Shown: positions 1-64,000 of the stretch, piece after piece
How positions within the stretch are numbered: position 1 is the stretch's first letter
Layout of the letters: every line of letters starts with the position of its first letter
Assembly (NCBI GenBank): GCA_026394055.1
Contig: JAPKYZ010000089.1
Span: 1-64,000 of the forward strand
DNA length: 64,000 nucleotides
Direction of reading: 5' to 3'
Source: Acidobacteriota bacterium
GTDB taxonomy: Bacteria > Acidobacteriota > Terriglobia > Bryobacterales > Bryobacteraceae
The notes under the pieces: generated by a model
Database searches by the model: none
Told to the model about the DNA's origin: nothing
The model's input: only the letters and a program-made list of their open reading frames with translations
Translations under genes and position numbers: made by a program

Positions 1-18
1 CGGGCTGATGACGCACCA

Positions 19-43
19 GGGACCGGAGTTGTTCGCCGGTCCC
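19..43. terminator. GC-rich hairpin at window edge
   Basis: Inverted repeat GGGACCGG / CCGGTCCC with a 9-nt loop, just downstream of the stop of the minus-strand channel gene. There is no T tract on either side, so termination is only a guess. The first 89 bases hold no gene I can support. Confidence 0.3.
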
Positions 44-89
44 CTGCCCTGGGATTAGACCCGCCCTCGGCCGCGGCTGCGGGGGACGG

Positions 90-899
90 TTAGTTCAGGT
101 GCTCCACCCCAAACACCGGCATCGGTGCGGGGAACGTGCCGCTGCCCAACACTTCGCGGATGGCCATGTTCGTATCGAAATAGACCTGCCAATAGTGGGC
201 GTTGTTCGTGTAGGGCCGCACGGCCAGCACGGGGCCGACGGGAGTGAACGAGGCGATGACCACGTCCGGCTCCGGCTTAGCGGCGACGTTCGGGATCTTG
301 GCGATGCGTTCTTTCAGCGCGGCCACGACAGCATTGGGGTCCGCTGCGCCTGCGATCTGGGCCGTCAGATCAACACGACGGTAGGGGTTGGTGGAGAAGT
401 TCTGGATGTTATCTGAGAACAGTTTGTTGTTGCCCACAAAGGTGCGGATGTTGTCCGGTGTGTCGATGGTGGTGACGAACAGGCCGACTTCTTCCACCGT
501 GCCGGTCGTGCCGCCGGCGGAGATAAAGTCGCCCACCTTAAACGGCCGCAGCACCACCAGGAAGATACCGGCGGCGAAGTTCGAGAGCAACCCGCCCCAC
601 GCCGTGCCAATCGCCAAGCCCGCGCCCGCCAGCAGCGCCGCAAAGCTGGTGGTCTGCACGCCAAAGTAGCCTAGGATTGCGATCACCAGCGTGATGTTTA
701 GCACCACGGCCACGGTGTTCCCGATAAACCGCAGCAGCGTCGGCTCCAGCTTCTGCTGCGCGAGCCCCTTCTGGATCAACCCCACCGCAAAACTGATCAG
801 CCAGCGGCCAATGATGTACAGAAAAATGGCCCCGACAACCTGCAGGCCAATGCCGGTCACCGTCGTTTCGACGATCTTGATGATGTTGTTCACATCCAT
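90..899 (-). CDS. MscS-type mechanosensitive ion channel
   Basis: A 269-residue inner-membrane channel of the small-conductance mechanosensitive family, which releases solutes on osmotic downshift. Hydrophobic segments lie at about residues 10-42, 55-80 and 83-120. The third is Ala/Gly-rich (LLAGAGLAIGTAWGGLLSN), as expected for the pore helix, and runs into RPFKVGDFI, the usual start of the cytoplasmic beta domain, then VGNNKLFSDNIQNFS. It has the minimal three-helix size of MscS. The ATG is preceded by GGGGAGAG at good spacing. It is a single gene, and the next minus-strand gene upstream is a VapC-like toxin 140 bp away. Confidence 0.93.
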   Translation of the reverse strand: MDVNNIIKIVETTVTGIGLQVVGAIFLYIIGRWLISFAVGLIQKGLAQQKLEPTLLRFIGNTVAVVLNITLVIAILGYFGVQTTSFAALLAGAGLAIGTAWGGLLSNFAAGIFLVVLRPFKVGDFISAGGTTGTVEEVGLFVTTIDTPDNIRTFVGNNKLFSDNIQNFSTNPYRRVDLTAQIAGAADPNAVVAALKERIAKIPNVAAKPEPDVVIASFTPVGPVLAVRPYTNNAHYWQVYFDTNMAIREVLGSGTFPAPMPVFGVEHLN

Positions 900-1039
900 G
901 TGATAGTTCTCTCCCCAGAAGTTGATTGATCGCCCTGAACTACGGGCAAAGTGAAGCTTAAAGTGTGGCCTGAGGCAGATCCGCTAACGTGCGTTCACCC
1001 CTCGGCTCCTTGCCAGTATAGCGGTATGCGGAATGTGTA

Positions 1040-1435
1040 CTAGCGCGCGTCGATCATCGGGACGAGGCGCGAATCGATGATGCGCTCGTCCGCAGTCACC
1101 AGCACCAAACCCAGTACACGCGCGGTGGCGACGAGGAAGCGGTCGGCGGGGTCTTTGTGGGACCAGTCGAGCATCGCCATTTCCCGAGCGATCTCAAAGG
1201 TGACTGGAGCCTCTTGAAGGTCCACTTGACCGCTCAAGAATGAGAGCCACCGTCCGCGGCTCAGGTAGGTCTCAAAAATCCCACGGTCAAACAGGAGCCC
1301 AGCCTCCCAGATGGAGACAGGCGAAAGAAATAGCTGACTATCCGGGTTTGAGATCGCGCCAGCAACCGCAGTGCGCAATCGCCCGTCATTCCGTGCCGCC
1401 CAAATCCAAACATGGGTATCGAGAAGGAGCTTCAA
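1040..1435 (-). CDS. PIN-domain toxin, VapC family
   Basis: A 131-residue PIN-domain protein, by family a Mg-dependent ribonuclease toxin. It starts MKLLLDTHVWIW with the first acidic residue at D6, has the conserved glutamate in SPVSIWEAG and later acidic residues in WSHKDPADRFLVATA and LVTADERI, so all four acidic positions appear present. Its start codon overlaps the stop of the upstream antitoxin by 4 bp, the usual antitoxin-first coupled order. The RNA target cannot be told from sequence. Confidence 0.9.
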   Translation of the reverse strand: MKLLLDTHVWIWAARNDGRLRTAVAGAISNPDSQLFLSPVSIWEAGLLFDRGIFETYLSRGRWLSFLSGQVDLQEAPVTFEIAREMAMLDWSHKDPADRFLVATARVLGLVLVTADERIIDSRLVPMIDAR

Positions 1436-1674
1436 TCCTTGTAGGCCTCGATATCATTTAGATCGATGATCGGCGAGATGATGTCGCCAACGATGGTGAA
1501 CTGTCCCTCCATCCACCCCAACTTCCGAGGCTCCTTCTTCACGGGAGCAGAAGGAGAGATGGTGGCCACCGGCACGCCGCGTTTGGTGATCTGGACCGAT
1601 TCGCCCGTCTTGTTCACCTGGTCGATCACCGCCAGACAGGTGGCCTTGAATTTCGAGATGGCGATCTGTTCCAT
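1432..1674 (-). CDS. Phd/YefM-family antitoxin
   Basis: About 80 residues. The N-terminal part MEQIAISKFKATCLAVIDQV, followed by ITKRGVPVATISP, is the Phd/YefM DNA-binding fold (short antitoxins with TKRGKPVAVL-like motifs). The C-terminal half is expected to wrap the PIN toxin encoded immediately downstream. I chose the ATG at 1674 rather than the upstream in-frame ATG at 1698, because the family begins here and an operator-like palindrome occupies 1693-1710. It should repress its own promoter and neutralise the toxin. Confidence 0.87.
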   Translation of the reverse strand: MEQIAISKFKATCLAVIDQVNKTGESVQITKRGVPVATISPSAPVKKEPRKLGWMEGQFTIVGDIISPIIDLNDIEAYKD

Positions 1675-1686
1675 AGCTTCAGGATA

Positions 1687-1764
1687 GCAGTTGACCATTT
1701 AACCATGGTCAGGTGACTACTTCAGCGTCCTTCCGGGCGACGGTGGCAGTTGATTATAGTCAGG
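1687..1764 (-). promoter_or_regulatory. Antitoxin promoter and operator region
   Basis: On the minus strand a perfect TATAAT lies at 1753-1758, with only a weak -35. Between it and the antitoxin ATG is the palindrome GACCAT-N6-ATGGTC (1693-1710). The octamer GCAGTTGA occurs twice (1687-1694 and 1746-1753), each copy followed by an AT-rich core and GTCAGG. This fits autoregulation by the toxin-antitoxin complex, but no binding data exist. Confidence 0.45.
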
Positions 1765-1830
1765 AGTGTCGCAATTGATCGCCGAAACATCCCGCGGGAT
1801 AGCGGCGCACGCTTTTGAGGCATTTATCGC

Positions 1831-2427
1831 ATGCACTGGCCCTATTTATTGATCCGCACCGCCGTCGCGCTTTCGCTGTGTTGCGGGGAGTCGAGTCGAG
1901 TACTCGCCGGATCTCAACTAATCCGAACGGCGGACTTCGCCAACGCCACCATTCCATGGGAGCCACGCCCAGACGTACCAGGCGAGTGGGAGTGGCTCCC
2001 CACTATCCCCACCGGCCAAGTCCAACTCCGGGGCGGACGTGCAACCCCCGGTGAGGGTGACTATGTCGCATTGCAGCGAGTGATCTACGCCGATTTGACC
2101 GGTGACGGCCAGGACGAAGCGATTGTCGAATTTCACTACGGCACCGGCGGCTCTGCGACATGGTCCTACTTGCACGTCTTCACGGAGCGCGGCGGACGTC
2201 TTGAGTGTATCGGGGTGATGAGAGCTGGGTCGCGAGCAGACGGAGGGCTACTGAAGCTGTTTGCGCGAGGCGGGAAGCTCGAGCTCCATTTCCAGAATAC
2301 TGGCCAGCGCTTTGCCGATTGCTGTTCGGATGGTGCGATTGTGGCCAAGTATCGCTGGAATGGTAAGAACTTTGTGGAAACCGGACGGCGGCGGTCCTAC
2401 GCGATTAAGCAGAGAACCGCTCCGTAG
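1831..2427 (+). CDS. Small secreted protein, unknown
   Basis: 198 residues, not recognised. The N-terminus has a short basic/hydrophobic stretch (about 1-26) that could be a signal peptide ending near VLAGS. The motif ADLTGDGQDEAIVEF around residue 91 resembles the calcium-binding DxDGDGxDE loops of FG-GAP/VCBS repeats, so a secreted calcium-binding beta protein is possible. The last codons (Thr-Ala-Pro-stop) lie inside the palindromic repeat at 2416-2480, so the gene's end was supplied by that repeat. The neighbours do not suggest a role. Confidence 0.6.
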   Translation: MHWPYLLIRTAVALSLCCGESSRVLAGSQLIRTADFANATIPWEPRPDVPGEWEWLPTIPTGQVQLRGGRATPGEGDYVALQRVIYADLTGDGQDEAIVEFHYGTGGSATWSYLHVFTERGGRLECIGVMRAGSRADGGLLKLFARGGKLELHFQNTGQRFADCCSDGAIVAKYRWNGKNFVETGRRRSYAIKQRTAP

Positions 2428-2480
2428 CCGCCGCGGCTCAGTAACATCGGGCTACTGAGCCGCGCACGTCAGTAAGCGGT
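2416..2480. repeat. Palindromic dispersed repeat, copy A
   Basis: Starts ACCGCTCCGTAGCC and ends GTCAGTAAGCGGT. The inner arms GCGGCTCAG / CTGAGCCGC and the outer arms ACCGCT / AGCGGT would fold into a long imperfect hairpin. Copy B at 3313-3379 is nearly identical and in the same orientation. The right half recurs in the MITE-like element at 41116-41259 and, inverted, at 43957-43982. The rest of the interval to 2613 holds only a small GCGCCGC/GCGGCGC-like hairpin. Confidence 0.88.
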
Positions 2481-2613
2481 CCCTCGGGATATCCGATACT
2501 CCGTCTAAGCCAAGGTTGAAGGCGCACAGAAAGCGCACTCGCGCGCGCAGCAAGGAGCAGAATCGCCCGGCTCACGGTTGATTCTTTTGCGCCGCTTGGC
2601 GCGGTTGTGCGGA

Positions 2614-2970
2614 TCAGCCAAGGTCTGATTCTGGAAACTCAGCCGACATTATCTTCGCGACCTGCCTACGAAGCTCCGGTGCATCGGTGATGGCCGCCTC
2701 CCACAGGATCTGCCAATCGAGCTCAAAATAGGCGTGTACGATCCGATGCCTAACTGCCATAATCTCGTGCCAAGGTACTTGGGGATAGCGTTCGCGCAAC
2801 TCGGCGGACAACCGCCGGATGGCCTCGCCGATCACCGTCAGATGATGCAGAACGGCAGCCGTCAGCACCTCGTCTTGAAGAAAAAGGTCTTCTGAGGTCG
2901 CCGCAATAATGGATTCAATCTTCCCGCACGCGGAGAGAATGTCCTTCAGGAACGATGCCTCATGCCGCAT
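2614..2970 (-). CDS. HepT-like toxin (DUF86)
   Basis: 118 residues from the ATG at 2970; an in-frame GTG lies at 2979. An all-helical HepT-family protein, by family a HEPN RNase toxin paired with an MNT nucleotidyltransferase antitoxin. The catalytic HEPN motif R-x4-H-x-Y is visible as RHRIVHAY. The start MRHEASFLKDIL matches the usual HepT N-terminus. It overlaps the upstream antidote gene by 11 bp, so the pair is translationally coupled. In characterised pairs the antitoxin adds AMP to the tyrosine of this motif, and that tyrosine is present here. Confidence 0.9.
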   Translation of the reverse strand: MRHEASFLKDILSACGKIESIIAATSEDLFLQDEVLTAAVLHHLTVIGEAIRRLSAELRERYPQVPWHEIMAVRHRIVHAYFELDWQILWEAAITDAPELRRQVAKIMSAEFPESDLG

Positions 2971-3274
2971 AGATGACACGTGCGTCCCGGAGCACTTCGG
3001 AACGCACCCAAGGCTTCAGTCCACGCTTAGTCACCAAATCGACCTTGCGTCCAGCCAAACGCTCCAGCTCACCGGCGAGGGTCTCGTAGCGAATCAGGCC
3101 GACACGCTCTCCTGGCTGAAACTCCACCATGAGGTCAATGTCGCTCTCAGGCCTCATCTCCCCGCGCGCGGCCGAGCCGAAGAGGGACAGCTCCTTAACG
3201 CCATAGCGGCGGCACAGTTCAGCCAGCATGGGATTTCCTGGTTGAATCGCACCGGGCTGAAGAGTGGGAGGCAT
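2960..3274 (-). CDS. MNT-type nucleotidyltransferase antitoxin
   Basis: 104 residues. The minimal nucleotidyltransferase signature GS-x10-DxD reads GSAARGEMRPESDID, with a third acidic candidate in RKVDLVTKRGL. Family members AMPylate the partner HepT toxin. I prefer the ATG at 3274 over 3289 because GGAG sits nine bases before it; the longer form would add five residues. It is first in a two-gene operon with the HepT gene, and the pair is flanked on both sides by direct repeats. Confidence 0.88.
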   Translation of the reverse strand: MPPTLQPGAIQPGNPMLAELCRRYGVKELSLFGSAARGEMRPESDIDLMVEFQPGERVGLIRYETLAGELERLAGRKVDLVTKRGLKPWVRSEVLRDARVIYAA

Positions 3275-3312
3275 GAAGCTTTTCTCCATTATGGTTCAAT
3301 CGCCTGCGTTGA

Positions 3313-3379
3313 GGACCGCTCCGTAACCGTCGCGGCTCAGCAACCTCGGTACTGAGCCGCGCACGTCAGTAAGCGGTCC
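3313..3379. repeat. Palindromic dispersed repeat, copy B
   Basis: A 67-bp near-copy of 2416-2480 in direct orientation, with about four substitutions and a 2-nt indel. The outer arms GGACCGCT / AGCGGTCC are perfect. The distal stem CGCGGCTCAG / CTGAGCCGCG is also perfect. It lies 3' of the sugar isomerase gene and 5' of the HepT/MNT pair. Confidence 0.88.
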
Positions 3380-3396
3380 CTCGATCTCACATCCAC

Positions 3397-4311
3397 CTAA
3401 GGCTGAAAGCCCCGCAGATACCGCCCGCTCTGCTTCAGCGCTGCCTGCCGCAGTTCGAGCGAGCCTTCATAGGCACGGTCTTCCACCTCGATGCACACGG
3501 GGCCCTGGTAAACCTCGCTGAGGACTGAGTAGAACTTGCCCCAATCGACATCGCCCAACCCGGGGAGCTTCGGCGTGTGGTACTGGTTCGGATACGCGAA
3601 CTGACCCACTTCGTTCAGCTTGTCGTAGTCGAAGCGGACGTCTTTGGCGTGCATGTGGTGCAGGCGGTCTTTGAATTCGCGCATGGGGGTGAGATAGTCC
3701 ATGCGCTGCAGGATCATGTGGGACGGGTCGTAGTTGAGGCCGAAGTTTTTACTGGGGATGTCGTTGAACATGCGGCGCCAGATGGCGGGGGCGCTGGCGA
3801 GGTTCTTGCCGCCGGGCCATTCGTCTTTGGTGAAGGACATGGGGCAGTTCTCGATGCCCACCTTCACGCCATGGTCGTCGGCGAAAGCGATGATCGGCTT
3901 CCAGGTGGCGAGGAAGCGGGGCCAGTTGTCATCGACGGACTTGGTCCAATCGCGGCCCACGAAGGTGTTGATGACGCCCACGCCCAGGCGCGGCGCGGCG
4001 GCGATCACTTTCTTGATGTGCTCGACGTAGACGGCAGCTTCCGCCTCGTCGGGCGTCAACGGATTGGGGTAGTAGCCCAGGCCGCTGATCGAAACGCCGG
4101 TCTCGGCCACCAGCGCCTTGATCTCCTCGACATCGGCGTCCGTCAAGTTGGCCACGTCGACGTGGGTGATGCCCGCGTAGCGGCGTTCGGCCTTGCCTTT
4201 GGGCCAGCACATCAGTTCCACGCAATCAAAGCCCGTCTGCTGGGCGAAGCGCATCACTTCCGGGAGCGAGAGGTCAGGCAGAATCGCGCTGACGAATCCA
4301 AGTTGCATCAT
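3397..4311 (-). CDS. Sugar phosphate isomerase/epimerase (TIM barrel)
   Basis: 304 residues of the xylose-isomerase-like TIM-barrel family, with cytoplasmic enzymes such as inosose dehydratases, tagatose epimerases and hydroxypyruvate isomerases. Metal-site motifs can be seen: [26 protein letters not shown] and [12 protein letters not shown] give the expected Glu, Asp-x-x-His, His and Glu ligands. No signal peptide. The substrate is unknown. The start (ATGATG) lies only 7 bp from the start of the divergent GNAT gene. Confidence 0.88.
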
Positions 4312-4318
4312 AGAGAAT

Positions 4319-4726
4319 ATGATCTCTTACCGGACGGGCAATGATCTGGACCTCGACCAGGTGATCGCCCTCTACCGCGCCTCGACGCTGGGCGAACGCC
4401 GCCCCGTCGACGATCGCGCCCGCATGCAGCAGATGCTCGACAAGGCGAACCTCGTGGTGACCGCCTGGGATGGCGACAAGATGGTGGGCATCGCGCGATC
4501 GTTGAGTGACTTCTGCTACGCGACGTATCTCTCTGATCTAGCCGTCGACGAAACCTATCAGCGGCAAGGCATCGGCAAGGAACTGATCCGCTTGACCCAG
4601 GAAGCGGGCGGCCAGGCCAGCGTGATCCTGCTCTCCGCGCCCAAGGCCGTCGAATACTATCCGCGCATCGGCATGACCGCGCATCCTTCCGCGTGGTGGC
4701 TCCGCGCCGGCGAGAATCTCCGCTAG
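4319..4726 (+). CDS. GNAT family N-acetyltransferase
   Basis: 135 residues from the ATG at 4319. The acetyl-CoA site motif A is clear as [20 protein letters not shown] (Q/R-x-x-G-x-G/A pattern RQGIGK), followed by a C-terminal strand with YYPRIGM. A small cytoplasmic acyltransferase whose acceptor is unknown. The start leaves 7 bp to the opposite-strand isomerase start, so its promoter must lie inside that gene. It is followed after 16 bp by an uncharacterised gene and may be cotranscribed with it. Confidence 0.85.
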
Positions 4727-4742
4727 ATGGACAAGCAATAGA

Positions 4743-5795
4743 GTGATCGCCGCCGATAATCTGCTGGGCCTAGTGCGCAATACCGCGCCGTTCTTGTTTG
4801 ATCGAGATTGGGGCCCCCACGAGTTCCTCGACATCCTTCGCGGACCGCTGCCGGAAGAAGGCGACACGCTGGGCTACTTTGCGCTCTGCGTCGCCTCTCA
4901 CCATTCCACCGTGGCCACGTTCGTCCCCACCGACGTTGATGCCAAGATCCGCGGCCTGCTGTGGCGCGAGACCAAGGACCGGGACGTGCTGCGCGCCATG
5001 GCTGAGCTCGCCCTGCGCGCCATGCATTGGGATCTTTCGTTCGTATCGCGCCGTTGCGTCAACCTGGGGCTGGGCGATGTCTCCGGGCACGACGGCGAGC
5101 GCATGAGCATCATCGCGGGTGCGCACGGGCGGTTTCTTGAGGTCGGTGACGCGGAGTACGCCGAGAAGATGGCGATGACGCTGGAGCAGGAGCTCGAGCG
5201 CGAGCTCGCCACGTTCGCGCTAGCCAAGGACCCCTTCACGGTGCTGAAGCTCTCAGCCTCCATCGCGCATAACCTGGGCGACCTGAACCAGGGCATCAGC
5301 TTCTGGCGCAAAGGCGAGCTGACCGCGGCCTCACGTGCTCGCTTCCTCCGCCTGGGGCATGAGGATGCGGGGCGCTTTGCGGTGCCCATGCGGCTCTACC
5401 GCAGCATCCTGTCGCCCGAAGGCCATCGCAACTACCCGCTGCGCAGTGTGCGCGGGCTGCGCCAGTCACCGGAGCTGCTCTACCCCCAGCCGCCGTTTGT
5501 CGAGGATTGGGGCGCCACGCTCGGCACCACGCCCTTGCTGAACTTCGAAGAGCGGCGCGACGTGATCGCGGCGTTGATCGAAGGGTGCCGCAAGCTACCC
5601 GGCCAGCAGGGTTACTACCGGGCACTGGCGGGCATGATGCAAGCCAACCCCAGCCAGTTCGAGCGGGCAGTCGATGCGCTTCCCGGCACTGCACGCAGAG
5701 AAGGCAAATCAGGCGAGTTCCGGAAGCTGCTGGGCGTCTCGCGCGCTTCCTGGGAAGCCTCGATGGTGAAGCGGGTGCGGGCGTTGATGACATAG
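4743..5795 (+). CDS. Conserved-looking protein of unknown function
   Basis: 350 residues from a GTG start, not recognised. It looks soluble: no signal peptide or membrane helix, mixed helical character, and a charged stretch EKMAMTLEQELERELATF near residues 141-158. Codon use matches its neighbours, which supports a real gene. It follows the GNAT gene by 16 bp. No catalytic motif can be named. Confidence 0.7.
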   Translation: MIAADNLLGLVRNTAPFLFDRDWGPHEFLDILRGPLPEEGDTLGYFALCVASHHSTVATFVPTDVDAKIRGLLWRETKDRDVLRAMAELALRAMHWDLSFVSRRCVNLGLGDVSGHDGERMSIIAGAHGRFLEVGDAEYAEKMAMTLEQELERELATFALAKDPFTVLKLSASIAHNLGDLNQGISFWRKGELTAASRARFLRLGHEDAGRFAVPMRLYRSILSPEGHRNYPLRSVRGLRQSPELLYPQPPFVEDWGATLGTTPLLNFEERRDVIAALIEGCRKLPGQQGYYRALAGMMQANPSQFERAVDALPGTARREGKSGEFRKLLGVSRASWEASMVKRVRALMT

Positions 5796-5861
5796 ACGGT
5801 TGCTGGTAGAGACCGCTCCTGCTGGTGGCGGCTCGGAACGGCAGCCTTCGTTGGTTGAAGC

Positions 5862-5909
5862 ATCTTCGATTCTTTAGGGCGGCGAGGCGGATGCAGCTGC
5901 TTCGAAGAT
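5862..5909. other. Intergenic inverted repeat
   Basis: ATCTTCGA (5862-5869) and TCGAAGAT (5902-5909) form an 8-bp stem with a 32-nt spacer between two convergent genes. A degenerate left half of the palindromic repeat family may lie at 5812-5836 (ACCGCTCC and GCGGCTCGG). Either could mark a transcription end, but there is no T tract. Confidence 0.3.
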
Positions 5910-5928
5910 ACTCCCTAGGCTGGCACGA

Positions 5929-6792
5929 TCACCCTCGACGGCGGGCGCGGACGAAAGCCAATCCTGCAAGAGCCAGCCCCGCGACCATCGTGCCCGGCTC
6001 CGGCGTCGGCGTTTGGCCAGGTCCACCGCCCGTCGTTGGCGAACTGCTGCCTCCCTCAATGCCGCCGGTGGCCCGATCGATCTGGAAGTTGATGTCCATC
6101 GTGTAGTTGTCCTCAATGCCGAACAGCGGCGGAGTGAGGATGTTCTTCCGGTCGAATCCAGTGGCTTGAAATTTCGAGCCGCCGGTAATGTTGGTCGCCT
6201 CAAATGTCGTTGGGAACGTCCCGTTGGCAGGAATGAAGTCGGTCACCGAGGCGATCAGGATTCCCAAGAAGACGCCCTTGAAGTGACCTTCCTGGTCTGT
6301 GTGCCACGCATCCTGATACTTAACTCCCGCCAGGACCACGTCGCAGCAGGCCCCATCGGCCATGTCCCAAATGAACGAGCGGTTTCGGATGGGGGCAAGA
6401 TCCACGATCGCACCGGGTACCGGCAGCAGTGGGGTCAAGGAGAAGGAATCGGGAACCGGCAGAGCTCGATCCGGCAGCGCCGGAAGCTGCACGTTTACTT
6501 GCCCCGAGATCCAACGCGGGTCCACCACATCGGCGTCCTGATAGACACTCCGCGACCCGTTGGGACCGGTTGTGACGGTGGCGGTGGGCAAAAGTGACAG
6601 ATCTATCGCCAAAACGCCGCTGATGGTACTGCCGGTGGCGATGGGCAGAGTATAGCCGCTCTGGTCATCAAGGATGGCCCGCAGGGTGCCGCTCGTGACC
6701 GTCCCGGAAAAATCGATCCGGTAGATGGACCCGCTCCAGGCCGGAATGCCGAGCAGAGTCACCGCGAGGATGTGAAGTATACGCATGTGCAT
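5929..6792 (-). CDS. PEP-CTERM sorting domain protein
   Basis: 287 residues (ATG at 6792, or 6786 two codons in). N-terminal signal peptide (about 1-22, ending IPAWSGS). The C-terminus TPEPGTMVAGLALAGLAF followed by RARRRG is the PEP-CTERM signal: PEP motif, hydrophobic helix, basic tail. Such proteins are cut and sorted by an exosortase at the cell envelope; no exosortase is in this window. The middle is beta-rich with no recognised catalytic domain and two adjacent cysteines (GACCDV). It is divergent from the PD40 membrane protein gene, with 78 bp between starts. Confidence 0.87.
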   Translation of the reverse strand: MHMRILHILAVTLLGIPAWSGSIYRIDFSGTVTSGTLRAILDDQSGYTLPIATGSTISGVLAIDLSLLPTATVTTGPNGSRSVYQDADVVDPRWISGQVNVQLPALPDRALPVPDSFSLTPLLPVPGAIVDLAPIRNRSFIWDMADGACCDVVLAGVKYQDAWHTDQEGHFKGVFLGILIASVTDFIPANGTFPTTFEATNITGGSKFQATGFDRKNILTPPLFGIEDNYTMDINFQIDRATGGIEGGSSSPTTGGGPGQTPTPEPGTMVAGLALAGLAFVRARRRG

Positions 6793-6870
6793 CAGCGTGC
6801 ATCGGCGGACCGCGATGGAAGGAGTAAGAGTGGGTATGAACCGGGGTATGCTACCTCAGTCAACTTGTTT

Positions 6871-8958
6871 ATGACAAAACCTTTAGCTCCAGCGGAGATC
6901 CAGGCGGCACTGGAAAGAATTCTCTCCAGTCCGGAGTGGTCGCAGAGCTTTCGGATGGCCCAATTTCTGCGCTATGTCACCGAACAATCCCTGGCCGGAA
7001 TGGGTGGGCAGCTAAAGGAGACGGTCATCGGCGTCGGCGTCTTCGGCCGGGAGAACTCCTACGACCCCAAAACTGACCCCGTGGTCCGGGTTGAGGCTCG
7101 GCGGCTCCGGGCCAAGCTCCAGGAGTACTATACCGGCAGTGGCGCGGATGATCCCGTCCGGATTGAGCTACCCAAGGGCACCTATCAACCTCGCTTCTTC
7201 CTCGCCGAGCAACTCCCGCCTCCGGCGGCGCAGGCCGCCGCTTCCTCGGGCCTTCGCGGCTGGACCACCTGGGCGCTGGCAGCTTTCGGGGCCGTCATCG
7301 TGCTGCTTGGATGGGTCGTGTTCCGCCCGGCCCCCACTCCGCCCTCCGCTCCCCGCTTGATTACCGCGCACCAGTTCTACAATCGGTCGCCTGCATTTTC
7401 GCCCGATGGCACGATGATGGCCTTCTCGCGCGACAGTGGGCCCAATCGCTCACACATCTTCCTGGTGCCGTCTGCTGGAGGTGCGGCGCAAGAGATCGAT
7501 ACCGGTGCGGTGCTCGATTACGAGCCGGCCTGGGCGCCGGATGGGAAGCGGTTGTCGTTTCTGCGCATGACGGGTCCCGGAGCCTACCAGGTGATCGTGC
7601 GCGTGATCGCCAGCGGAGCGGAGACCGCCGTGCGTCTGGCCAGTGAGCGGAGCGCCCCCGTCTGGCTACCCGGCGGCCAATCGCTGATGATCGCCCACCG
7701 GGAACGCCCGGAGCTGCCTTCGTCGCTGCTGGAGGTACCGGTAACGGGAGGCGCCGCTCGCATTTGGACCACGGCTCCACCGCGCAGCCAGGGCGACGCC
7801 CACCCTCGCTTGAGCCCCGATGGTCAGCAAGTGGCCTTTATCCGAACGCTCGAGCCCGCGTCGCAGGACGTTTGGCTGCTGACGCTCAAGTCCGGTCAAG
7901 TCCGGCGCGTCACCGCCGAGCAGCGGCCGAGCAGTGGCCTCTGCTGGCACCCCTCCGGCCGCAGCCTGATCGTGTCGATGGCGCGCGGCTCAGAGGTTGG
8001 CAGCCTGTGGCGATTTCCGGTCAACGGAGGAGCGCCGGAACGGCTGGCGGAGGCCGGACTGTCGCCCATGTCGCCCGCCACCGCTCTCCCCGGCGGACGC
8101 CTGGCTTTCGTGGTCCGCCTTTCTGACACCAACCTTTGGCGAGCCCCCGCCCGTGGCGGCGAGGCCGTGGCCATCACCAGTTCCACCGCGCTCGATACCA
8201 GCCCTCAGACCTCGCCCGATGGCCAGTGGATCGCCTGGAGAAGCACCAGCAGCGGAACCAACGAGGTTTGGGTGGCCCGCAGTGACGGCCATGAGGCACG
8301 GCAGTTGACGCAAGCCGGTGGGCCGATCACGGGCTCCCCGCGCTGGTCACCCGATGGAACGCGCGTGGTCTACGAGTCCCGGACGGCGGGCAATGCGGAT
8401 CTGTTCGTCATCCCGGTCGCAGGTGGCATCGCACGAGCCCTGACCAACGAGCCGTCGAATGAAGTGCTGCCCAGTTGGTCTCCCGATGGTACGGCGATCT
8501 ACTTCGCCTCGGACCGTTCCGGCCAATGGCAGGTGTGGCGCATGCCCTCCGGTGGAGGCACGGCCGTTCAGGTCACCCGTGAAGGGGGCTTCGCCGCGTT
8601 TGAGTCCTACGATCAGCGCTGGGTGTACTACTGCCGCCAATCGTCACCCGGCCTCTGGCGAGTGCCGCGTGAGGGAGGGCCGGAGAGCCAAGTCACCCCG
8701 GACTTAGCCACCAACCTGTGGGGCCAATGGGCGCTGAGCCAGACCGGACTGTTCTACGCCGTCTTCCCGGCGAAAGGCCAGCGCGCGATTCTGCGGCAGG
8801 ACCTGACCACGGGAAAAACCACCGTCAGCCGCCTGCTGACACACCTGCCCGTGCAATACGACAGCGGTATGGGTGTGACGCGGGACGAAAGCCTGCTCGT
8901 GTGGTCGCAGCTGGATCAAGCGGGCAGCGACATCTACGTCGTCGATCATTTCCGCTAA
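6871..8958 (+). CDS. Membrane PD40 beta-propeller protein, regulator-like layout
   Basis: 695 residues from the ATG at 6871. Residues 1-110 carry a domain often seen in Acidobacteria, with FLRYVTEQSLAG, GVGVFGRENSYDPKTDP and VRVEARRLRAKLQEYY. A single transmembrane helix lies near 131-151. The rest is a TolB/PD40 propeller with repeated SPDG motifs (FSPDGTMMAF, WAPDGKRLSF, SPDGQQVAF, TSPDGQWIAW, WSPDGTRVVY, WSPDGTAIYF). The cytoplasmic-domain/helix/periplasmic-propeller order resembles CadC-like one-component regulators, but DNA binding is not shown. Its 3' end overlaps the convergent methyltransferase gene by 4 bp. Confidence 0.85.
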   Translation: MTKPLAPAEIQAALERILSSPEWSQSFRMAQFLRYVTEQSLAGMGGQLKETVIGVGVFGRENSYDPKTDPVVRVEARRLRAKLQEYYTGSGADDPVRIELPKGTYQPRFFLAEQLPPPAAQAAASSGLRGWTTWALAAFGAVIVLLGWVVFRPAPTPPSAPRLITAHQFYNRSPAFSPDGTMMAFSRDSGPNRSHIFLVPSAGGAAQEIDTGAVLDYEPAWAPDGKRLSFLRMTGPGAYQVIVRVIASGAETAVRLASERSAPVWLPGGQSLMIAHRERPELPSSLLEVPVTGGAARIWTTAPPRSQGDAHPRLSPDGQQVAFIRTLEPASQDVWLLTLKSGQVRRVTAEQRPSSGLCWHPSGRSLIVSMARGSEVGSLWRFPVNGGAPERLAEAGLSPMSPATALPGGRLAFVVRLSDTNLWRAPARGGEAVAITSSTALDTSPQTSPDGQWIAWRSTSSGTNEVWVARSDGHEARQLTQAGGPITGSPRWSPDGTRVVYESRTAGNADLFVIPVAGGIARALTNEPSNEVLPSWSPDGTAIYFASDRSGQWQVWRMPSGGGTAVQVTREGGFAAFESYDQRWVYYCRQSSPGLWRVPREGGPESQVTPDLATNLWGQWALSQTGLFYAVFPAKGQRAILRQDLTTGKTTVSRLLTHLPVQYDSGMGVTRDESLLVWSQLDQAGSDIYVVDHFR

Positions 8959-9758
8959 CCGCGGGGCGACGAATCGGCGGGAGCGACACGGCCGATCACG
9001 GCCTTAAGCTGGAGCGTCTGGCATCTCAGCTCACTCTGGCGCCACTGCCGATAGACGCGGCTTGCGGCTTCCAATTGAGCGGCCTGAATGAATCCGCTTT
9101 CGGCCATCCGTGCGCCAACCTTCTCGATCACTTCTTCCCAGATCAGCGTCGTCTCGCCAAAGTCGGGATCTTCCGGCCGGGCTACTTCGCTCTGGTCGCT
9201 CACCGTCACGTCCAGCAAGCCGGCCGACCGGAACAGATCCGGCAAATGATCCGCCATCTGGTTGTCCCAACCGTGGGAGGCCCTCCAGGCCAGAAACGCC
9301 TGATAGAACACCGTGAACTCCGGGGGCGGGACGGGCATCCAGGAGTTGGCCGCGTGATTGTAGTCCAGCACCACCACCCAGCCGCCCGGTTTGGCGGCGC
9401 GGACCATGGCGGTCACCGCCCGGGCCGGCTCAGCAATCCACTGCAGGGTGCGAGCGGCCGTGACGATATCGAACTGCCCTATGTAAGGTGCGTCGATGAT
9501 ATCGGAGACCTCAAAGCGGAGGACGGCCGACGCTTGCGTTTGGGCAATGCGGATCATGCCCAGGTCACGGTCGATGCCCACCACGCGGCCTTCCGGACCC
9601 ACCGCCGCGGCGATCCCGGCGGCGATGGCGCCCACGCCGCAACCGGCGTCGAGCACGTGCATCCCCGGCGCCAGCAGGGCCACTAACGCCTGATGGTCCC
9701 GCACCAGCGTCCGCCGGCTCAGGATGCGGGCATCGGATTGATGCTTCTGGCCATTCAT
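8955..9758 (-). CDS. Class I SAM-dependent methyltransferase
   Basis: 267 residues. SAM-binding motif I reads VLDAGCGVGAIAAGIA, the acidic motif II VVGIDRDLGMI and a post-I motif FDIVTAARTLQWIAEPARAV, in the order seen in UbiE/Methyltransf_11-type enzymes. Cytoplasmic; substrate unknown. It lies 21 bp downstream of the YbjQ-type gene on the same strand, so the two are probably cotranscribed. Confidence 0.88.
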   Translation of the reverse strand: MNGQKHQSDARILSRRTLVRDHQALVALLAPGMHVLDAGCGVGAIAAGIAAAVGPEGRVVGIDRDLGMIRIAQTQASAVLRFEVSDIIDAPYIGQFDIVTAARTLQWIAEPARAVTAMVRAAKPGGWVVVLDYNHAANSWMPVPPPEFTVFYQAFLAWRASHGWDNQMADHLPDLFRSAGLLDVTVSDQSEVARPEDPDFGETTLIWEEVIEKVGARMAESGFIQAAQLEAASRVYRQWRQSELRCQTLQLKAVIGRVAPADSSPRG

Positions 9759-9779
9759 AGTGATCGTCCAGTCACTGGC

Positions 9780-10109
9780 CTAACCGTCCAGTAGAACAGC
9801 TGTGCCCGATGCGATCACCATCATCATGCCGCCGGTGCCGCCGGGGCTGAAAGTCTCAAAGTCGAGATCAATGCCCACCACCGCATTGGCCCCGAGCGCC
9901 TGCGCCTGGGCGGACATCTCACCGAGTGCGATCTGCCGGGCCTTGGCCAGCTCCTGCTCGTAGGCGCCGGACCGGCCGCCCACGATATCCCGGATACCGG
10001 CAAACAGATCCTTGAAAATGTTGGCACCCAGAATCGCTTCACCACTCACCAGCCCGAAATAGCGGGCAATGCGGCGCCCTTCCACCGAATCCGTTGTCAC
10101 CAGAAGCAT
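9780..10109 (-). CDS. YbjQ/UPF0145 family protein
   Basis: 109 residues, close to the usual size of the family. The segments [37 protein letters not shown] and [15 protein letters not shown] are typical of YbjQ proteins, small cytoplasmic pentamers sometimes annotated as heavy-metal-binding. The molecular function is not settled. First gene of a likely two-gene unit with the methyltransferase. Confidence 0.88.
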
Positions 10110-10228
10110 ACCGATGATTGTATCAACTCGAACTCTGGCGGGACCTCTGGCGGCAGCTGGTTACTCCCCACCATCGCGACGCGCCGTGATACTTTGGAGG
10201 TTCCGTTTTTTAGGATCGAGGTGCCGAT

Positions 10229-11080
10229 TTGACGAAAGCTCTGCTCGCAGCTGCATTGTCTACTGTTTCTTCTATTGGCTTAGTGGCCCAAGCGCCGCCC
10301 CCGGCTGGTGCGCCCCCGGCTGGCGGACCTCCGGCGGCCTTCCGCCGTCCGCCCGACTTTCCCACGCGGCCCCCGGCTGACCCGGCGGTCGTCGAGCGCG
10401 GCAAGCAGATCTACAGCATCACTTGCACGTTCTGCCACGGCGCCGATGCCCGCGGCGGCTCCGGCGGACCCAACCTGATCCGCACTCCCGTCGTGCTGAA
10501 TGACAAGAATGGCGAACTGCTGGGCCCGGTGTTGAAGGAAGGCCGCGAAGGGATGCCGAAGTTCGATCTCCCGGCCGCGCAGGTCTCTGACATTGCGGCC
10601 TTCCTCCACAGCTTCCGCGTCGGCGGCTATGACATCTCCCGCATGGCGCCGCCGACGATTCTGGTGGGTGACGCCAAGGCGGGCGAAGCTTACTTTCAGA
10701 AGACCTGCACCAGCTGCCACTCCGTCTCGAACGACTTGAAAGGCATCGGCGGGCGCATCACCGACCCCAAGCGCTTGCAGCAGACGTGGCTGATGCCCGG
10801 GGCGGCTGGCCGCGGTCCGGGTGCTCCGCCCAGCCCCGGCACCATCGTCAAAGTATCGGTGACGCAGGGCGGCAAGAAGATCACCGGACGCCTTACGAAG
10901 ATCGACGACTTTCTCGTCTCGCTCACCGAAGATGACGGCACGCCCCGCAGCTTCACGCGTGATGGCGACAATCCGAAGGTGGAGCTGATCGACCCGCTGC
11001 AGGGCCACCGCGCCCTGCTGGGCAAGTACACCGACAAAGACATCCACGACGTGACGGCCTTTCTGGCCTCGGTCAAGTAA
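10229..11080 (+). CDS. Diheme cytochrome c, quinoprotein partner
   Basis: 283 residues from a TTG start with a GGATCGAGG element upstream. A signal peptide (about 1-21) is followed by a Pro/Gly/Ala-rich linker. Two heme sites are present, CTFCH and CTSCH. The first c-type domain continues to FLHSFRVGGYD; the second is interrupted by about 70 residues of beta-rich sequence (VSVTQGGKKITGRLTKIDDF) before the closing DIHDVTAFLASV helix. It lies 12 bp upstream of the quinoprotein gene, so a periplasmic dehydrogenase/cytochrome pair is likely. Confidence 0.9.
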   Translation: MTKALLAAALSTVSSIGLVAQAPPPAGAPPAGGPPAAFRRPPDFPTRPPADPAVVERGKQIYSITCTFCHGADARGGSGGPNLIRTPVVLNDKNGELLGPVLKEGREGMPKFDLPAAQVSDIAAFLHSFRVGGYDISRMAPPTILVGDAKAGEAYFQKTCTSCHSVSNDLKGIGGRITDPKRLQQTWLMPGAAGRGPGAPPSPGTIVKVSVTQGGKKITGRLTKIDDFLVSLTEDDGTPRSFTRDGDNPKVELIDPLQGHRALLGKYTDKDIHDVTAFLASVK

Positions 11081-11092
11081 GGAAACAACGCC

Positions 11093-12775
11093 ATGAAACT
11101 TCTTGCTCTCTTCTCACTGGCGGGTGTTTTGTCCGCCCAGGCGCTGGACCCCGCGGTCCTGCAGAAGCCGCTGTCGAACGAGTGGCCCACTTATAGCGGC
11201 GACTATTCCGGCCAGCGGTATTCCAAGCTGACGCAGATCAACCAGACAAACGTCAAGAACCTGACGCTGGCCTGGACCACGCGGGTCAGCAACGGACCCG
11301 GTGCGGCTGGCGGTGGCAACCCCTTCCGCGGCGGCGGCGGCGCGGCGGTACCGCTGATCACGGGTGGCGAAGGCACGGGCGAATTCACCGGCGGCTTCGG
11401 CGCGGGCACCAACATTCGCGCCTCCATGCTGATGGTGGATGGCCGGCTCTACTTCTCGACGCCGGACAACGCCTGGGCGGTGGACGCCCGCGATGGCCGC
11501 GTGTTGTGGCACTACTTCTGGAAGACCAAGGGCGGCACCCACATCGGCATCCGCGGCTTGGGCATGTGGGGCAAGTGGCTCTACATGGAGACGCCGGACG
11601 ATTTTCTGGTCTGCCTGGACGCCCTCACCGGCAAGGAACGGTGGCATAAACCCATCGCCGACTTCAACCAGCAGTACTTCTCGACCATGGCGCCGATCGT
11701 CATCGGCAACAACGTCATCATCGGCACCGGCAACGACCTGGACGCCCCCGGCTATGTCCAGTCCCGCGATCCGGAAACCGGCGATGTCAAGTGGACGGTC
11801 TACACCGTGCCCATGAAGAAGGGCGACCCCGGCATGGAGACCTGGGGGTCTGTCGAAGGCGCGCGCGTCGGCGCGGGCAACGTCTGGATCCCGGGCGCTT
11901 ACGACCCTGAAACCCACCTCTACATCTTCGGCACCGGCAACCCTTCGCCCAGCTACACCAACCCCAAGAGCCGCGATGGCGACAATCTGTTCACCTGCTC
12001 CCTGGTCGCCATCAATGTCGATACCGGCAAGATGGCCTGGTATTACCAGTTGAACCCGCACGATACGCACGACTGGGATTCATCCGAGACGCCCATCCTG
12101 GTCGACGGCGACTTCAAGGGCAAGCCGCGCAAAATGGCACTGCATGCCGACCGCAACGGCTACTTCTATGTCGTCGACCGCTTGACCGGTGAGCACCTGC
12201 TGACCAGCAAGTTCTCCGACACCGTCAACTGGGTGAAGGAGATCAACGCCAAGGGCCAGACCATCCGCAACGTGGAGAAGGATTCCACCGTCGGCGGCTC
12301 GCTTGTTTCGCCCAACAACTACGGCGCCACCAACTGGCCGCCCGCCGCCTATTCGCCGGACACGGGCCTTTTCTACGTGCCGCAGAGCGATACCTACGCC
12401 ATGTACTACTTGACCGAAACCGACCCGCGCGGCGCCATGGGCCTGGGCGGCAAGGATGAGCAGTTCGTCGCGTCGATGGGCACCTACCTGACGGCCATCG
12501 ACTACAAGACCGGCAAGATCGCCTGGCGTCACCGCTACCCCGGCGTGGGCGGCGGCTTCGGTGGCGGCAATGGCGTGCTGACGACGGCCGGCAAGCTGGT
12601 CTTCGCGGGTGACCTATCCGGCAACCTGATCGCCTACGATGCGGCCACCGGCAAGATCCTCTGGCACTCCCGCATCGGCCAAGTCTCCAACGCTCCCCAA
12701 ACCTACATGGTGGATGGCAAGCAGTACCTGCTGGTCGCCGCGGGCGATCAACTGTTCGCCTTCTACTTGCAGTAA
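11093..12775 (+). CDS. PQQ-dehydrogenase-like quinoprotein, probably PQQ-less
   Basis: 560 residues with a signal peptide (1-17, ending LSAQA). It has the eight-bladed propeller of alcohol quinoproteins: WPTYSGDYSGQRYS near the start and W-motif blades such as DALTGKERW, DTGKMAWYYQ and DYKTGKIAWRH. The catalytic-base region PHDTHDWD is kept. The segment that in PQQ alcohol dehydrogenases carries the adjacent-cysteine pair reads GGTHIGIRGLGMWGKW, so that pair is absent. This matches acidobacterial 'empty' quinoprotein-like proteins. The upstream diheme cytochrome is the likely electron partner. Confidence 0.85.
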   Translation: MKLLALFSLAGVLSAQALDPAVLQKPLSNEWPTYSGDYSGQRYSKLTQINQTNVKNLTLAWTTRVSNGPGAAGGGNPFRGGGGAAVPLITGGEGTGEFTGGFGAGTNIRASMLMVDGRLYFSTPDNAWAVDARDGRVLWHYFWKTKGGTHIGIRGLGMWGKWLYMETPDDFLVCLDALTGKERWHKPIADFNQQYFSTMAPIVIGNNVIIGTGNDLDAPGYVQSRDPETGDVKWTVYTVPMKKGDPGMETWGSVEGARVGAGNVWIPGAYDPETHLYIFGTGNPSPSYTNPKSRDGDNLFTCSLVAINVDTGKMAWYYQLNPHDTHDWDSSETPILVDGDFKGKPRKMALHADRNGYFYVVDRLTGEHLLTSKFSDTVNWVKEINAKGQTIRNVEKDSTVGGSLVSPNNYGATNWPPAAYSPDTGLFYVPQSDTYAMYYLTETDPRGAMGLGGKDEQFVASMGTYLTAIDYKTGKIAWRHRYPGVGGGFGGGNGVLTTAGKLVFAGDLSGNLIAYDAATGKILWHSRIGQVSNAPQTYMVDGKQYLLVAAGDQLFAFYLQ

Positions 12776-12809
12776 GTGGCCAGGCCCCGTAAAGTGGTTC
12801 GGCCCAATG

Positions 12810-12916
12810 GTGGCGCAGGCTTCAGCCTGCAGGCGGACTTTAGTCCGCCCCGGAGTCGAGCAAGTTGAGGAAGATACTGGGAGTTACTCAATAGGCGGGG
12901 CTGAAGCTTGCGCCAC
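12810..12916. repeat. Inverted-repeat element between genes
   Basis: Terminal arms GTGGCGCAGGCTTCAGCC (12810-12827) and GGCTGAAGCTTGCGCCAC (12899-12916) are inverted copies with one mismatch. Inside lies a smaller hairpin, GGCGGACT / AGTCCGCC (12832-12848). The 107-bp unit sits between convergent genes and has no ORF. It looks like a small non-autonomous repeat and could also act as a transcription stop. Confidence 0.7.
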
Positions 12917-12938
12917 TTGAGGATCGGGAGCGCTTTCG

Positions 12939-13688
12939 CTACTCCACGATCTTCGGCACCAGCACCGCGAACATCGTCTCATTGCCATCGAGGTTCGCTT
13001 TCCCCACCACGGCCTTCTGCCCTTCGCGCACGTCGATGTCGGTATTGAAGCCGATCTCAGCATATTGATACTGCGCCCCCGTTCCGCCCGGACTGCCTTG
13101 GCCCGGGGCGGACCGGTAGGGCACCCGGAGTCCCACCCGCAAGCCGTCAATGCGAATGTTCTTGCCCTTGTCATCGGGAATGATCCGCGCCGACTTGATC
13201 TTGCTCTGGTAGAACATCTGCTGCCCGTCGACCCCGCGCGTCGGCGCAATCGCGCTCACTTCCGCCGGCCGGGAATCTCGGGCCCGAAGCACCAGCGTGT
13301 CAAACAATCGGTAGCCTTTCAGCGCAAAGGTGGCCGTCATCTGCTTCATCACGGACTCCAGCGCCGCCGGTACCGGCCCGGACTTGGCCGGGTCAGGCGA
13401 CGCGATCAGCAGGTAGATGGTGAACTCAATGTTCTCGGCCGGCTTGTAGACGTCATACCTCCGGATCGTCTCTTCAATCGTCTTGAGTCCGGCGGCCGAA
13501 TTGGCGCAAACCGAGATCGTGTGCATCTCCTGGTTGAAGTTAATCCCGCAGTTGGGGAACACCATCAGAAGGGCCGTAATTGTGCCCGGTTCGCCATACT
13601 TCAGGTCGAAGATCGCCTGAGTACGCCCGTCCTGAGCCAGCCCCGGCAGCGCCAGCGCCGCCATCATCAGCCATGCCTTGAGTCTCAT
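12939..13688 (-). CDS. Secreted secretin-N-like protein, sigma-coupled
   Basis: 249 residues with a signal peptide (about 1-19, ending LPGLAQ). Residues about 28-82 (YGEPGTITALLMVF, NFNQEMHTISVCA, GLKTIEETIRRYDVY) follow the pattern of secretin N0/N1 ring domains, in which a strand pair precedes a helix ending in a Lys/Arg-rich LD. The rest is beta-rich with no secretin pore domain, so it cannot be a full secretin. Its ATG overlaps the stop of the membrane-tethered sigma factor gene by 4 bp. Role unknown; envelope partner or output of that sigma factor is inference. Confidence 0.68.
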   Translation of the reverse strand: MRLKAWLMMAALALPGLAQDGRTQAIFDLKYGEPGTITALLMVFPNCGINFNQEMHTISVCANSAAGLKTIEETIRRYDVYKPAENIEFTIYLLIASPDPAKSGPVPAALESVMKQMTATFALKGYRLFDTLVLRARDSRPAEVSAIAPTRGVDGQQMFYQSKIKSARIIPDDKGKNIRIDGLRVGLRVPYRSAPGQGSPGGTGAQYQYAEIGFNTDIDVREGQKAVVGKANLDGNETMFAVLVPKIVE

Positions 13689-14443
13689 TGATTCTCATCT
13701 CCCTTTACGTCCATCGTCCAATAGATCACTACGTCCGGATCGTCCGTCACGATCTTCACCACCGCCGTCTGCGTCACCGCTGACGGTCCAACTCTCACCG
13801 GCCGCCGAGCCAGGACCACGGGGTGGGCGGCCACGAGTGACGCCGGTGGCAGCTGGGCCACCAACGGAACCGGAGCCGCAATCTCCGCCCGCCGCAAGCC
13901 TGATATCCACGTCAAGGCGCCCACGCCCACCGCCATCGCCGCCGCCAGGGCCGCCGCCACCAGCCGCTTCAGCCGGACCCGGCCGGTCGACAGGTTTGAC
14001 CGGACCGTACCCGCGCTCACGCCCAACCGCTGGGCGATCTCCGGGGCGGCCAGGCCATCCAGGTAGTGCAAGTGGATGGCCTGCTGCTCCCGGGACGGCA
14101 GTTTCGCCAGTGCCTCGTGCAAGATCCGCCGCTGCTGTTCGAACCCCGCCGCCGCTTCCGGATCGAGCCCCTGATCGGGCGGCTCCGGCGCGTCTTCCGG
14201 CCAGGGCACCACGAAGCGCCCGCGGCGCCGCCGGTCGTGGCAGAGATTCACCGTCACCCGGTACAGCCACGGACGCAGCTTTTCGGGGTCCAACTCAGCC
14301 GCTTGGTGCGCCCGGAGAAACGCATCCTGCGCCACGTCCTGCGCATCTTCCCAGCGCCCGAGAAGCCGGAAGGCGGTCCGCAGGACCAATCGCACCAGTT
14401 CCGGGTTGTCCAGCTCCGTTTCGGGTCTGCTCACCGCGTTCAC
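13685..14443 (-). CDS. ECF sigma factor with C-terminal membrane anchor
   Basis: 252 residues. Sigma region 2 lies at about 15-75 (WEDAQDVAQDAFLRAH, LRPWLYRVTVNLCHDRRRR). Region 4 lies at about 108-160 (LPSREQQAIHLHYLDGL, APEIAQRLGVSAGTVRS). Directly after region 4, residues 161-183 form a hydrophobic helix, followed by some 70 residues predicted to be periplasmic and ending VVIYWTMDVKGDENQ. Usual ECF factors are soluble and end after region 4, so this looks like a sigma factor fused to an anti-sigma-like anchor. It overlaps the downstream secretin-N-like gene by 4 bp. Confidence 0.87.
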   Translation of the reverse strand: MNAVSRPETELDNPELVRLVLRTAFRLLGRWEDAQDVAQDAFLRAHQAAELDPEKLRPWLYRVTVNLCHDRRRRGRFVVPWPEDAPEPPDQGLDPEAAAGFEQQRRILHEALAKLPSREQQAIHLHYLDGLAAPEIAQRLGVSAGTVRSNLSTGRVRLKRLVAAALAAAMAVGVGALTWISGLRRAEIAAPVPLVAQLPPASLVAAHPVVLARRPVRVGPSAVTQTAVVKIVTDDPDVVIYWTMDVKGDENQ

Positions 14444-14488
14444 TCACTAGACAGAACGCTGGAGGCCCCACAGGTGTTGAGTCCGGAC

Positions 14489-14516
14489 GGAACTTTCTGG
14501 TCCGTGCTATCGTTTG
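14489..14516 (+). promoter_or_regulatory. Possible ECF-type promoter
   Basis: GGAACTTT at 14489-14496 is a strong match to the -35 of RpoE-type ECF sigma factors. About 13-16 nt later comes TATCGTTTG, a plausible -10 region. It points toward the PspC gene, 85 bp downstream, and lies between that gene and the divergent sigma factor gene. A simple pattern match; no data. Confidence 0.3.
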
Positions 14517-14600
14517 TGAAATCAGAGGGTTTTGCACTCCGCTGGGTGACGGGAAAGAAGATTTTCCACCGAGCGAGAATGAACCACGGGAGACGCCATC

Positions 14601-14939
14601 ATGTTTTGCACTGCTTGCGGCACACAACTGAAAGATAACGACCGCTTTTGTTCTTCCTGCGGCCAGGCGACGGCGCCTGGTACAGGCCCGGTCTCGGCCG
14701 GCTGGTATGCTCCCCCGCCCCCATCCGGCGCGGCCAAACGGCTGATGCGCACCATGAACGATAAGAAGATTGCCGGCGTCTGCGGAGGCGTCGCGCAGTT
14801 TTTTGGGGTGGATTCGACACTGATCCGCTTTGTCTGGCTGGTCTCGTTCCTGGCTTGGGGTGTGGGCTTCCTGGCTTACATCGTCGCCTGGATCGTGATG
14901 CCGCGCGACATTGATGTGGCGCGCGTAGTGTCGGCGTAG
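14601..14939 (+). CDS. Zinc-ribbon PspC-domain membrane protein
   Basis: 112 residues. An N-terminal zinc ribbon (FCTACGTQLKDNDRFCSSCG, two CxxC pairs) is joined by a Pro-rich linker to a PspC domain at about 47-105 (RTMNDKKIAGVCGGVAQFFG, DSTLIRFVWLVSFL, IVAWIVMP). PspC proteins are small inner-membrane proteins of envelope-stress responses. The gene is followed by a clear terminator and lies divergent from the tethered sigma factor, with a candidate ECF promoter between them. Confidence 0.9.
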   Translation: MFCTACGTQLKDNDRFCSSCGQATAPGTGPVSAGWYAPPPPSGAAKRLMRTMNDKKIAGVCGGVAQFFGVDSTLIRFVWLVSFLAWGVGFLAYIVAWIVMPRDIDVARVVSA

Positions 14940-14958
14940 GACTTGGACCTTAAACTTT

Positions 14959-15004
14959 GGGCGGCTCCTGGACTCAAACGAATGCGTCCAGGGCCGCCCT
15001 TTGT
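14959..15004 (+). terminator. Intrinsic terminator after pspC-type gene
   Basis: Stem arms GGGCGGC-T-CCTGGAC (14959-14973) and GTCCAGG-GCCGCCC (14986-14999) pair fully except for one bulged T. A short TTT-GT tail follows. Located 20 bp after the PspC stop. Confidence 0.8.
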
Positions 15005-15070
15005 GCGCCTGGCGGGAATAATTGCCGATCGACCGGGAATTTATGGGTGCCCATTCAGCAGCAACAACCC

Positions 15071-15706
15071 ATGACCCGGCGCCAGATCCTCCTTACCCTT
15101 CCCCCCGCAGCTGCTTGGGCTCAGCAACCAAGCACCGCCGCGAAACCGAACTCCATGAGCAACCGATTTGTATTCCAAGGGGGCTCATCCGGCCTCTGGA
15201 AAGTGACGCGCCAAAGCGCTTACCGCGGGGAGAACCTGCCGGTGGTGGAGCGCCTGGACATCATCCCTGGTGAAGCGCCGCCGAAACAAACGGCTGCCAA
15301 ATGGGCCCTGACCGGCTTCACCAGCAACGTCCGCTACGCCACGGCGGCCGAAGTGGCCCGGCTGAAAGCTGCGCAACCCGCGCTGGGGCGCCCCGAAGCA
15401 ATTTGTGGAGCGCTGATCCCGATCAAGAAATCAGCCGCCTGGTGGGCACTGGCCCAGGACGAGCGGCGGGCAATATTTGAAGACACGTCACACCACACGG
15501 CCATCGGGATGGAGTACCTGCCCGCCATCGCGCGCCGCCTTCACCACTCGCGAGATCTGAATGAGCCGTTCGACTTCCTGACGTGGTTCGAATTCGCGCC
15601 CCAAGACAAACCGGCGTTCGATAATCTGGTGGCCAAACTGCGCGGAACCAAGGAATGGGCCTACGTTGAGCGGGAAGTCGACATTCGCGTGGAGCGTTCG
15701 GCTTAG
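15071..15706 (+). CDS. Chlorite dismutase family protein, Tat-type signal
   Basis: 211 residues from the ATG at 15071. The N-terminus MTRRQILLTL...AWAQQ looks like a twin-arginine signal peptide. The body follows clade 1 chlorite dismutases: LTGFTSNVRYAT, LGRPEAICGALIPIKKS, WWALAQDERRAIFED, HHTAIGMEYLPAIARR, FDFLTWFEFAP and EWAYVEREVDIRV. The proximal heme ligand is probably H142 and the distal arginine R155, thirteen residues apart as in known clade 1 enzymes. A periplasmic heme enzyme turning chlorite into chloride and oxygen is possible. Its last 219 bp are antisense to the end of the convergent aminotransferase ORF. Confidence 0.85.
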   Translation: MTRRQILLTLPPAAAWAQQPSTAAKPNSMSNRFVFQGGSSGLWKVTRQSAYRGENLPVVERLDIIPGEAPPKQTAAKWALTGFTSNVRYATAAEVARLKAAQPALGRPEAICGALIPIKKSAAWWALAQDERRAIFEDTSHHTAIGMEYLPAIARRLHHSRDLNEPFDFLTWFEFAPQDKPAFDNLVAKLRGTKEWAYVEREVDIRVERSA

Positions 15707-16954
15707 GTCCGCATTACCTACTAGGGCCGCTGACCCCAACACCGTCTTCACCGCCGCCACGGCGCGGTTGATATCGTCCATCGTGTTGTAGATGTGGGGT
15801 GAAAAGCGCAGCCCAGAGGCGTCACCCGATCCGGTCAAGGCCAGCGCCACCCGGTGCTTGGTGTAGAGCGTGTCGTAGGCTTCCTTGCGCTGCCCGTTCT
15901 TCCAATCCACTTTCACCACACCGCCCGACATTTCGGGCTGCAGGTTGGTCTTCAGGATCAGACGAGAATCGGCGGCAAAGGCCTGCTTCAAGGCTCCGGT
16001 GAGCTGCGCCACGCGAGCTTCGATGCGCTTGGGACCGACCATGGTCAAAAAGTCCAGCGCCGCCTCAATCGAGGCCAGCCGCGGGTTGTCACGCTGGCCG
16101 AAGACTTCAAACTTCCGAGCGCCCACCAGCTTGTCGCTCCACCCAGCGGTGACGATCGCGGGCCACAATTCCTTGTGCCGCGAGGCCTTGACGTAGAGCA
16201 CCCCGGCTTCCAGCGGCCCCATGGGCCACTTGTGCATGCTCGAGGAGAACGAATCGCAACCGATCGCACGCAGGTCGATATCCATCGCGCCAAAGCTCTG
16301 CGCGCCGTCCAGGTGATACCAGAGGCTGCGGCGCTTCGCGATCTCGCCCACTTCCTTGGCCGGAAAACGCAGGCCCACGGTGCTGGTGAGATGCGTGATC
16401 GCGATGACGCGCGTCTTGGGGCCGATCATCGCTTCCAGCTTGCCCAGCAGGTCCGCCTTGGAGGTACCGGGCACGGGGACCGGCAGGCTCTTGATGACGA
16501 TGCCGTCGCGCTGAGCACGTACTTTCCAGCTGTCGCTATTGGAGGGGTGATTGTGATCGGTGATGATCACCTCATCGCCCGCCTTCAGGTCGATGCCGTG
16601 CACCACCAGGTTGGACCCTTCGCTGGTGTTGCGCGTGATGGCGATCTCGTCGGGCGTGGCGCCCAATAGCGCCGCGAATTTCGACCGGACCCGCTCCTCA
16701 ATGGCCGTGTACTTCTCGCGATTCTGGAACGAGGGGTTGGCGTGGAAGTCCCGGAGGTATTCCAGGTACCGGTCCATCACCGGACGCGAGGCCGGGCAGA
16801 CGTTGGCGGCATTCAGATACAGCAGGCCAGAATCGAGCGGGAAGAGCCGCGCCACCATCTGCCAGTACGATTCATCAGAGCCTTCGGCCCGAACAGCAGC
16901 CGCTGCACCAGCCCAACTGGCCGGCAAGCGGAAGAAGACGTCGCGGCGTGTCAT
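15488..16954 (-). CDS. Class V aminotransferase, exported, with run-on C-terminus
   Basis: 488 residues. The core (about 30-407) is a PLP-dependent class V enzyme of the isopenicillin-N-epimerase/cysteine-desulfurase-like group: ITRNTSEGSNLVVHG, the PLP aspartate in YHLDGAQSFG (D216) and the Schiff-base lysine in SSSMHKWPMG (K242). The N-terminus MTRRDVFFRLPASWAGAAAA looks like a Tat signal, so it may be periplasmic. Family similarity appears to end at INRAVAAVKTVLG; the final 81 residues (15491-15733) are mostly antisense of the dismutase gene and look like read-through after loss of a stop. Confidence 0.85.
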   Translation of the reverse strand: MTRRDVFFRLPASWAGAAAAVRAEGSDESYWQMVARLFPLDSGLLYLNAANVCPASRPVMDRYLEYLRDFHANPSFQNREKYTAIEERVRSKFAALLGATPDEIAITRNTSEGSNLVVHGIDLKAGDEVIITDHNHPSNSDSWKVRAQRDGIVIKSLPVPVPGTSKADLLGKLEAMIGPKTRVIAITHLTSTVGLRFPAKEVGEIAKRRSLWYHLDGAQSFGAMDIDLRAIGCDSFSSSMHKWPMGPLEAGVLYVKASRHKELWPAIVTAGWSDKLVGARKFEVFGQRDNPRLASIEAALDFLTMVGPKRIEARVAQLTGALKQAFAADSRLILKTNLQPEMSGGVVKVDWKNGQRKEAYDTLYTKHRVALALTGSGDASGLRFSPHIYNTMDDINRAVAAVKTVLGSAALVGNADLSRTLHANVDFPLNVGPFLGSAQFGHQIIERRFVLGREFEPRQEVERLIQISRVVKAARDGGQVLHPDGRVV

Positions 16955-17003
16955 CTTGGGATTTTAGCCCACCCCGCGAGGCTGCGCTTGCGGCCCGCCC
17001 GCT

Positions 17004-17531
17004 ATGCTGGTAGAAGTGATCACCGATCTGGTCCAGATTAAGCGCCTGGGCGACCGCGACCGCGCCGATAACGAGCGGCTGCGCAAGCACATGAAGACGC
17101 ATCCCATTGCCGAACGCATTCTCCGGCGCACAGCTGTCGAGATTGAGTCGCAAATCGATTGCCAGACCTGCGCCAACTGCTGCCGCCAGTCCACCGTTCG
17201 CCTCACCGAACGTGACATCGAGCGTCTGGTGAAGGCCCTGCGCCTGAAGAAAGCTCGCGTCATCGAGGACTACACCTTACCCAGCGAAGAAGAAGGCATC
17301 ATCCTCAAGCGCGACGACGAGAATGGCTGCGTGTTCTTGAACGGCACCGAGTGTCTGATTTATGAAGACCGCCCCGACATCTGCCGCGACTATCCGCATC
17401 TGGTGCGCGGCCCCAACTCGCTGATTGCCCGCATGTGGCATATGCCGGAGCGGGCGAGCGTCTGCCCCATCGTCTACAACACTCTCGAAGCGTTCAAAGA
17501 AGCCTCGGCCTTCCCCCGCAAGCTGGGCTAG
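17004..17531 (+). CDS. YkgJ family cysteine-cluster protein
   Basis: 175 residues. Cysteines are arranged as in YkgJ/UPF0153 proteins, which are thought to bind a metal or Fe-S cluster: CQTCANCCRQST, later NGCVFLNGTECLIYEDRPDICRDYP and ASVCPIVY. N-terminal helix rich in Arg/Lys. Soluble; biochemical role unknown. It ends with a 4-bp overlap with the convergent nitrilase-family gene. Confidence 0.88.
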   Translation: MLVEVITDLVQIKRLGDRDRADNERLRKHMKTHPIAERILRRTAVEIESQIDCQTCANCCRQSTVRLTERDIERLVKALRLKKARVIEDYTLPSEEEGIILKRDDENGCVFLNGTECLIYEDRPDICRDYPHLVRGPNSLIARMWHMPERASVCPIVYNTLEAFKEASAFPRKLG

Positions 17532-18859
17532 CGTTTCGGCAGTGGCGTGTGGTGCGGGATGCGGCCCTTGAAGTCGCCCAGGCTCTTCCAGCGGGTGACT
17601 GTTTCGAGGTCCACCTCGGAAATGCTCACCGTGCCCCACTGTTGCCCTTGGGCCAGCGTGTCGCCCGTGTGGGACCAGATGGCGCTGAGCATCCAGTTAC
17701 TCTGCACCGGCTCATAGGTGCTGCTGACGAGATAGACGTGATTCTCCGCCGCGCGAGCCTTGGCCAGTTGCGGATTGCAACCCCACACAGGCCAGGCGAT
17801 CACTTCCGCGCCCTTCAGCGTCAGCTCCCGCGCCACTTCCGGGAAGAAGCCGTCGTAGCAGATCATCATGCCCACTTTGCCGAAGCGCGTGTCGAAGACG
17901 GGGTAGTCGCGGCCGGGAGTAAGTCCACCTTCCCATTCGCCGTCGGGCAAAGTCACCTTGCGGTACCTGCCTAGAATGTTGCCGTCGGGCCCAATCAAGA
18001 CGCTGACGTTGTAGACCAGATGCCCCGCGCGCTCTAATAGCCCGGCCACTAAGTAGAGCTGATGTTTGCGGGCCAATTGTCCGAAGAACTGCGTCGAAGG
18101 GCCGGGAATAGGCTCCGCTGCGTCAGCGTAGCTGAGGCCGGTGTTGACATAGGTCAACGTCTCGCCCAACACTACGAGGTCTGCCTTCTGCGCCGCCGCT
18201 TCTTCGATCAGTGCGACATACTGCTCACGATTGGCAGCCGGCGTCGGCCCTTGCGGCTTGTAGTGGACCGCGGCCAAGCGCGCCTTGCGGCTGGCGGAGA
18301 CGGCGCTCGACTGGGCCAAGCTGGGGGCGGACCATTCGACGCGGCCTTTGGCTGACCAGCGATAATGCAGATCGATCCGCGCCATCACCGCCGCCTGCGG
18401 CACCTCATAGTCGGCGGCGATCTCTACCCAGTCCTGGCGGCGATTCGTGGTTTCGCGCGGATACTCGGGCGTCGAGGTGGGTGGGAGCGTTTTCAAATAG
18501 TCGGCCACCAGCGGCCGGCTGTCAGCCACCCGACGGCCTTGCGCATCCAGCCAGTCGAGCGTGACAAAGGCGTTGTGGGCATCCGATTCCAGGCCCACCG
18601 TGCGCCGCCAGACCGAGAAGCGATACCGTTGACCACCGGTCACCGCCTGCAGCTTGCGCCAACTGCCCGCCAAGCCTTCCCGGCCGTCACCCTCAATGAG
18701 CAACCGCGCCTGCCCGGTGGGGCCGCCGGTGGCCACGCTCCGAAACACCGGCGTGATCTCCGCCCGTGGCGCTCGCGATTGCCAGCCGTCTACCTCAGCC
18801 CCAGCCAGAGAAGCACCGGCCAGTGACAGTACCACCGCCGCATGACAAAAAAACCGCAT
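17528..18859 (-). CDS. Exported carbon-nitrogen hydrolase (nitrilase superfamily)
   Basis: 443 residues with a signal peptide (1-22). Residues about 24-185 form a beta-rich module like those that bind carbohydrate. Residues 194-443 are a nitrilase-fold amidohydrolase with the full catalytic triad: Glu in VVLGETLTY (E233), Lys in GRYRKVTLP (K301) and Cys in MMICYDGFF (C334). It would cleave a C-N bond of an amide or nitrile in the periplasm; the substrate is unknown. It lies 3 bp after the flavin reductase gene on the same strand. Confidence 0.88.
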   Translation of the reverse strand: MRFFCHAAVVLSLAGASLAGAEVDGWQSRAPRAEITPVFRSVATGGPTGQARLLIEGDGREGLAGSWRKLQAVTGGQRYRFSVWRRTVGLESDAHNAFVTLDWLDAQGRRVADSRPLVADYLKTLPPTSTPEYPRETTNRRQDWVEIAADYEVPQAAVMARIDLHYRWSAKGRVEWSAPSLAQSSAVSASRKARLAAVHYKPQGPTPAANREQYVALIEEAAAQKADLVVLGETLTYVNTGLSYADAAEPIPGPSTQFFGQLARKHQLYLVAGLLERAGHLVYNVSVLIGPDGNILGRYRKVTLPDGEWEGGLTPGRDYPVFDTRFGKVGMMICYDGFFPEVARELTLKGAEVIAWPVWGCNPQLAKARAAENHVYLVSSTYEPVQSNWMLSAIWSHTGDTLAQGQQWGTVSISEVDLETVTRWKSLGDFKGRIPHHTPLPKR

Positions 18860-18862
18860 TGC

Positions 18863-19336
18863 TCAGCCCTCCAGTTTTGCGTAACCGCCACGAGCGTACA
18901 CCAGCGGCTCCCCTTCCTCAACCGACACCGCCACCGCCTCACCCAGGAAGATGTCGTGATCGCCCATCGGCACCACTTCCACCAGACGGCACTCGATGGC
19001 CGCCACGGAGCCTTCAATCACCGGCACCGATTCGACGCCGGGCCGCCAGGTGACCCCTTCAAACCGGTCGTCACGGCGATAGGCAAATGCCGTTGAAAGC
19101 TCGCGCTGTTGTTGGCCCAGAATATTGATCGCAAAGTGAGTTTGCCGGCGAAACACCTCACGAATGCCCGCGCTGTGATCGATGCAAAATAGCACCACCG
19201 GCGGCTCCAGGGACACGGATGTAAACGAGTTGACGGTCAACCCATGCGGATTTCCGTCGAAGGTTGTGGCGATGCAAACGCCGGTGGGAAATTGGCCACA
19301 CGCCCGCCGGAAAAGGGCCGAATTGATGGTTGACAT
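18863..19336 (-). CDS. Flavin reductase-like FMN-binding protein
   Basis: 157 residues from the ATG at 19336. Flavin-reductase-like split barrel: FRRACGQFPTGVCIATT, the T/S-N-SFTSVSLEPP motif and FAINILGQQQ, then GDHDIFLGEA near the end. Such proteins reduce FMN or FAD with NAD(P)H, often feeding a monooxygenase. None is in the neighbourhood; the downstream gene is an exported nitrilase-family enzyme. Divergent from the HU/IHF gene. Confidence 0.88.
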   Translation of the reverse strand: MSTINSALFRRACGQFPTGVCIATTFDGNPHGLTVNSFTSVSLEPPVVLFCIDHSAGIREVFRRQTHFAINILGQQQRELSTAFAYRRDDRFEGVTWRPGVESVPVIEGSVAAIECRLVEVVPMGDHDIFLGEAVAVSVEEGEPLVYARGGYAKLEG

Positions 19337-19359
19337 GAAGGTTGACTCAACAGGGGACC

Positions 19360-19389
19360 TTGACAGGGGTCTAAGCCCAATCCTATCAT
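19360..19389 (+). promoter_or_regulatory. Sigma-70 promoter for the HU-heme gene run
   Basis: TTGACA at 19360-19365 and TATCAT at 19384-19389, separated by 18 bp: the best housekeeping promoter in the window. The predicted start near 19396 gives a leader of about 44 nt to the HU/IHF TTG codon, which has GGGAGG before it. Confidence 0.8.
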
Positions 19390-19439
19390 GGGGTTTCAGG
19401 CGCGAGCAGCAAGGCGCCAGGGCCGGGAGGGCGACGGTT

Positions 19440-19709
19440 TTGATCAAACTCGATATTATTAACGAAGTTGTCAATAAGACAGGCATTACCAAGACCAAAG
19501 CGGAGATGGCGGTAGAGACCGTTTTCGAAAGCATGAAGCGAGCCCTCGGCAGCGGGGAGCGCATTGAACTGCGGGGCTTTGGAATCTTCAACGTACGTCC
19601 TCGCAAGACCGGCATTGGACGCAACCCGCGGACCGGCGCGGAAGTGGCTATTCCGCCCGGCAAAGCCGTCCGCTTCAAGCCCGGCAAAGAATTGCAAAGC
19701 CTTCAGTAG
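19440..19709 (+). CDS. HU/IHF family DNA-binding protein
   Basis: 89 residues from a TTG start preceded by GGGAGG. A standard HU/IHF nucleoid protein: helices with VVNKTGITKTKAEMAVETVF, the core IELRGFGIFNVRPRKTGIGR and the arm RNPRTGAEVAIPPGKAVRFK, which contains the proline that kinks DNA. Dimer that bends DNA. The first gene of a run of eleven plus-strand genes, with the M50 protease gene starting 8 bp after its stop. Confidence 0.94.
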   Translation: MIKLDIINEVVNKTGITKTKAEMAVETVFESMKRALGSGERIELRGFGIFNVRPRKTGIGRNPRTGAEVAIPPGKAVRFKPGKELQSLQ

Positions 19710-19716
19710 ATCAACC

Positions 19717-20595
19717 TTGCGTCCCCGGCGCCTGTGGCTGCATGCCGCGCTCTTTTTGCTGACCTTGGTCACCTGCTCGGCCACCGGCTCACGGCTGGTG
19801 GACAATTTTCAGCACAACTTGCCCTCGTTCCGGCTGGAGCACGATTTGCTGCTGATGTTGTGGCCGGTGGACAATCCGGCCAGCCTGCTGACGGGCCTAC
19901 CCTTCTCCCTGGCCCTGTTGTTTATCCTGATGGCCCATGAAATGGGGCACTATCTGGCCTGCATGCACTACCGGCTGGACGCCAGCTTGCCCTACTTTCT
20001 GCCCGCGCCCAGCTTTATCGGCACCTTTGGGGCCTTCATCCGGATCCGCTCCATCATCTATTCGCGGAAGGTCCTGTTCGACGTGGGCGTGGCGGGCCCC
20101 ATCGCGGGCTTTTGCGCCTTGCTGCCGTTGTTGCTGGTGGGGGTCAGCATGTCGAAGCATCTGCCCGGCATCGCTCACCAAGGCGACATCCTGTTCGGCA
20201 CGCCCGTCCTGATCACGCTGGTGGAGCGCTTCTTCTTCCCTGGAGTTCCCTCGGCCGACATCTACTTGCATCCGCTCGCCCGCGCCGCCTGGGTGGGGCT
20301 ATTCGCCACAGCGCTAAATCTGCTGCCCATCGGCCAGCTGGACGGTGGGCACATTCTCTACGCGCTGTTTGGCGAACGGCACAAGACCATCTCCAAGTTC
20401 ACGCTGGCGGCGCTGGTGCCGTTGGGATTTCTCTACTGGCCCTGGTGGGTGTGGGCGGTGGCGCTGTTCTTCGTCGGCCGCAAACATCCCTTCATCTACG
20501 ACGCCACGCCCATTGGAGCGACGCGCGTGGCGCTGTCGATCCTGGCCCTGGTCCTGTTCTTGCTGAGCTTTATGCCGGCGCCGATTTCAGCGTAG
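19717..20595 (+). CDS. Site-2 protease family (M50) membrane metalloprotease
   Basis: 292 residues from TTG at 19717. Several transmembrane helices. The zinc site HExxH is in the helix LFILMAHEMGHYLACMHY (H74, E75, H78), and the third ligand motif is NLLPIGQLDGGHILYALF (NxxPxxxLDGG). These proteins cleave within the membrane, often to release regulators. No PDZ domain is seen, so it belongs to the compact group. Substrate unknown. The start is a best guess: no ATG fits between the HU stop and the first helix. Confidence 0.87.
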   Translation: MRPRRLWLHAALFLLTLVTCSATGSRLVDNFQHNLPSFRLEHDLLLMLWPVDNPASLLTGLPFSLALLFILMAHEMGHYLACMHYRLDASLPYFLPAPSFIGTFGAFIRIRSIIYSRKVLFDVGVAGPIAGFCALLPLLLVGVSMSKHLPGIAHQGDILFGTPVLITLVERFFFPGVPSADIYLHPLARAAWVGLFATALNLLPIGQLDGGHILYALFGERHKTISKFTLAALVPLGFLYWPWWVWAVALFFVGRKHPFIYDATPIGATRVALSILALVLFLLSFMPAPISA

Positions 20596-20610
20596 GATGG
20601 GCATGAACGC

Positions 20611-21360
20611 ATGAAGATCTCCGCCGCGATCATTACGCTGAATGAGCAGCGCAACATCGCCCGGGCTATCGAAAGCCTCCGGTGCTGCGACGAGATCGTG
20701 GTGGTGGATTCGGGCTCCCATGACCGGACCTGTGAGATCGCCGCCAACCTCGGCGCCCGTGTGGTGGAAGCCGCCTGGCGCGGCTATGCTGGGCAGAAGA
20801 ATTACGCCGTGGAACAGTGCAGCCACGACTGGGTGCTGTCGATCGACGCCGACGAAGCGCTGAGCGAGGCGCTAGAAGGCGAGATCTGGCAGCTGAAGAA
20901 GGTAGGCCCCAAAGCCGACGGGTACACCATGCCGCGGCTGGCCCAGTATCTCGGCAAGTGGATTCTCCATTCCGGCTGGTACCCCGATCGCAAGGTCCGC
21001 CTGTTCGACCGCCGCAAGGCGCACTGGGAAGGCGATTTTGTCCACGAAAGCGTCCGCCTCCAAGGTACGGTGGAGCATCTCGAGGCCAGCCTGCTCCACT
21101 TCACTTGCCAGTCGCTCACGGAACATCTGCGCACCATGGACCGCTACACGACGCTTGCGGCGGAGCAGTTGATCGCCGGCAAGAAGGAGATCACCTGGAA
21201 GCATCTCGCGCTGAATCCTCCGTGGACGTTCTTTTCGACCTACGTCTTGAAACGCGGCTTCCTGGATGGCTTTGAAGGTCTCGCGATCGCGCACATGGCC
21301 GCGCTCTACAACTTCTTGAAGTACGCCAAGGCCAAGACCATGCGGGGTGAGGTGGAGTGA
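20611..21360 (+). CDS. Glycosyltransferase family 2 (WaaE/KdtX-like)
   Basis: 249 residues. GT-A fold: ISAAIITLNEQRNIARAIES at the start, DEIVVVDSGSHDRT, and the metal-binding DAD-like SIDADEALSE. The second half, HWEGDFVHESVRLQG and RTMDRYTTLAAEQL, matches the LPS-core transferase group WaaE/KdtX. Cytoplasmic face of the inner membrane. It starts 15 bp after the protease gene and is followed by a second glycosyltransferase, so the two may act on the same glycan. Confidence 0.9.
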   Translation: MKISAAIITLNEQRNIARAIESLRCCDEIVVVDSGSHDRTCEIAANLGARVVEAAWRGYAGQKNYAVEQCSHDWVLSIDADEALSEALEGEIWQLKKVGPKADGYTMPRLAQYLGKWILHSGWYPDRKVRLFDRRKAHWEGDFVHESVRLQGTVEHLEASLLHFTCQSLTEHLRTMDRYTTLAAEQLIAGKKEITWKHLALNPPWTFFSTYVLKRGFLDGFEGLAIAHMAALYNFLKYAKAKTMRGEVE

Positions 21361-21379
21361 ACCGGCTCCCCGCCCTTCC

Positions 21380-22126
21380 ATGACCATCCTGCATTCGGAC
21401 TCGGGCAAAAGCTGGCACGGAGGCCAACTGCAGATGCAGATGCTGGTGGAGGGGTTGACGGCGGCGGGCATCACCTGCGGCGTCCGGTCGCCACTGCTCG
21501 ATCAACCGGTGGACAGTTGGGATCTCCAGCACTGCCACGACGCCCGCAGCCACACCTTCGCCCGGCGGCCCTTTGTCGTCTCCCGCCGCGTGGGCTTTCC
21601 GGTGCAACGAACGCTGATCTCACAATGGAAGTACAGCCGCGCGGCGGCTTATCTGGCGGTTTCAAACTATGTGGCCGATGAGTTAGGTCAGGCGGGTGTG
21701 CCCGCGTCAAAGATTTTCGTGGTACCCGACGCCATCCGCCCGATCCCTCCCGCTGACCGTTCCACCGGGCGCATCCTGCTGCTCTCCAAGAACGGCCAGA
21801 CCGTCCCCGGAGCCGTCGCCGTGCGCGACCTGCGTGAAGATCTGCGCGAGTGCGACGTGTTCATCTACTTAAGCGACATGGAAGGCCTGGGCTCCGCCGC
21901 GTTGCTGGCCCAGGCGGCCGGCGTGCCCGTGATCGCCAGCCGCGCCGGAGGCCTGCCGGAAGCGGTGAAGTTCGGCACCGTGATCGACCATGTGGATCAA
22001 GTCCGCCGCGCGATTGATGAAACCCGCGAGATGACGGTGGACCCCGAGGCGATCCTGCGCGAGTTTAGCGTGGAGCGCATGGTGGAGCGAACGCTCGCGG
22101 TTTATCGCAAGGTGTTGTCGTGCTAG
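21380..22126 (+). CDS. Glycosyltransferase (GT-B, family 1/4-like)
   Basis: 248 residues from the ATG at 21380; an upstream in-frame ATG at 21347 would overlap the previous gene by 14 bp. MTILHSDSGKSWHGGQLQMQ is a donor-loop-like N-terminus. The C-terminal half has the GT-B signature: DVFIYLSDMEGLGSAALLAQ, then GVPVIASRAGGLPEAV. It is shorter than typical GT4 enzymes (about 350 or more), with the central part compacted. It overlaps the prepilin peptidase gene by 7 bp. Confidence 0.83.
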   Translation: MTILHSDSGKSWHGGQLQMQMLVEGLTAAGITCGVRSPLLDQPVDSWDLQHCHDARSHTFARRPFVVSRRVGFPVQRTLISQWKYSRAAAYLAVSNYVADELGQAGVPASKIFVVPDAIRPIPPADRSTGRILLLSKNGQTVPGAVAVRDLREDLRECDVFIYLSDMEGLGSAALLAQAAGVPVIASRAGGLPEAVKFGTVIDHVDQVRRAIDETREMTVDPEAILREFSVERMVERTLAVYRKVLSC

Positions 22127-22938
22127 ACGGCCTGCCGCTGCTGGCTGCCTTCGCCGGCTTGATCGGCCTGCTGATCGGCAGCTTCTTGAACGTCTGCATC
22201 TACCGCCTGCCGCGCGATCTCTCGACGGCTTACCCGCGCCGCAGCTTCTGCCCCCATTGCGGAAAGACGGTGGCCTGGTACGACAACATTCCCGTGCTCA
22301 GCTGGCTGCTGCTGCGAGGCCGTTGCCGCGCGTGCGGCGCGGGCATCTCGATCCGCTACGCACTGGTCGAGCTGCTGACTGCCGCCACCTTCGTCTCGGC
22401 CTACTGGCAACACGGCGCCAGCGGAGAGGCTCTGCGGCTGGCGCTCTTCAGCGCGGTATTGATCGTGCTGCTATTCACCGACATGGAGACCTACATCTTG
22501 CCCGACGAATTCACGCTGGGCGGTGCGGCGGCGGGCTGGGTGATGGCCACGCTGTGGCCCCCGCCGCCGGGCTTGATCACGCTATTTCTGCCGATGGACC
22601 GGCTCCCAGCGGGCGAAGGCTTGGCGGCGAGCGTACTGGGCGGCCTGATCCCCGCAGGCATGATCTGGTCCATAGGCGCCGCCTATGAGCGCCTGCGCGG
22701 CCGCGAGGGGTTGGGCTTTGGTGACGTCAAGATGATGCTGACCTTGGGCGCGTTTGCGGGCCTCGAGGGCACGCTGCTCACGGTGGCCGTAGCGAGTGTG
22801 CTGGGCTCCCTGGTGGGCATGGTGCGAGTGGTGACGCGGGGAAGGACTGCCATGCTCGATGAATTGCCGCTGGGCAGCTTTTTGGCCTTTGCCGGGCTAC
22901 TGCTGGCCCACTTGGGCCACTCAGGCCGCTTATACTAA
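22120..22938 (+). CDS. pilD: Type IV prepilin peptidase (A24)
   Basis: 272 residues from a GTG start. Membrane aspartyl protease that cleaves and N-methylates type IV pilins and type II secretion pseudopilins. The cytoplasmic zinc loop is intact (CPHCGKTVAWYDN and GRCRACGAG, two CxxC). The two catalytic aspartates sit in LFTDMETYILPDEF and GLGFGDVKMM. Hydrophobic helices throughout. A possible client pseudopilin is encoded at 45637-46107. It sits oddly between glycosyltransferase and heme genes. Confidence 0.93.
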   Translation: MLDGLPLLAAFAGLIGLLIGSFLNVCIYRLPRDLSTAYPRRSFCPHCGKTVAWYDNIPVLSWLLLRGRCRACGAGISIRYALVELLTAATFVSAYWQHGASGEALRLALFSAVLIVLLFTDMETYILPDEFTLGGAAAGWVMATLWPPPPGLITLFLPMDRLPAGEGLAASVLGGLIPAGMIWSIGAAYERLRGREGLGFGDVKMMLTLGAFAGLEGTLLTVAVASVLGSLVGMVRVVTRGRTAMLDELPLGSFLAFAGLLLAHLGHSGRLY

Positions 22939-22949
22939 GGGTTCCAAGC

Positions 22950-23759
22950 ATGCAGGATGTCAGTATCTTTTGGTTGCGCGTGGCCGCTGTCCTGTACCTG
23001 CCAGGGCTGGTGGATGCGACGCTGACGGTGGTGCGCCGCAAGCCGACCTTCTTCCGGCCGGCCCTGTATCTGTTTGCCGTGGCTGCGTTGGTGCACTTGG
23101 TCTCCCTGATCGACCTGGCGCGCCAAACCGGACGCTTTCCCGCGGAAACGTTTTATGAGTCGATCTCGCTGTGCGGCTTTCTGCTCGCGGTCTCGTTCCT
23201 GGCCGTCTTCTGGCGATACAAGTTCATCTCGCTCAGCCTCTTTGTCTTCCCGCTGGTGTTCCTGATGACCCTGATCGGCGCCACCAGCACTCCGGTGGCG
23301 ACGTGGAGCAACTCGCGCGTCCGCGATGCATGGCTGTTGCTACACGTCACCCTGGCCATCTCAGGCTACGCCGCCTTGCTCACCGCCGTTTCGGTCTCCT
23401 TCTTCTATCTGGTGCAGGAACGGCGGCTGAAGGCCAAGCACTTCAACAGCAAACTGCCCCCGCTGGCCACCCTCGACAACATCCTTTCGCGCTCCATGGG
23501 CTGGGGCTTTGTGCTGTTCACTCTGGCCGTCATGATGGGCAGTATCTGGGCCTTTATTGAGTCAGGCACGGCCTGGGTTTCCGATCCCGAGATCATCGTC
23601 GCCTGGACCACGTGGCTCGGCTACCTGATCATGGTCTTTCTGCGCGTCTCCGCGGGTTGGCGCGGGCGGAAGGCCGCCTTCATGGCGTTGAGCGTCCTGG
23701 GCTTCTCGGTGCTCACCTGGGCCACGCATGTCGGAATCCGGGGGCGCTTTCTCCGATGA
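22950..23759 (+). CDS. HemX/CcsA-type cytochrome assembly membrane protein
   Basis: 269 residues and about eight transmembrane helices. It matches the CcsA/HemX family found next to hemA: LHVTLAISGYAALLTAVSVS, LVQERRLKAKH, and MGWGFVLFTLAVMMGSIWAF, followed by WTTWLGYL. Family members handle heme delivery for c-type cytochromes or modulate glutamyl-tRNA reductase levels. The stop overlaps the hemA start by 4 bp (ATGA), supporting a HemX role. Confidence 0.87.
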   Translation: MQDVSIFWLRVAAVLYLPGLVDATLTVVRRKPTFFRPALYLFAVAALVHLVSLIDLARQTGRFPAETFYESISLCGFLLAVSFLAVFWRYKFISLSLFVFPLVFLMTLIGATSTPVATWSNSRVRDAWLLLHVTLAISGYAALLTAVSVSFFYLVQERRLKAKHFNSKLPPLATLDNILSRSMGWGFVLFTLAVMMGSIWAFIESGTAWVSDPEIIVAWTTWLGYLIMVFLRVSAGWRGRKAAFMALSVLGFSVLTWATHVGIRGRFLR

Positions 23760-25000
23760 AGCTGGCGGTGGCGGGTGTCAACCATCGAACGGCTCCGGTT
23801 GAGATACGGGAGCGGCTGGCTATTTCCGGCGACGCCTTACCTTCGGAACTCGCCCGCTTGCGTGAACAAACGGGCATGGGCGAGGGCTTGATCCTGTCCA
23901 CCTGCAATCGCGTCGAAGTCGCTGTGACGCTCGAAGATTCGGCCGACGCCGCCGCCTGTCTGGCGCGCTTCTTGCCACCCGGCGAAGAGATGCGCGGCCA
24001 CTTGTTTCTTCATGAAGGCCGTGAAGCGATCCGCCACCTGTTCCGCGTCGCCTCCAGCCTGGACTCGATGATCCTGGGCGAGCCGCAAATCCTGGGCCAG
24101 TTGAAGCAGGCCTATCAGGCAGCCAAAGAATACGGCAGCGTGAATGGCTTGCTGGACACGGTGCTCACCTCCGCCTTTAGTGTGGCCAAGCGGGTCCGCA
24201 ATGAGACGGAGATTGGCGAGAACGCCGTTTCGGTGAGCTACGCCGCGGTGGAACTGGCGCGGGAGATCTTCGGGTCCTTGGCGGACTCGAAAGTGCTGTT
24301 GATCGGTGCCGGCAAGATGAGTGAGCTGTCCGCGCGCCACCTGCACCGCAATGGCGCCAAGCACATCTACGTCACCAACCGCACCTACCAGCGGGCCGTG
24401 GATGTGGCGCAACTGTTCGGCGGCTGGATCATTGACTATTCGACGTTCAAGCAGTCCTTGCCCCACGCCGACATCATCATTGCTTCGAGCGGCGCCACCG
24501 ACTACATCCTCACAAAAGAAGATGTACGCCTCGCCATTCAAGCCCGCCGCAACAAGCCGATTTTCTTGATCGATATCGCCGTACCCCGCAACATCGACCC
24601 GGAAGTAAACAAGCTGGACAACGCCTTCCTCTACGACATCGACGACCTGCAAGCGGTGGTACAGCGCAACCTGAAGGAGCGCGCCGGGGCCGCGGCGAAG
24701 GCCGAACGGATCGTCGATGAAGAAGTGTTGCGCCTGGAAGAACGGTTGAAGGTGCGTGAGGCGGGCCCCGCGATTGTCAGTCTGCAAGCCGCGCTCGAGC
24801 GCGTTCGCGCTGCCGAAGTAGAACGGTTCCGCAGCAAGCTAGGCCCGCTGCGTCCCGATCAGGAAGAGGCGCTGGAAGCGCTAACGCGCGGCATCATCAA
24901 CAAGATTGCGCACGGCCCCATTGCCGAAATCAGGCGGCAGGTGGCGGCGCCGGAGACATTGCCTGTGATCGATTCCATCAAGAGAGTGTTCAAGCTGTGA
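23756..25000 (+). CDS. hemA: Glutamyl-tRNA reductase
   Basis: 414 residues from the ATG at 23756, within the normal size range. Reduces Glu-tRNA to glutamate-1-semialdehyde, the first step of C5 tetrapyrrole synthesis. Substrate-domain motif GVNHRTAPVEIRERL, catalytic cysteine in LILSTCNRVEV, DSMILGEPQILGQLKQAY, NADPH-binding LLIGAGKMSELSARHL and LIDIAVPRNIDPEV, followed by the C-terminal dimerisation helices. ATGA overlap with the preceding gene and GTGA overlap with hemC. Confidence 0.96.
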   Translation: MKLAVAGVNHRTAPVEIRERLAISGDALPSELARLREQTGMGEGLILSTCNRVEVAVTLEDSADAAACLARFLPPGEEMRGHLFLHEGREAIRHLFRVASSLDSMILGEPQILGQLKQAYQAAKEYGSVNGLLDTVLTSAFSVAKRVRNETEIGENAVSVSYAAVELAREIFGSLADSKVLLIGAGKMSELSARHLHRNGAKHIYVTNRTYQRAVDVAQLFGGWIIDYSTFKQSLPHADIIIASSGATDYILTKEDVRLAIQARRNKPIFLIDIAVPRNIDPEVNKLDNAFLYDIDDLQAVVQRNLKERAGAAAKAERIVDEEVLRLEERLKVREAGPAIVSLQAALERVRAAEVERFRSKLGPLRPDQEEALEALTRGIINKIAHGPIAEIRRQVAAPETLPVIDSIKRVFKL

Positions 25001-25836
25001 GCGAGTTGGTGATTGGTTCCCGTGGTTCGAAGCTGGCCCTATGGCAGGCGGAGCACATCCAAAGCCTGATGGCGGCGCAAGGGCTTCACGCCCGCATCGA
25101 GATCATCCACACTACCGGCGACAAGATCACCGACGTGCCGCTGGCTCAACTGGGCGCGCAGACGTCCACCAAGGGCCTGTTCACCAAAGAACTGGAAGAA
25201 GCTTTGCTCGACGGCCGCATCGACCTGGCGGTTCATTCGATGAAAGACATGCCGACGGAGCTGCCGCCGGGTCTCGAGATCACGGCGATTCCAGAGCGCG
25301 AGGATGCGCGCGATGCGTTGATTGGCCGCACACTGGCCGATCTGCCGCAAGGCGCCCGTGTGGGCACCAGCGCTCTGCGGCGGCACGCGCAGCTGAAGGC
25401 CGCCCGGCCGGATCTGGTTATCGAATCGATCCGCGGCAACGTCGACACGCGGTTGCGCAAGCTGGACGAAGGGCAGTTTGACGTGATTCTGCTGGCGGTG
25501 GCCGGCTTAAAGCGCCTGGGCTGGGCGCATCGCATCACTGACTATGTGCCAGTTGAACTGATGTGCCCGGCCGTCGGCCAAGGAGCTTTGGCGGTGGAAA
25601 CTCGCGCCGGAGACACCCGCTTCACCTTCCTCGATCACCAGCCCACACGCATCTCAGTCGAGATGGAGCGGGCCTTCCTGCGGGCGATGGGTGGAGGCTG
25701 CCAAGTCCCGATGGGCTGCCATGTCTCAGACGGCGTGCTACGCTGCGCCGTGGCCGAGCCCGACGGCTCGCGGCTGCGGAAGTTCTTGGGCGAAGGGCCA
25801 GATGTAGTGGCCCGGGCGCTAGAGGCTGTGCGGTGA
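24997..25836 (+). CDS. hemC: Hydroxymethylbilane synthase (porphobilinogen deaminase)
   Basis: 279 residues from GTG. Joins four porphobilinogens. IGSRGSKLALWQAEHIQ, HSMKDMPTELPPG, GTSALRRHAQL, IRGNVDTRLRKLD and the cofactor cysteine in GGGCQVPMGCHV are all present. It is about 30 residues shorter than the common 310, and the shortening falls in the C-terminal domain after the cofactor cysteine. The active site is complete, so a working enzyme is likely. 4-bp overlaps on both sides. Confidence 0.95.
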   Translation: MSELVIGSRGSKLALWQAEHIQSLMAAQGLHARIEIIHTTGDKITDVPLAQLGAQTSTKGLFTKELEEALLDGRIDLAVHSMKDMPTELPPGLEITAIPEREDARDALIGRTLADLPQGARVGTSALRRHAQLKAARPDLVIESIRGNVDTRLRKLDEGQFDVILLAVAGLKRLGWAHRITDYVPVELMCPAVGQGALAVETRAGDTRFTFLDHQPTRISVEMERAFLRAMGGGCQVPMGCHVSDGVLRCAVAEPDGSRLRKFLGEGPDVVARALEAVR

Positions 25837-27125
25837 CACCGGTCCTGTTCACCGGAGCCGGTCCGGGGGATCCAGAACTACTTACCCTCAAGGCGCGGCA
25901 CGCGATTGAACAAGCGCAAGCAGTGTTCCACGATGAGCTGGTGCCGGAAGCGATCTGGGGCCTCTCGCCGCACTCGACGCTCTACCACAGCCCCGCACAG
26001 TTAATCGCCGCCGCCCAGGCCGGCCTCCGCGTAGTGCGCCTGCAAGTGGGGGACCCGACAATCTACGGCCGTTTGGTGGAGCAAATGGAAGCGCTCGACC
26101 AAGCGGGCGTTCCGTACGAGATCATCCCCGGTGTCACCGCAGCAACGGCCGCTGCCGCAGCAGCCAAGATCTCCCTCACGCACAAGACGTTAGGCCGCAC
26201 GGTGGCGCTGGTGACCGCTCACGACCCAGCGATTCCAGTGCCCGATGCCGACACGGTGGTCTTCTACATGGGCCGCCCCACGCGTCCCGGTCCGGCACTC
26301 GCCGTCGAGAACGCCTCTCGCCCACAGCAGCAGATCTACCGGGACGATCTAACTGCCGCGCAGGCTCCTTCCATCGTCATCTCGGGCGCGGTGGCCAATC
26401 TCCAATCGCTGCCGCTCTATGGCCAGCGCATCGTCGTCACGCGAGCCGAATCGAGCCGAATGAACGTCCGCTTGCGGGCGTTGGGCGCCGATGTCATCGA
26501 GTTTCCCGTGATCGAAATCGTGCCCCCGGCTGACCCCGCGCCGCTGATCGAAGCCGCCGCGTCGCTCGATCAATACGACTGGCTGATCTTCACCTCCGTC
26601 AATGGCGTGACCGCCCTGTTTGATCATGTGGACGACCTGCGCGGCCTCCGCGCCCGCATCTGCACCATCGGGCCCGCGACCAAGGCCGCAGTCGAGAAGT
26701 TGAAACTAAAAGTCGACGTCGTGCCGCGCGACTATGTCGGCGAAGGCTTGGTGGCCGCGCTGCCGGCCGGCCTCGCCGGACAACGCTTCTTGATCCCCCG
26801 GGCCACGGTGGCTCGTGACGTCGTGCCGGACGCGCTACGGGAGCGTGGCGCGCTGGTTGACGTCGTGAATGCCTACCGCACCATCGTTCCCCAACCCACC
26901 GCTGCCCTGCCCGCCGAATACGACTGGGTGACCTTCACCAGCAGTTCCACGGTGAAGAACTTTCTCGCCCTCGCCGGGCCGCCCACCGGACGCATCGCCT
27001 CCATCGGACCCATCACCACGGCCACCCTTCGCCAGCATGGCCTGGAACCCAACATCGAAGCTTTGGAGTACACCACTGATGGAATCGTGGCCGCCCTCGA
27101 ACGAGCCATTCGAACTGCCGATTGA
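25833..27125 (+). CDS. Tetrapyrrole methyltransferase - uroporphyrinogen-III synthase fusion
   Basis: 430 residues from GTG. Residues about 1-195 form a tetrapyrrole (corrin/porphyrin) methylase: LFTGAGPGDPELLTLKA, VVRLQVGDPTIYGRLVEQME and YEIIPGVTAATAAAA. Residues about 200-430 are a HemD domain: QRIVVTRAESSRMN, DWLIFTSVNGVTALFDH, DYVGEGLVAALP, DWVTFTSSSTVKNFLA and IASIGPITTATLRQHGLEP. CobA-HemD fusions are known. Here the methylase half is about 50 residues short, and its middle resembles CobM/CbiF more than SUMT. The HemD half closes the ring after HemC. Confidence 0.9.
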   Translation: MTPVLFTGAGPGDPELLTLKARHAIEQAQAVFHDELVPEAIWGLSPHSTLYHSPAQLIAAAQAGLRVVRLQVGDPTIYGRLVEQMEALDQAGVPYEIIPGVTAATAAAAAAKISLTHKTLGRTVALVTAHDPAIPVPDADTVVFYMGRPTRPGPALAVENASRPQQQIYRDDLTAAQAPSIVISGAVANLQSLPLYGQRIVVTRAESSRMNVRLRALGADVIEFPVIEIVPPADPAPLIEAAASLDQYDWLIFTSVNGVTALFDHVDDLRGLRARICTIGPATKAAVEKLKLKVDVVPRDYVGEGLVAALPAGLAGQRFLIPRATVARDVVPDALRERGALVDVVNAYRTIVPQPTAALPAEYDWVTFTSSSTVKNFLALAGPPTGRIASIGPITTATLRQHGLEPNIEALEYTTDGIVAALERAIRTAD

Positions 27126-27375
27126 AGACGTCTTCGACCTGCACACCATTGCCCCGCGCGACGTCAACGAGGCCGTGGAGGCATACCTCGAAGCCGCGCA
27201 CGACGCGGGTCTTTCTGCCCTCCGCATCATCCATGGCCGCGGCATTGGCGTTCAACGGGAAGCAGTACGCAAGATCCTGGCCCGCACGCCGTTCGTGGCG
27301 GACTTTGGCGATGCTCCCGCCGACGCCGGAGGCTGGGGTGCGACACTGGTGACGCTGAAGCCTTCAGTCCCATGA
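27079..27375 (+). CDS. Smr domain protein
   Basis: 98 residues from the ATG at 27079, overlapping the upstream fusion gene by 47 bp. Small MutS-related domain: FDLHTIAPRDVNEAVEAYLE (the DLHG-like motif reads DLHT) and LRIIHGRGIGVQREAVRKIL (the HGxG motif). Stand-alone Smr proteins have nuclease or RNA-related roles. The role here is unknown; ATGA overlap with the next gene. Confidence 0.88.
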   Translation: MESWPPSNEPFELPIEDVFDLHTIAPRDVNEAVEAYLEAAHDAGLSALRIIHGRGIGVQREAVRKILARTPFVADFGDAPADAGGWGATLVTLKPSVP

Positions 27376-27830
27376 TCACCATCCGCCCCGCCACCAAAGC
27401 CGACATCCCTGCCATTGCCGCCTTTAATCAGGCGATGGCGATTGAGACCGAGAACAAGATCCTGCCGGATCACGTCATCCGGCCCGGTGTCGAGGGCCTG
27501 TTCGCCCGCCCCGAATTCGGCTTCTACATGGTGGCCGAAGTGGATGGCGCAGTGGCGGGCGGCTTGATGGTGACCTACGAATGGAGCGACTGGCGCAACG
27601 GCGTCTTCTTCTGGATCCAGAGCGTCTACGTGAAACCCGAGTTTCGCGGCCAAGGCGTCTACCCCGCGCTCTACAACGAAGTGAAACGCATGGCGCAGGA
27701 GCGCGGCGATTGCTGCGGCTTCCGGCTCTATGTCGAACAGGAGAACACCCGAGCCCAGGGCGTCTACAAAAGGCTCGGGATGGCCGAAACACACTACCTG
27801 ATGTACGAAGAAGTTACGGCTTCAAGCTAA
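27372..27830 (+). CDS. GNAT family N-acetyltransferase
   Basis: 152 residues. ITIRPATKADIPAIAAFNQA is a typical GNAT start; IQSVYVKPEFRGQGVYPALY is motif A with the acetyl-CoA loop RGQGVY; LYVEQENTRAQGVYKRLGM is motif B. Small cytoplasmic acyltransferase, acceptor unknown. Last gene of the long plus-strand run; its 3' end overlaps the convergent oxidoreductase gene by 17 bp. Confidence 0.9.
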   Translation: MITIRPATKADIPAIAAFNQAMAIETENKILPDHVIRPGVEGLFARPEFGFYMVAEVDGAVAGGLMVTYEWSDWRNGVFFWIQSVYVKPEFRGQGVYPALYNEVKRMAQERGDCCGFRLYVEQENTRAQGVYKRLGMAETHYLMYEEVTASS

Positions 27831-29238
27831 CCAGGCGCTGCGCCGCGCGCGCGTCCTTCATCAGGCCACCGTAAGCTTCCTTGTCGAAGGGCGGACATCC
27901 GGCTGGAAACTGGCCGAGCGGATGGTTCTTTTGCCGCATCAGATACGTGCAATAGGTCAGCGTTTTGCAGACCCGCAGTTCGTCGAGCTCACCCTGCTCC
28001 AGCACGTCCTTGGCAAAGTCCGGGTAAGCCAGCACACCGCGACCCAAGCCAAAGAACGTGATGGCGCCGGAAGCGACATTGTGCGCTGCGGCGTTGATCG
28101 CGTACTTCTGCAGCCACGAATAGCCGGTGCCGACCAGCGGGAAATCCGGGAACGCGCGCTGCAGTTCGGCGGAGATGCGGAAGTGGCGATCGACGCCCAG
28201 CAGCGGATGCTCCGGCTGCTCATAATTGCCTTCGTCCGGCTTCTCAAACGGCCGCCCGATATGCGGGTTGTAGTAAGGGCAGCCGATCGAGATGTTCAAC
28301 ACCTCGACGCCCCACTCCCGCACCCAGCCCACCAGCGTCTTCACCTCAGTGAGATCTTCTTCCAGCGGGTTCAGCGGATTCACGCCCCAGCCATACGGGT
28401 ACGGCGTCTCAAACGGGTACGGCTCACCATTCAGCTGCCACGGCACGCTATCAAAGGCATTCAGGCGCATGCAGAGCGTTAGGCGGGAGCCAAACTTTGC
28501 CTTCAGCTTGCCCAAAACATTCTTGATGAAGCGTGTGCGGTTTTCCAACTCCGGCCCGCGATAGCGGCTGCCCTCAAACGCCTTCGCACCCAGCATTTCG
28601 TGGATCAGGTAGCCGTGGACCGCCTTCATGTCGATGGCGGAGAACCCCGCTTCCAGACACAATCCTGCCGCGTCCACATAGGCGTCTTCCAACCGTTCGA
28701 GTTCATCGTCGGAGATCACCGGATAGTCATCCGGCGTCTTCGACTTCGCGTCGATCAGCGGGTTGTGATAGGCGATGGTCTTCTTGGGTACGGCGTAGCG
28801 CCCGGAGTGGGTCAACTGGACCGGCATCAACACGTCGTCCGTCGTGCCCCAGGCCTCTTTGTGCAAAGCCAGGATGCGCTTGTTGATGGCGGCGTAATCC
28901 GCAACGTTGTCACGCGTGATCCACAGCTGCCGAGTGTTGGCGCGGCCATCTTCGCGGACCGCTGTCGCCTCAAACCAGATCAGCTTGGCGCCACCCCGGG
29001 CGAAGCGTTCATAGCGACGGATCGTCAGTTCATCCGGACGACCATCGAGCGTTCCATCGCAGCCTTCCATCGGATGGATGGCCATCGAGTTGCCCACCAC
29101 GCGGGAGGCCAGTTGGACGGGCCGGGCTAGCAGCTCCCGGATCTTGCTCTTGTCTTCTTCGAAGCCAACGTGGCCGGTAGCGAGCGCACTAGCCGCGGTT
29201 TGAAGCTCGGCTAGCGTCTTGTAGGTGAAGTGTCTCAT
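27814..29238 (-). CDS. NADH:flavin oxidoreductase (old yellow enzyme family)
   Basis: 474 residues, FMN TIM barrel: VVGNSMAIHPMEGCDGTLDG, LIWFEATAVREDGRAN, PVQLTHSGRYAVP, LEAGFSAIDMKAVHGYLIHE, FEGSRYRGPELENRTRF and FFGLGRGVLAYPDFAKD. It is longer than the approximately 360-residue OYE core by an N-terminal 60 residues and a Cys-containing tail (TLTYCTYLMRQ, FPAGCPPFD) reminiscent of the Fe-S-bearing subgroup, although no full 4-Cys cluster is seen. Last gene of a minus-strand operon; its start lies inside the MFS gene by 50 bp, so the two are coupled. Confidence 0.86.
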   Translation of the reverse strand: MRHFTYKTLAELQTAASALATGHVGFEEDKSKIRELLARPVQLASRVVGNSMAIHPMEGCDGTLDGRPDELTIRRYERFARGGAKLIWFEATAVREDGRANTRQLWITRDNVADYAAINKRILALHKEAWGTTDDVLMPVQLTHSGRYAVPKKTIAYHNPLIDAKSKTPDDYPVISDDELERLEDAYVDAAGLCLEAGFSAIDMKAVHGYLIHEMLGAKAFEGSRYRGPELENRTRFIKNVLGKLKAKFGSRLTLCMRLNAFDSVPWQLNGEPYPFETPYPYGWGVNPLNPLEEDLTEVKTLVGWVREWGVEVLNISIGCPYYNPHIGRPFEKPDEGNYEQPEHPLLGVDRHFRISAELQRAFPDFPLVGTGYSWLQKYAINAAAHNVASGAITFFGLGRGVLAYPDFAKDVLEQGELDELRVCKTLTYCTYLMRQKNHPLGQFPAGCPPFDKEAYGGLMKDARAAQRLVSLKP

Positions 29239-30475
29239 TCGGAGTTTGGTTCTTGCGGGGCAACATCAGGATGGCCAGCGCGCCAACGGCGGCAAACACA
29301 AACACCACCTGCAATGCCGGACCATAGCTGCCGGTATTCTCCCGGAGCTTGGCAATCAAATAAGGAAACCACGTCTGGCCCAACGTATCAGCAGGCAGGA
29401 TGATCGCCATCGCCCGAGCTAGCGAATTAACGCCAAACCGGTCCGCGGCCATCAGCGGGATCAACATGTAGTCCGCACCCATGCCAAAGCCAAACAGCAG
29501 GCTGAAGATGTAGACCATCTGCTCGTTCTCGGGGCTCGACAGCATCAGCAGCGGAATCGTGGAGGCCACCAGTGCGTAGGTGGCCAGCATCACGTACTTC
29601 TTGTTAAACCGGTCCGCCATCCAGCCCATCAGCAAGCGACCGCCAGCGGACGACAACGCAATGATGAACAGCGCGTTGCCGAACAGAGCATCCAGCGTCT
29701 TCTGGTCCTTAAAGCCGCGCTCCGCGAAGACAAACTTCATGTGCTGGTTGATCGACCCAATGGAGCCAATGGAGCACAGGCTGCCCACCAGCAACAGCCA
29801 GAACGCCGGCTGCCGCAGCAGATAGCTGAACGGTTTCGGTTCCTGCGTCGCATCGGGCGGCGGCGTGGCATCGCCATCCGGGAACTGCCCCTTGTCTTTC
29901 GGCTTGTCGCGCAGGCCAAAGATGGCGATGGGCCACGCCAGGAATAGGCAGCAGGCAAAGCCCATCAAGCCGTAACGGAAATCGCCGAACGCTTCCGTCA
30001 GCGGCCGGGCGATGTACTTCGCCGAGACGGCAGCAAACGCCGCCACGCCCAAGTAAACGATCGCCATCGCCAACCCGCGGCGGCGCTTGAACCATTGCGA
30101 CACGATCACCTGGTGCGCGATCGGTCCGGAGAAGATGTAGCCGACGATGTAGAGAAACCAGAGTCCGTAGTACATCATCAGGGAGCCGTTCATCTGGCTA
30201 AAGCCGAAGAACGCCAGCGCCGTGAAGCCGGACCCGATTACAATCAGCCAGCGTGGCGAAAACTTGGGCACCACCAGCGGGCCCACCCACAGCGTCAACG
30301 TCGCCGCCAGCGGAAAGCCGAGCGTGATATTCGCGCGCGACCACCCGAACGACTTCTCGTAGTAGTCGTAAAAGAACGGGCCGCCGTAATACGGAATGCC
30401 TACAGCAATTCCGAAGGTCAAGAAGGCGAAGACGGTGATCCACCAGCCGTAAAAAGGGCGCTGCTGCATTCTCAA
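29189..30475 (-). CDS. MFS transporter, oxalate/formate or monocarboxylate type
   Basis: 428 residues and about 12 transmembrane helices. RPFYGWWITVFAFLTFGIAV at the N-terminus is characteristic of the OFA/monocarboxylate branch, and the inter-repeat motif IVSQWFKRRRGLAMAIVYLG is present, as is GRLLMGWMADRFNKKYVML. Probably takes up or exports an organic acid. Overlaps the oxidoreductase gene downstream by 50 bp and follows the SDR gene by 40 bp, suggesting transport and redox conversion of one compound. Confidence 0.88.
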   Translation of the reverse strand: MRMQQRPFYGWWITVFAFLTFGIAVGIPYYGGPFFYDYYEKSFGWSRANITLGFPLAATLTLWVGPLVVPKFSPRWLIVIGSGFTALAFFGFSQMNGSLMMYYGLWFLYIVGYIFSGPIAHQVIVSQWFKRRRGLAMAIVYLGVAAFAAVSAKYIARPLTEAFGDFRYGLMGFACCLFLAWPIAIFGLRDKPKDKGQFPDGDATPPPDATQEPKPFSYLLRQPAFWLLLVGSLCSIGSIGSINQHMKFVFAERGFKDQKTLDALFGNALFIIALSSAGGRLLMGWMADRFNKKYVMLATYALVASTIPLLMLSSPENEQMVYIFSLLFGFGMGADYMLIPLMAADRFGVNSLARAMAIILPADTLGQTWFPYLIAKLRENTGSYGPALQVVFVFAAVGALAILMLPRKNQTPNETLHLQDASRASNRG

Positions 30476-30515
30476 TAGAGTATCAGTGACGCTAGGGTTT
30501 CAGCACGAGAGAGAG

Positions 30516-31262
30516 CTAGAGCGACCGCAAATGGAACCCGCCATCGACGTTCAACACCTGGCCAGCGGAATAGTCGAGCAGCCCGCCCGCAATCGCACCC
30601 ACGGCCCGCGCCACGTCCGCCCCTTCACCCATGCGCCGCTGCGGCAACAAGCCACCGGCGATACGCTCTTCATAGGCCTTCTCGACCGCTGAGATCATGT
30701 CCGTGCGGATGATGCCGGGCCGGATCTCGAACACCAGGATGCCTTCGCCCGCCAGCCGCTGCGCGTAGACCTTCGCACTCATCGAAAGGCCGGCTTTCGA
30801 GATGCAGTAGTCGGCGCGATTCACGGAGGCCGTGTAGGCCGAGATCGACGTGATGAAGACGATGCGGCCATTGCCCTGGGCCAGCATCCACTTGGCCGCG
30901 TCGCGCGTGAGGAAGTGCGGCCCTTTGAGGTTGGTGCCGATCAGTTCATCAAAGCTTTCTTCCGTCGCTTCCAGCACGTCATGCCGTTGGCGCGGAGCCA
31001 TGCCGGCGTTGTTCACCAGCAGATCCAGGCGTCCAAACTTCTCGCGGGTGAAATTCAACAGCGCCTCGCGGTCATCGCGGGAGCCGATATCGCAGGGGAA
31101 GATCGCACTGCCGGTCTCAGCCGCCAGCGATTCAGCAGCTTCGCGATTGCCACGATAGGTGCCGACTACTTGATGGGTGCTGGAAAGTTCAATGGCGATA
31201 GCGCGGCCAATGCCGCGGCTGGCGCCGGTGACAACTGCGACAGGTTTCAACGATTTCTCCAC
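30516..31262 (-). CDS. SDR family oxidoreductase (FabG-like)
   Basis: 248 residues. Classical short-chain dehydrogenase: NAD(P) motif VVTGASRGIGRAIA (TGxxxGIG), NNAG in LDLLVNNAGMAP, catalytic Ser in IVFITSISAY, and YxxxK as ADYCISKAG. An Asp in FPCDIGSRDD sits at the cofactor-choice strand. Probably reduces a keto group or oxidises an alcohol. In an operon with a transporter and an OYE-type enzyme downstream; it overlaps the DUF697-type gene by 16 bp. Confidence 0.9.
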   Translation of the reverse strand: MEKSLKPVAVVTGASRGIGRAIAIELSSTHQVVGTYRGNREAAESLAAETGSAIFPCDIGSRDDREALLNFTREKFGRLDLLVNNAGMAPRQRHDVLEATEESFDELIGTNLKGPHFLTRDAAKWMLAQGNGRIVFITSISAYTASVNRADYCISKAGLSMSAKVYAQRLAGEGILVFEIRPGIIRTDMISAVEKAYEERIAGGLLPQRRMGEGADVARAVGAIAGGLLDYSAGQVLNVDGGFHLRSL

Positions 31263-32107
31263 TTATCGATTACGGCAGCGGCCACCTTTTGGCCCCGTTC
31301 AAAGGCTTCGCCGTAGGCACTCGTTCGCTCGGCGCGGGTGAAGCCGTAGCCGATGCGATAGAGCCGCTCGACCGAACTTCCCACCACCCACGTACCGGCA
31401 AAAGCGATCGCTGCCTTCGGGATCAAGCCACCGCCCAGCGGGATCTTGCCGGCCAGTTCACGCGCCACGGCGCGCCAGCCGAACGCACCCGCCACCAGCG
31501 ACGCGATCTCGGACTTTTGTTCGGAGTAGCCCACCGCCCGATCGCTCGCACCACCCAACAGGAACAGCATCCGGATCTGGTTCAGTGTGAGGAACGCGGT
31601 GTCGGAGGCGAACTCACCCGGCGTCCAAACCAAGCCCAGATAGGGCGCGATGTTGGGCAGTGCGGTGGCGACGGAGAACACAGCGTTCTCCACCGCAATG
31701 GTCTGGATGGTGCGGCTGACCACTTCCGGACGGAAGGCCGGGAAGCAGCGGGCCAGCGGGAGGCCCACACTTTCATCCTGGTCCAGCACTTCGCGGACCA
31801 GCTGCTCTTCGCGATCGCGCGAGTAGACAAACTCACCCGGTCCCGCCGGTACACCGTGTTCCACCAGCGTCAAATCGAACCGCTCCGGCTTCGGCGTTTC
31901 GCCTTCCAGAAAGATGCACTCCGTGATCCGCTGCCGCTTCGATTCCGAAAGTGAGGCAGGTAGTAGAAAACGGAACATCGCATCGTACGCCATCTCCGAC
32001 CGCGCACGCAGCAGAATGGCCGGACGCCGCTCGGCGGTCTGACGCACGTCGTTCGGGTTCAGTTTGGCGGCTGCCTGCCGCAATTGGCCCAGGATGTTCA
32101 CTGACAT
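31247..32107 (-). CDS. DUF697/YcjF-type protein
   Basis: 286 residues. The C-terminal half is DUF697-like: FLTLNQIRMLFLLGGASDRA, FGWRAVARELAGKIPLGGGL and AIAFAGTWVVGSSVERLYRIG, with helices able to sit in the membrane. The N-terminal 100 residues are unrecognised and contain no GTPase motifs, unlike the Era-like proteins that often carry DUF697. It lies 3 bp after the PD-(D/E)XK gene, so the two are likely made together. Function unknown. Confidence 0.75.
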   Translation of the reverse strand: MSVNILGQLRQAAAKLNPNDVRQTAERRPAILLRARSEMAYDAMFRFLLPASLSESKRQRITECIFLEGETPKPERFDLTLVEHGVPAGPGEFVYSRDREEQLVREVLDQDESVGLPLARCFPAFRPEVVSRTIQTIAVENAVFSVATALPNIAPYLGLVWTPGEFASDTAFLTLNQIRMLFLLGGASDRAVGYSEQKSEIASLVAGAFGWRAVARELAGKIPLGGGLIPKAAIAFAGTWVVGSSVERLYRIGYGFTRAERTSAYGEAFERGQKVAAAVIDKWRNR

Positions 32108-32110
32108 TCG

Positions 32111-33331
32111 CTAACGGGGTGCCGGCCGCAATCGGGTGAGCACCTTTAACTCCTCCCTCCAGTTTGCACCAAGCCCCAGGCACTCCACCGGAACGGCTGG
32201 CGAAATGAAGCGCAGCAGCGTCTCATTGGCGGGGTGAAATTCAAACGCGGGAGCGACCAGATAGAGCAAGGGCGGCACTCGCAGCAGTGGGACTTGCGGA
32301 AAATAGCCACGCCTGGGGAAGTCGCCCTGCTCCAGATGCCACTGCACCCGCATCCAATAATCGAGCGCCTGCAGAGGCAAGTGAATATCAGCGCTGGCTT
32401 TCAGTTCGATCACGCAAAGCCGCCCGTCAAAGTCCACTGCTACGAGGTCGATGATGCCGCGATCTTGTGCGGCCATGGCGGGTGCTTGACGATAGATGAA
32501 CTCGGGCCGCAGAGCCGCGTCCAGGCGATCGATCTGCGCACGGACCAGTGCCTCCAGCTGCGCCTCTGGCCGCGGGTCGGGCAATGTTCGCGGTGGCAGC
32601 GGGGCATCGAGCTGCGTGCGTAGGTTGCCCCAATTCTGCGGATCGAGCAGATGCTCGCCGGAGCTGGTGCACACGTACAGGTCGATGCGGGCGGCCTTCG
32701 GGTCCAACCAGCGCAGGCGCAGCGCCGTGTTGCGCTCGCGGCCTTCCGGCAGAAAGATGGCGAGCTTCTCGATTACCGCTCTGGGGTCTCGGCGGCGCAG
32801 GTAGTCGAGCCAGATCAAGCCGAAGCTGAGCGCGCCATCCGCGTCCACCGTCTCCGGACCCGCACCAATGGCCGCCACACTCACGGTTCCGCGCCGCAAG
32901 TAGGCGCGCGGGTAGACCGGCGAGAGTGAATGCTCAAGATCGGGCGCCGTGGTCAACTCCGCAATCTGCCACTCGGGAAACTGGCGCTTCAGGATCAGGC
33001 GGAACTGCTCGCGGAATACTTCGCGCTGGCCGCGGCGGCGTACCTCCAGATGGCGGAGATCGCCGGTGTCGATCAGAGTCACCACTCCTTCGGGCCGCCC
33101 CAGGCGCGAGACGCGGAGCTCCAGGCGGCCCGGCTTACGGCCCTTGATGCCCACCACGCGGCGGGCGTAGCTGCGCTCCTCGGTCCAGGCGTGCAGTTGC
33201 AAACCCTGGGGCAGCAGATCGACGGAGTAGCCGCCTTCCACCAGCGGAATCTCGGGCTCGCCCGGCTCGATCAAAACCGGGCGGGCAGCTTTTTCGATGA
33301 ACTCCTTGATCACGGCCTGCGTGTCCGTCAT
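32111..33331 (-). CDS. PD-(D/E)XK nuclease-like protein
   Basis: 406 residues. Residues 258-335 contain a PD-(D/E)XK core: Glu on a helix (QLEALVRAQIDRLD, E260), Asp in RGIIDLVAVDFDG (D295), the ExK pair in LCVIELKASADIH (E309, K311) and Q321 on the following helix, much like the NucS/DUF91 pattern. The first 250 residues are unrecognised and basic-rich (EVRRRGQREVFREQ). It could be a DNA or RNA endonuclease for repair or defence. First gene of the minus-strand operon and divergent from yggS, with only 14 bp between start codons. Confidence 0.7.
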   Translation of the reverse strand: MTDTQAVIKEFIEKAARPVLIEPGEPEIPLVEGGYSVDLLPQGLQLHAWTEERSYARRVVGIKGRKPGRLELRVSRLGRPEGVVTLIDTGDLRHLEVRRRGQREVFREQFRLILKRQFPEWQIAELTTAPDLEHSLSPVYPRAYLRRGTVSVAAIGAGPETVDADGALSFGLIWLDYLRRRDPRAVIEKLAIFLPEGRERNTALRLRWLDPKAARIDLYVCTSSGEHLLDPQNWGNLRTQLDAPLPPRTLPDPRPEAQLEALVRAQIDRLDAALRPEFIYRQAPAMAAQDRGIIDLVAVDFDGRLCVIELKASADIHLPLQALDYWMRVQWHLEQGDFPRRGYFPQVPLLRVPPLLYLVAPAFEFHPANETLLRFISPAVPVECLGLGANWREELKVLTRLRPAPR

Positions 33332-33345
33332 AAGATCAAAGGTAC

Positions 33346-34002
33346 GTGAGAGAGCGCCTGGAAGCTATCGAGGAACGCATTGTGAAGGCCTGTGCCCGGG
33401 CGGCGCGTCCGCGTGAGGCTGTAACGCTGATCGCGGTGAGCAAGATTTTCCCGGCGGCGGCGCTCGAAGAAGCCTACGCGCTGGGAATGCGCGAGTTTGG
33501 CGAAAGCTACGTCCAGGAGTTCGAAGTGAAGAAGCCGCAGCTCCAGGGCATGCCGGACGCGCGCTTTCACTTGATCGGCCACCTGCAATCGAACAAGTCA
33601 CGCAAAGCAGCGGAATTGTTTCAAACAATTCAGACCGTTGATAGCGCCAAGCTGGCGCGGCGGTTGAACGACCATGGCTTCCCGCTGGACGTGATGATCG
33701 AGGTGAAGCTGTCGGATGAAGAGGCCAAGCATGGTGCGGACCCCGCTGAACTGCCCGCGATCATACACGCCGTCCGCCAGTGTCCGCAGCTGACGTTGCG
33801 TGGCTTGATGACCATCCCTCCGTGGTCAGAGGACGCGGAGACGGCGCGGCCGTACTTTGTCCGGCTTCGCGAGCTGGCCGAAGAATTCAAGCTGCCCGCC
33901 CTTTCGATGGGCATGTCGAATGACTTTGAAGTAGCTATCGAAGAGGGCGCCACGCACATTCGCGTCGGCACCGCTTTGTTTGGCTCCCGCCGGAAGCCGT
34001 GA
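33346..34002 (+). CDS. YggS/PLPBP family PLP-homeostasis protein
   Basis: 218 residues from a GTG start. Alanine-racemase-like TIM barrel without the second domain. The PLP lysine is in LIAVSKIFPA, followed by FGESYVQE, HLIGHLQSNKSRKAAELF, TIQTVDSAKLARRL and FEVAIEEGATHIRVGTALFG. Controls free pyridoxal phosphate. GTGA overlap with the next gene, a glycosyltransferase fusion. Confidence 0.92.
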   Translation: MRERLEAIEERIVKACARAARPREAVTLIAVSKIFPAAALEEAYALGMREFGESYVQEFEVKKPQLQGMPDARFHLIGHLQSNKSRKAAELFQTIQTVDSAKLARRLNDHGFPLDVMIEVKLSDEEAKHGADPAELPAIIHAVRQCPQLTLRGLMTIPPWSEDAETARPYFVRLRELAEEFKLPALSMGMSNDFEVAIEEGATHIRVGTALFGSRRKP

Positions 34003-36701
34003 AGCTGGGATACTTTGCGCCGCTGCCCCCGGCGCGCTCGGGCGTCGCGGCCTACGCGGAAGCGCTGCTGGGCGCACTGCGGCAGATGGCGCCGGTGGGT
34101 GATCAAGTTGCGCTGGGCGAAGGGGACCTGAACCTCTACCAGATCGGCAACAACCCGCTCCATGCGTCAATCTACCAACGCGCGCTGGAGCAGCCGGGCG
34201 TGGTGATCTTGCATGACGCGGTGCTGCATCACTTCCTGATGGGCCACCTGCCGCGCGAGCAGTATTTGCAGGAATTCGCCTACAACTACGGCGTCTGGCA
34301 GACCGGCTGTGCGGAGCGGCTGTGGCAGGACCGTGCCGGGTCCGGCGGCGATCCGCGATACTTTGAATATCCCATGTTGAGAAGGCTGGCGGAGCGTTCG
34401 CGCGCCGTCATTGTGCACAATCCGGAAGCCGCGGCGCTGGTCCATGCCCATGCCGCGCAGGCGCGCGTCGAAGTGGTGCCGCACTTGTTTGAGCCACCCT
34501 CCATCGACGCGATCGCAGCGGAGCGGTTCCGTGACCGCCTGCCTGCCGGGACGGTGTTCGGCGTCTTCGGACACTTGCGGGAATCAAAACGCCTGCCCAC
34601 CGTGCTGCGCGCCCTGGAACAAGTGCCGCAAGCGTCACTGCTGGTCTCGGGTGACTTCGTGTCCGAGGACTACGCGCGTGCCTTTCGCGACCGCCTGCAG
34701 GGTCCGCGGATCACTTGGCTCCCTTATGCGCCGGAAACTGAGTTCTGGATCCGCGCGCGGGCGGTGGACGCCTGCATCAACTTGAAATGGCCGTCGGCGG
34801 GCGAGACTTCGGGCATCGCGGTGCGGCTGGCGGGCATCGGCAAACCGGTGATCGGCACCAGCTCCGCCGATGAGTCCTTGATGGCGATTGGCGTCGAGCC
34901 GGGGCCCGCGGAAGTGGCTCATCTGGCGGCGGCGATGCAGTGGCTCGCCGAATCCCCCAAGGATCGCCGGATGGTGGGAGAACGCGCCGCCGCCCACATC
35001 CGGGAGCATCATCAACCGGCCCGCATCGCCGCGCGTATCTGGCAGATCGTCACTCCGATCGTGACGCTGATGGCGTTGACCATCGTGCTGGCCATGGCAT
35101 CGCTGGCCGCCGTCAAGCGTGAGGCGCAAGTGCCGATGCGCGATGGCGTGAAGCTAGCTGCCAACATCTTTCTGCCGCAGGCTGAAGGGCGCTTTGCGGT
35201 GATCCTGATCCGGACCCCTTACGGCAAGGGCACCGAACTGGGCGCCAACGATTCGTTCGTCAACCATGGCTTTGCCGTGGTGGTGCAGGATGTCCGTGGC
35301 CGCTACTCGAGCGAAGGCAAGTTCAACATGCTGGACCAGGAGTCCGCTGATGGGGAGGACACGATCAACTGGGTGGCCAAGCAGCCCTGGTCGAACGGAC
35401 GCGTGGGCATGAGCGGCGGATCGTACAGCGGCCTGGCCCAATGGAAGGCCGCGGCGGAGCAGCCCAGCGCACTGAAGGCCATCTTCCCGGTCCACGCCGG
35501 CATTGATGAATACCGCGACCGCTTCTACGCCCGCGGCGGCGCGTTGCGGTTGGGGCACCGGATGTTGTGGCTGGTCGAGAATCTCCGCAAGCCCACCCAT
35601 CGCGACCCGGGCTTTGACCGCTACGTGCTCCACTTGCCGCTGCGAACGATGGACAAAGAAGCGGCGGGGCAGACGCTTCCGTTGTGGCAGCAATCACTCG
35701 ACCATCCCGACTACGACGCTTTCTGGCGCGCCATCAGCGCCCGCGAACAACTCAACAAAGTGTCGACGCCAGCGTTCGCGGTGGCCGGTTGGTTTGACCC
35801 GAATGTGCAAAGTGACTTGGCCACCATCACCAACCTCCGCCGCCGCTCGAACTCCTATCGCATCGCCATTGGGCCGTGGGCGCATAACATGTCAGTCCCC
35901 TTCCCGGGCGTCGATTTCGGGCGTGAGGCCAGCTACGCGGTCCGCACCATGCAACTGGCTTGGTTTGACCGCTGGCTGAACGACAAACCCGGCGACATCC
36001 CCGGCGGCCCCTACACCATCTTCGTCATGGGCGCCAACAAGTGGCGCGATGAAGCGGAATGGCCGCTCAAGCGCGCGGTGGCCACGCGCTACTATCTGGC
36101 GCCGGACCACCAGCTCGCAATCGTGCCACCCAAGGACGGTGCGGACCACTACGCCTACGATCCGCGTCAGCCCGTGCCCACGCGCGGCGGCGCCACTTGC
36201 TGCAACCCGGACATCTTCGCCTGGGGCCCGCTTGACCAGCGGCTGATCGGGTCCCGGCCCGATGTCCTGCAATACCAGAGCCCGGTGTTGACCGAGGACT
36301 TGGAAGTCACCGGCCCGATCCGTGTGCAGCTGCACATCAGCACCTCGGCGCCGGATACGGACTTCACGGCGAAGTTGGTCGACGTCTTCCCGAGCGGCGA
36401 GGCGCGCCTGCTCACCGATGGCATCCTGCGGCTGCGCTATCGAGACGGCCTGGATAAGCCAGTGTTGGCCAAGCCCGGGCAGGAGTACACGATCACGGTG
36501 GACGCCGGGGTCACCAGCAACCTCTTCCGCGCCGGGCATCGCATCCGGCTCGACATTGCGTCGAGCAACTTCCCCAAGTACGACCGCAACCTGAACACCG
36601 GCCGCCCCATCGCCGATGAGAAGCACCCGGCCACCGCCAAACAGACCATCTACCGCGGCGGCGCCCGAGCCTCCCACGTCGTCCTGCCCATCGTCCGCTA
36701 G
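33999..36701 (+). CDS. Glycosyltransferase fused to CocE/NonD-type hydrolase
   Basis: 900 residues in one frame from GTG. Residues about 1-350 are a GT-B glycosyltransferase: MKLGYFAPLPPARSGVAAYA, VVILHDAVLHHFL, FGVFGHLRESKRLP and AVDACINLKWPSAGETSGIA. Residues 358-377 (MALTIVLAMASLAAVKREAQ) look like a signal peptide. They are followed by an X-Pro dipeptidyl-peptidase/CocE esterase: VPMRDGVKLAANIFLP, GMSGGSYSGLAQWKAA with the nucleophile, and a C-terminal jelly roll with VTGPIRVQLHISTSAPDTDF. The two parts belong in different compartments, so this is probably two genes: a TGATG stop-start lies at 35068-35072 in frame +1. Confidence 0.78.
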   Translation: MKLGYFAPLPPARSGVAAYAEALLGALRQMAPVGDQVALGEGDLNLYQIGNNPLHASIYQRALEQPGVVILHDAVLHHFLMGHLPREQYLQEFAYNYGVWQTGCAERLWQDRAGSGGDPRYFEYPMLRRLAERSRAVIVHNPEAAALVHAHAAQARVEVVPHLFEPPSIDAIAAERFRDRLPAGTVFGVFGHLRESKRLPTVLRALEQVPQASLLVSGDFVSEDYARAFRDRLQGPRITWLPYAPETEFWIRARAVDACINLKWPSAGETSGIAVRLAGIGKPVIGTSSADESLMAIGVEPGPAEVAHLAAAMQWLAESPKDRRMVGERAAAHIREHHQPARIAARIWQIVTPIVTLMALTIVLAMASLAAVKREAQVPMRDGVKLAANIFLPQAEGRFAVILIRTPYGKGTELGANDSFVNHGFAVVVQDVRGRYSSEGKFNMLDQESADGEDTINWVAKQPWSNGRVGMSGGSYSGLAQWKAAAEQPSALKAIFPVHAGIDEYRDRFYARGGALRLGHRMLWLVENLRKPTHRDPGFDRYVLHLPLRTMDKEAAGQTLPLWQQSLDHPDYDAFWRAISAREQLNKVSTPAFAVAGWFDPNVQSDLATITNLRRRSNSYRIAIGPWAHNMSVPFPGVDFGREASYAVRTMQLAWFDRWLNDKPGDIPGGPYTIFVMGANKWRDEAEWPLKRAVATRYYLAPDHQLAIVPPKDGADHYAYDPRQPVPTRGGATCCNPDIFAWGPLDQRLIGSRPDVLQYQSPVLTEDLEVTGPIRVQLHISTSAPDTDFTAKLVDVFPSGEARLLTDGILRLRYRDGLDKPVLAKPGQEYTITVDAGVTSNLFRAGHRIRLDIASSNFPKYDRNLNTGRPIADEKHPATAKQTIYRGGARASHVVLPIVR

Positions 36702-36785
36702 GGCGGCAATGGCGATCTGGGACAATACCTCGAAGGGTGGCGGCGCGGTGCCGCAGCTATCCCGACACGAGATGGGGGTTTCGCA

Positions 36786-38894
36786 ATGAACGGTGCTCTA
36801 TTACTGCTCGCGAGCAGTGTTTTGGCCAGCGCGGCCTGGGCGGCTGACTTCACGCCGGCGCAGGTCAGCAGCTTTCCTTACGGCAATGAATTGACAGCAT
36901 CCGCCAAAGGCAGCCGGATCGCTTGGGCGCTGAATGAGCAAGGCAAGCGCAACCTCTGGGTGGCCGAAGGCCCCAACTTTCAGCCCCGCCAGTTGACCCG
37001 TTACACCCGCGACGATGCCCAGGAGCTGACGCAGGTCACGCTTACGCCCGATGGCAGCCACGTGGTCTATGTGCGCGGCGGCGATCATGGTTCTAACTGG
37101 GATGACTCCCTACCGGTGAATCCGGCGGGCGACCCCGTGCCCACGCGCGTGCAAGTGTGGAACATCCCCTTCACCGGCGGCGAACCGAAGAGCCTGGGCG
37201 AAGGCGAATCGCCCACGATCTCGCCCGATGGCACTCGCGTCGCCTATGTGCGGGAGCGTCAGATCTGGGTGGTGCCGATCGATGGCAGCAAGCCGGCCAA
37301 GAGACTGTTTCAAGCCCGGGGCGACAATGGAGCACCTGAATGGTCACCCGATGGAGCCAAGCTGGCCTTCGTCTCGGCCCGTGGCGATCACAGCTTGATC
37401 GGCGTCTACGCCGGTGACGATCAACCGATCACGTGGGTGGGCGCGAGCGCCGCCCGAGACTCGCGACCGCGCTGGTCGCCCGACGGCCAGCGTCTGGTCT
37501 TTGCACGGATGCCCGGCACCGGAGGAGCCCCCGCTTCGCGCCTCACGCGGCCCGTGAATGCGTGGTCACTCTGGATTGGCGAGGTCGCCACGGGCAAGGC
37601 GCGACAGCTCTACCAAAGCCCGGCGACGCCGCGTGGATCGATGCCCACGACGGATGGCCAGTTGAATCTGCACTGGGCCGCCAAAGGACGCATTGTCTTC
37701 CTGAGCTACCTGGACGGTTGGCCGCATCTCTATTCGATCGGCGAAAACGAGGACAAGCCGCTGCTGCTGACGCCAGGGCGCTACATGGTGGAGCACGTGA
37801 CCCTGAGCGGCGACGGCCAGTGGCTGTTCTATTCAGCCAACGCGGGGTCTACGCCGGGCGATATCGAGCGGCGGCATATTGGCAAGGCTCCCGTGGATCG
37901 GGCGGCCCCGGAGGTACTGACGCCGGGCGAGGGCCTCGAATGGACTCCGGTGTTGACCGGTGATCAGCAGCACATCGCCTACTTCAGTGCGACGGCGCAG
38001 CGGCCGGCTGTTCTGGCGATAATGCCGTTCGCGGGCGGTGCTGGGCGGTTAGTAGGCGCGGCACAGATTCCGGCGGACTTCCCGACCTCAAAGCTGGTGA
38101 CGCCGAAGGTGGTCACATACAAGGCTGAAGACGGCGTCGAGGTGCATGCCACACTGTTTGACCAAGGCGGCACGGGCCAACGGCCCGCGATCGTCTTCGT
38201 CCATGGCGGGCCCCCGCGGCAGATGCTGCAAGGCTGGCACTATGGCGACTACTACGCGCATTGCTACGCCTTCAACCAATACTTGGCCTCACGCGGCTTT
38301 GTCGTGCTCGCGATCAACTACCGGCTGGGCATTGGCTATGGCTACGACTTTCACCAGCCGCCCGCTGCTGGAGCGCAGGGCGCTAGCGAGTACCTCGATG
38401 TCAAGGCCGCCGCGCTTTATCTGCGCACGCGGCCCGAAGTGGACCCCAAGCGCATCGGCGTCTATGGCGGCAGCTACGGCGGCTATCTGACGGCGCTCGC
38501 ACTGGGCCGCAATTCTGACCTCTTTGCCGCGGGCGTGGACATCCATGGCGTGCACGACATGACCGCCGACGGCGGCCAGCGCTTCGGCGGCACGGCGTGG
38601 CGCTACGAGAAGACCGACAGCGAACAAGCGGCAGCGGTGGCTTGGAAGAGCTCACCCGTATCGAGCATCAGCACCTGGAAGAGCCCCGTGCTGCTGATCC
38701 ACGCCGACGATGACCGCAACGTCCGCTTCAGCCAGACCACCGATCTGGTGCGCCGTTTAGACGCAGCCAAAGTGGAGTACGAACTGCTGGTGGTCCCCGA
38801 CGACACGCACCACTGGATGCGTCACGCCAACCGGCTGAAGGTGAACGAAGCCACCGCCGAGTTTCTGGAGCGGAAGCTGAAGCCTCAGCGGTAG
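36786..38894 (+). CDS. S9 prolyl oligopeptidase family peptidase, secreted
   Basis: 702 residues. Signal peptide (1-19, SSVLASAAWAAD). The N-terminal half is a TolB/PD40-type propeller (LTPDGSHVVYVR, ISPDGTRVAYVR, WSPDGAKLAFVS, WSPDGQRLVFAR). The C-terminal alpha/beta hydrolase carries the triad: Ser in YGGSYGGYL (about S563), Asp in HADDDRNV (about D643) and His in DDTHHWMRH (about H675). Periplasmic serine peptidase of acylaminoacyl-peptidase/DPP type. Good ribosome site GGGGG upstream. It overlaps the convergent beta-helix gene by 10 bp. Confidence 0.9.
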   Translation: MNGALLLLASSVLASAAWAADFTPAQVSSFPYGNELTASAKGSRIAWALNEQGKRNLWVAEGPNFQPRQLTRYTRDDAQELTQVTLTPDGSHVVYVRGGDHGSNWDDSLPVNPAGDPVPTRVQVWNIPFTGGEPKSLGEGESPTISPDGTRVAYVRERQIWVVPIDGSKPAKRLFQARGDNGAPEWSPDGAKLAFVSARGDHSLIGVYAGDDQPITWVGASAARDSRPRWSPDGQRLVFARMPGTGGAPASRLTRPVNAWSLWIGEVATGKARQLYQSPATPRGSMPTTDGQLNLHWAAKGRIVFLSYLDGWPHLYSIGENEDKPLLLTPGRYMVEHVTLSGDGQWLFYSANAGSTPGDIERRHIGKAPVDRAAPEVLTPGEGLEWTPVLTGDQQHIAYFSATAQRPAVLAIMPFAGGAGRLVGAAQIPADFPTSKLVTPKVVTYKAEDGVEVHATLFDQGGTGQRPAIVFVHGGPPRQMLQGWHYGDYYAHCYAFNQYLASRGFVVLAINYRLGIGYGYDFHQPPAAGAQGASEYLDVKAAALYLRTRPEVDPKRIGVYGGSYGGYLTALALGRNSDLFAAGVDIHGVHDMTADGGQRFGGTAWRYEKTDSEQAAAVAWKSSPVSSISTWKSPVLLIHADDDRNVRFSQTTDLVRRLDAAKVEYELLVVPDDTHHWMRHANRLKVNEATAEFLERKLKPQR

Positions 38895-40834
38895 AACGGC
38901 TGCCAGGTGATCCACCGCGGCCCGTACTTGGGCAACGGCTGGCCTACTTCGAGTGCGCCGAGATCGGGCGCCTTGCCCGCAAAGCCCTCGTTCACCGTGG
39001 GGATCACGACGCCCGCGTCGACGGCCTTGCTGCCGGGCTTCAGCTTAAAGTTGAGGTCCATCTGGTGATAGACGGCGTGGCGCTTGGCGGGGTCTGGCGC
39101 GACCAGGTTCTCGAAGATGTCAAAGTCGACTTCCATGCCGTGGGCTTCCTGACCGGTGGCCGCCTTGAAGTCGGCGAGGTTGCTGAACGTCTTCCAGGCT
39201 TCAGGCTTTGGCTCATACACCGTCTGTCCGGCAGGCGGGGCCAGCCACTGGTAGTTGGCGGCGACACCTTTGTTGGGGCGGAAGCCGTTGTAGTCGGTTG
39301 AGTAGGCGGGCGTGGCGTTGGCCCACGTCATGATGCCCCGCTCCGGCGTGTCACGCCCCAGGAACAGGTTGTTGCGGAAATGGACGTTGGAGTAGGGGTC
39401 CTTCACCACCTGCTCACCAATCAGAGTGTTGTTGAAAACGAACAACCCTGCCGGTTTGGCCGAGAACTTGAAGGCTACGCCGCCGGGCGTGTGATAGAGG
39501 ATGTTGCGGTAAAAGTAGACCGGGCCGCCGAACACGGGCTGTGAGCTGTAGCCGCCCATGGCCGCGTTGACGCCCCGATTGTTGAAGACGCGGATGTTGT
39601 GGACGCCGCCATCGGTTTCGATGAAGTCGTCGTTGAACATGTGCATGTCGTTGTTGTAGATGTCGATCGACGAGGCGCGGCGTTCCGGGTCCTGCTCCGG
39701 GGTGCCGTAAGTCGAGATGGCGAGCGCGTCGTGGAAGTAGGCGATCGAATTGTGCGCGATCACGTGGCCCGGTCCGTAGACCTTCACCGCATAGTAGCTG
39801 CGCAGCTTGTGTGATCCGAACGGGCCAACGGGCTGCCACATGAAGCCCGTCCAACCGATCAAACGGAAGCGGTCTTCGCGGCCCAGGAAAAGGTTGTCGG
39901 CGATGTAAAAGTCGCTCGACCCGGCGTATTCGGTCCAGACGCCGAAGCCGATCTCTTCAAAGCGGCAATTCTTCACGGTCAGGCCGACCGCTCCGATCAC
40001 CTCTTTCTGCCCGGCCATGATGGCCACGTCCGTGTTCTTAAAGGTGATGCCGTCGATGATGTGGTGGGCGGAGGCGGAGACGTCCAGGATGACGTGGTTG
40101 CCGTCCCCGTCGAAGACCACGTCACCATCGCCGGCGGCCTTGATGGTGATGGGCTTTTCCGCGGTGCCCTTCAGGGTGAGCGAGTTGATGCCGTCGAAGG
40201 GCGTCATCATCGGGTCAACATAGTCGGTCCGGATGTTGCGGTACATGCCGGCATGCATCAGGATGGTGTCGCCGGGTTGGGCGCGACGCTCCCAGACCAC
40301 GCTCCAATCGCCCAGCCCCGCGCCGTAGTAGGCCTGCAGCAGGCTGGTGAAGTTGGGCTCCTGCTTGGGGCCCACGTAGTCCGGCGAATAGACGTGCAGC
40401 GTGCGCCCGCCCTTGTAGGGCTGCGGCTCCGTGCGGGTCTTCACCTTGACGGTCTTGGTGGTTTCGCCGGTGGCGCCATCGGGGTCAGACATTTTGAACT
40501 GGCACTCATACTCGGTGCCGGGGGTCAGGTTGAGGATGCTGCCCGCAAAGCCCTGGGGCACGGTGTAATCGAGGTTCTCGCGACGGCGGTAGATGTTCTC
40601 GCCACCAATGCGGACCAGCGGCAGCGCGGTGCGCCACGCGGCATCACCCACCTTGCGGTACTGCACGTCCACCTTGGCGTTGCGATTGACATCGCCGGAG
40701 ATGGACCATTCAAAGCCCAGGTTTAAGAGCGTCGGATGCTCCACCACAAAGCGCCCCGCAGTGGCGGCATTCTGAGCAAACGCGGCGCTGGCAAGCAAGG
40801 CACCAAAACAAATGGACAGGATTCGAAGGGCCAT
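38885..40834 (-). CDS. Secreted right-handed parallel beta-helix protein
   Basis: 649 residues. Signal peptide (1-20, LLASAAFAQ). An N-terminal fibronectin-like part (SISGDVNRNAKVDVQYRKVG, LTPGTEYECQFKM) precedes a long right-handed beta-helix, seen as repeating short turns such as GDVVFDGDGNHVILDVSASA, HHIIDGITFKN, GLTVKNCRFEEIGFGVWTEY and GVHNIRVFNNRGVN. Such folds act on or bind polysaccharides (pectate-lyase-like). No catalytic set can be assigned. An almost leaderless TATAAT precedes the gene on the minus strand. Confidence 0.83.
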   Translation of the reverse strand: MALRILSICFGALLASAAFAQNAATAGRFVVEHPTLLNLGFEWSISGDVNRNAKVDVQYRKVGDAAWRTALPLVRIGGENIYRRRENLDYTVPQGFAGSILNLTPGTEYECQFKMSDPDGATGETTKTVKVKTRTEPQPYKGGRTLHVYSPDYVGPKQEPNFTSLLQAYYGAGLGDWSVVWERRAQPGDTILMHAGMYRNIRTDYVDPMMTPFDGINSLTLKGTAEKPITIKAAGDGDVVFDGDGNHVILDVSASAHHIIDGITFKNTDVAIMAGQKEVIGAVGLTVKNCRFEEIGFGVWTEYAGSSDFYIADNLFLGREDRFRLIGWTGFMWQPVGPFGSHKLRSYYAVKVYGPGHVIAHNSIAYFHDALAISTYGTPEQDPERRASSIDIYNNDMHMFNDDFIETDGGVHNIRVFNNRGVNAAMGGYSSQPVFGGPVYFYRNILYHTPGGVAFKFSAKPAGLFVFNNTLIGEQVVKDPYSNVHFRNNLFLGRDTPERGIMTWANATPAYSTDYNGFRPNKGVAANYQWLAPPAGQTVYEPKPEAWKTFSNLADFKAATGQEAHGMEVDFDIFENLVAPDPAKRHAVYHQMDLNFKLKPGSKAVDAGVVIPTVNEGFAGKAPDLGALEVGQPLPKYGPRWITWQPFYR

Positions 40835-41115
40835 AAGGTGGCGCCATTATATCGCCTCGCACGCGTGGGGCTGCGGCCTCAATGGTCCGCGCGACCGGAG
40901 CCCGCTTTTTTCGGCGATTGCGCGACAAAGTGAGACATTTTGAGACATGGAATCCGGGCGTGTGGGCGCGGACGCCAGTTTGCTTCGCCGTCCTTAGGAT
41001 GGAGGCGGGAGACGGTGGTTGGGGCAGGCCGCGGGGTAAAGATGCGGTGGCAAAGGAGATGGGGTTGGGGAAAGGTGGTGACTGGGGCCGTGAGCGCGCG
41101 GCTTCTAGTCTCCTG
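40835..41115. other. Gene-free stretch with direct repeat
   Basis: No gene supported. On the minus strand a TATAAT (40846-40851) sits 11 bp before the beta-helix start. At 40931-40946 the octamer TGAGACAT occurs twice, two bases apart, and GGACGCCAGTTTGCT further on loosely fits a sigma-54 -24/-12 pattern, but no plus-strand gene follows. Rightward is a G-rich stretch without repeats, then the MITE-like element. Confidence 0.4.
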
Positions 41116-41259
41116 TCCTAGCAGGCTGCGGAAAAAGGGCTTTGCAGGACCACTCCCTCACGGTCGTGGCTCCGTAAGCTATTGCAAATAAACAGGTGAT
41201 GTTTCTGAGCCGCGCGCGTCAGCAAGCGGTTTCCGGCCTTTTTCCGCAGCCTGCTAGGA
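41116..41259. mobile_element. MITE-like element with 23-bp perfect terminal inverted repeats
   Basis: Ends 41116-41138 (starting TCCTAGCAGGCTGCGG) and 41237-41259 are perfect 23-bp inverted repeats enclosing 98 bp without an ORF. The interior contains CTGAGCCGCGCGCGTCAGC (41205-41230 with flank), the right half of the palindromic repeat found at 2416 and 3313. No clear target duplication. A partial second copy, inverted, is at 43931-43994. No transposase is nearby, so it would be mobilised in trans, if at all. Confidence 0.8.
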
Positions 41260-41272
41260 GCATTTCAAAATA

Positions 41273-41330
41273 TCCCGCCAAGGCGCCAAGCCGCCAAGAA
41301 CGCCCTTTGCTGCTTTGCGGCTTGGCGGGA
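41273..41330 (-). terminator. Hairpin after LRR gene
   Basis: TCCCGCCAAG (41273-41282) and CTTGGCGGGA (41321-41330) form a perfect 10-bp stem around a CGCCAAG-rich loop. On the minus strand it follows the LRR stop and is followed by TATTTTG. It may be a terminator, or one of the common GCCAAG-type dispersed repeats. Confidence 0.5.
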
Positions 41331-41337
41331 CAATTTC

Positions 41338-41679
41338 TCAGGACATTTGTCCCGAAATTCTGGTGAGTTGGGCGAGGAAGTCGGGGATGGTAGTGAGCTG
41401 GTTGCCCGAGAGGTCGAGGGTCCTGAGCTGAGAAAGTTGGGCGAGGGAGTCGGGGATGGTTGCGAGCTGGTTTCTCGTGAGGTACAGCTCAGTGAGGTGG
41501 GAGAGTTTTGCGACGGAGTCGGGGATCGTGGTGATCCGGTTGCCCCGTAGGTCGAGGCTGGTCAACTGAGCGCCCAGTTCGAAGACGGCGGGCGGGATTT
41601 CGGTAAGCTGCTCTAGCGAGAGGTCCAGGACGCCGTTGCTGAGGCGCTGGAGTAAGTCGGCTTTGGTGTAGCTCGGCAT
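41338..41679 (-). CDS. Short leucine-rich repeat protein, possibly truncated
   Basis: 113 residues from the ATG at 41679 (116 from 41688). About four LRRs of 23 residues: LDLSLEQLTEIP, LTSLDLRGNRITTIP, LTELYLTRNQLATIP and LRTLDLSGNQLTTIP, consensus LxxLxLxxNxLxxIPxxxxxLxx. Full LRR proteins of this kind usually continue with many more repeats or other domains. This one ends abruptly at LTRISGQMS next to repeats and a MITE-like element, so it may be the 5' remnant of a larger gene. No signal peptide. Confidence 0.68.
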   Translation of the reverse strand: MPSYTKADLLQRLSNGVLDLSLEQLTEIPPAVFELGAQLTSLDLRGNRITTIPDSVAKLSHLTELYLTRNQLATIPDSLAQLSQLRTLDLSGNQLTTIPDFLAQLTRISGQMS

Positions 41680-41784
41680 GGATCTCACATCGTAACAACG
41701 TGGGAAGCGGGCCGGTGGCAGGGGTGGACGGGAGGGATCCCGGATAGCGGTTGCTATGAGCTTGGGGCTTGCTCACGTACCCTC

Positions 41785-41813
41785 AAAATAGCCCCAAGCT
41801 GACGCATGGGGCT
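41785..41813 (-). terminator. Intrinsic terminator with family-like loop (NTF2-like gene)
   Basis: On the minus strand: AGCCCC-ATGCGTCAGCTT-GGGGCT followed by ATTTT, 8 bp after the NTF2-like stop. The left arm can also pair with CTTGGGGCT at 41761-41769, giving an alternative structure. Stem, loop and tail are nearly the same as the terminator after lysA at 47104-47131. Confidence 0.82.
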
Positions 41814-41820
41814 GGTCTTG

Positions 41821-42261
41821 TTAGTCCGGGATCTTGTCGACCTTGGCCGTCTGGTGAGCCACCAGTTGCCAGTTTCCGCCGCGTTTGGACCAGACGTGGA
41901 GCAGCATCACTTTGTCGTCGAACTTGCCGGCGGGGTTGATGCCGGTGACGTGCATCCAGCAGTGGGTGACGGCGCTGTCGCCGAGGACGCGGACGGAGAC
42001 TTTTTTGCGCTCCACGGTCTGATAATGCTGGCGGCCGGAGCGGATTTTTTCTAGGTAGTCCTTCTTGGTGTCGAGCACGCCTGAGGCGTGGCCATAGATG
42101 AGGTCAGCGGCGAGCAGTTTGTCGAGTTGGGCGACGTCTTTGGCGAGGATGGCTTGGGCCCAGGCGGCGTCTAACTTTTCAATCGCTTTTTCAGTGGCGG
42201 CGGCATCCTGGGCGGTGAGGCTGAGGGTGGCTAGGGCGAGGACGGTGAGTGCGCGGATCAT
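41821..42261 (-). CDS. Secreted NTF2-like (DUF4440) protein
   Basis: 146 residues from the ATG at 42261. Signal peptide (1-18, LATLSLTAQ). SnoaL/NTF2-like fold: AIEKLDAAWAQAILAKDVAQ, LDKLLAADLIYGHASGVLDT, KKDYLEKIRSGRQHYQTVE and VLLHVWSKRGGNWQLVAHQT. Family members bind small molecules or act as ketosteroid-isomerase-like enzymes; no catalytic residue can be assigned. Followed by a strong terminator. A TATACT lies 14 bp before the ATG. Confidence 0.85.
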   Translation of the reverse strand: MIRALTVLALATLSLTAQDAAATEKAIEKLDAAWAQAILAKDVAQLDKLLAADLIYGHASGVLDTKKDYLEKIRSGRQHYQTVERKKVSVRVLGDSAVTHCWMHVTGINPAGKFDDKVMLLHVWSKRGGNWQLVAHQTAKVDKIPD

Positions 42262-42603
42262 GTGGGTTGGGGTGAGTATATCTTGCTTGCTGGCTGCGGG
42301 CGGCGGTCGGTGGTTTGCTTTGGGAATGTGCTGGGGCTGGGGCGGGTGCGGGTGACTCAGCACTCCGCTCCATTCTGTCGCGGCTCGGCGTGAGGCTGTA
42401 CTCCGCGCCCGCACGGCACTTCAGCTCCGAAAGTGCGAGCGGTGGGGAAGGGCCCACTCCCCTGAATCTACCCCGCAAGTCATTGATCATACATGTTCGC
42501 GGAAATGAGCCGATACGGAGTGCGTCTCCCGACCAACGCTCCTTCTAGATTCATCCCTACCGGTGGACCAAAGGTCCATCCCAAACTCCTGCTGGCTAGC
42601 GGC
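42262..42603. other. Gene-free stretch
   Basis: No gene supported; reading frames here have the composition of shadows. It contains the NTF2-like promoter (TATACT on the minus strand near 42280) and, near 42564-42578, the small hairpin TGGACC-AAA-GGTCCA, which may end the MFS transcript. Nothing else seen. Confidence 0.5.
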
Positions 42604-43857
42604 TCAGAGGGGGCGGTCGCTCGGGCTCGGGAGTTGGCGGATTTGGCCGCCTAGGGTGAGTAGGAGGGCGGTACCGATGACGGGCAGGACGCCGGCGGTT
42701 AGCAGGATGGGGGTGTAGCCTAGGTGGTCGACTACCCAGCCGGTGGAGAGGGTGAAGATGATGGCGCCGATGCCTGCGCCGAGGCCGCCGAGGCCGGCTA
42801 CGGAGGCGACGGACGAGGGGGGGAAGTAGTCGCTGGGGAGGGTTTGGACGTTGTTGATCCAGGCTTGGAACCCAAAGGTGACCGTCGAGATGAGCACGAC
42901 GGCGGCGACGGCATCTTTCACCTGACCCGCGGCCAAGCCGGCGGACATCAGGGCGGCGGAGGCGAGGATGACGGCTTTGCGGGCGCGGTCGATCGGCCAG
43001 CCTCGGTTGACCAGGCGCAGTGCGGCCCAACCTCCGAGCAGGCTGCCCGCGTCGGCGGCGAGAAACGGCACAGGGGCTACCCAGGCCATCTGCTTCAGGT
43101 CGAGCCCATGGACGCGGCTTAGGTAGAGGGGCAGCCAGGTGATGTAGAGCCACCAGACCGGGTCAGTGAGTAGGCGCGCCAGCACGATGGCCCAGGTTTC
43201 GCGCGTGCGGAACAGCTGGGCGTAGGTCCAGCGGGGCGTGGTGGCGGCGGCGCTTTCGCCATAGGGTTCGGAGGCGTGCCGCCAGCGATGTTGCCGCGGC
43301 GGTTGATAGGCCCACAGCCAGACCAGCAGCCAGAGAAAGCCCAGGGAGCCGGTGACCAGAAAGGTCATCTGCCAGCCGAAGCGCATCTGCAGAAAGACGA
43401 TCAGCGGCGGGGCCAGCACGCTGCCCAGGGCGGCTCCGCTGTTGAAGATGGCCATGGCCAGCGGACGCTCCGAGGCGGGAAACCATTCGCCCGCTACTTT
43501 GGCGGCCCCCGGCCAGTTGCCGGCTTCACCGGCGCCGAGGACGAAGCGGCAGATGCTCAAGCTGGACGCCGAGCGGGCAAAGGCGTGGGCCATGGCGGCG
43601 AGTGACCAGACGATGATGGAGAGCGTGAAGCCGCGCTTGATGCCGAGGCGGTCATACAAACGGCCGGAAAGGGCTTGGCTTGCGGCGTAGGCGGCGAGGA
43701 ACCAGGTGGCGATCTGCGCGAACTGTTGGTTCGATAGGCCCAGGTCCTGGACAATGACGGGCGCCAGCACCGAGACGGTCAGCCGGTCAATGAAGTTGAT
43801 CAGGGTGGCGAAGAAGACCAGCCCGATGATGTACCAGCGCAGTCCGCGTAAGGTCAT
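42604..43857 (-). CDS. MFS transporter, ACS (hexuronate/phthalate-type) family
   Basis: 417 residues, 12 helices. FFATLINFIDRLTVSVLAPV, the first-loop motif GRLYDRLGIKRGF and RFVLGAGEAGNWPGAAKVAG are typical of the anion:cation symporter (ACS) branch, which takes up sugar acids and other organic anions (ExuT/GarP relatives). Likely a proton-coupled uptake system in the inner membrane. Single gene; substrate unknown. Confidence 0.88.
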   Translation of the reverse strand: MTLRGLRWYIIGLVFFATLINFIDRLTVSVLAPVIVQDLGLSNQQFAQIATWFLAAYAASQALSGRLYDRLGIKRGFTLSIIVWSLAAMAHAFARSASSLSICRFVLGAGEAGNWPGAAKVAGEWFPASERPLAMAIFNSGAALGSVLAPPLIVFLQMRFGWQMTFLVTGSLGFLWLLVWLWAYQPPRQHRWRHASEPYGESAAATTPRWTYAQLFRTRETWAIVLARLLTDPVWWLYITWLPLYLSRVHGLDLKQMAWVAPVPFLAADAGSLLGGWAALRLVNRGWPIDRARKAVILASAALMSAGLAAGQVKDAVAAVVLISTVTFGFQAWINNVQTLPSDYFPPSSVASVAGLGGLGAGIGAIIFTLSTGWVVDHLGYTPILLTAGVLPVIGTALLLTLGGQIRQLPSPSDRPL

Positions 43858-43930
43858 CAGCGCTCAGGCCCGTGGAGAGAGACGATGTGCACCTCATGAG
43901 GGATACCACAACCGTCTGGCAACAAGCGGC

Positions 43931-43994
43931 TCGCAGGCTGCGGAGAGAGGCGGAAGACCGATTGCTGACGCGCGCGGCTCAGAAATCTCTGCTA
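43931..43994. repeat. Partial inverted copy of the MITE-like element
   Basis: Reads GCAGGCTGCGGAGAGAGG then ACCGATTGCTGACGCG and CGCGGCTCAGAAA. Over nearly 60 bases it aligns to the reverse complement of the right part of 41116-41259, with 25 of 26 identical in the core. It ends TGCTAG, and that CTA forms the TAG stop of the molybdoenzyme gene on the minus strand. So this insertion set the 3' end of that gene. Confidence 0.72.
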
Positions 43995-44750
43995 GAGCCC
44001 GGCGTAGTAGTCGTAGCCTTCTTCGGCCCAATAGTCGAGCGGTGGCTGATCGCTGAAGGTGATCGCACCGATCCGCTTGATGTTTTTGATGCCGTACTTT
44101 ACTGGGATCACGAGGCGCAGCGGTGCGCCATGGGCCAGTTCCAGCGGTTGGCCGTTCTTCTCAAAGCAGAGCATCGTTTGCGGGTGCAGCATGCTGGCCA
44201 TGTCGACGCCGACGAAGTACTCCTTGTCGGGGGTCTCGAGGCTGACGAAGGCAGCGCGCTCCGCACCGGGGGCGTACATTGACACAAAGTCGCGGAAGCG
44301 CACGCCGCCCCAGCGGACAATGGAGCTCCAGCCTTCGATGCACTTGAATTCGGCGGTGTAGTCAAGCTTGTTTAGCTTCTTCAGGTCGGCCAAGGTTAGC
44401 TGGGCGGGCGCCGCACCGCGATAAGGGGTGACAGCGAGCCGCCAAGATTCGGGATCCAGTGGCGCTTCCAGACCAAAGTCACCGTTGGCGCGGATCTGCT
44501 GGATGCGCTCCGGCGGAAACTCTGGGGCCAGGTGTTGGTCACCAAAAAGAGCGCCTTGGGTCAGGCGGGCGTTGGCATCGAGCACGCGGCGCAAGGGCAT
44601 CGGGACTCCGCCCATTTGCGGTTGGGACCACAGCCACTGCCAACCGCCTACCGCCGCGGCGGCGCCCACACCCAGTCCGAGAAAGCCACGGCGGGTCCGC
44701 TGGGCCAGTTCCTGCTCCGGTGTGGAAAGCGGTGATTTCGGGTTACTCAT
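43992..44750 (-). CDS. Molybdopterin-dependent oxidoreductase (SUOX/MsrP fold), Tat
   Basis: 252 residues from the ATG at 44750. Tat signal TRRGFLGLGVGAAAAVGG. The molybdopterin domain holds the Mo-ligand cysteine in EFKCIEGWSSIVRWGG, followed by VSLETPDKEYFVGVDM, MLCFEKNGQPLELAHGAPLR and VIPVKYGIKNIKRIGAITFS. The sequence order is that of MsrP (periplasmic methionine sulfoxide reductase catalytic subunit) and related sulfite-oxidase-fold enzymes. Its start overlaps the end of the cytochrome b gene by 8 bp. The stop lies in the end of an inserted repeat. True substrate not certain. Confidence 0.85.
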   Translation of the reverse strand: MSNPKSPLSTPEQELAQRTRRGFLGLGVGAAAAVGGWQWLWSQPQMGGVPMPLRRVLDANARLTQGALFGDQHLAPEFPPERIQQIRANGDFGLEAPLDPESWRLAVTPYRGAAPAQLTLADLKKLNKLDYTAEFKCIEGWSSIVRWGGVRFRDFVSMYAPGAERAAFVSLETPDKEYFVGVDMASMLHPQTMLCFEKNGQPLELAHGAPLRLVIPVKYGIKNIKRIGAITFSDQPPLDYWAEEGYDYYAGL

Positions 44751-45429
44751 GAACGGGCTCCTTCGCTTCCAGCTTGTTGTCGACCAACTCGACACCGGTG
44801 ACCATGGATTGAAAATTGCCCCACCCGGCGCGGACCACCTGCGCGATGTGAATCACGAAGAATCCCAGGTAGCCCAGCGTCAGCGCGAAGTGCTCCAGGC
44901 GCGCCCAGGTGTAGCCGCCCAGGCCTTCGGTCAACCACGCCACTTGGATCGGCCGGTAGATGGCGAGGCCGGTGACGAGGCTACCCAGGCCCATGACGAT
45001 GATGGCGGAATAGGTGACGCGCTGCGCCGCGTTGTACTTGCCTTGCGGCGGGAGCTGTTTGCGGAGGCCAAGGTCGTAGAGCATCACCTCCAGCGCGTCG
45101 CGGAAGGAATTCTTCTGGGGCACCAGATCTCGCCACTCGCCTGAAATCACGGTGTAGAGCACGTACATCAAGCCGTTGAAGGCAAACAGCCACATGAACA
45201 GAAAGTGGACCGCCATGCCTTCTGAGAGGCGGTGGTCCAGGTTGAAGGTGCGGTAGATGGCGTCCGGAAAGAAGTGGAAGGCCACAGGTCCGGCGTTGAC
45301 TTCGTAGACGTCGTTGGCCCAATAGATGAGCATGCCGCTCCAGATCATGACGAACAGCACGGGGAAGTTCACCCAATGCGTCCATCGTTTCCCGAAAGAA
45401 TGCTTTTGCTCCAGCCGCTTGGTGACCAT
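44743..45429 (-). CDS. Cytochrome b/b6-type membrane subunit
   Basis: 228 residues with four to five transmembrane helices. Likely heme histidines are in KRWTHWVNFPVL, AVHFLFMWLFAFNGL, LEHFALTLGYLGFF and VIHIAQVVRAGWGN, as in formate-dehydrogenase/thiosulfate-reductase cytochrome b subunits rather than the six-helix MsrQ fold. Upstream of and overlapping the molybdoenzyme gene, so it should pass quinol electrons to it (or the reverse). Confidence 0.87.
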   Translation of the reverse strand: MVTKRLEQKHSFGKRWTHWVNFPVLFVMIWSGMLIYWANDVYEVNAGPVAFHFFPDAIYRTFNLDHRLSEGMAVHFLFMWLFAFNGLMYVLYTVISGEWRDLVPQKNSFRDALEVMLYDLGLRKQLPPQGKYNAAQRVTYSAIIVMGLGSLVTGLAIYRPIQVAWLTEGLGGYTWARLEHFALTLGYLGFFVIHIAQVVRAGWGNFQSMVTGVELVDNKLEAKEPVHE

Positions 45430-45636
45430 GTGCTCCTTATCAGACGCTGGCCCACGAGTTGAGCCTTGACGCCGGTGAGAGAATGCCCGTAATGGGGGCG
45501 CCTATTCCCGCTTTCGGGTGTTTTTGTGAAATTGGGCGCCACAGGTGGTTTTGGGGGCGGCGGGTGCACGCGGAGGGCCGTCCGCTCGTCATACAGTAGA
45601 GGATTGGTGCCCATTGCAGAGGCCCTGAGGAGAGAT

Positions 45637-46107
45637 ATGCTTAATCGTCAACGCCGCCGCGCACGCGGTTTCAGCCTGGTGGAACTGCTGATCGTGATCG
45701 CGATCATTTTGATTATCGCGGCCATTGCCGTGCCGAAACTCAACCGCGCCCGGATGCAGGCCCAGGAGATGGCCGCTATCCGGCACATTGTTGCCATTCA
45801 CCAGTCGCAGACGCAGTACTATTCGCAGTTCGGGAAGTTTGCGATCGCCTTGACCGAACTCGGCCCGCCCGCTTCCGGCAGCCCCGGCCCGTCGGGGGCG
45901 GATCTCATTCCCAATGATCTGGCGAGTGGCGAAAAGCAGGGGTACAAGCTCACGCTGTCGGGCGGCCCCGGTGGCTATACGATCAATGCGAACCCGGTGG
46001 CCTTCAACTCGACCGGCACACGGACCTTCTTTAGCGACCAGACGCTGGTGATCCGGCAGAACTATGGCGCGGAGCCGGCTACGGCCTCGAGTCCTGAGAT
46101 CAAGTAG
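45637..46107 (+). CDS. Type IV pilin/type II secretion pseudopilin-like protein
   Basis: 156 residues from the ATG at 45637 with GAGGAGAG before it. Class III signal: RRRARGFSLVELLIVIAIIL, cleavage after Gly with the following Phe methylated and Glu5 conserved. Then a globular domain with HIVAIHQSQTQYYSQFGKF, as in PilE/GspG-type subunits. It is a likely client of the prepilin peptidase at 22120-22938, although no assembly genes adjoin it. Confidence 0.9.
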   Translation: MLNRQRRRARGFSLVELLIVIAIILIIAAIAVPKLNRARMQAQEMAAIRHIVAIHQSQTQYYSQFGKFAIALTELGPPASGSPGPSGADLIPNDLASGEKQGYKLTLSGGPGGYTINANPVAFNSTGTRTFFSDQTLVIRQNYGAEPATASSPEIK

Positions 46108-46133
46108 CCTGGCTACGGCAGGGCTGGTGTGCG

Positions 46134-46139
46134 TATAAT
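46134..46139 (+). promoter_or_regulatory. TATAAT -10 close to the EthD start
   Basis: TATAAT is six bases before the ATG at 46146, without a TTGACA-like -35. If used, transcription would start at or within the first codon, giving a leaderless message. Confidence 0.45.
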
Positions 46140-46145
46140 GGCGCG

Positions 46146-46451
46146 ATGATTCGCGTTACGGTCCTTTATTCGGTGAGCTCCCGGTTTGACTGGGACTATT
46201 ACCTCTCGACCCACACCCCAATGGTGGAACGGCTGGGCCAGCCGCTGGGCATGATCTCGTTGACCATCGACCGGTGCGTCTCCGGGCTGGGCGGCTCCCC
46301 TTCCCCCTACGCCTGCATCGCGCAACTCAAGTTCCGTGATGAGGCGGCGCTTCAGGCCGTGTTGAGCCAGCATGGCGGCGAGATCCTGGCCGACATTCCG
46401 AACTTCACCGACGCCTCCACCAGCATGGTGGTGGGAGCGGTGGCGCATTAG
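46146..46451 (+). CDS. EthD family protein
   Basis: 101 residues, the typical size of the EthD dimeric alpha/beta-barrel family: IRVTVLYSVSSRFDWDYYLS, HTPMVERLGQPLGMI, CIAQLKFRDEAALQAVLSQH and DIPNFTDASTSMVVG. EthD relatives are found near ether-degradation genes and elsewhere; most have no proven role. A TATAAT lies six bases before the ATG. Single gene. Confidence 0.9.
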   Translation: MIRVTVLYSVSSRFDWDYYLSTHTPMVERLGQPLGMISLTIDRCVSGLGGSPSPYACIAQLKFRDEAALQAVLSQHGGEILADIPNFTDASTSMVVGAVAH

Positions 46452-46492
46452 CGGGCAGTCCTGCCATCGCCTGGGGCCGCTAAGCTGAAGGT

Positions 46493-47059
46493 ATGGAATC
46501 CGGCACTACGCCGCAAATGCTCAACCGGCGGCACGTGATGTTGGGCGCCGTTGGGCTGTTGGGTGCTTGTCAGCCGCGCTACAAGCTGGTGGAGGAAGGG
46601 GCTCCTGCTGCGAAGCCGGTGGCCGAGTCGCACGCGCCGTCGTCGCTGCCAGAGGAGACGCCCGGTGAACCTCGCAAAGAAGAGCCCTCCATCTACCGGC
46701 CCGTCGAATGGGGCGTGCTCCGTGAGCTGAACACGCGCTCGGGCGATCTGTCCGCGTCGCTAAAGAAGTTGGAGGGCGGCGCGATCCGGTTGACCGGCTA
46801 CATGGTGCCGTTCGCCGACGAGAATGAGACGGCGGACGAGTTTCTGCTGGTGCCGGAAGCGGGCATGTGCGTGCACACGCCGCCGCCGCCGGCCAATCAG
46901 ATTGTGTTTGTGCAGATGACGTCCGGGGCCGCTCGGGTGACCTTTGCCAAGCCGGTGGAGGTATCGGGCATTTTGTCGATCGTGCAGTCGGACTCGCCTT
47001 ATGGCAAGGTCGGTTTTAAGATTGAGGCGGCGCAGGCGAAGGAAGATACGACGCCGTAG
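46493..47059 (+). CDS. DUF3299-type lipoprotein
   Basis: 188 residues (ATG 46493, or 46517 eight codons in). NRRHVMLGAVGLLGACQ is a lipobox after a twin-arginine pair, so probably a Tat-exported lipoprotein anchored through Cys. Then a low-complexity Pro/Glu/Ala linker (about 35-70) and a DUF3299 domain: WGVLRELNTRSGD, IRLTGYMVPFADENETADEF, LLVPEAGMCVHTPPPPANQI and EVSGILSIVQSDSPYGKVGF, with Cys and His that could bind metal. Envelope protein of unknown role, convergent to lysA. Confidence 0.83.
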   Translation: MESGTTPQMLNRRHVMLGAVGLLGACQPRYKLVEEGAPAAKPVAESHAPSSLPEETPGEPRKEEPSIYRPVEWGVLRELNTRSGDLSASLKKLEGGAIRLTGYMVPFADENETADEFLLVPEAGMCVHTPPPPANQIVFVQMTSGAARVTFAKPVEVSGILSIVQSDSPYGKVGFKIEAAQAKEDTTP

Positions 47060-47103
47060 CGGGCGTTGGCGTTGGGCGTGGGTTGGGCAGTGACTCACGC
47101 ATG

Positions 47104-47131
47104 AAAAGAGCCCCAAGCTCACGCATGGGCT
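47104..47131 (-). terminator. Intrinsic terminator with family-like loop (lysA)
   Basis: On the minus strand AGCCC-ATGCGTGAGCTTG-GGGCT then CTTTT, nine bp after the lysA stop. Same stem, loop and tail as the terminator at 41785-41813 with only small differences. The sequence CTCACGCATG is also repeated twice here (47094 and 47118). Confidence 0.82.
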
Positions 47132-47139
47132 GGAAATCG

Positions 47140-48381
47140 CTATTCGCCGCGGACGAGGTCTTCGAACTTTTCGCGCTGGCGGACAATGCGCCAGCGGGAG
47201 TCTTCCACCAACACTTCCGCGACGCGGGGGCGGGAGTTGTAGTTGGACGACATCACGAAGCCGTAGGCGCCGGCGCTCATGATCGCTACTAGTTCACCCG
47301 ATTCCACCTCCGGCAGCGTGCGGTTCTTGGCGAGAAAATCGCCAGTCTCACAGACCGGGCCCACGACATCGGCGGTGATCTGCCCGCGCGAGGATTGCAC
47401 GACGGGCAGGATCTCGTGGTGCGCTTGATAGAGCGCCGGGCGCAGCAGGTCGTTCATCGCCGCGTCGATCACCACAAACTCCTTCGCCGAATTCTTCTTG
47501 CGATGGATCACGCGGGACAGCAGCACGCCGCATTCGCCTACCAGGCTGCGGCCGGGCTCGATCATGATGGTCAGCCCGAGCTCTTCGACGCGGCGCTTCA
47601 TCTCTTCGATAAAGGCGGGGATCAGCGGCGTCGAGTGGCCGGGCTGATAGGCGATGCCGAGTCCGCCGCCGAGGTCGAGGTTCCGGATGGCGAGACCGCG
47701 CTGTTGCAGGCGGCCGGCCAAGGCCACCATGCGGTCCACTGCTTCCATCACTGGTGCGGGATCCAGAATCTGTGAGCCGATGTGGCAGCTGACACTCTCC
47801 GGCGCCAACCCGGGCAGCGACTGGGCGTATTCGTAGACCCGCTCCGCTTCACTGATGTCGACGCCAAACTTGTTGTCTTTGAGCCCGGTGGAGATGTAGG
47901 GATGCGTGGCGGCGTCGACGTCCGGGTTGACGCGGAGAGCGATGCGGGCGCGGAGGCCGCGCTTTAAGGCGAGTTCGTTGATCAGGTCGAGCTCGGCTTC
48001 TGATTCGCAATTGAAGCTGTGGATGCGGCAGTTGAGCGCGTACTCGATCTCATCGGAGGTCTTGCCAACGCCGGAGAACACGATCTTCGACGGCGTGCCG
48101 CCTGCTTGCAAGACGCGGAACAGTTCGCCGCCGGAGACGATGTCAAAGCCCGCCCCGGCATGCGCCAGCAGCCGCAGCAGTGATAGGTTCGAGTTCGCCT
48201 TAACGGCGTAACAGACCATGTGCGGCAGGCGGCCAAAGGCCTCATCGTAGGCCTGGTAACGGTTCAGGACGCCACGCGCGGAATAAACATAACAGGGCGT
48301 ACCACACGCCGCCGCGATCTCTTCGAGCGATACTTGATCACAAAACAGCTTTCCATCGGAGTATGAAAATGGTTGCTTCAC
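47140..48381 (-). CDS. lysA: Diaminopimelate decarboxylase
   Basis: 413 residues. Fold-type III PLP enzyme that makes lysine from meso-diaminopimelate. The PLP lysine is in HMVCYAVKANSNLSLLRLLA; GFDIVSGGELFRVLQAGG, HIGSQILDPAPVMEAVDRMV and EPGRSLVGECGVLLSRVI mark the barrel; VGPVCETGDFLAKNRTLPEV is the active-site loop and AGAYGFVMSSNYNSRPRVAE the end. Normal length. Last gene of a unit with deoC and the GAF-PP2C gene (23 bp gap), followed by a strong terminator. Confidence 0.95.
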   Translation of the reverse strand: MKQPFSYSDGKLFCDQVSLEEIAAACGTPCYVYSARGVLNRYQAYDEAFGRLPHMVCYAVKANSNLSLLRLLAHAGAGFDIVSGGELFRVLQAGGTPSKIVFSGVGKTSDEIEYALNCRIHSFNCESEAELDLINELALKRGLRARIALRVNPDVDAATHPYISTGLKDNKFGVDISEAERVYEYAQSLPGLAPESVSCHIGSQILDPAPVMEAVDRMVALAGRLQQRGLAIRNLDLGGGLGIAYQPGHSTPLIPAFIEEMKRRVEELGLTIMIEPGRSLVGECGVLLSRVIHRKKNSAKEFVVIDAAMNDLLRPALYQAHHEILPVVQSSRGQITADVVGPVCETGDFLAKNRTLPEVESGELVAIMSAGAYGFVMSSNYNSRPRVAEVLVEDSRWRIVRQREKFEDLVRGE

Positions 48382-48404
48382 GTCTGTCTGGGGCCTTTAG
48401 CTAG

Positions 48405-50171
48405 CTAAATCACTTTCATCACAATTAATGTCTGGTCGTCGGCTAGGCCGACGGGGCCGCGATACTCATCGAGTTCGGCGAAAAGTGCGTCCGCGACGGC
48501 GCGGGCGGGTTGATCCGCCTGCGTCAACAGCAGCCGGTTGAGGGCGACATCGCCAAACTGGTCACCTTCCGGGTTGGTCTGATCCTGGAACCCGTCGGAA
48601 TAGAGCACCACGACATCATGGGGTTCAAGGGTGATCTTGATCTCGTCATAGTCGCGTTCATCCAGCAATCCCAGCGGGACGCCTTCCACCTGCGGCTGGA
48701 TCAGCTGCTGGCCGCGCACGATGATGGGCGGGATGGCGCCGGCGTTGGCGATGGTCATCTCACGCTTGCTTTGATCCCACAGAATGCCCAGCAGGGTGAC
48801 GTACTGCGCGTGGACGCGGCGCTCCACCAGCACTTCATTCAGCACCCGCAGCAGAGCCGCTGGTCCACGGCGCCGGGGACCCATGGAGCGGAGCATGCCG
48901 CTGACCAGCGCACCGTAGATGGCCGCCGCCGCGCCCTTGCCGCTGGAGTCACCAAAGGCGATCAAGGCGTAGTCGTAACCGTGCTCAAAAAAGTCGTAGA
49001 TGTCGCCCGAGACTTCGCGCGCGGGCCGGGCGCCGATGGCGATCTCGAGGCCTTGGATCTGGGGCGCCTCGCGCGGCATCAGCACGTGCTGCAACCGGCG
49101 CGCGGCCGCCAGATCGCCTTCCATTTCGGTCTTGCGAGTCTCCACTTCTTCGTAGAGGCGCGCGTTCTCGATGGCGGTGGCCACCTGCGGAGCCAGCAGC
49201 GTGAGCGTGCGCACGTGGTCTTCGGTGAAGAAGCCGATGCGCGCGCTTTCGACGTCGATCACGCCGATCACGCGGTCCTTGACGATCAGCGGCACGGCCA
49301 CTTCGCTCAAGATGTCGGGATGGGCCGGAATGTAGCGCGGGTCATGGCTGGTATCGCGGACCAGCACGGGCTCGCGGAAGGCGGCGGCGTGGCCGGTGAT
49401 GCCATGGCCCAGCGGAATGTTGTCCACCTCCACACGCTCGTCATAGCGCTGGCTGAAACGGTGGCGCAGATACTCGCCTTCGATGAGCAGGATGCTGAAG
49501 GCGTCGAAGTCAAATAGTGACCGTACGGCCCGCGCAATGCGGTCCAGCAGCTCATCGAGATCAAGAATCGAACTGAACTCCCGTGCCATCTCGGAGAGTG
49601 CCCGCAGGGTGCGGTGGTTACGTTCCAGTCGCCGGTACAGGCGCGCGTTATCGATCACCGACCCGATGCGCATGGCGATCAGGGTGAGCAGCGCTTCATC
49701 CTCGCGCGTGAACGCCGCCAGCGCCGTGGCCTGGATGTCGATGACGCCCACCAGACGCCCGCGGACCAGGATGGGCACGGCCAGTTCGCTGCGCACGGCA
49801 TCGAGCGCGCTCAAGTAGCGCGGGTCACGGCGGACATCGTCCAACCGCACCGGCTTGCGCGTCATCGCCGCCTGGCCCACCAGGCCTTCGCCCAGCCGGA
49901 CTTCCAGATGACGCACCAGCTCCTCACGATGCCCGATCGAGTGGCGGATGCGCAGGGTCTTGCGCCGTTCGCTGTAGAGCAGGATGGCCAGCAGCTCCGA
50001 TGGAATGGCGCGCACCACCAGCGTGCCGACGCTTTCGAGCAGCTGATCGAGGTTGAGCGTCTCCGACGCCAGCCCCACCACTTCCAGCAAGAAGTCGAGC
50101 AGTTCCTCGCGCTGCTGGAAACGGGCCGGTGGTGCGGCGCCCGAGGCGGGCGAACTGCGTTGCCGACTCAT
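48405..50171 (-). CDS. GAF-GAF-PP2C (SpoIIE/RsbU) phosphatase
   Basis: 588 residues, soluble. Two GAF domains at about 25-180 ([17 protein letters not shown]) and 195-345 ([19 protein letters not shown]), then a short coiled coil and a SpoIIE-type PP2C phosphatase at about 370-588 ([38 protein letters not shown]). Such enzymes dephosphorylate anti-sigma antagonists in partner-switching. No partner kinase or STAS protein is nearby. Starts with a 4-bp overlap with deoC. Confidence 0.92.
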
Positions 50172-50827
50172 AAGCCGGCGGCCAGTTCCCGCATGATGTC
50201 GACACCGGAGGAGGCGCCAATCCGGTTGGCTCCCGCGGCCACCATCCGGCGCAAGTCGGCCAACGTGCGGATGCCGCCGGAGGCCTTGACGCCAATGTTG
50301 GGGCCGACGATGGAACGCATCAGGGCGACGTCTTCCGCCGTGGCTCCATGGGCGGCAAAGCCGGTGGAGGTCTTCACAAAATCGGCCCCGGCGCGCACCG
50401 ACAGTTCGCAGGCCACCCGCTTTTGATCGTCGGTGAGCAGCGCCGTCTCGATGATCACCTTCAGCAAGGCGTTCGAGCGGTGGCAGGTGTGGGCCAGTTG
50501 AGCGATCTCTTCCAGCACCGTGGCCGTGTCTCCCTGGCGGAGGGCGCCCACGTTGATCACCATGTCGATCTCGGTGGCGCCGTGGCGCAGCGCTTCGTCC
50601 GCTTCCGCATTCTTGATGTGCGGCGTCGTGGCGCCCAACGGAAACCCGGCCACGGTGCAGACCTTGACGGACGATCCGGAGAGTTCATTCACCGCCAGAC
50701 CGACCCAGTACGGATTGATGCAAACGCTAAAGAACCCGTATTCACGGGCCTCGGCGCACAACCGCAAGACATCTGTGTGCGTCGCGACGGGCTTCAAAAT
50801 AGTGTGGTCAATTAGGGATGGAATCAT
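50168..50827 (-). CDS. deoC: Deoxyribose-phosphate aldolase
   Basis: 219 residues, TIM-barrel class I aldolase that splits 2-deoxyribose-5-phosphate into glyceraldehyde-3-phosphate and acetaldehyde. [70 protein letters not shown] and the Schiff-base lysine in [19 protein letters not shown] are all visible, and [20 protein letters not shown] closes the barrel. Overlaps the phosphatase gene by 4 bp. Divergent from the metal-exporter gene. Confidence 0.95.
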
Positions 50828-50907
50828 GAAGCGAATTGCCAGCCAGGAGATACTAAATTAGCATGGCGCGCAATCCGAATCTCGTTGTCTTGCGTACCAA
50901 TCAGTTG

Positions 50908-52419
50908 ATGAAACCGCGGGCATCTTCGCTTTTTGTTCTCGCCACGCTGGCGACCACCATTTTCGCTCATCCGATGGGAAATTTCAGTGTGAGTCATTAT
51001 GCACGCTTAAAACCTGTCCCTGGCGCTTTACGGGTGACGTACGCGATCGACCTGGCCGAGATTCCGACGTTTGAGCTGTCGAGCTCCAGTGAGGCGGAAG
51101 CCCTGAAAAAGTTGGCTCCCGTGAAGATGGCGGCGTGGGTAGGTGAGCTGCGGTTCACCTCCGGCGGCCAGCGTCTGACAGCGGTGATCGAAAAGACCAG
51201 CGTCGTCGTAGCGGAAGGCGCTGGAGCGATGCCGGTGATGCGCGTGACAGCGGAGCTCTCGGTGGCGGTGCCTGCCGGTGGTCCGGTGAACTACGAAGAT
51301 CCCAACTTCGCGGGCCGGACGGGCTGGAAAGAAATCATTACGGGCGACGCGCCGGATCGCAGCCAGGCGTTGGTGGCGTATCCACCGGAGACCACCAGCG
51401 CTCCGCCGCAGGATCTGCGGGCAGTGGTGATCGTGCCACCGGCGCCGGCGCTCGTCAGCAAGGCCGCTCCCGGATCAGCGAACCCGAAGAGCGCCGCCAC
51501 CGTTTCGAGCGCGATTCCAGCTCAGGCTGCCGTGACCGCTCCGGCCACGCCCAATCCTGCGGCTGTCAATCCTGCCATCGCCGGGGGACCCCAGGATTCG
51601 AGCGCCGGCACCATGGTGCGAGGTGATTTTCTGTCCACTCTGCTAAGCCGCCGGGAGTTGCCGTTCGAGCTGGCGCTGCTCGGCCTGGGCGCGGCCTTTG
51701 TGGCCGGGGCGATGCATGCCATGTCGCCGGGTCATGGCAAGACGATTGTGGCCGCATATCTGGTGGGCGCCCGGGGCACGCTGAAGCATGCAGCTTTTTT
51801 GGGCGCGATGGTCACCTTCACGCACACGATCAGCGTGTTCGGGCTGGGACTGGTGACGCTGTTCCTATCGCAGTACATTCTCCCGGAACGGATTGTGCCG
51901 TGGATGGGAGCGATTTCCGGCCTCGCGATTGTGATGGTGGGCGTGAACCTGTTCCAGAAGCGGCTGGCGAAGCTAACAGCTGGCGGCGACGCGCACGGCT
52001 TCGACCATAGCCACGATGACGGGCAGGATCACGGCCACACGCACGACCACGGCACGGGTCCACATCATCATCACGATCTACCGGAGAAGATCACGCTGGG
52101 CAGCCTGACGGCGCTGGGCGTCTCGGGCGGCCTGGTCCCCTGCCCCACGGCTCTGGTGCTACTGCTGAGCGCGATTGCGATGGGCCGGACGGCTTACGGG
52201 ATGATCCTGCTGGTCTCCTTTAGCCTGGGGCTGGCACTGGTGCTGATGGCGATCGGCGGTGCGGTGTTGTACGCCAAATCCGTGATGCCGTCGCTACCGT
52301 CGATCACCAGCAGCCGGGCGTTTCAGGTGGTGCCGGTGCTGACGGCGGCGGTGATTGTAGGAGTAGGCGTCCTGATGACCGGCGCGGCGCTGGGTGTGTT
52401 CAAGGTGCCGGCCTACTAG
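50908..52419 (+). CDS. NicO/RcnA-type nickel-cobalt exporter with periplasmic domain
   Basis: 503 residues from the ATG at 50908 (518 from 50863). Signal peptide (ATLATTIFAHPMGN), then about 200 residues outside the membrane with an Ala/Pro-rich linker. The NicO transporter domain follows: HAMSPGHGKTIVAAYLVGA, VTFTHTISVFGLGLVTLF, a His/Asp-rich cytoplasmic loop (FDHSHDDGQDHGHTHDHG, then HHHH) and GVSGGLVPCPTALVLLLSAI. Likely exports Ni or Co. The His-rich loop is usual for RcnA-like proteins. Confidence 0.87.
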   Translation: MKPRASSLFVLATLATTIFAHPMGNFSVSHYARLKPVPGALRVTYAIDLAEIPTFELSSSSEAEALKKLAPVKMAAWVGELRFTSGGQRLTAVIEKTSVVVAEGAGAMPVMRVTAELSVAVPAGGPVNYEDPNFAGRTGWKEIITGDAPDRSQALVAYPPETTSAPPQDLRAVVIVPPAPALVSKAAPGSANPKSAATVSSAIPAQAAVTAPATPNPAAVNPAIAGGPQDSSAGTMVRGDFLSTLLSRRELPFELALLGLGAAFVAGAMHAMSPGHGKTIVAAYLVGARGTLKHAAFLGAMVTFTHTISVFGLGLVTLFLSQYILPERIVPWMGAISGLAIVMVGVNLFQKRLAKLTAGGDAHGFDHSHDDGQDHGHTHDHGTGPHHHHDLPEKITLGSLTALGVSGGLVPCPTALVLLLSAIAMGRTAYGMILLVSFSLGLALVLMAIGGAVLYAKSVMPSLPSITSSRAFQVVPVLTAAVIVGVGVLMTGAALGVFKVPAY

Positions 52420-52565
52420 GACGTCGCTTCGGCAGACCGTTGTGGCCGCTCGCCCATCCAGCGTATGAGCTCCATCGGTCTTCCTCCGGCTTGGGGGCTA
52501 GCAGTCAACATTTTCTGCTCAGTTGCTAGACTACGGGCAGCCCACACTCTCGGGCGACCTCTTTC

Positions 52566-53873
52566 ATGCGCACCAGCACCTTTGACCTGTTCAAGATCGG
52601 CGTGGGCCCCTCCAGCAGCCACACCGTCGGGCCGATGCGGGCGGCGGCGCGGTTTGCGGGGCTCTATCCGGCGGCTCACCGGATGGTGGGGGAGCTTTAT
52701 GGGTCGCTGGCGCTCACCGGCGTTGGCCACGCCACCGATCGGGCGGTGTTGCTGGGGCTCTCAGGCGAGATGCCGGATACGGTGGACCCGGGGGCGATGG
52801 AGGCACTGCTCCACCGGATTGAGCAGGAGGGCCGCTTCTCGGTGGTGTTTCACCGGGACCAGACATTGCCCGCCCACCCCAACGGCATGCGCTTCACCGC
52901 GCTTGACGCGGCGGGCGCGACGCTGGGTGCGAAGGTCTACTATTCGATCGGCGGCGGCTTTATCCGGGAAGAGGGCGAGGAAGTCGCGCAGACCACGGCG
53001 GGTGCCGTGCCGCATCCGTTTTCGAGTGGCGCGGAACTGCTCGACCGTGCGCAATCGGCGGGATTGCCGATCTGGCAGCTGATGTTCCGCAATGAGACGA
53101 CGTGGCGCAGTGAGGCCGAAGTGCGAGCCGGAGTGTTGCGCTTCTGGACGGCGATGAAGGAGTGCACCTGGCGCGGGCTGCACACGGAGGGCATTTTGCC
53201 GGGCGGCTTGAATGTGCGGCGCCGCGCGCCCCGGCTCTACGAAAAGCTGGTGCACGGTGGGTCAAAGGATCCGTTGGCGGTGATGGATTGGGTGAACGTC
53301 TACGCCATGGCCGTCAATGAAGAGAATGCGGCAGGCGGGCGCGTGGTGACGGCTCCCACCAATGGCGCGGCGGGCGTGATTCCAGCCGTGGCGCATTACT
53401 ACCTGGAGTACATGTCGGGCGACTCCGAGGGGATCCTGCGCTACTTCCTGACAGCGGCGGCGATCGGCGTGCTCTACAAGGAGAACGCCTCGATTTCGGG
53501 CGCGGAGGTAGGCTGTCAGGGTGAAGTGGGCGTGGCCTGCTCCATGGCGGCGGCGGGGTTAGTCGGAGCGCTCGACGGCACGGCGGAACAGGTGGAACAT
53601 GCGGCGGAAATCGGCATGGAGCACAACCTGGGCATGACCTGTGACCCGATCGGCGGCCTGGTCCAGATCCCGTGCATTGAGCGCAACGCCATCGGCGCCG
53701 TGAAGGCGATCAACGCGGCGCGCATGTCACTGCAGGAGACCGAAGGCCACAAGGTCTCGCTCGATCAAGTGATCCGGACCATGTACCAGACCGGGCTCGA
53801 CATGCAGTCGAAGTACAAAGAGACGTCGCTCGCTGGTTTGGCCGTGCTCGCTGTCAGTCGCGTGGAATGCTGA
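52566..53873 (+). CDS. sdaA: L-serine ammonia-lyase (single chain, Fe-S)
   Basis: 435 residues. Deaminates serine to pyruvate with a [4Fe-4S] cluster. Beta domain at the start ([20 protein letters not shown]) and alpha domain with the cluster cysteines in [38 protein letters not shown] and the conserved [20 protein letters not shown]. Normal length for the one-chain type. Convergent with the S10 peptidase gene, 3 bp apart. Confidence 0.95.
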
Positions 53874-53876
53874 GCC

Positions 53877-55424
53877 CTACTTCGGCAGCGACTTCGAGAT
53901 AAACTCGCCAATCTCGCGCGACACGCGTTCCAGCGACGGCTTGTGGATATAGAACATGTGCCCGCTTTCAAAGTAGCTCCGCGTGATGGAGTTCTGGTAG
54001 ATCTTGGGCAAGCCCATGTGCGACAGCGTGTATTCGGCGGCGAAGTAGGGCGTGGCCAAATCGTAGTAGCCGAAGCCGACGTAGAGCTTCATGTACGGGT
54101 TCTTGGCGAAGGCCTGGCGTAGGGCGTCGCTCGTGTCGACGTATTGATTTTGGCCGCCCGCGCCGTAATCCCAAGGCCCGATGCCGCCGCCCAGGATGTA
54201 GTACTGCAAGTCGGACTTGTAGTTCAGCGCGGTGCGGACATAATCGACAAACAGCGCCGTGTAGGGCGCGCGGATGGCGGTCATGGACGGGTCAAACTGC
54301 GGCGTCTCGGCACCGTTCAAACCTTCGACACCATCGAGGCGCCCATCGAGACGCCCGACAGTATGGCCATCGGCGCGGCGGAGCTCCTTGGTGAAGTGCT
54401 GGATCTCGATCCGCAGGTCGTTCTGGTCGATGAACGTGCGGTCAAGGCCCGTCAGCCGGTGTAGTTTGTCGATGGCGGCTTTGCGCTCAGCATCAGTCAG
54501 TCGGTCCCCTTTCGCCAACACCACCGGGTACTCATTCTGCGCATACTCTTCAGATTCCTTCAGCGCCTTGCGCAGGTCCGCTTTCTGCAACTCTGGGGCG
54601 AGCTTCTTGTGATACCAAGCGATAGCGGTATAGGTGGGCAGGAACAGATGGTTCGGCAGATCATTGCCTTTGTTGAACCGGACCGTCTGATAGTTGAGGA
54701 TGGTCGAGATCAACATCACGCCGTTGAAGGCGACGCCACGATCCACCAGATAGCCCGCGATGCCCGCCGCGCGGAAGGTGCCGTAGCTTTCGCCAATCAT
54801 GTAGAGCGGTGAGGCCCAGCGGTCGTAACGGGTCAGGTAGAGGCGGATGAATTCGCCGACGCTCGCGATGTCGCCCTGGACGCCAAAGAACTTGCGGCCC
54901 AGCTCCGCCGTCACGGCGCGGCTGTAGCCGGTGCCGACGGGATCGATGAAGACTAGGTCCGCGTACGGCAGAAAAGTGTGCGGGTTGTCCTCCAGCACGA
55001 ACGGCGGCGGCGGATAGGCGCCATCGTCGGTCATGCGGACGCGCTTGGGTCCGATCATGCCCATATGCATCCAGACGCTGGCCGAGCCGGGCCCGCCGTT
55101 GAAGGAGATCAGCAGCGGGCGCTTGGTCCGCGGCTGATCGGTGTTCAGCGTGTAGGCGACAAAGAACATGTGCGCTTCGACGGCATCGGTCTGCTCATTG
55201 ACGATCGGCAGGCGGCCGGTGGTGACGGTGTAGTTCAGCGTCTTGCCGCCCGCGTTCAGCGTGTGGCGCGTCGAGACCGGGTCGGGTTCAGGCTTGCTGG
55301 CGGTGGGCGGCGTGACGCTCGACGTAGCGGCCGGCTTGGCCCCCGCAGGAGCGAGCGGCTGTTGAGCTTGGAGCCCAATCAGCGGCCAAACGAGCAGGCA
55401 GAATACGGGGAAACGTCGCACCAT
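53877..55424 (-). CDS. S10 serine carboxypeptidase-like peptidase, secreted
   Basis: 515 residues. Signal peptide (1-20) and a Pro/Ala-rich linker. Peptidase S10 fold: PLLISFNGGPGSASVWMHMG (oxyanion region), nucleophile in MIGESYGTFRAAGIAGYL, Asp in GFGYYDLATPYFAAEY and His in ESGHMFYIHKPS. Periplasmic carboxypeptidase; preferred substrate unknown. Downstream of gluQ on the same strand (24 bp gap). Confidence 0.9.
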   Translation of the reverse strand: MVRRFPVFCLLVWPLIGLQAQQPLAPAGAKPAATSSVTPPTASKPEPDPVSTRHTLNAGGKTLNYTVTTGRLPIVNEQTDAVEAHMFFVAYTLNTDQPRTKRPLLISFNGGPGSASVWMHMGMIGPKRVRMTDDGAYPPPPFVLEDNPHTFLPYADLVFIDPVGTGYSRAVTAELGRKFFGVQGDIASVGEFIRLYLTRYDRWASPLYMIGESYGTFRAAGIAGYLVDRGVAFNGVMLISTILNYQTVRFNKGNDLPNHLFLPTYTAIAWYHKKLAPELQKADLRKALKESEEYAQNEYPVVLAKGDRLTDAERKAAIDKLHRLTGLDRTFIDQNDLRIEIQHFTKELRRADGHTVGRLDGRLDGVEGLNGAETPQFDPSMTAIRAPYTALFVDYVRTALNYKSDLQYYILGGGIGPWDYGAGGQNQYVDTSDALRQAFAKNPYMKLYVGFGYYDLATPYFAAEYTLSHMGLPKIYQNSITRSYFESGHMFYIHKPSLERVSREIGEFISKSLPK

Positions 55425-55448
55425 TGCCCTATGATAAGCGACCCCGGC

Positions 55449-56231
55449 TCAGGCCTGAGTGCTCGCGATGCGGCTGGGGTCCCAATGGGCGATCGCCCAC
55501 TCCAGTAAGTCAGCAGACGGGGGCGGCGCGTGTCCCAGCAGTTGCAGGGCCGTCCGGAGAGTCGCTTCATCACCGTTCGGGATGGCGGGGGCGCGGGTTT
55601 GCTTCGAGAGCTTGTCGCCCTCCTCGTCAGTGACCAGCGGCACGTGCAGATAGCGGGGTGCCGGGTAACCTAACAACCGCTGCAAGTGGATCTGGCGCGG
55701 CGTGGAATCGAGTAGATCGGCACCACGCACCACATCGGTGACGCCTTGGGCCGCGTCGTCCACCACCACGGCCAGTTGATAGGCGAACAGGCCGTCGGCT
55801 CGCTTGATGACAAACGATTCGCCGTCCGGCCAGCGGACTTTCACAGATCGGGCGGTCCGCCCGGCGGGCAGGCCATCGGCGCAGTGACAAACCGGGTCCT
55901 GCCGGGTGCAGGCACAGCTAAAAGCGGCGAGTCCCAGCCGGTGCAGGGCATCTTCGTAAAGCGCCGTCCGTCGGCTCTGGTAGACCACCTCGCCGTCCCA
56001 ATGGAGGCCGTAGGATTCCAGCGTCCGCAGGATCGAATCGGCCGCACCGGGCACCGTGCGCGGAGTATCGACGTCTTCGATCCGCACCAGCCACCGGGCG
56101 CCGTGCGAACGGGCGTCGACGAAGCTGGCCACGGCGGCGACCAGCGACCCCAGATGCAGCGGACCGGTGGGCGAAGGAGCAAAGCGGCCGGTCCGCTGCC
56201 GGAGGTCAAGATGGGTTCCCGTCGAAAGCAC
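55449..56231 (-). CDS. gluQ: Glutamyl-Q tRNA(Asp) synthetase
   Basis: 260 residues, the size of the truncated GluRS paralogue that glutamylates queuosine at the tRNA-Asp wobble position. FAPSPTGPLHLGSLVAAVAS holds the HIGH-like motif (HLGS). LVRIEDVDTPRTVPGAADSI, YQSRRTALYEDALHRLG, cysteines in FSCACTRQDPVCHCAD for the zinc site and the KMSKS-like GDKLSKQTRA are present, and the anticodon-binding domain is absent. Confidence 0.92.
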   Translation of the reverse strand: MLSTGTHLDLRQRTGRFAPSPTGPLHLGSLVAAVASFVDARSHGARWLVRIEDVDTPRTVPGAADSILRTLESYGLHWDGEVVYQSRRTALYEDALHRLGLAAFSCACTRQDPVCHCADGLPAGRTARSVKVRWPDGESFVIKRADGLFAYQLAVVVDDAAQGVTDVVRGADLLDSTPRQIHLQRLLGYPAPRYLHVPLVTDEEGDKLSKQTRAPAIPNGDEATLRTALQLLGHAPPPSADLLEWAIAHWDPSRIASTQA

Positions 56232-56269
56232 GCAACCGCTATTGTTTCAAGCTCTCGCGCGAGATGCCA

Positions 56270-56785
56270 TCAATGGCTGGGGTTGGGGATGTCGGCCGGG
56301 TCCACGCCCTTGGTATCACCAAAAGAGGCGAAGCGGATGTAGGCGATCAAGTCCGCCAGTTGCTCCTTGGTGAGGCCGCGCGATTCCGGCGGATGTTTCC
56401 AGTCGCCATTGTCGCGGGTTGCACGAATCTCCGCCGCCGTGAGCGCGCGCTTGGCGGGCGGATTGACGTTGAGATCGAAATACTCGTCGTTACCCGCCTT
56501 CATGGCCGGGAACGCTTTGCCGCCTTTGGGCGACACTTCAATGACGGACTGTGTCCGGGTGGCCAAGATCGCCATCACCACGGCGCGAGGGTGCAGCCGC
56601 GACATGGTCTTCAGATCCGGCCCGACGGCCGTTCCCTGCCCGCCCAGCTGATGGCACGTGGTGCACGCGTAGCCGGAAGCGCTCTTCAGGGCGAACAGTG
56701 CTTCGCCTCGTTTCGCTTGCTCCGGTGGATCGGCCGCCAGGCCCAGACTACAGGTGAGAATTACTACTGGAAGGTACCGCTTCAT
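56270..56785 (-). CDS. Monoheme cytochrome c, secreted
   Basis: 171 residues. Signal peptide (1-17, TCSLGLAAD). One heme site YACTTCHQLGGQG with the axial Met probably in TMSRLHPRAVV or FPAMKAGNDEY. The second half (LNVNPPAKRALTAAEIRATR) and the closing helix EQLADLIAYIRF belong to heme-domain relatives of secreted dehydrogenases. Its ribosome site is in a small hairpin (see 56789-56809). The gene downstream of the DUF1080 gene. Confidence 0.87.
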   Translation of the reverse strand: MKRYLPVVILTCSLGLAADPPEQAKRGEALFALKSASGYACTTCHQLGGQGTAVGPDLKTMSRLHPRAVVMAILATRTQSVIEVSPKGGKAFPAMKAGNDEYFDLNVNPPAKRALTAAEIRATRDNGDWKHPPESRGLTKEQLADLIAYIRFASFGDTKGVDPADIPNPSH

Positions 56786-56788
56786 TTC

Positions 56789-56809
56789 GTTGCGCCTCCC
56801 ATGCGCAAC
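56789..56809 (-). promoter_or_regulatory. Hairpin presenting the cytochrome c ribosome-binding site
   Basis: GTTGCGC-ATGGGAG-GCGCAAC on the minus strand: a perfect 7-bp stem whose loop is part of GGGAGG, the Shine-Dalgarno sequence of the cytochrome gene, 3 nt before its start region. Could modulate translation. Confidence 0.45.
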
Positions 56810-56896
56810 TAAAATATACTCCCTTTCTAGTAACTCTGCCAGCGGTTTTGAGAAACTATTTTACTCGGCACAAAAAGCAGATCAACTAACTCCCCA

Positions 56897-57625
56897 TTAC
56901 AATACCGGAGCCGTTTGGTCAGTATTGGTAATACCAGCAGGCAGCTCCATAATCTTGATGTTCCGGAAGTGAATCTTGGCACCTTCTGATTCCAGGCACA
57001 GATAGCCCTTCTTCTGAGTGGAACGGCTAATGCCGTTGACAAACTTGCCATTGACTGACAGTTTGATCACACCATCCACCGCCACCACGTCGTAGACGTT
57101 CCATTCGCCACGGCCCTTGCAGCGGTTTTCTGCCGACATGCTGCGCTCACCGCGGGCGAGATCGGGAATGGTCTTGACGCCACCCACGCCGAACAGCTCG
57201 CCGTGGACGTAGGCGATGGGCGGCAGCACGCCGTCCTTCATGTGCAGCTTCGGCCAATCGAGTTCGAGCATCTGCACTTCCACACCATTGGGCAACCGGT
57301 TTTTCTCGCCGGGGCGGGCGTCGCTCCAGACAAAGACGCCGGAGTTGCCGCCAGGTTCGGTGTGCATCCATTCGATGTGGAGCATGAAGTTCTCATACTG
57401 CCGGTCACTGCGCATGACGCCGATGGGATGTCCGGTACAGATCAGCTCGCCATTCTCGACGCGCCAGGTGTCCGGGTCCGTGTTGACGTTCACCCAACCC
57501 GTCAGGTCGCGGCCATTGAAGAGATCGCGATAGGCGGGCACCGGGTCACTGAGCTCGCTGATGGCGTTCAAACCGAGCAGCGCCAGAATCGGCAGAGGGG
57601 AGAGCCAAGCAACAAAGCGTTTCAT
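56897..57625 (-). CDS. DUF1080 (3-keto-disaccharide hydrolase-like) secreted protein
   Basis: 242 residues. Hydrophobic start (1-18) may be a signal or anchor. DUF1080 concanavalin-like fold: [86 protein letters not shown] and [20 protein letters not shown]. By family a periplasmic glycan-binding or 3-keto-disaccharide hydrolase. Starts 49 bp after the CPBP gene's stop. Confidence 0.92.
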
Positions 57626-57674
57626 AGGTAGGCTGAGGCTGATCGTACCGCAGCGCGAGCGTTATGCGGGGCGG

Positions 57675-58145
57675 CTAGGCGCGGCCGAACAGCAGCACGG
57701 CCAGCAGCGGGCCGTTATCCTGAATCGCCGACCAAGCCAGGTGCGCGCCAATCGAACACCAGACAGTCCCCGAACCGGAGCGGAGCTTGGCCAGTATCCA
57801 GCCGCCCACCAACGGTCCCGTAACCGCCGAGCCGATCGACCAACCGGTGAGCGTGGCGTAGGCGGCGAACGCGAGCGAGGTCCCCACTTCCGCCATCCCG
57901 GCGCCCCAGCGCTTCTCCATCCAGGCAAACAGCGGCCCTCGAAACGCCAACTCTTCGAGCACGACCAGCCACGAGAGGTTCAAGATGCTCATCCAAAGCA
58001 CGCCTACGGGCCGCGCCTCCGATTCAGTCCACTGCCAGCCGAGCAACAGATGGCCCAGGGCGGCCGCCAGCAGCGATAAGCCCGCACCGACGGCCAAGCC
58101 CAAGAAGAAGGATCGGACGCGCTCCGCCGGGGACGGTGCGTCCAC
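57675..58145 (-). CDS. CPBP family intramembrane metalloprotease
   Basis: 156 residues from GTG at 58145 (another GTG at 58163 overlaps the NUDIX gene). Four or so helices. The first CPBP motif is VVLEELAFRGPLFAW (EExxxR); the last is in SIGAHLAWSAIQDNG, with His in the zinc site. The usual Abi/CaaX-like protease core, at the short end of the family. Substrate unknown. It follows the NUDIX stop by 5 bp. Confidence 0.8.
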   Translation of the reverse strand: MDAPSPAERVRSFFLGLAVGAGLSLLAAALGHLLLGWQWTESEARPVGVLWMSILNLSWLVVLEELAFRGPLFAWMEKRWGAGMAEVGTSLAFAAYATLTGWSIGSAVTGPLVGGWILAKLRSGSGTVWCSIGAHLAWSAIQDNGPLLAVLLFGRA

Positions 58146-58150
58146 GGAGC

Positions 58151-58699
58151 CTACCAGCCCCACAAGGCGCGCAGCGCGCTGCGGCGGATGCTGGAGGGCA
58201 GATCGTAGTCGCCAAACTGGGAGATCGGACACCAAGCGACGGCCCGGGTCTCCTCGGAACCTTGGAGCTTTTCTGACCGCGCGACGAAGCTGAACACCAG
58301 ATCGTGATGGAGATGGTAGGGCTCGCGGCCTTTGGCGGGGATGCCGTGGACGTCGATGCCCACCAGCAGCGGCGACTGCTCCGGCACCAGATCCACGCCG
58401 GTCTCCTCCAGCGCTTCCCGACGGGCTGTGGCCGCGACATCCAGGTCCGTGCTTTCGACGTGGCCGCCGGGCAACAGCCACCGGTCCAGGCGCCGATGGT
58501 GGACCAGCAGGATCTTCTGCTTGGAAGGGTTCAAGACGACCGCCGTGCCCGTGATATGCCCGGGCGTGAAATGGTCGCGCGAGAAGGGCGTGGGCGCGCA
58601 TTCCAGCAGCATCAGCACCAGTTCTTTGCTCTTGTGGGCGGCCTCATCACCTTCATCCACAAACTGTTCTACGCACTGCGCGATTTCGGACGCTCTCAT
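58151..58699 (-). CDS. NUDIX hydrolase
   Basis: 182 residues from the ATG at 58699. The NUDIX box is GGHVESTDLDVAATARREAL followed by EETGVDL (G-x5-E-x7-REUxEExGU), at about residues 77-99. The first 40 residues form a helical extension (EIAQCVEQFVDEGDEAAHKS). Hydrolyses a nucleoside diphosphate linked to another group; substrate unknown. First gene of a short unit with the CPBP protease and divergent from the Oar-type gene. Confidence 0.88.
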   Translation of the reverse strand: MRASEIAQCVEQFVDEGDEAAHKSKELVLMLLECAPTPFSRDHFTPGHITGTAVVLNPSKQKILLVHHRRLDRWLLPGGHVESTDLDVAATARREALEETGVDLVPEQSPLLVGIDVHGIPAKGREPYHLHHDLVFSFVARSEKLQGSEETRAVAWCPISQFGDYDLPSSIRRSALRALWGW

Positions 58700-58770
58700 C
58701 AGAAGCCAGTTTAGCGAACCCGTATGGCGGAGGCTATGAAAACGGGATGCTCGCGAATTTGATGAAACGA

Positions 58771-58776
58771 TATAAT
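58771..58776 (+). promoter_or_regulatory. TATAAT -10 close to the receptor start
   Basis: Perfect TATAAT five bases before the ATG at 58782 with no -35 at 16-18 bp. Predicted start is at the ATG, so a leaderless message; compare 46134-46139 and 40846-40851. Confidence 0.5.
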
Positions 58777-58781
58777 CCGGT

Positions 58782-61700
58782 ATGGCCAAATCGGCGTCCA
58801 CCTTCCATCAGGCTTTCTCCATTAAACGGGCAGCGGCCCCAGACTCAATTTCGCGGCTGGTACACGGCCTTCTGCTGGCATTTGCACCTTTGGTAATAAT
58901 GGCGCAAACGCCCAATACCGCCACGCTGATCGTGGAAGTGGTGGATCAGACCGGTGCCGCCGTTCGCGACGCGGCCGTGGTGGTCACCAACCCGTCCAGC
59001 GGAGCCTCGCGCCAGGCGCTGTCGGCGAGCGACGGGCGGTCTGTGTTTCCGGCACTTTCGCTAAGTGGACGCTACAGCGTCGCCGTCGCCAAAGCCGGCT
59101 TTGAAAGCCAGCAGCAGCCGGACCTGACGTTGCGGGCGGCGGAAACGGCCACCGTTCGCATCAAGCTTCAAACCGGACCCCAGCGCGCGGAAGTCACCGT
59201 CTATGGCACTGCCGAGGGCGTGCGGGAAAGTCCGCAGATTGGCCGCCGGATGGACAGCTCCCAGATTGACCAGACCCCCATCTTGGGCCGCAAGGTGACC
59301 ACGCTGCCCTTGTTCAATGCCGCCTTCCGTCAAGCCAAGGGCACGGGCGACCTTTTCGTCAACGCCACTTACTTTGTGACCGGCGTGGGCGGGCGGCGCC
59401 AAAGCACGGTTACTTTGGATGGCGCCAACAATGACGAAGCCTGGGGACGCCAGACCATGATTGCCACTGTGCCCGTGGGCGCGATTCAGGAGATGACGGC
59501 GCTCTCGAACGCCTTCTCGGCCGAGTTCGGCTGGACGGCGGGGCCCGCGCTGAACATCGTCACCAAATCCGGCACCAACCAACTGCATGGCGAGGCGCTC
59601 TACATGAACCGCCCCGGCGAGATGCAGGCCAAGTCACTGTCGACCACCGGCTTCTGTCCGCCGTCGATCCCCAGTTGCGTGACGCCTTCGACACTGCAAT
59701 CCATCAGCCCGGTGAACATTCCGGATGCCTTGCAGCAGCTGTCCGGATCGCTGGGTGGCGCGCTCATCAAGAACCGGACGTTCTTTTTTGCCAGCGGCGA
59801 CCTGACGCGGCAGGATCGCACGGCCTATTTGTCGAACGCCCTACCGGCGTTTCTGCTCCCCTCAAATGGGCAGCTTGATTACGCCGGCCATTACCGGCAG
59901 GGTTTGCTGAATGCGCGGCTCGACCACAAGCTGACGGCCCGTCAGACGCTGATGTTCCGGGTGAATGCGGATGGCTTCTATGACGACAATCCGCAGGATG
60001 CGGTGGGCGGCACCAATGCGCCCAGCGTGGCGCGCAAGTACTCCCGCCAATCGGTGACCGGACAGGTGAACCACACCGCCGTCATCTCGCCCAACCTCTT
60101 GAATGAAGCGCGCCTGGCGGTACTGAATGGCGACCCGGTCACCCGTTGGGAAGCGAAGAATCTTTCGACGGCTTATACCCGCGCCGGGGCGGTGCCGTTC
60201 ACTCTCGGCCAATCGCGGCTGTCGAACCTCCGCGGCCGGCAGATCCAGCTCTCCGATACGCTTTCCTGGTCTCGGGGACGGCACTACTTAAAGGTGGGCG
60301 GCAGCATCATTCGCCATAATTCGGCGGGTACGGGCAGCGAGCCGGGCACCGCCGTCCTGGGCACATTCACCTTCCGCAACACCTCGACCGCACCGTTTGA
60401 CCAGTTGACCCTCGCTGACGTGCAGCAGTACACGCAGCCCATCAATTTCGGCATCTCCAGCTACGACTTGACACAGTGGCTGTTCACCGGCTTCGTGCAG
60501 GACAGCATCCGGCTGCGGTCCGACTTCACGCTGGAGTTGGGGCTTCGGTACGACCGGCAAACGTTGACCGGTGCGATGAAGAACGTCGCCCCTCGCGCCG
60601 GGTTCGCCTGGCATCCACGCGGCGATTCGCGCCTCGTGATCCGGGGCGGCTATGGCATGTACTACACGCAGATCCGCTCCAATCTGGCGGCCAGCTATCT
60701 GGTGAATGGCCTGGACGGCTTGACCACGTACACCGCGGTTCCCGGGCAGTTGGGATTCCCCACGTGCTTGACCGGAGCCTGCCTGCCGCTGGCCTTTGAT
60801 CCGCGGACGCTGGCAGCATCTCAGCTACCGGCGCGCGACATCACCATAGGAGCCGGCCAGCGGCAGTTCTACCAGACGCAGTTTGCCCGCTATGGGCTCG
60901 ACTTCGGCCGCTTGCCGAACTACCCGGATCGCCTGGACAATCCGCGCAGCCAGGTGGTCTCGATTGGCGTGGAGCGGGAGGTGGTGAAGGGATTTTTTGC
61001 CGCCGCCGACTATGTCCATCAACACGTCAGCGGACTGGACCGTGCGGTCGACCTGAATGCGCCCACACCTTTTGACCGCACCGCTCCGGGTCAAGTCCGC
61101 AGCGTGGCCGCCGCCAATTTGACGCGCCCCATCCTGCCCGTCAACGGCGGCATCCGGCAGGTGAACGTGCTGACGAATTGGGGTGTGGCGGACTACGACG
61201 GTTTGCAGACCCAGTTCAGCTACCGCGGACATCGCCGCATCTACGCCGCGGTCAGCTATTCGCTGGCCAAGGCGACCAACACCAGCGAGCCGGACGGCAA
61301 CGGGATTGGTCCCAATGAGCCGTCCGTCACCGAGTTGGGTGAAGTGGAGCGGGGCCCCAGCCTGCTGGACCAGCGCCATCGGGCCGTGGTCACGCTAAGC
61401 TACCGGCTGCCCTGGAGCCTGACGGCGGGCACGGTTTCTCAGTTCGCTTCGCCCCGTTCGGTGAGCGCCACCACCGGCGTTGACAACAATGGCGATGGCG
61501 TCAACAACGACCGGCCGGTGGTCAACGGCAAGATCCTGGGCCGCTCCACCTTTCGCGGCACGCCCACGCAGGACGTGGGCCTGTTCGTCGAAAGCCGGAT
61601 CCGGGTAACGGAGCGCGCCGGGCTGCTGCTGCGCCTGGAAGGCTTCAACCTCTTCAACCACGGCAACTTTTTAGGCCGCGGGCAGACGATCTACGGCGAT

Positions 61701-61826
61701 GCGGCCACACCCAACCCCACTTTTGGGCAGTTTGTCGCCGCGGGCACCGCCGCCACCGCCATCCCGGCGTTCGCCAACATCGATCCGCCGCGGATGTTCC
61801 AGTTGCAGGCGCGGTTTACGTTTTAG
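58782..61826 (+). CDS. Oar-like TonB-dependent outer membrane protein
   Basis: 1014 residues. Signal peptide (about 25-43, LLLAFAPLVIMAQ). N-terminal carboxypeptidase-regulatory-like domain at about 47-108 (LIVEVVDQTGAAVRDAAVVV). A plug-like region with VTLDGANNDEAWGRQTM and LNIVTKSGTNQLHGEALYMN follows, then a large beta barrel of many aromatic strands ending in FQLQARFTF, with the terminal Phe needed for outer-membrane insertion. This Oar architecture is expanded in Acidobacteria. No TonB box was found. Ligand unknown. Confidence 0.9.
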   Translation: MAKSASTFHQAFSIKRAAAPDSISRLVHGLLLAFAPLVIMAQTPNTATLIVEVVDQTGAAVRDAAVVVTNPSSGASRQALSASDGRSVFPALSLSGRYSVAVAKAGFESQQQPDLTLRAAETATVRIKLQTGPQRAEVTVYGTAEGVRESPQIGRRMDSSQIDQTPILGRKVTTLPLFNAAFRQAKGTGDLFVNATYFVTGVGGRRQSTVTLDGANNDEAWGRQTMIATVPVGAIQEMTALSNAFSAEFGWTAGPALNIVTKSGTNQLHGEALYMNRPGEMQAKSLSTTGFCPPSIPSCVTPSTLQSISPVNIPDALQQLSGSLGGALIKNRTFFFASGDLTRQDRTAYLSNALPAFLLPSNGQLDYAGHYRQGLLNARLDHKLTARQTLMFRVNADGFYDDNPQDAVGGTNAPSVARKYSRQSVTGQVNHTAVISPNLLNEARLAVLNGDPVTRWEAKNLSTAYTRAGAVPFTLGQSRLSNLRGRQIQLSDTLSWSRGRHYLKVGGSIIRHNSAGTGSEPGTAVLGTFTFRNTSTAPFDQLTLADVQQYTQPINFGISSYDLTQWLFTGFVQDSIRLRSDFTLELGLRYDRQTLTGAMKNVAPRAGFAWHPRGDSRLVIRGGYGMYYTQIRSNLAASYLVNGLDGLTTYTAVPGQLGFPTCLTGACLPLAFDPRTLAASQLPARDITIGAGQRQFYQTQFARYGLDFGRLPNYPDRLDNPRSQVVSIGVEREVVKGFFAAADYVHQHVSGLDRAVDLNAPTPFDRTAPGQVRSVAAANLTRPILPVNGGIRQVNVLTNWGVADYDGLQTQFSYRGHRRIYAAVSYSLAKATNTSEPDGNGIGPNEPSVTELGEVERGPSLLDQRHRAVVTLSYRLPWSLTAGTVSQFASPRSVSATTGVDNNGDGVNNDRPVVNGKILGRSTFRGTPTQDVGLFVESRIRVTERAGLLLRLEGFNLFNHGNFLGRGQTIYGDAATPNPTFGQFVAAGTAATAIPAFANIDPPRMFQLQARFTF

Positions 61827-61841
61827 GCCAGCCCCAAAAGC

Positions 61842-61872
61842 AGAAGGGGCACCGTAGCGGGTGCCCCCTTCT
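61842..61872. terminator. Bidirectional terminator
   Basis: AGAAGGGGCACC (61842-61853) pairs with GGTGCCCCCTTCT (61860-61872) apart from one bulged C; loop GTAGC-like. It lies between the convergent receptor and secreted-protein genes, with CTTCG to the right and TTTT on the minus strand to the left. Confidence 0.78.
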
Positions 61873-61938
61873 CTTCGCTTGCTGACCTTTCATCACCCCA
61901 GTCGCGCGGGCGGCTCAAGCTGTTGATCGACTGGTGGA

Positions 61939-62838
61939 CTAGAACAGCTCCGGCGGCGGGGGAGGGCCTTTGCGTTCCAGCATCCGGAGGTTGACGCCGC
62001 CGGAGGGTTCTTCCACCTTGTAGTCGGCCGGCACTTCGAACAAGCTGCGCGGCTGCTCACCACGGCGGACGTTGGTGGTGCGGTTGGTGGAGTCGCCAAA
62101 GCGCGGGTCGGTGCGCTTGGAGAGGATGGTGGTCTTCAGCTCATCCGAGAACCAGCTTTCGAACACGGAGTTGATCGGACGGTCGTTGCCGATCTTGCCG
62201 GCCGGGATGCTGACGGTGCGGCGGGTGCCGGTGACGGCCACGCCTTCCATCATTTGCTTACCCAGCTGTTCCACCGTGCCGGGCTCGTCCCCGGCCGGTC
62301 CGGCCAATACGCGCTGCGTGATGTTGACCGTCCTTTTGCCTTCACTGGGTGCGGCGGTCATGACGCGCACGGAGCTGGTCCCCGCGGCGCCTTCGGAGAA
62401 CTTGGGCAGGGAGAACTTGTGCGCGGTCTTCGCCTTGGGGTTCAGCATGTAGTGGACGGAGGCGACCGGGTCATCAATCATGATCACGTCGCCGCCAATC
62501 TCGCGGCGCGTGCGGCCTTCAGAATCGCGGTAGAAATTCTGCGAGGACTTGTTGACGATGCGATTGCCATCCCCCAGCATCTGAGTATCTTCGGAAATGA
62601 TTTCGGCCGAATACGGCGCGCCTTTCACCGCCCCCATCGGGCCAACCATATCAGCGCGGACCATCCCGACCGTCTCCGCACCGGCGATGCCCGCAATGGC
62701 CGGCATCGCGCTGCGGAAAAGGACCACATCCTCACCCGCGCCGGCACCTGGTCCATCGACGCGCACTTCGAACTTTTTGGCTGGGGTCCCTTGCCCCAAT
62801 ACGGCCGCCGCGGCGGCTAGACACACGAGTAGTACTTT
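61939..62838 (-). CDS. Secreted protein of ECF sigma operon, unknown
   Basis: 299 residues from the ATG at 62838. Signal peptide (1-18, CLAAAAAVLGQG). The body is soluble and beta-rich with short motifs such as SSQNFYRDSEGRTRREIGGD, VSIPAGKIGNDRPINSVFES and RSLFEVPADYKVEEPSGGVN; the C-terminus is Pro-rich (GPPPPPELF). Similar proteins often follow ECF sigma genes in Solibacter-type genomes, as far as I recall. 40 bp after the anti-sigma-like gene. Function unknown. Confidence 0.72.
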   Translation of the reverse strand, partial: KVLLVCLAAAAAVLGQGTPAKKFEVRVDGPGAGAGEDVVLFRSAMPAIAGIAGAETVGMVRADMVGPMGAVKGAPYSAEIISEDTQMLGDGNRIVNKSSQNFYRDSEGRTRREIGGDVIMIDDPVASVHYMLNPKAKTAHKFSLPKFSEGAAGTSSVRVMTAAPSEGKRTVNITQRVLAGPAGDEPGTVEQLGKQMMEGVAVTGTRRTVSIPAGKIGNDRPINSVFESWFSDELKTTILSKRTDPRFGDSTNRTTNVRRGEQPRSLFEVPADYKVEEPSGGVNLRMLERKGPPPPPELF

Positions 62839-62878
62839 CATCTGAAATTCCCTTCGTCCTTTAATCAACTCACTGAAA

Positions 62879-63337
62879 CTAGTGGACCGTGCTGACGAAC
62901 CGGATCGCCCGCGCCGTTCCTTCTTGACCCAACAAAACTTCGGCGTCCACCCGGTCGCTGAGCAGCTCCGGGTTCACCGGCAACCCAAACTGCCGCATGG
63001 TGGCGCGGGGAACGCGCACCCGCATCACCGTGCCCTGCGGAGCCATGCCCACCGCCCCGGCATCGAGCGCATAGAAATCCGTGTAGACCTCCTGCAACAC
63101 CGCCGGTGCCGTTGCGCGGGCCGGCGTCCGGGTTGGCTTGGGCGCCCAGAAGACCAGCGCCGCCGCAGCCGCCGCCACGGCCAGGCCGGGCCACCACCAG
63201 AAGCGGCTGGACGCGGCAGCGGACTTTTCGGCCTGATCGAGTTCAGCCCGATAGAGCAGGCGCAAGCGCTGTTCCATCTCCGGCGGACAGCCCGGCGTCG
63301 CGCGCCCCAGTTCCTTCACCAACTCCTGCGGCGTCAT
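62879..63337 (-). CDS. Anti-sigma-like membrane protein
   Basis: 152 residues from the ATG at 63337. A short cytoplasmic helix (MTPQELVKELGRATPGCPPE, MEQRLRLLYRAELDQAEKSA), one transmembrane helix near 47-65 (WWWPGLAVAAAAAALVFWAP), then a periplasmic part. No zinc HxxxCxxC anti-sigma motif is seen, so this is anti-sigma-like by position and layout. Its ATG overlaps the sigma factor's stop by 4 bp (ATGA). Confidence 0.78.
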   Translation of the reverse strand: MTPQELVKELGRATPGCPPEMEQRLRLLYRAELDQAEKSAAASSRFWWWPGLAVAAAAAALVFWAPKPTRTPARATAPAVLQEVYTDFYALDAGAVGMAPQGTVMRVRVPRATMRQFGLPVNPELLSDRVDAEVLLGQEGTARAIRFVSTVH

Positions 63338-63930
63338 ACTGACCTTTTCTCCACCAAGGGGTATTGGTCCGCAAAGCGTGACCGGAGCCGCTCCACCAGG
63401 ATCTGCCGGCCGCGATTCAAGCGGGACCGGACCGTGCCAACGGGGCACTTCAAAATACGCGCTGCTTCGGTGTAGCTCATCTCTTCCATGTCGCACAACA
63501 ACACCGCTTCACGGTAGACCTGCGGCAGTTGGCCGATGGCCACCCGCACCGCCTCTTCCCGCTCCGCCTGCGCCAGATCGTCCAGCACCGCCGGAGCCAC
63601 GGGGATCTCATCGCTCAACTCCAGCGCCGGAGCGCTCTCCCAGCCGCGGTGCACCAGGTTGCGGGCGATGCCGAACAGGTACGCCCGCTCGTCCGTCATG
63701 CCGGATTTCCCGAGCAGCGTCACTGATTTCCGCAGCAGCGTCACAAAGGCTTCCTGCACCACTTCCTCGGCCGTATGGGCGTTTCCGGTCATGTGATACA
63801 CGAATCGGTAGAGCCCGCGTTGATGCTGGCGGTAGAGCGCAATGAACGCTTGCTCGTCCCTCAAGTGAGTAGTCCGGCGAAGGGGGCAAATGGTTCCAGA
63901 ATATTTTTTGACCCGCGCGTCTGGTACCAA
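63334..63930 (-). CDS. ECF sigma factor (RpoE-like)
   Basis: Up to 198 residues (TTG 63930); a second in-frame TTG at 63864 would give 176, nearer the usual ECF size. Region 2: GLYRFVYHMTGNAHTAEEVV and FVTLLRKSV...RAYLFGIARNLVHR; region 4: LPQVYREAVLLCDMEEMSYT and EAARILKCPVGTVRSRLNRG. The ATGA overlap to the anti-sigma-like gene makes a two-gene module. GGAACC at 63892-63897 on the minus strand may be an ECF-type -35 for autoregulation. Confidence 0.9.
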   Translation of the reverse strand: MVPDARVKKYSGTICPLRRTTHLRDEQAFIALYRQHQRGLYRFVYHMTGNAHTAEEVVQEAFVTLLRKSVTLLGKSGMTDERAYLFGIARNLVHRGWESAPALELSDEIPVAPAVLDDLAQAEREEAVRVAIGQLPQVYREAVLLCDMEEMSYTEAARILKCPVGTVRSRLNRGRQILVERLRSRFADQYPLVEKRSV

Positions 63931-64000
63931 ACCGGGGCCTGTCCACTTCCGCCGTCACCTGGATTCGTGATACCAATGAAAGCCATGTCAATCTCGCGGG

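Follow-up and report, generated by a model that had tools for sequence, protein, structure and literature searches.

An ECF sigma factor joined in one chain to the membrane helix and outer half of its putative anti-sigma factor in Acidobacteriota

The open frame at 13685-14443 (minus strand) of the window, the whole 64,000-nucleotide stretch of DNA that was analyzed, reads from a GTG start into a protein of 252 aa, P0001, in which an ECF sigma factor, a membrane helix and a periplasmic tail follow one another in a single chain. As judged from alignment with its unfused relatives, P0001 is a sigma factor fused to the membrane helix and the outer half of its anti-sigma factor, with the inhibitory domain lost. 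The function that we infer, with a probability of about 45%, would be that of a one-chain tethered sigma factor derived from a three-gene operon, kept off by its tether, with pairing between its tail and the secretin-like product of the next gene (P0002), proteolytic release and autoregulation.

Sigma region 2 of P0001 covers residues 17-76 (14216-14395, minus strand, as for all features of this operon; Pfam Sigma70_r2 PF04542, E 1.4e-15) and sigma region 4 covers residues 106-158 (13970-14128; Sigma70_r4_2 PF08281, E 2.9e-15). Both are intact, there is no sigma3, and TIGR02937 is matched at E 5.4e-28, the arrangement that defines an ECF factor. The membrane helix starts two residues past the end of the sigma4 match and spans residues 161-183 (13895-13963), as placed by hydropathy and by its position relative to linker and motif in the relatives. 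Residues 161-182 (LVAAALAAAMAVGVGALTWISG) are hydrophobic, with a best 19-mer hydropathy of 2.03 (2.24 in the sister species), and the basic residues RVRLKR stand on the sigma side. The tail of 69 aa (residues 184-252) ends in VVKIVTDDPDVVIYWTMDVKGDENQ and has no FecR or STN domain of its own; it is made of a Pro-rich periplasmic linker (residues 184-226; 13766-13894) and a conserved C-terminal motif, VVKIVTDDPDVVIYWTMD (residues 228-245; 13709-13762), defined by the family alignment. The stop codon shares an ATGA (13685-13688) with the start of the next gene, whose product begins with the signal-peptide-like MRLKAWLMMAALALPGLAQ. The sequence-only reading of 12939-14443 had described a helix at 161-183 directly after region 4, a tail of roughly 70 residues and a signal-peptide protein starting within the sigma stop codon. 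This description is correct, and its view that sensor tail, tether and sigma share one chain, coupled to a protein of the secretin-N family, is supported, while other parts of its interpretation fare less well, as shown below.

The origin of the tail is seen in the relatives. We read the DNA upstream of P0002 homologues in a census of 237 genomes of the same family. At 97 unfused loci the sigma factor is separate and soluble and ends within 20 residues of sigma4, which led us to reject an ancestral one-chain ECF type. A recognized separate middle gene lies between sigma and the P0002 homologue in 91 of these 97 loci, mostly overlapping the sigma stop by four bases (ATGA), and its product runs from a cytoplasmic part through a single membrane helix and a linker, Pro-rich in most cases, to a C-terminal motif. 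A CxxC zinc-finger-like pattern occurs in 45 of the 91 middle proteins, and the two that were tested match zf-HC2 (E 1.8e-9 and 4.5e-7). By its position, zf-HC2 and topology, the middle protein is a putative anti-sigma factor. The other 46 (loci L160, L165 and L171, for example) are without the zinc finger and have a cytoplasmic part of only about 30-50 residues, and an RVRARV-type helix is frequent in these short stubs. The C-terminal motif, of TDDPDVVIYW type, has the consensus K/R-[LIM]-x-T-x-D-P-[DN]-V-V-I-[YL]-[WL]; its proline is invariant in 93/93 aligned family sequences, and the surrounding T, D, V, V and I are near-invariant. In the alignment P0001 carries the helix-linker-motif unit of the middle protein without the cytoplasmic inhibitor part, and the match between the window tail and the middle protein is limited to the C-terminus of the latter (residues 141-187). 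Retention of this unit with the inhibitor part missing makes the gene a sigma/anti-sigma fusion. Two apparent cases in the census were discarded as fusions: L103, in which the sigma is frameshifted and the anti-sigma has a start of its own, and L140, an out-of-frame deletion.

An equal fusion is present in the congener G061 (JAPKYX010000216.1, a MAG labelled LacPavin), with 74% identity over residues 1-252, the same junction and frame, and indels that come in multiples of three. The sequence-only reading would have been refuted, by its own account, by homologues that end before the helix. Most of them do (the 97 unfused loci), but the sister-species copy keeps helix and tail. The one-chain architecture that it asked to be sought across Acidobacteria was found in the sister species, but almost all relatives use three genes; the P0001 fusion is lineage-specific and no general ECF type. 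In a tree of P0002 the two fused copies group together as a single clade that sits within unfused relatives, most of them with the zinc finger, although nearby branches have weak support. The sister copy also bears on an assembly artefact or annotation error. The source assembly has 107 contigs and 91% completeness, and junction deletions in two other assemblies of the family (G133 and G111, below) could be artefacts; on the other side, the full-length fusion recurs with equal junction and frame in this independent MAG at 74% identity. A start/stop or assembly error after region 4, the refutation foreseen by the earlier reading, is accordingly ruled out as an explanation of the fusion, and the probability that we leave to an artefact is close to negligible.

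Comparison of the window with G061 indicates which parts are maintained. Over the whole fused gene dS is 0.55 and dN 0.18. For membrane segment plus tail the values are 0.775 and 0.256 (dN/dS about 0.33), with differences at 37 of 77 synonymous versus 42 of 193 nonsynonymous sites (Fisher p 2.5e-5): helix and tail are under purifying selection. The linker is fast-evolving yet constrained (dN/dS about 0.31). The motif shows dS 0.286, dN 0.068 and dN/dS 0.24, the selection test on these 26 codons alone being not significant (p 0.06). P0002 gives dS 0.74, dN 0.11 and dN/dS 0.14.

The sigma/anti-sigma boundary is also altered in three other genomes. G133 (L097, C541), compared with its near-identical congener G132 (L171, C85), is missing 89 bases, which creates an in-frame fusion; the deletion sits between GC-rich CGCGC repeats at the boundary. 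This separate fusion, in another genus, lies at a contig end and is therefore a probable one. The difference between the two genomes may reflect a recent fusion or a contig-end artefact. In G111 (L140, C7) a deletion at the boundary is out of frame. In G062, the third congener (L069, C9:68000-75000), a deletion connects sigma codon about 133, in frame, with the final codons of P0002; it has removed sigma4, the helix, the tail and most of P0002, and has kept the promoter. These deletions suggest that the boundary is deletion-prone, or that the assemblies share a weakness there, and the secure fusion is the window/G061 one only. Since deletion has reduced the G062 operon to sigma codons 1-133, the operon is dispensable in the genus. 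This raises an alternative in which the fusion marks a stage in the loss of regulation, with sigma constitutively released and then degraded or active, and with the operon decaying in the genus. The single in-frame G062 deletion, the G133 and G111 deletions at the same boundary and the absence of the P0002 family from half of the genomes of the family all speak for it. We consider it doubtful, given the dN/dS values for membrane segment plus tail, motif and P0002 reported above, a promoter conserved in all three congeners, and a fusion kept since the split of two species that now share 74% protein identity.

The partner P0002 (12939-13688) is an exported small secretin-like protein of 249 aa ending IDVREGQKAVVGKA..., assigned through its homologues and through matches to Secretin_N and GspD. 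A Secretin_N-like domain occupies about residues 23-88 (13425-13622), where the family profile aligns to GspD N domains. Near the other end a D-x-D-V-[RK]-E-G-Q-K-x-V-x-G segment (12996-13040) is the equivalent of the secretin TSVMVQDGQMLVLGG strand in the alignment with GspD 475-538, and the columns E222, G223, Q224 and G229 are invariant in the family alignment. Secretin_N (PF03958) is matched by 21 of 24 aligned P0002 homologues (best E 2.7e-9), and the best PDB matches of the family profile are GspD chains of the T2SS (E 9e-10), covering the N domains and the strand ending VxDGQxxVxG. P0002 alone has no match in Pfam, its Secretin_N membership resting on the alignment. The ring-building N-domain that had been proposed from sequence is thereby recovered at the level of the family, but not in P0002 by itself. 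The Secretin domain (PF00263) has no match in any of the 24 aligned homologues, and P0002 is about 80 residues shorter than GspD between the N domains and the VxDGQxxVxG strand. We therefore rejected P0002 as a full secretin; it is probably without a gated outer-membrane channel, and we read it as a small, secretin-like protein of the periplasm that perhaps forms rings through its N domain. In a Foldseek search with the P0002 model the top 27 matches are all secretins, but with TM-scores of about 0.2; the two structure models of this work, built from two-sequence alignments, are of low confidence (pLDDT 48 and 51). P0002 homologues are present in 28 of 61 sampled genomes of the same family and, by profile, in 117 of 237, across 42 of 76 genera. 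Relatives extend to other families of the order and of the phylum. Of the 19 phylum-sample loci that were read, 15 have a sigma gene upstream; the 19 include one same-family copy that the census had also counted.

A predicted autoregulatory promoter of ECF type, TCAACA-N16-CGTTCT with GTCT after it (14449-14480), immediately precedes the sigma gene. The window sequence, TCAACACCTGTGGGGCCTCCAGCGTTCT, is aligned and conserved in three congeners, and the family consensus is TCAACG-N16-CGTAT. A TCAAC-CGT pair is found upstream of sigma in 56 of 97 loci, at a spacing of 17 nt in all 56 although ten spacings were allowed, and the TCAAC/CGTA pair is observed at 39 loci versus 0.6 expected after shuffling. 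In each of the three congeners the genome has a single extended form, at this locus in every case. A search for a wider regulon with the strict TCAACG-N16-CGTATA in 121 genomes gave, outside sigma operons, about the rate of the backwards control. The only supported target of the motif is predicted to be the sigma operon itself. As the -10 element of the window ends about 9 bases before the GTG, the sigma message may be nearly leaderless. Family promoters (97 loci, L028, L031 and L171 among them) often stand only shortly before the start codon, and near-leaderless messages are possible there. On the other strand a divergent gene (14601-14939, plus strand) encodes a product that by eye is zinc-ribbon plus PspC-like, with a start region conserved across the three congeners. 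Close to the right end of the window (63394-63813, minus strand) is another ECF sigma gene, a distant one.

How the fused protein might work can be considered in the light of two studied systems. Pseudomonas putida IutY combines sigma2, sigma4, a helix and a periplasmic part in one chain (PMC5411451). IutY truncates are active only upon RseP cleavage, except when the helix is absent: all those that keep the membrane segment fully require RseP, including ones stripped of most of the anti-sigma part. RseP needs no signal to cut truncates in which 50 or fewer periplasmic residues are left (PMC5411451). In the FoxR/FoxA system, the C-terminal domain of the anti-sigma factor joins a periplasmic STN (secretin/TonB N) domain in a common beta sheet, and this binding guards it against proteolysis (PMC11637429). 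These precedents, and the co-encoding of a Secretin_N protein with the conserved, strand-like C-terminus of the anti-sigma factor, lead us to favor a tether that keeps sigma off and a tail that is shielded. The three-gene operon lost the sigma-binding cytoplasmic domain of the putative anti-sigma factor, which left sigma4 in frame with the helix and tail of the latter. The membrane tether would hold sigma off, its sigma4 recognition helix running straight into the membrane, and the periplasmic TDDPDVVIYW tail would pair with the Secretin_N protein P0002, a contact that we infer from co-conservation only. P0002 would either shield the tail from a site-1 protease or present the tail to it, shielding being favored. 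If P0002 is missing, wrongly assembled or drawn to another site, the tail would be trimmed, and a site-2 protease of the RseP/M50 type would then cut the helix and free sigma. Freed sigma would transcribe its own operon from TCAACR-N16-CGTWY, giving more sigma and more secretin-like protein, with the net effect of a homeostat for the latter. Alternatively, the short tail could mean constitutive release, given that the shortest IutY truncates (periplasmic part of 50 residues or less) do without the signal.

Proteolytic release is plausible, with IutY as a close precedent; in fusions of the IutY kind it is carried out by Prc and RseP. The earlier reading had tentatively placed the releasing protease in the window itself. 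An M50 match does exist there (19903-20409, plus strand; 62 bits), but nothing ties it to the operon, and an RseP-like M50 protease on another contig of the source genome (C67, 219 bits) is the stronger candidate.

A two-sequence AlphaFold model of P0001 presents a single helix from 144 to 176 (pLDDT 83-90 at 141-160 and 70 at 161-170); the model is poor outside the helix region, and the helix is confident only to about residue 170. In this model the recognition helix of sigma4 continues without a break as the membrane helix, which would place it on the membrane and suits an off state. The same feature weighs against a fused sigma that is active while membrane-bound, in the manner of ToxR or CadC, with tail and secretin-like protein modulating its conformation and no proteolysis involved: P0001 is predicted to have no flexible linker that would separate its -35 recognition helix from the membrane, and in this it is unlike ToxR-type proteins. 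Helix-keeping IutY variants, moreover, need RseP (PMC5411451). That the operon keeps no separate inhibitor, that the sigma domains are intact and that selection on the tail persists would all fit membrane-bound activity, which on balance we regard as unlikely. Control by a separate anti-sigma factor or partner encoded elsewhere, the tether again keeping sigma off and the tail being an anchor only, would draw on the other sigma loci of the genome and on several weak matches in the genus to the cytoplasmic part of the middle protein. We give it very little credence, as no candidate with the cognate motif was found elsewhere in the genome and conservation of the tail motif exceeds what an anchor needs. 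A search of the source genome for the missing middle protein found no complete copy at a meaningful E-value. Relocation of the anti-sigma domain to another place in the genome was rejected, there being no convincing candidate.

The tether-off, shielded-tail model can be taken further, to a point where we hold it as a speculative possibility. The tail motif, 20 residues and probably beta-forming, would be the whole sensor in place of an anti-sigma domain, reading the state of a mini-secretin ring in the periplasm, and release would occur by intramembrane proteolysis; the system would be a convergent, minimal acidobacterial counterpart of IutY/IutA, inside a phylum-wide sigma/anti-sigma/mini-secretin homeostat that is apparently undescribed.

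We found no description of an acidobacterial ECF/secretin operon in the literature that was searched. By that literature, what is new is the loss of the anti-sigma domain with a short periplasmic motif kept, along with the secretin-like partner and the operon of Acidobacteria with its promoter. Through loss of the inhibitory domain, the fusion has in nature turned a sigma/anti-sigma switch of two proteins into one made of a single protein, and with the unfused relatives as controls it can be tested directly whether a bare membrane tether is able to regulate a sigma factor. The fusion also brings to light an operon widespread in Acidobacteria, composed of sigma, an anti-sigma factor with a TDDPDVVIYW-type tail and a small secretin-like protein under its own promoter, that ties ECF signaling to secretin-type domains without a TonB-dependent receptor.

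Fused membrane-tethered ECF factors are already known, namely IutY/ECF243 and ECF48/52/53 (reviewed in PMC8999054) and SCO4117 (PMC5826349). P0001 shares with IutY, a cell-surface signaling protein of ECF243, the layout of cytosolic sigma2-sigma4, a single helix after sigma4 and a periplasmic regulatory part in one chain, together with a partner that has a secretin/TonB-type N domain (the signaling domain of IutA there, the Secretin_N of P0002 here). IutY has a large FecR-type periplasmic domain and a TonB-dependent receptor, in contrast to the 69-residue tail with its TDDPDVVIYW motif and the small secretin-like partner; Pfam finds no FecR domain in P0001, and its neighbor is not a TonB-dependent receptor. 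We do not class P0001 as a member of ECF243, but by analogy it most likely works like IutY. Many unfused relatives of P0001 carry a zf-HC2-type anti-sigma factor, a further contrast with IutY, and the two fusions are probably of independent origin. The actinobacterial ECF48, ECF52 and ECF53 (SCO4117 is an example) likewise have the C-terminus of sigma fused to a membrane helix and to an extracytoplasmic part that in ECF52 is Pro-rich, and are thought to need proteolysis. In these factors a zinc-finger anti-sigma domain still separates sigma4 from the helix, whereas P0001 gives no Pfam match to zf-HC2, which sets it apart from these groups and from zf-HC2 anti-sigma factors. The unfused relatives resemble canonical ECF sigma/zf-HC2 pairs in having a sigma gene and, usually overlapped through ATGA, a membrane anti-sigma gene; they differ in the TDDPDVVIYW-type end of the anti-sigma factor and in the secretin-like gene that comes next. 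With the secretins GspD, PilQ and pIV the P0002 family shares Secretin_N and a D-G-Q-x-x-x-x-G strand, in a protein about 80 residues shorter than GspD and with no match to the Pfam Secretin domain.
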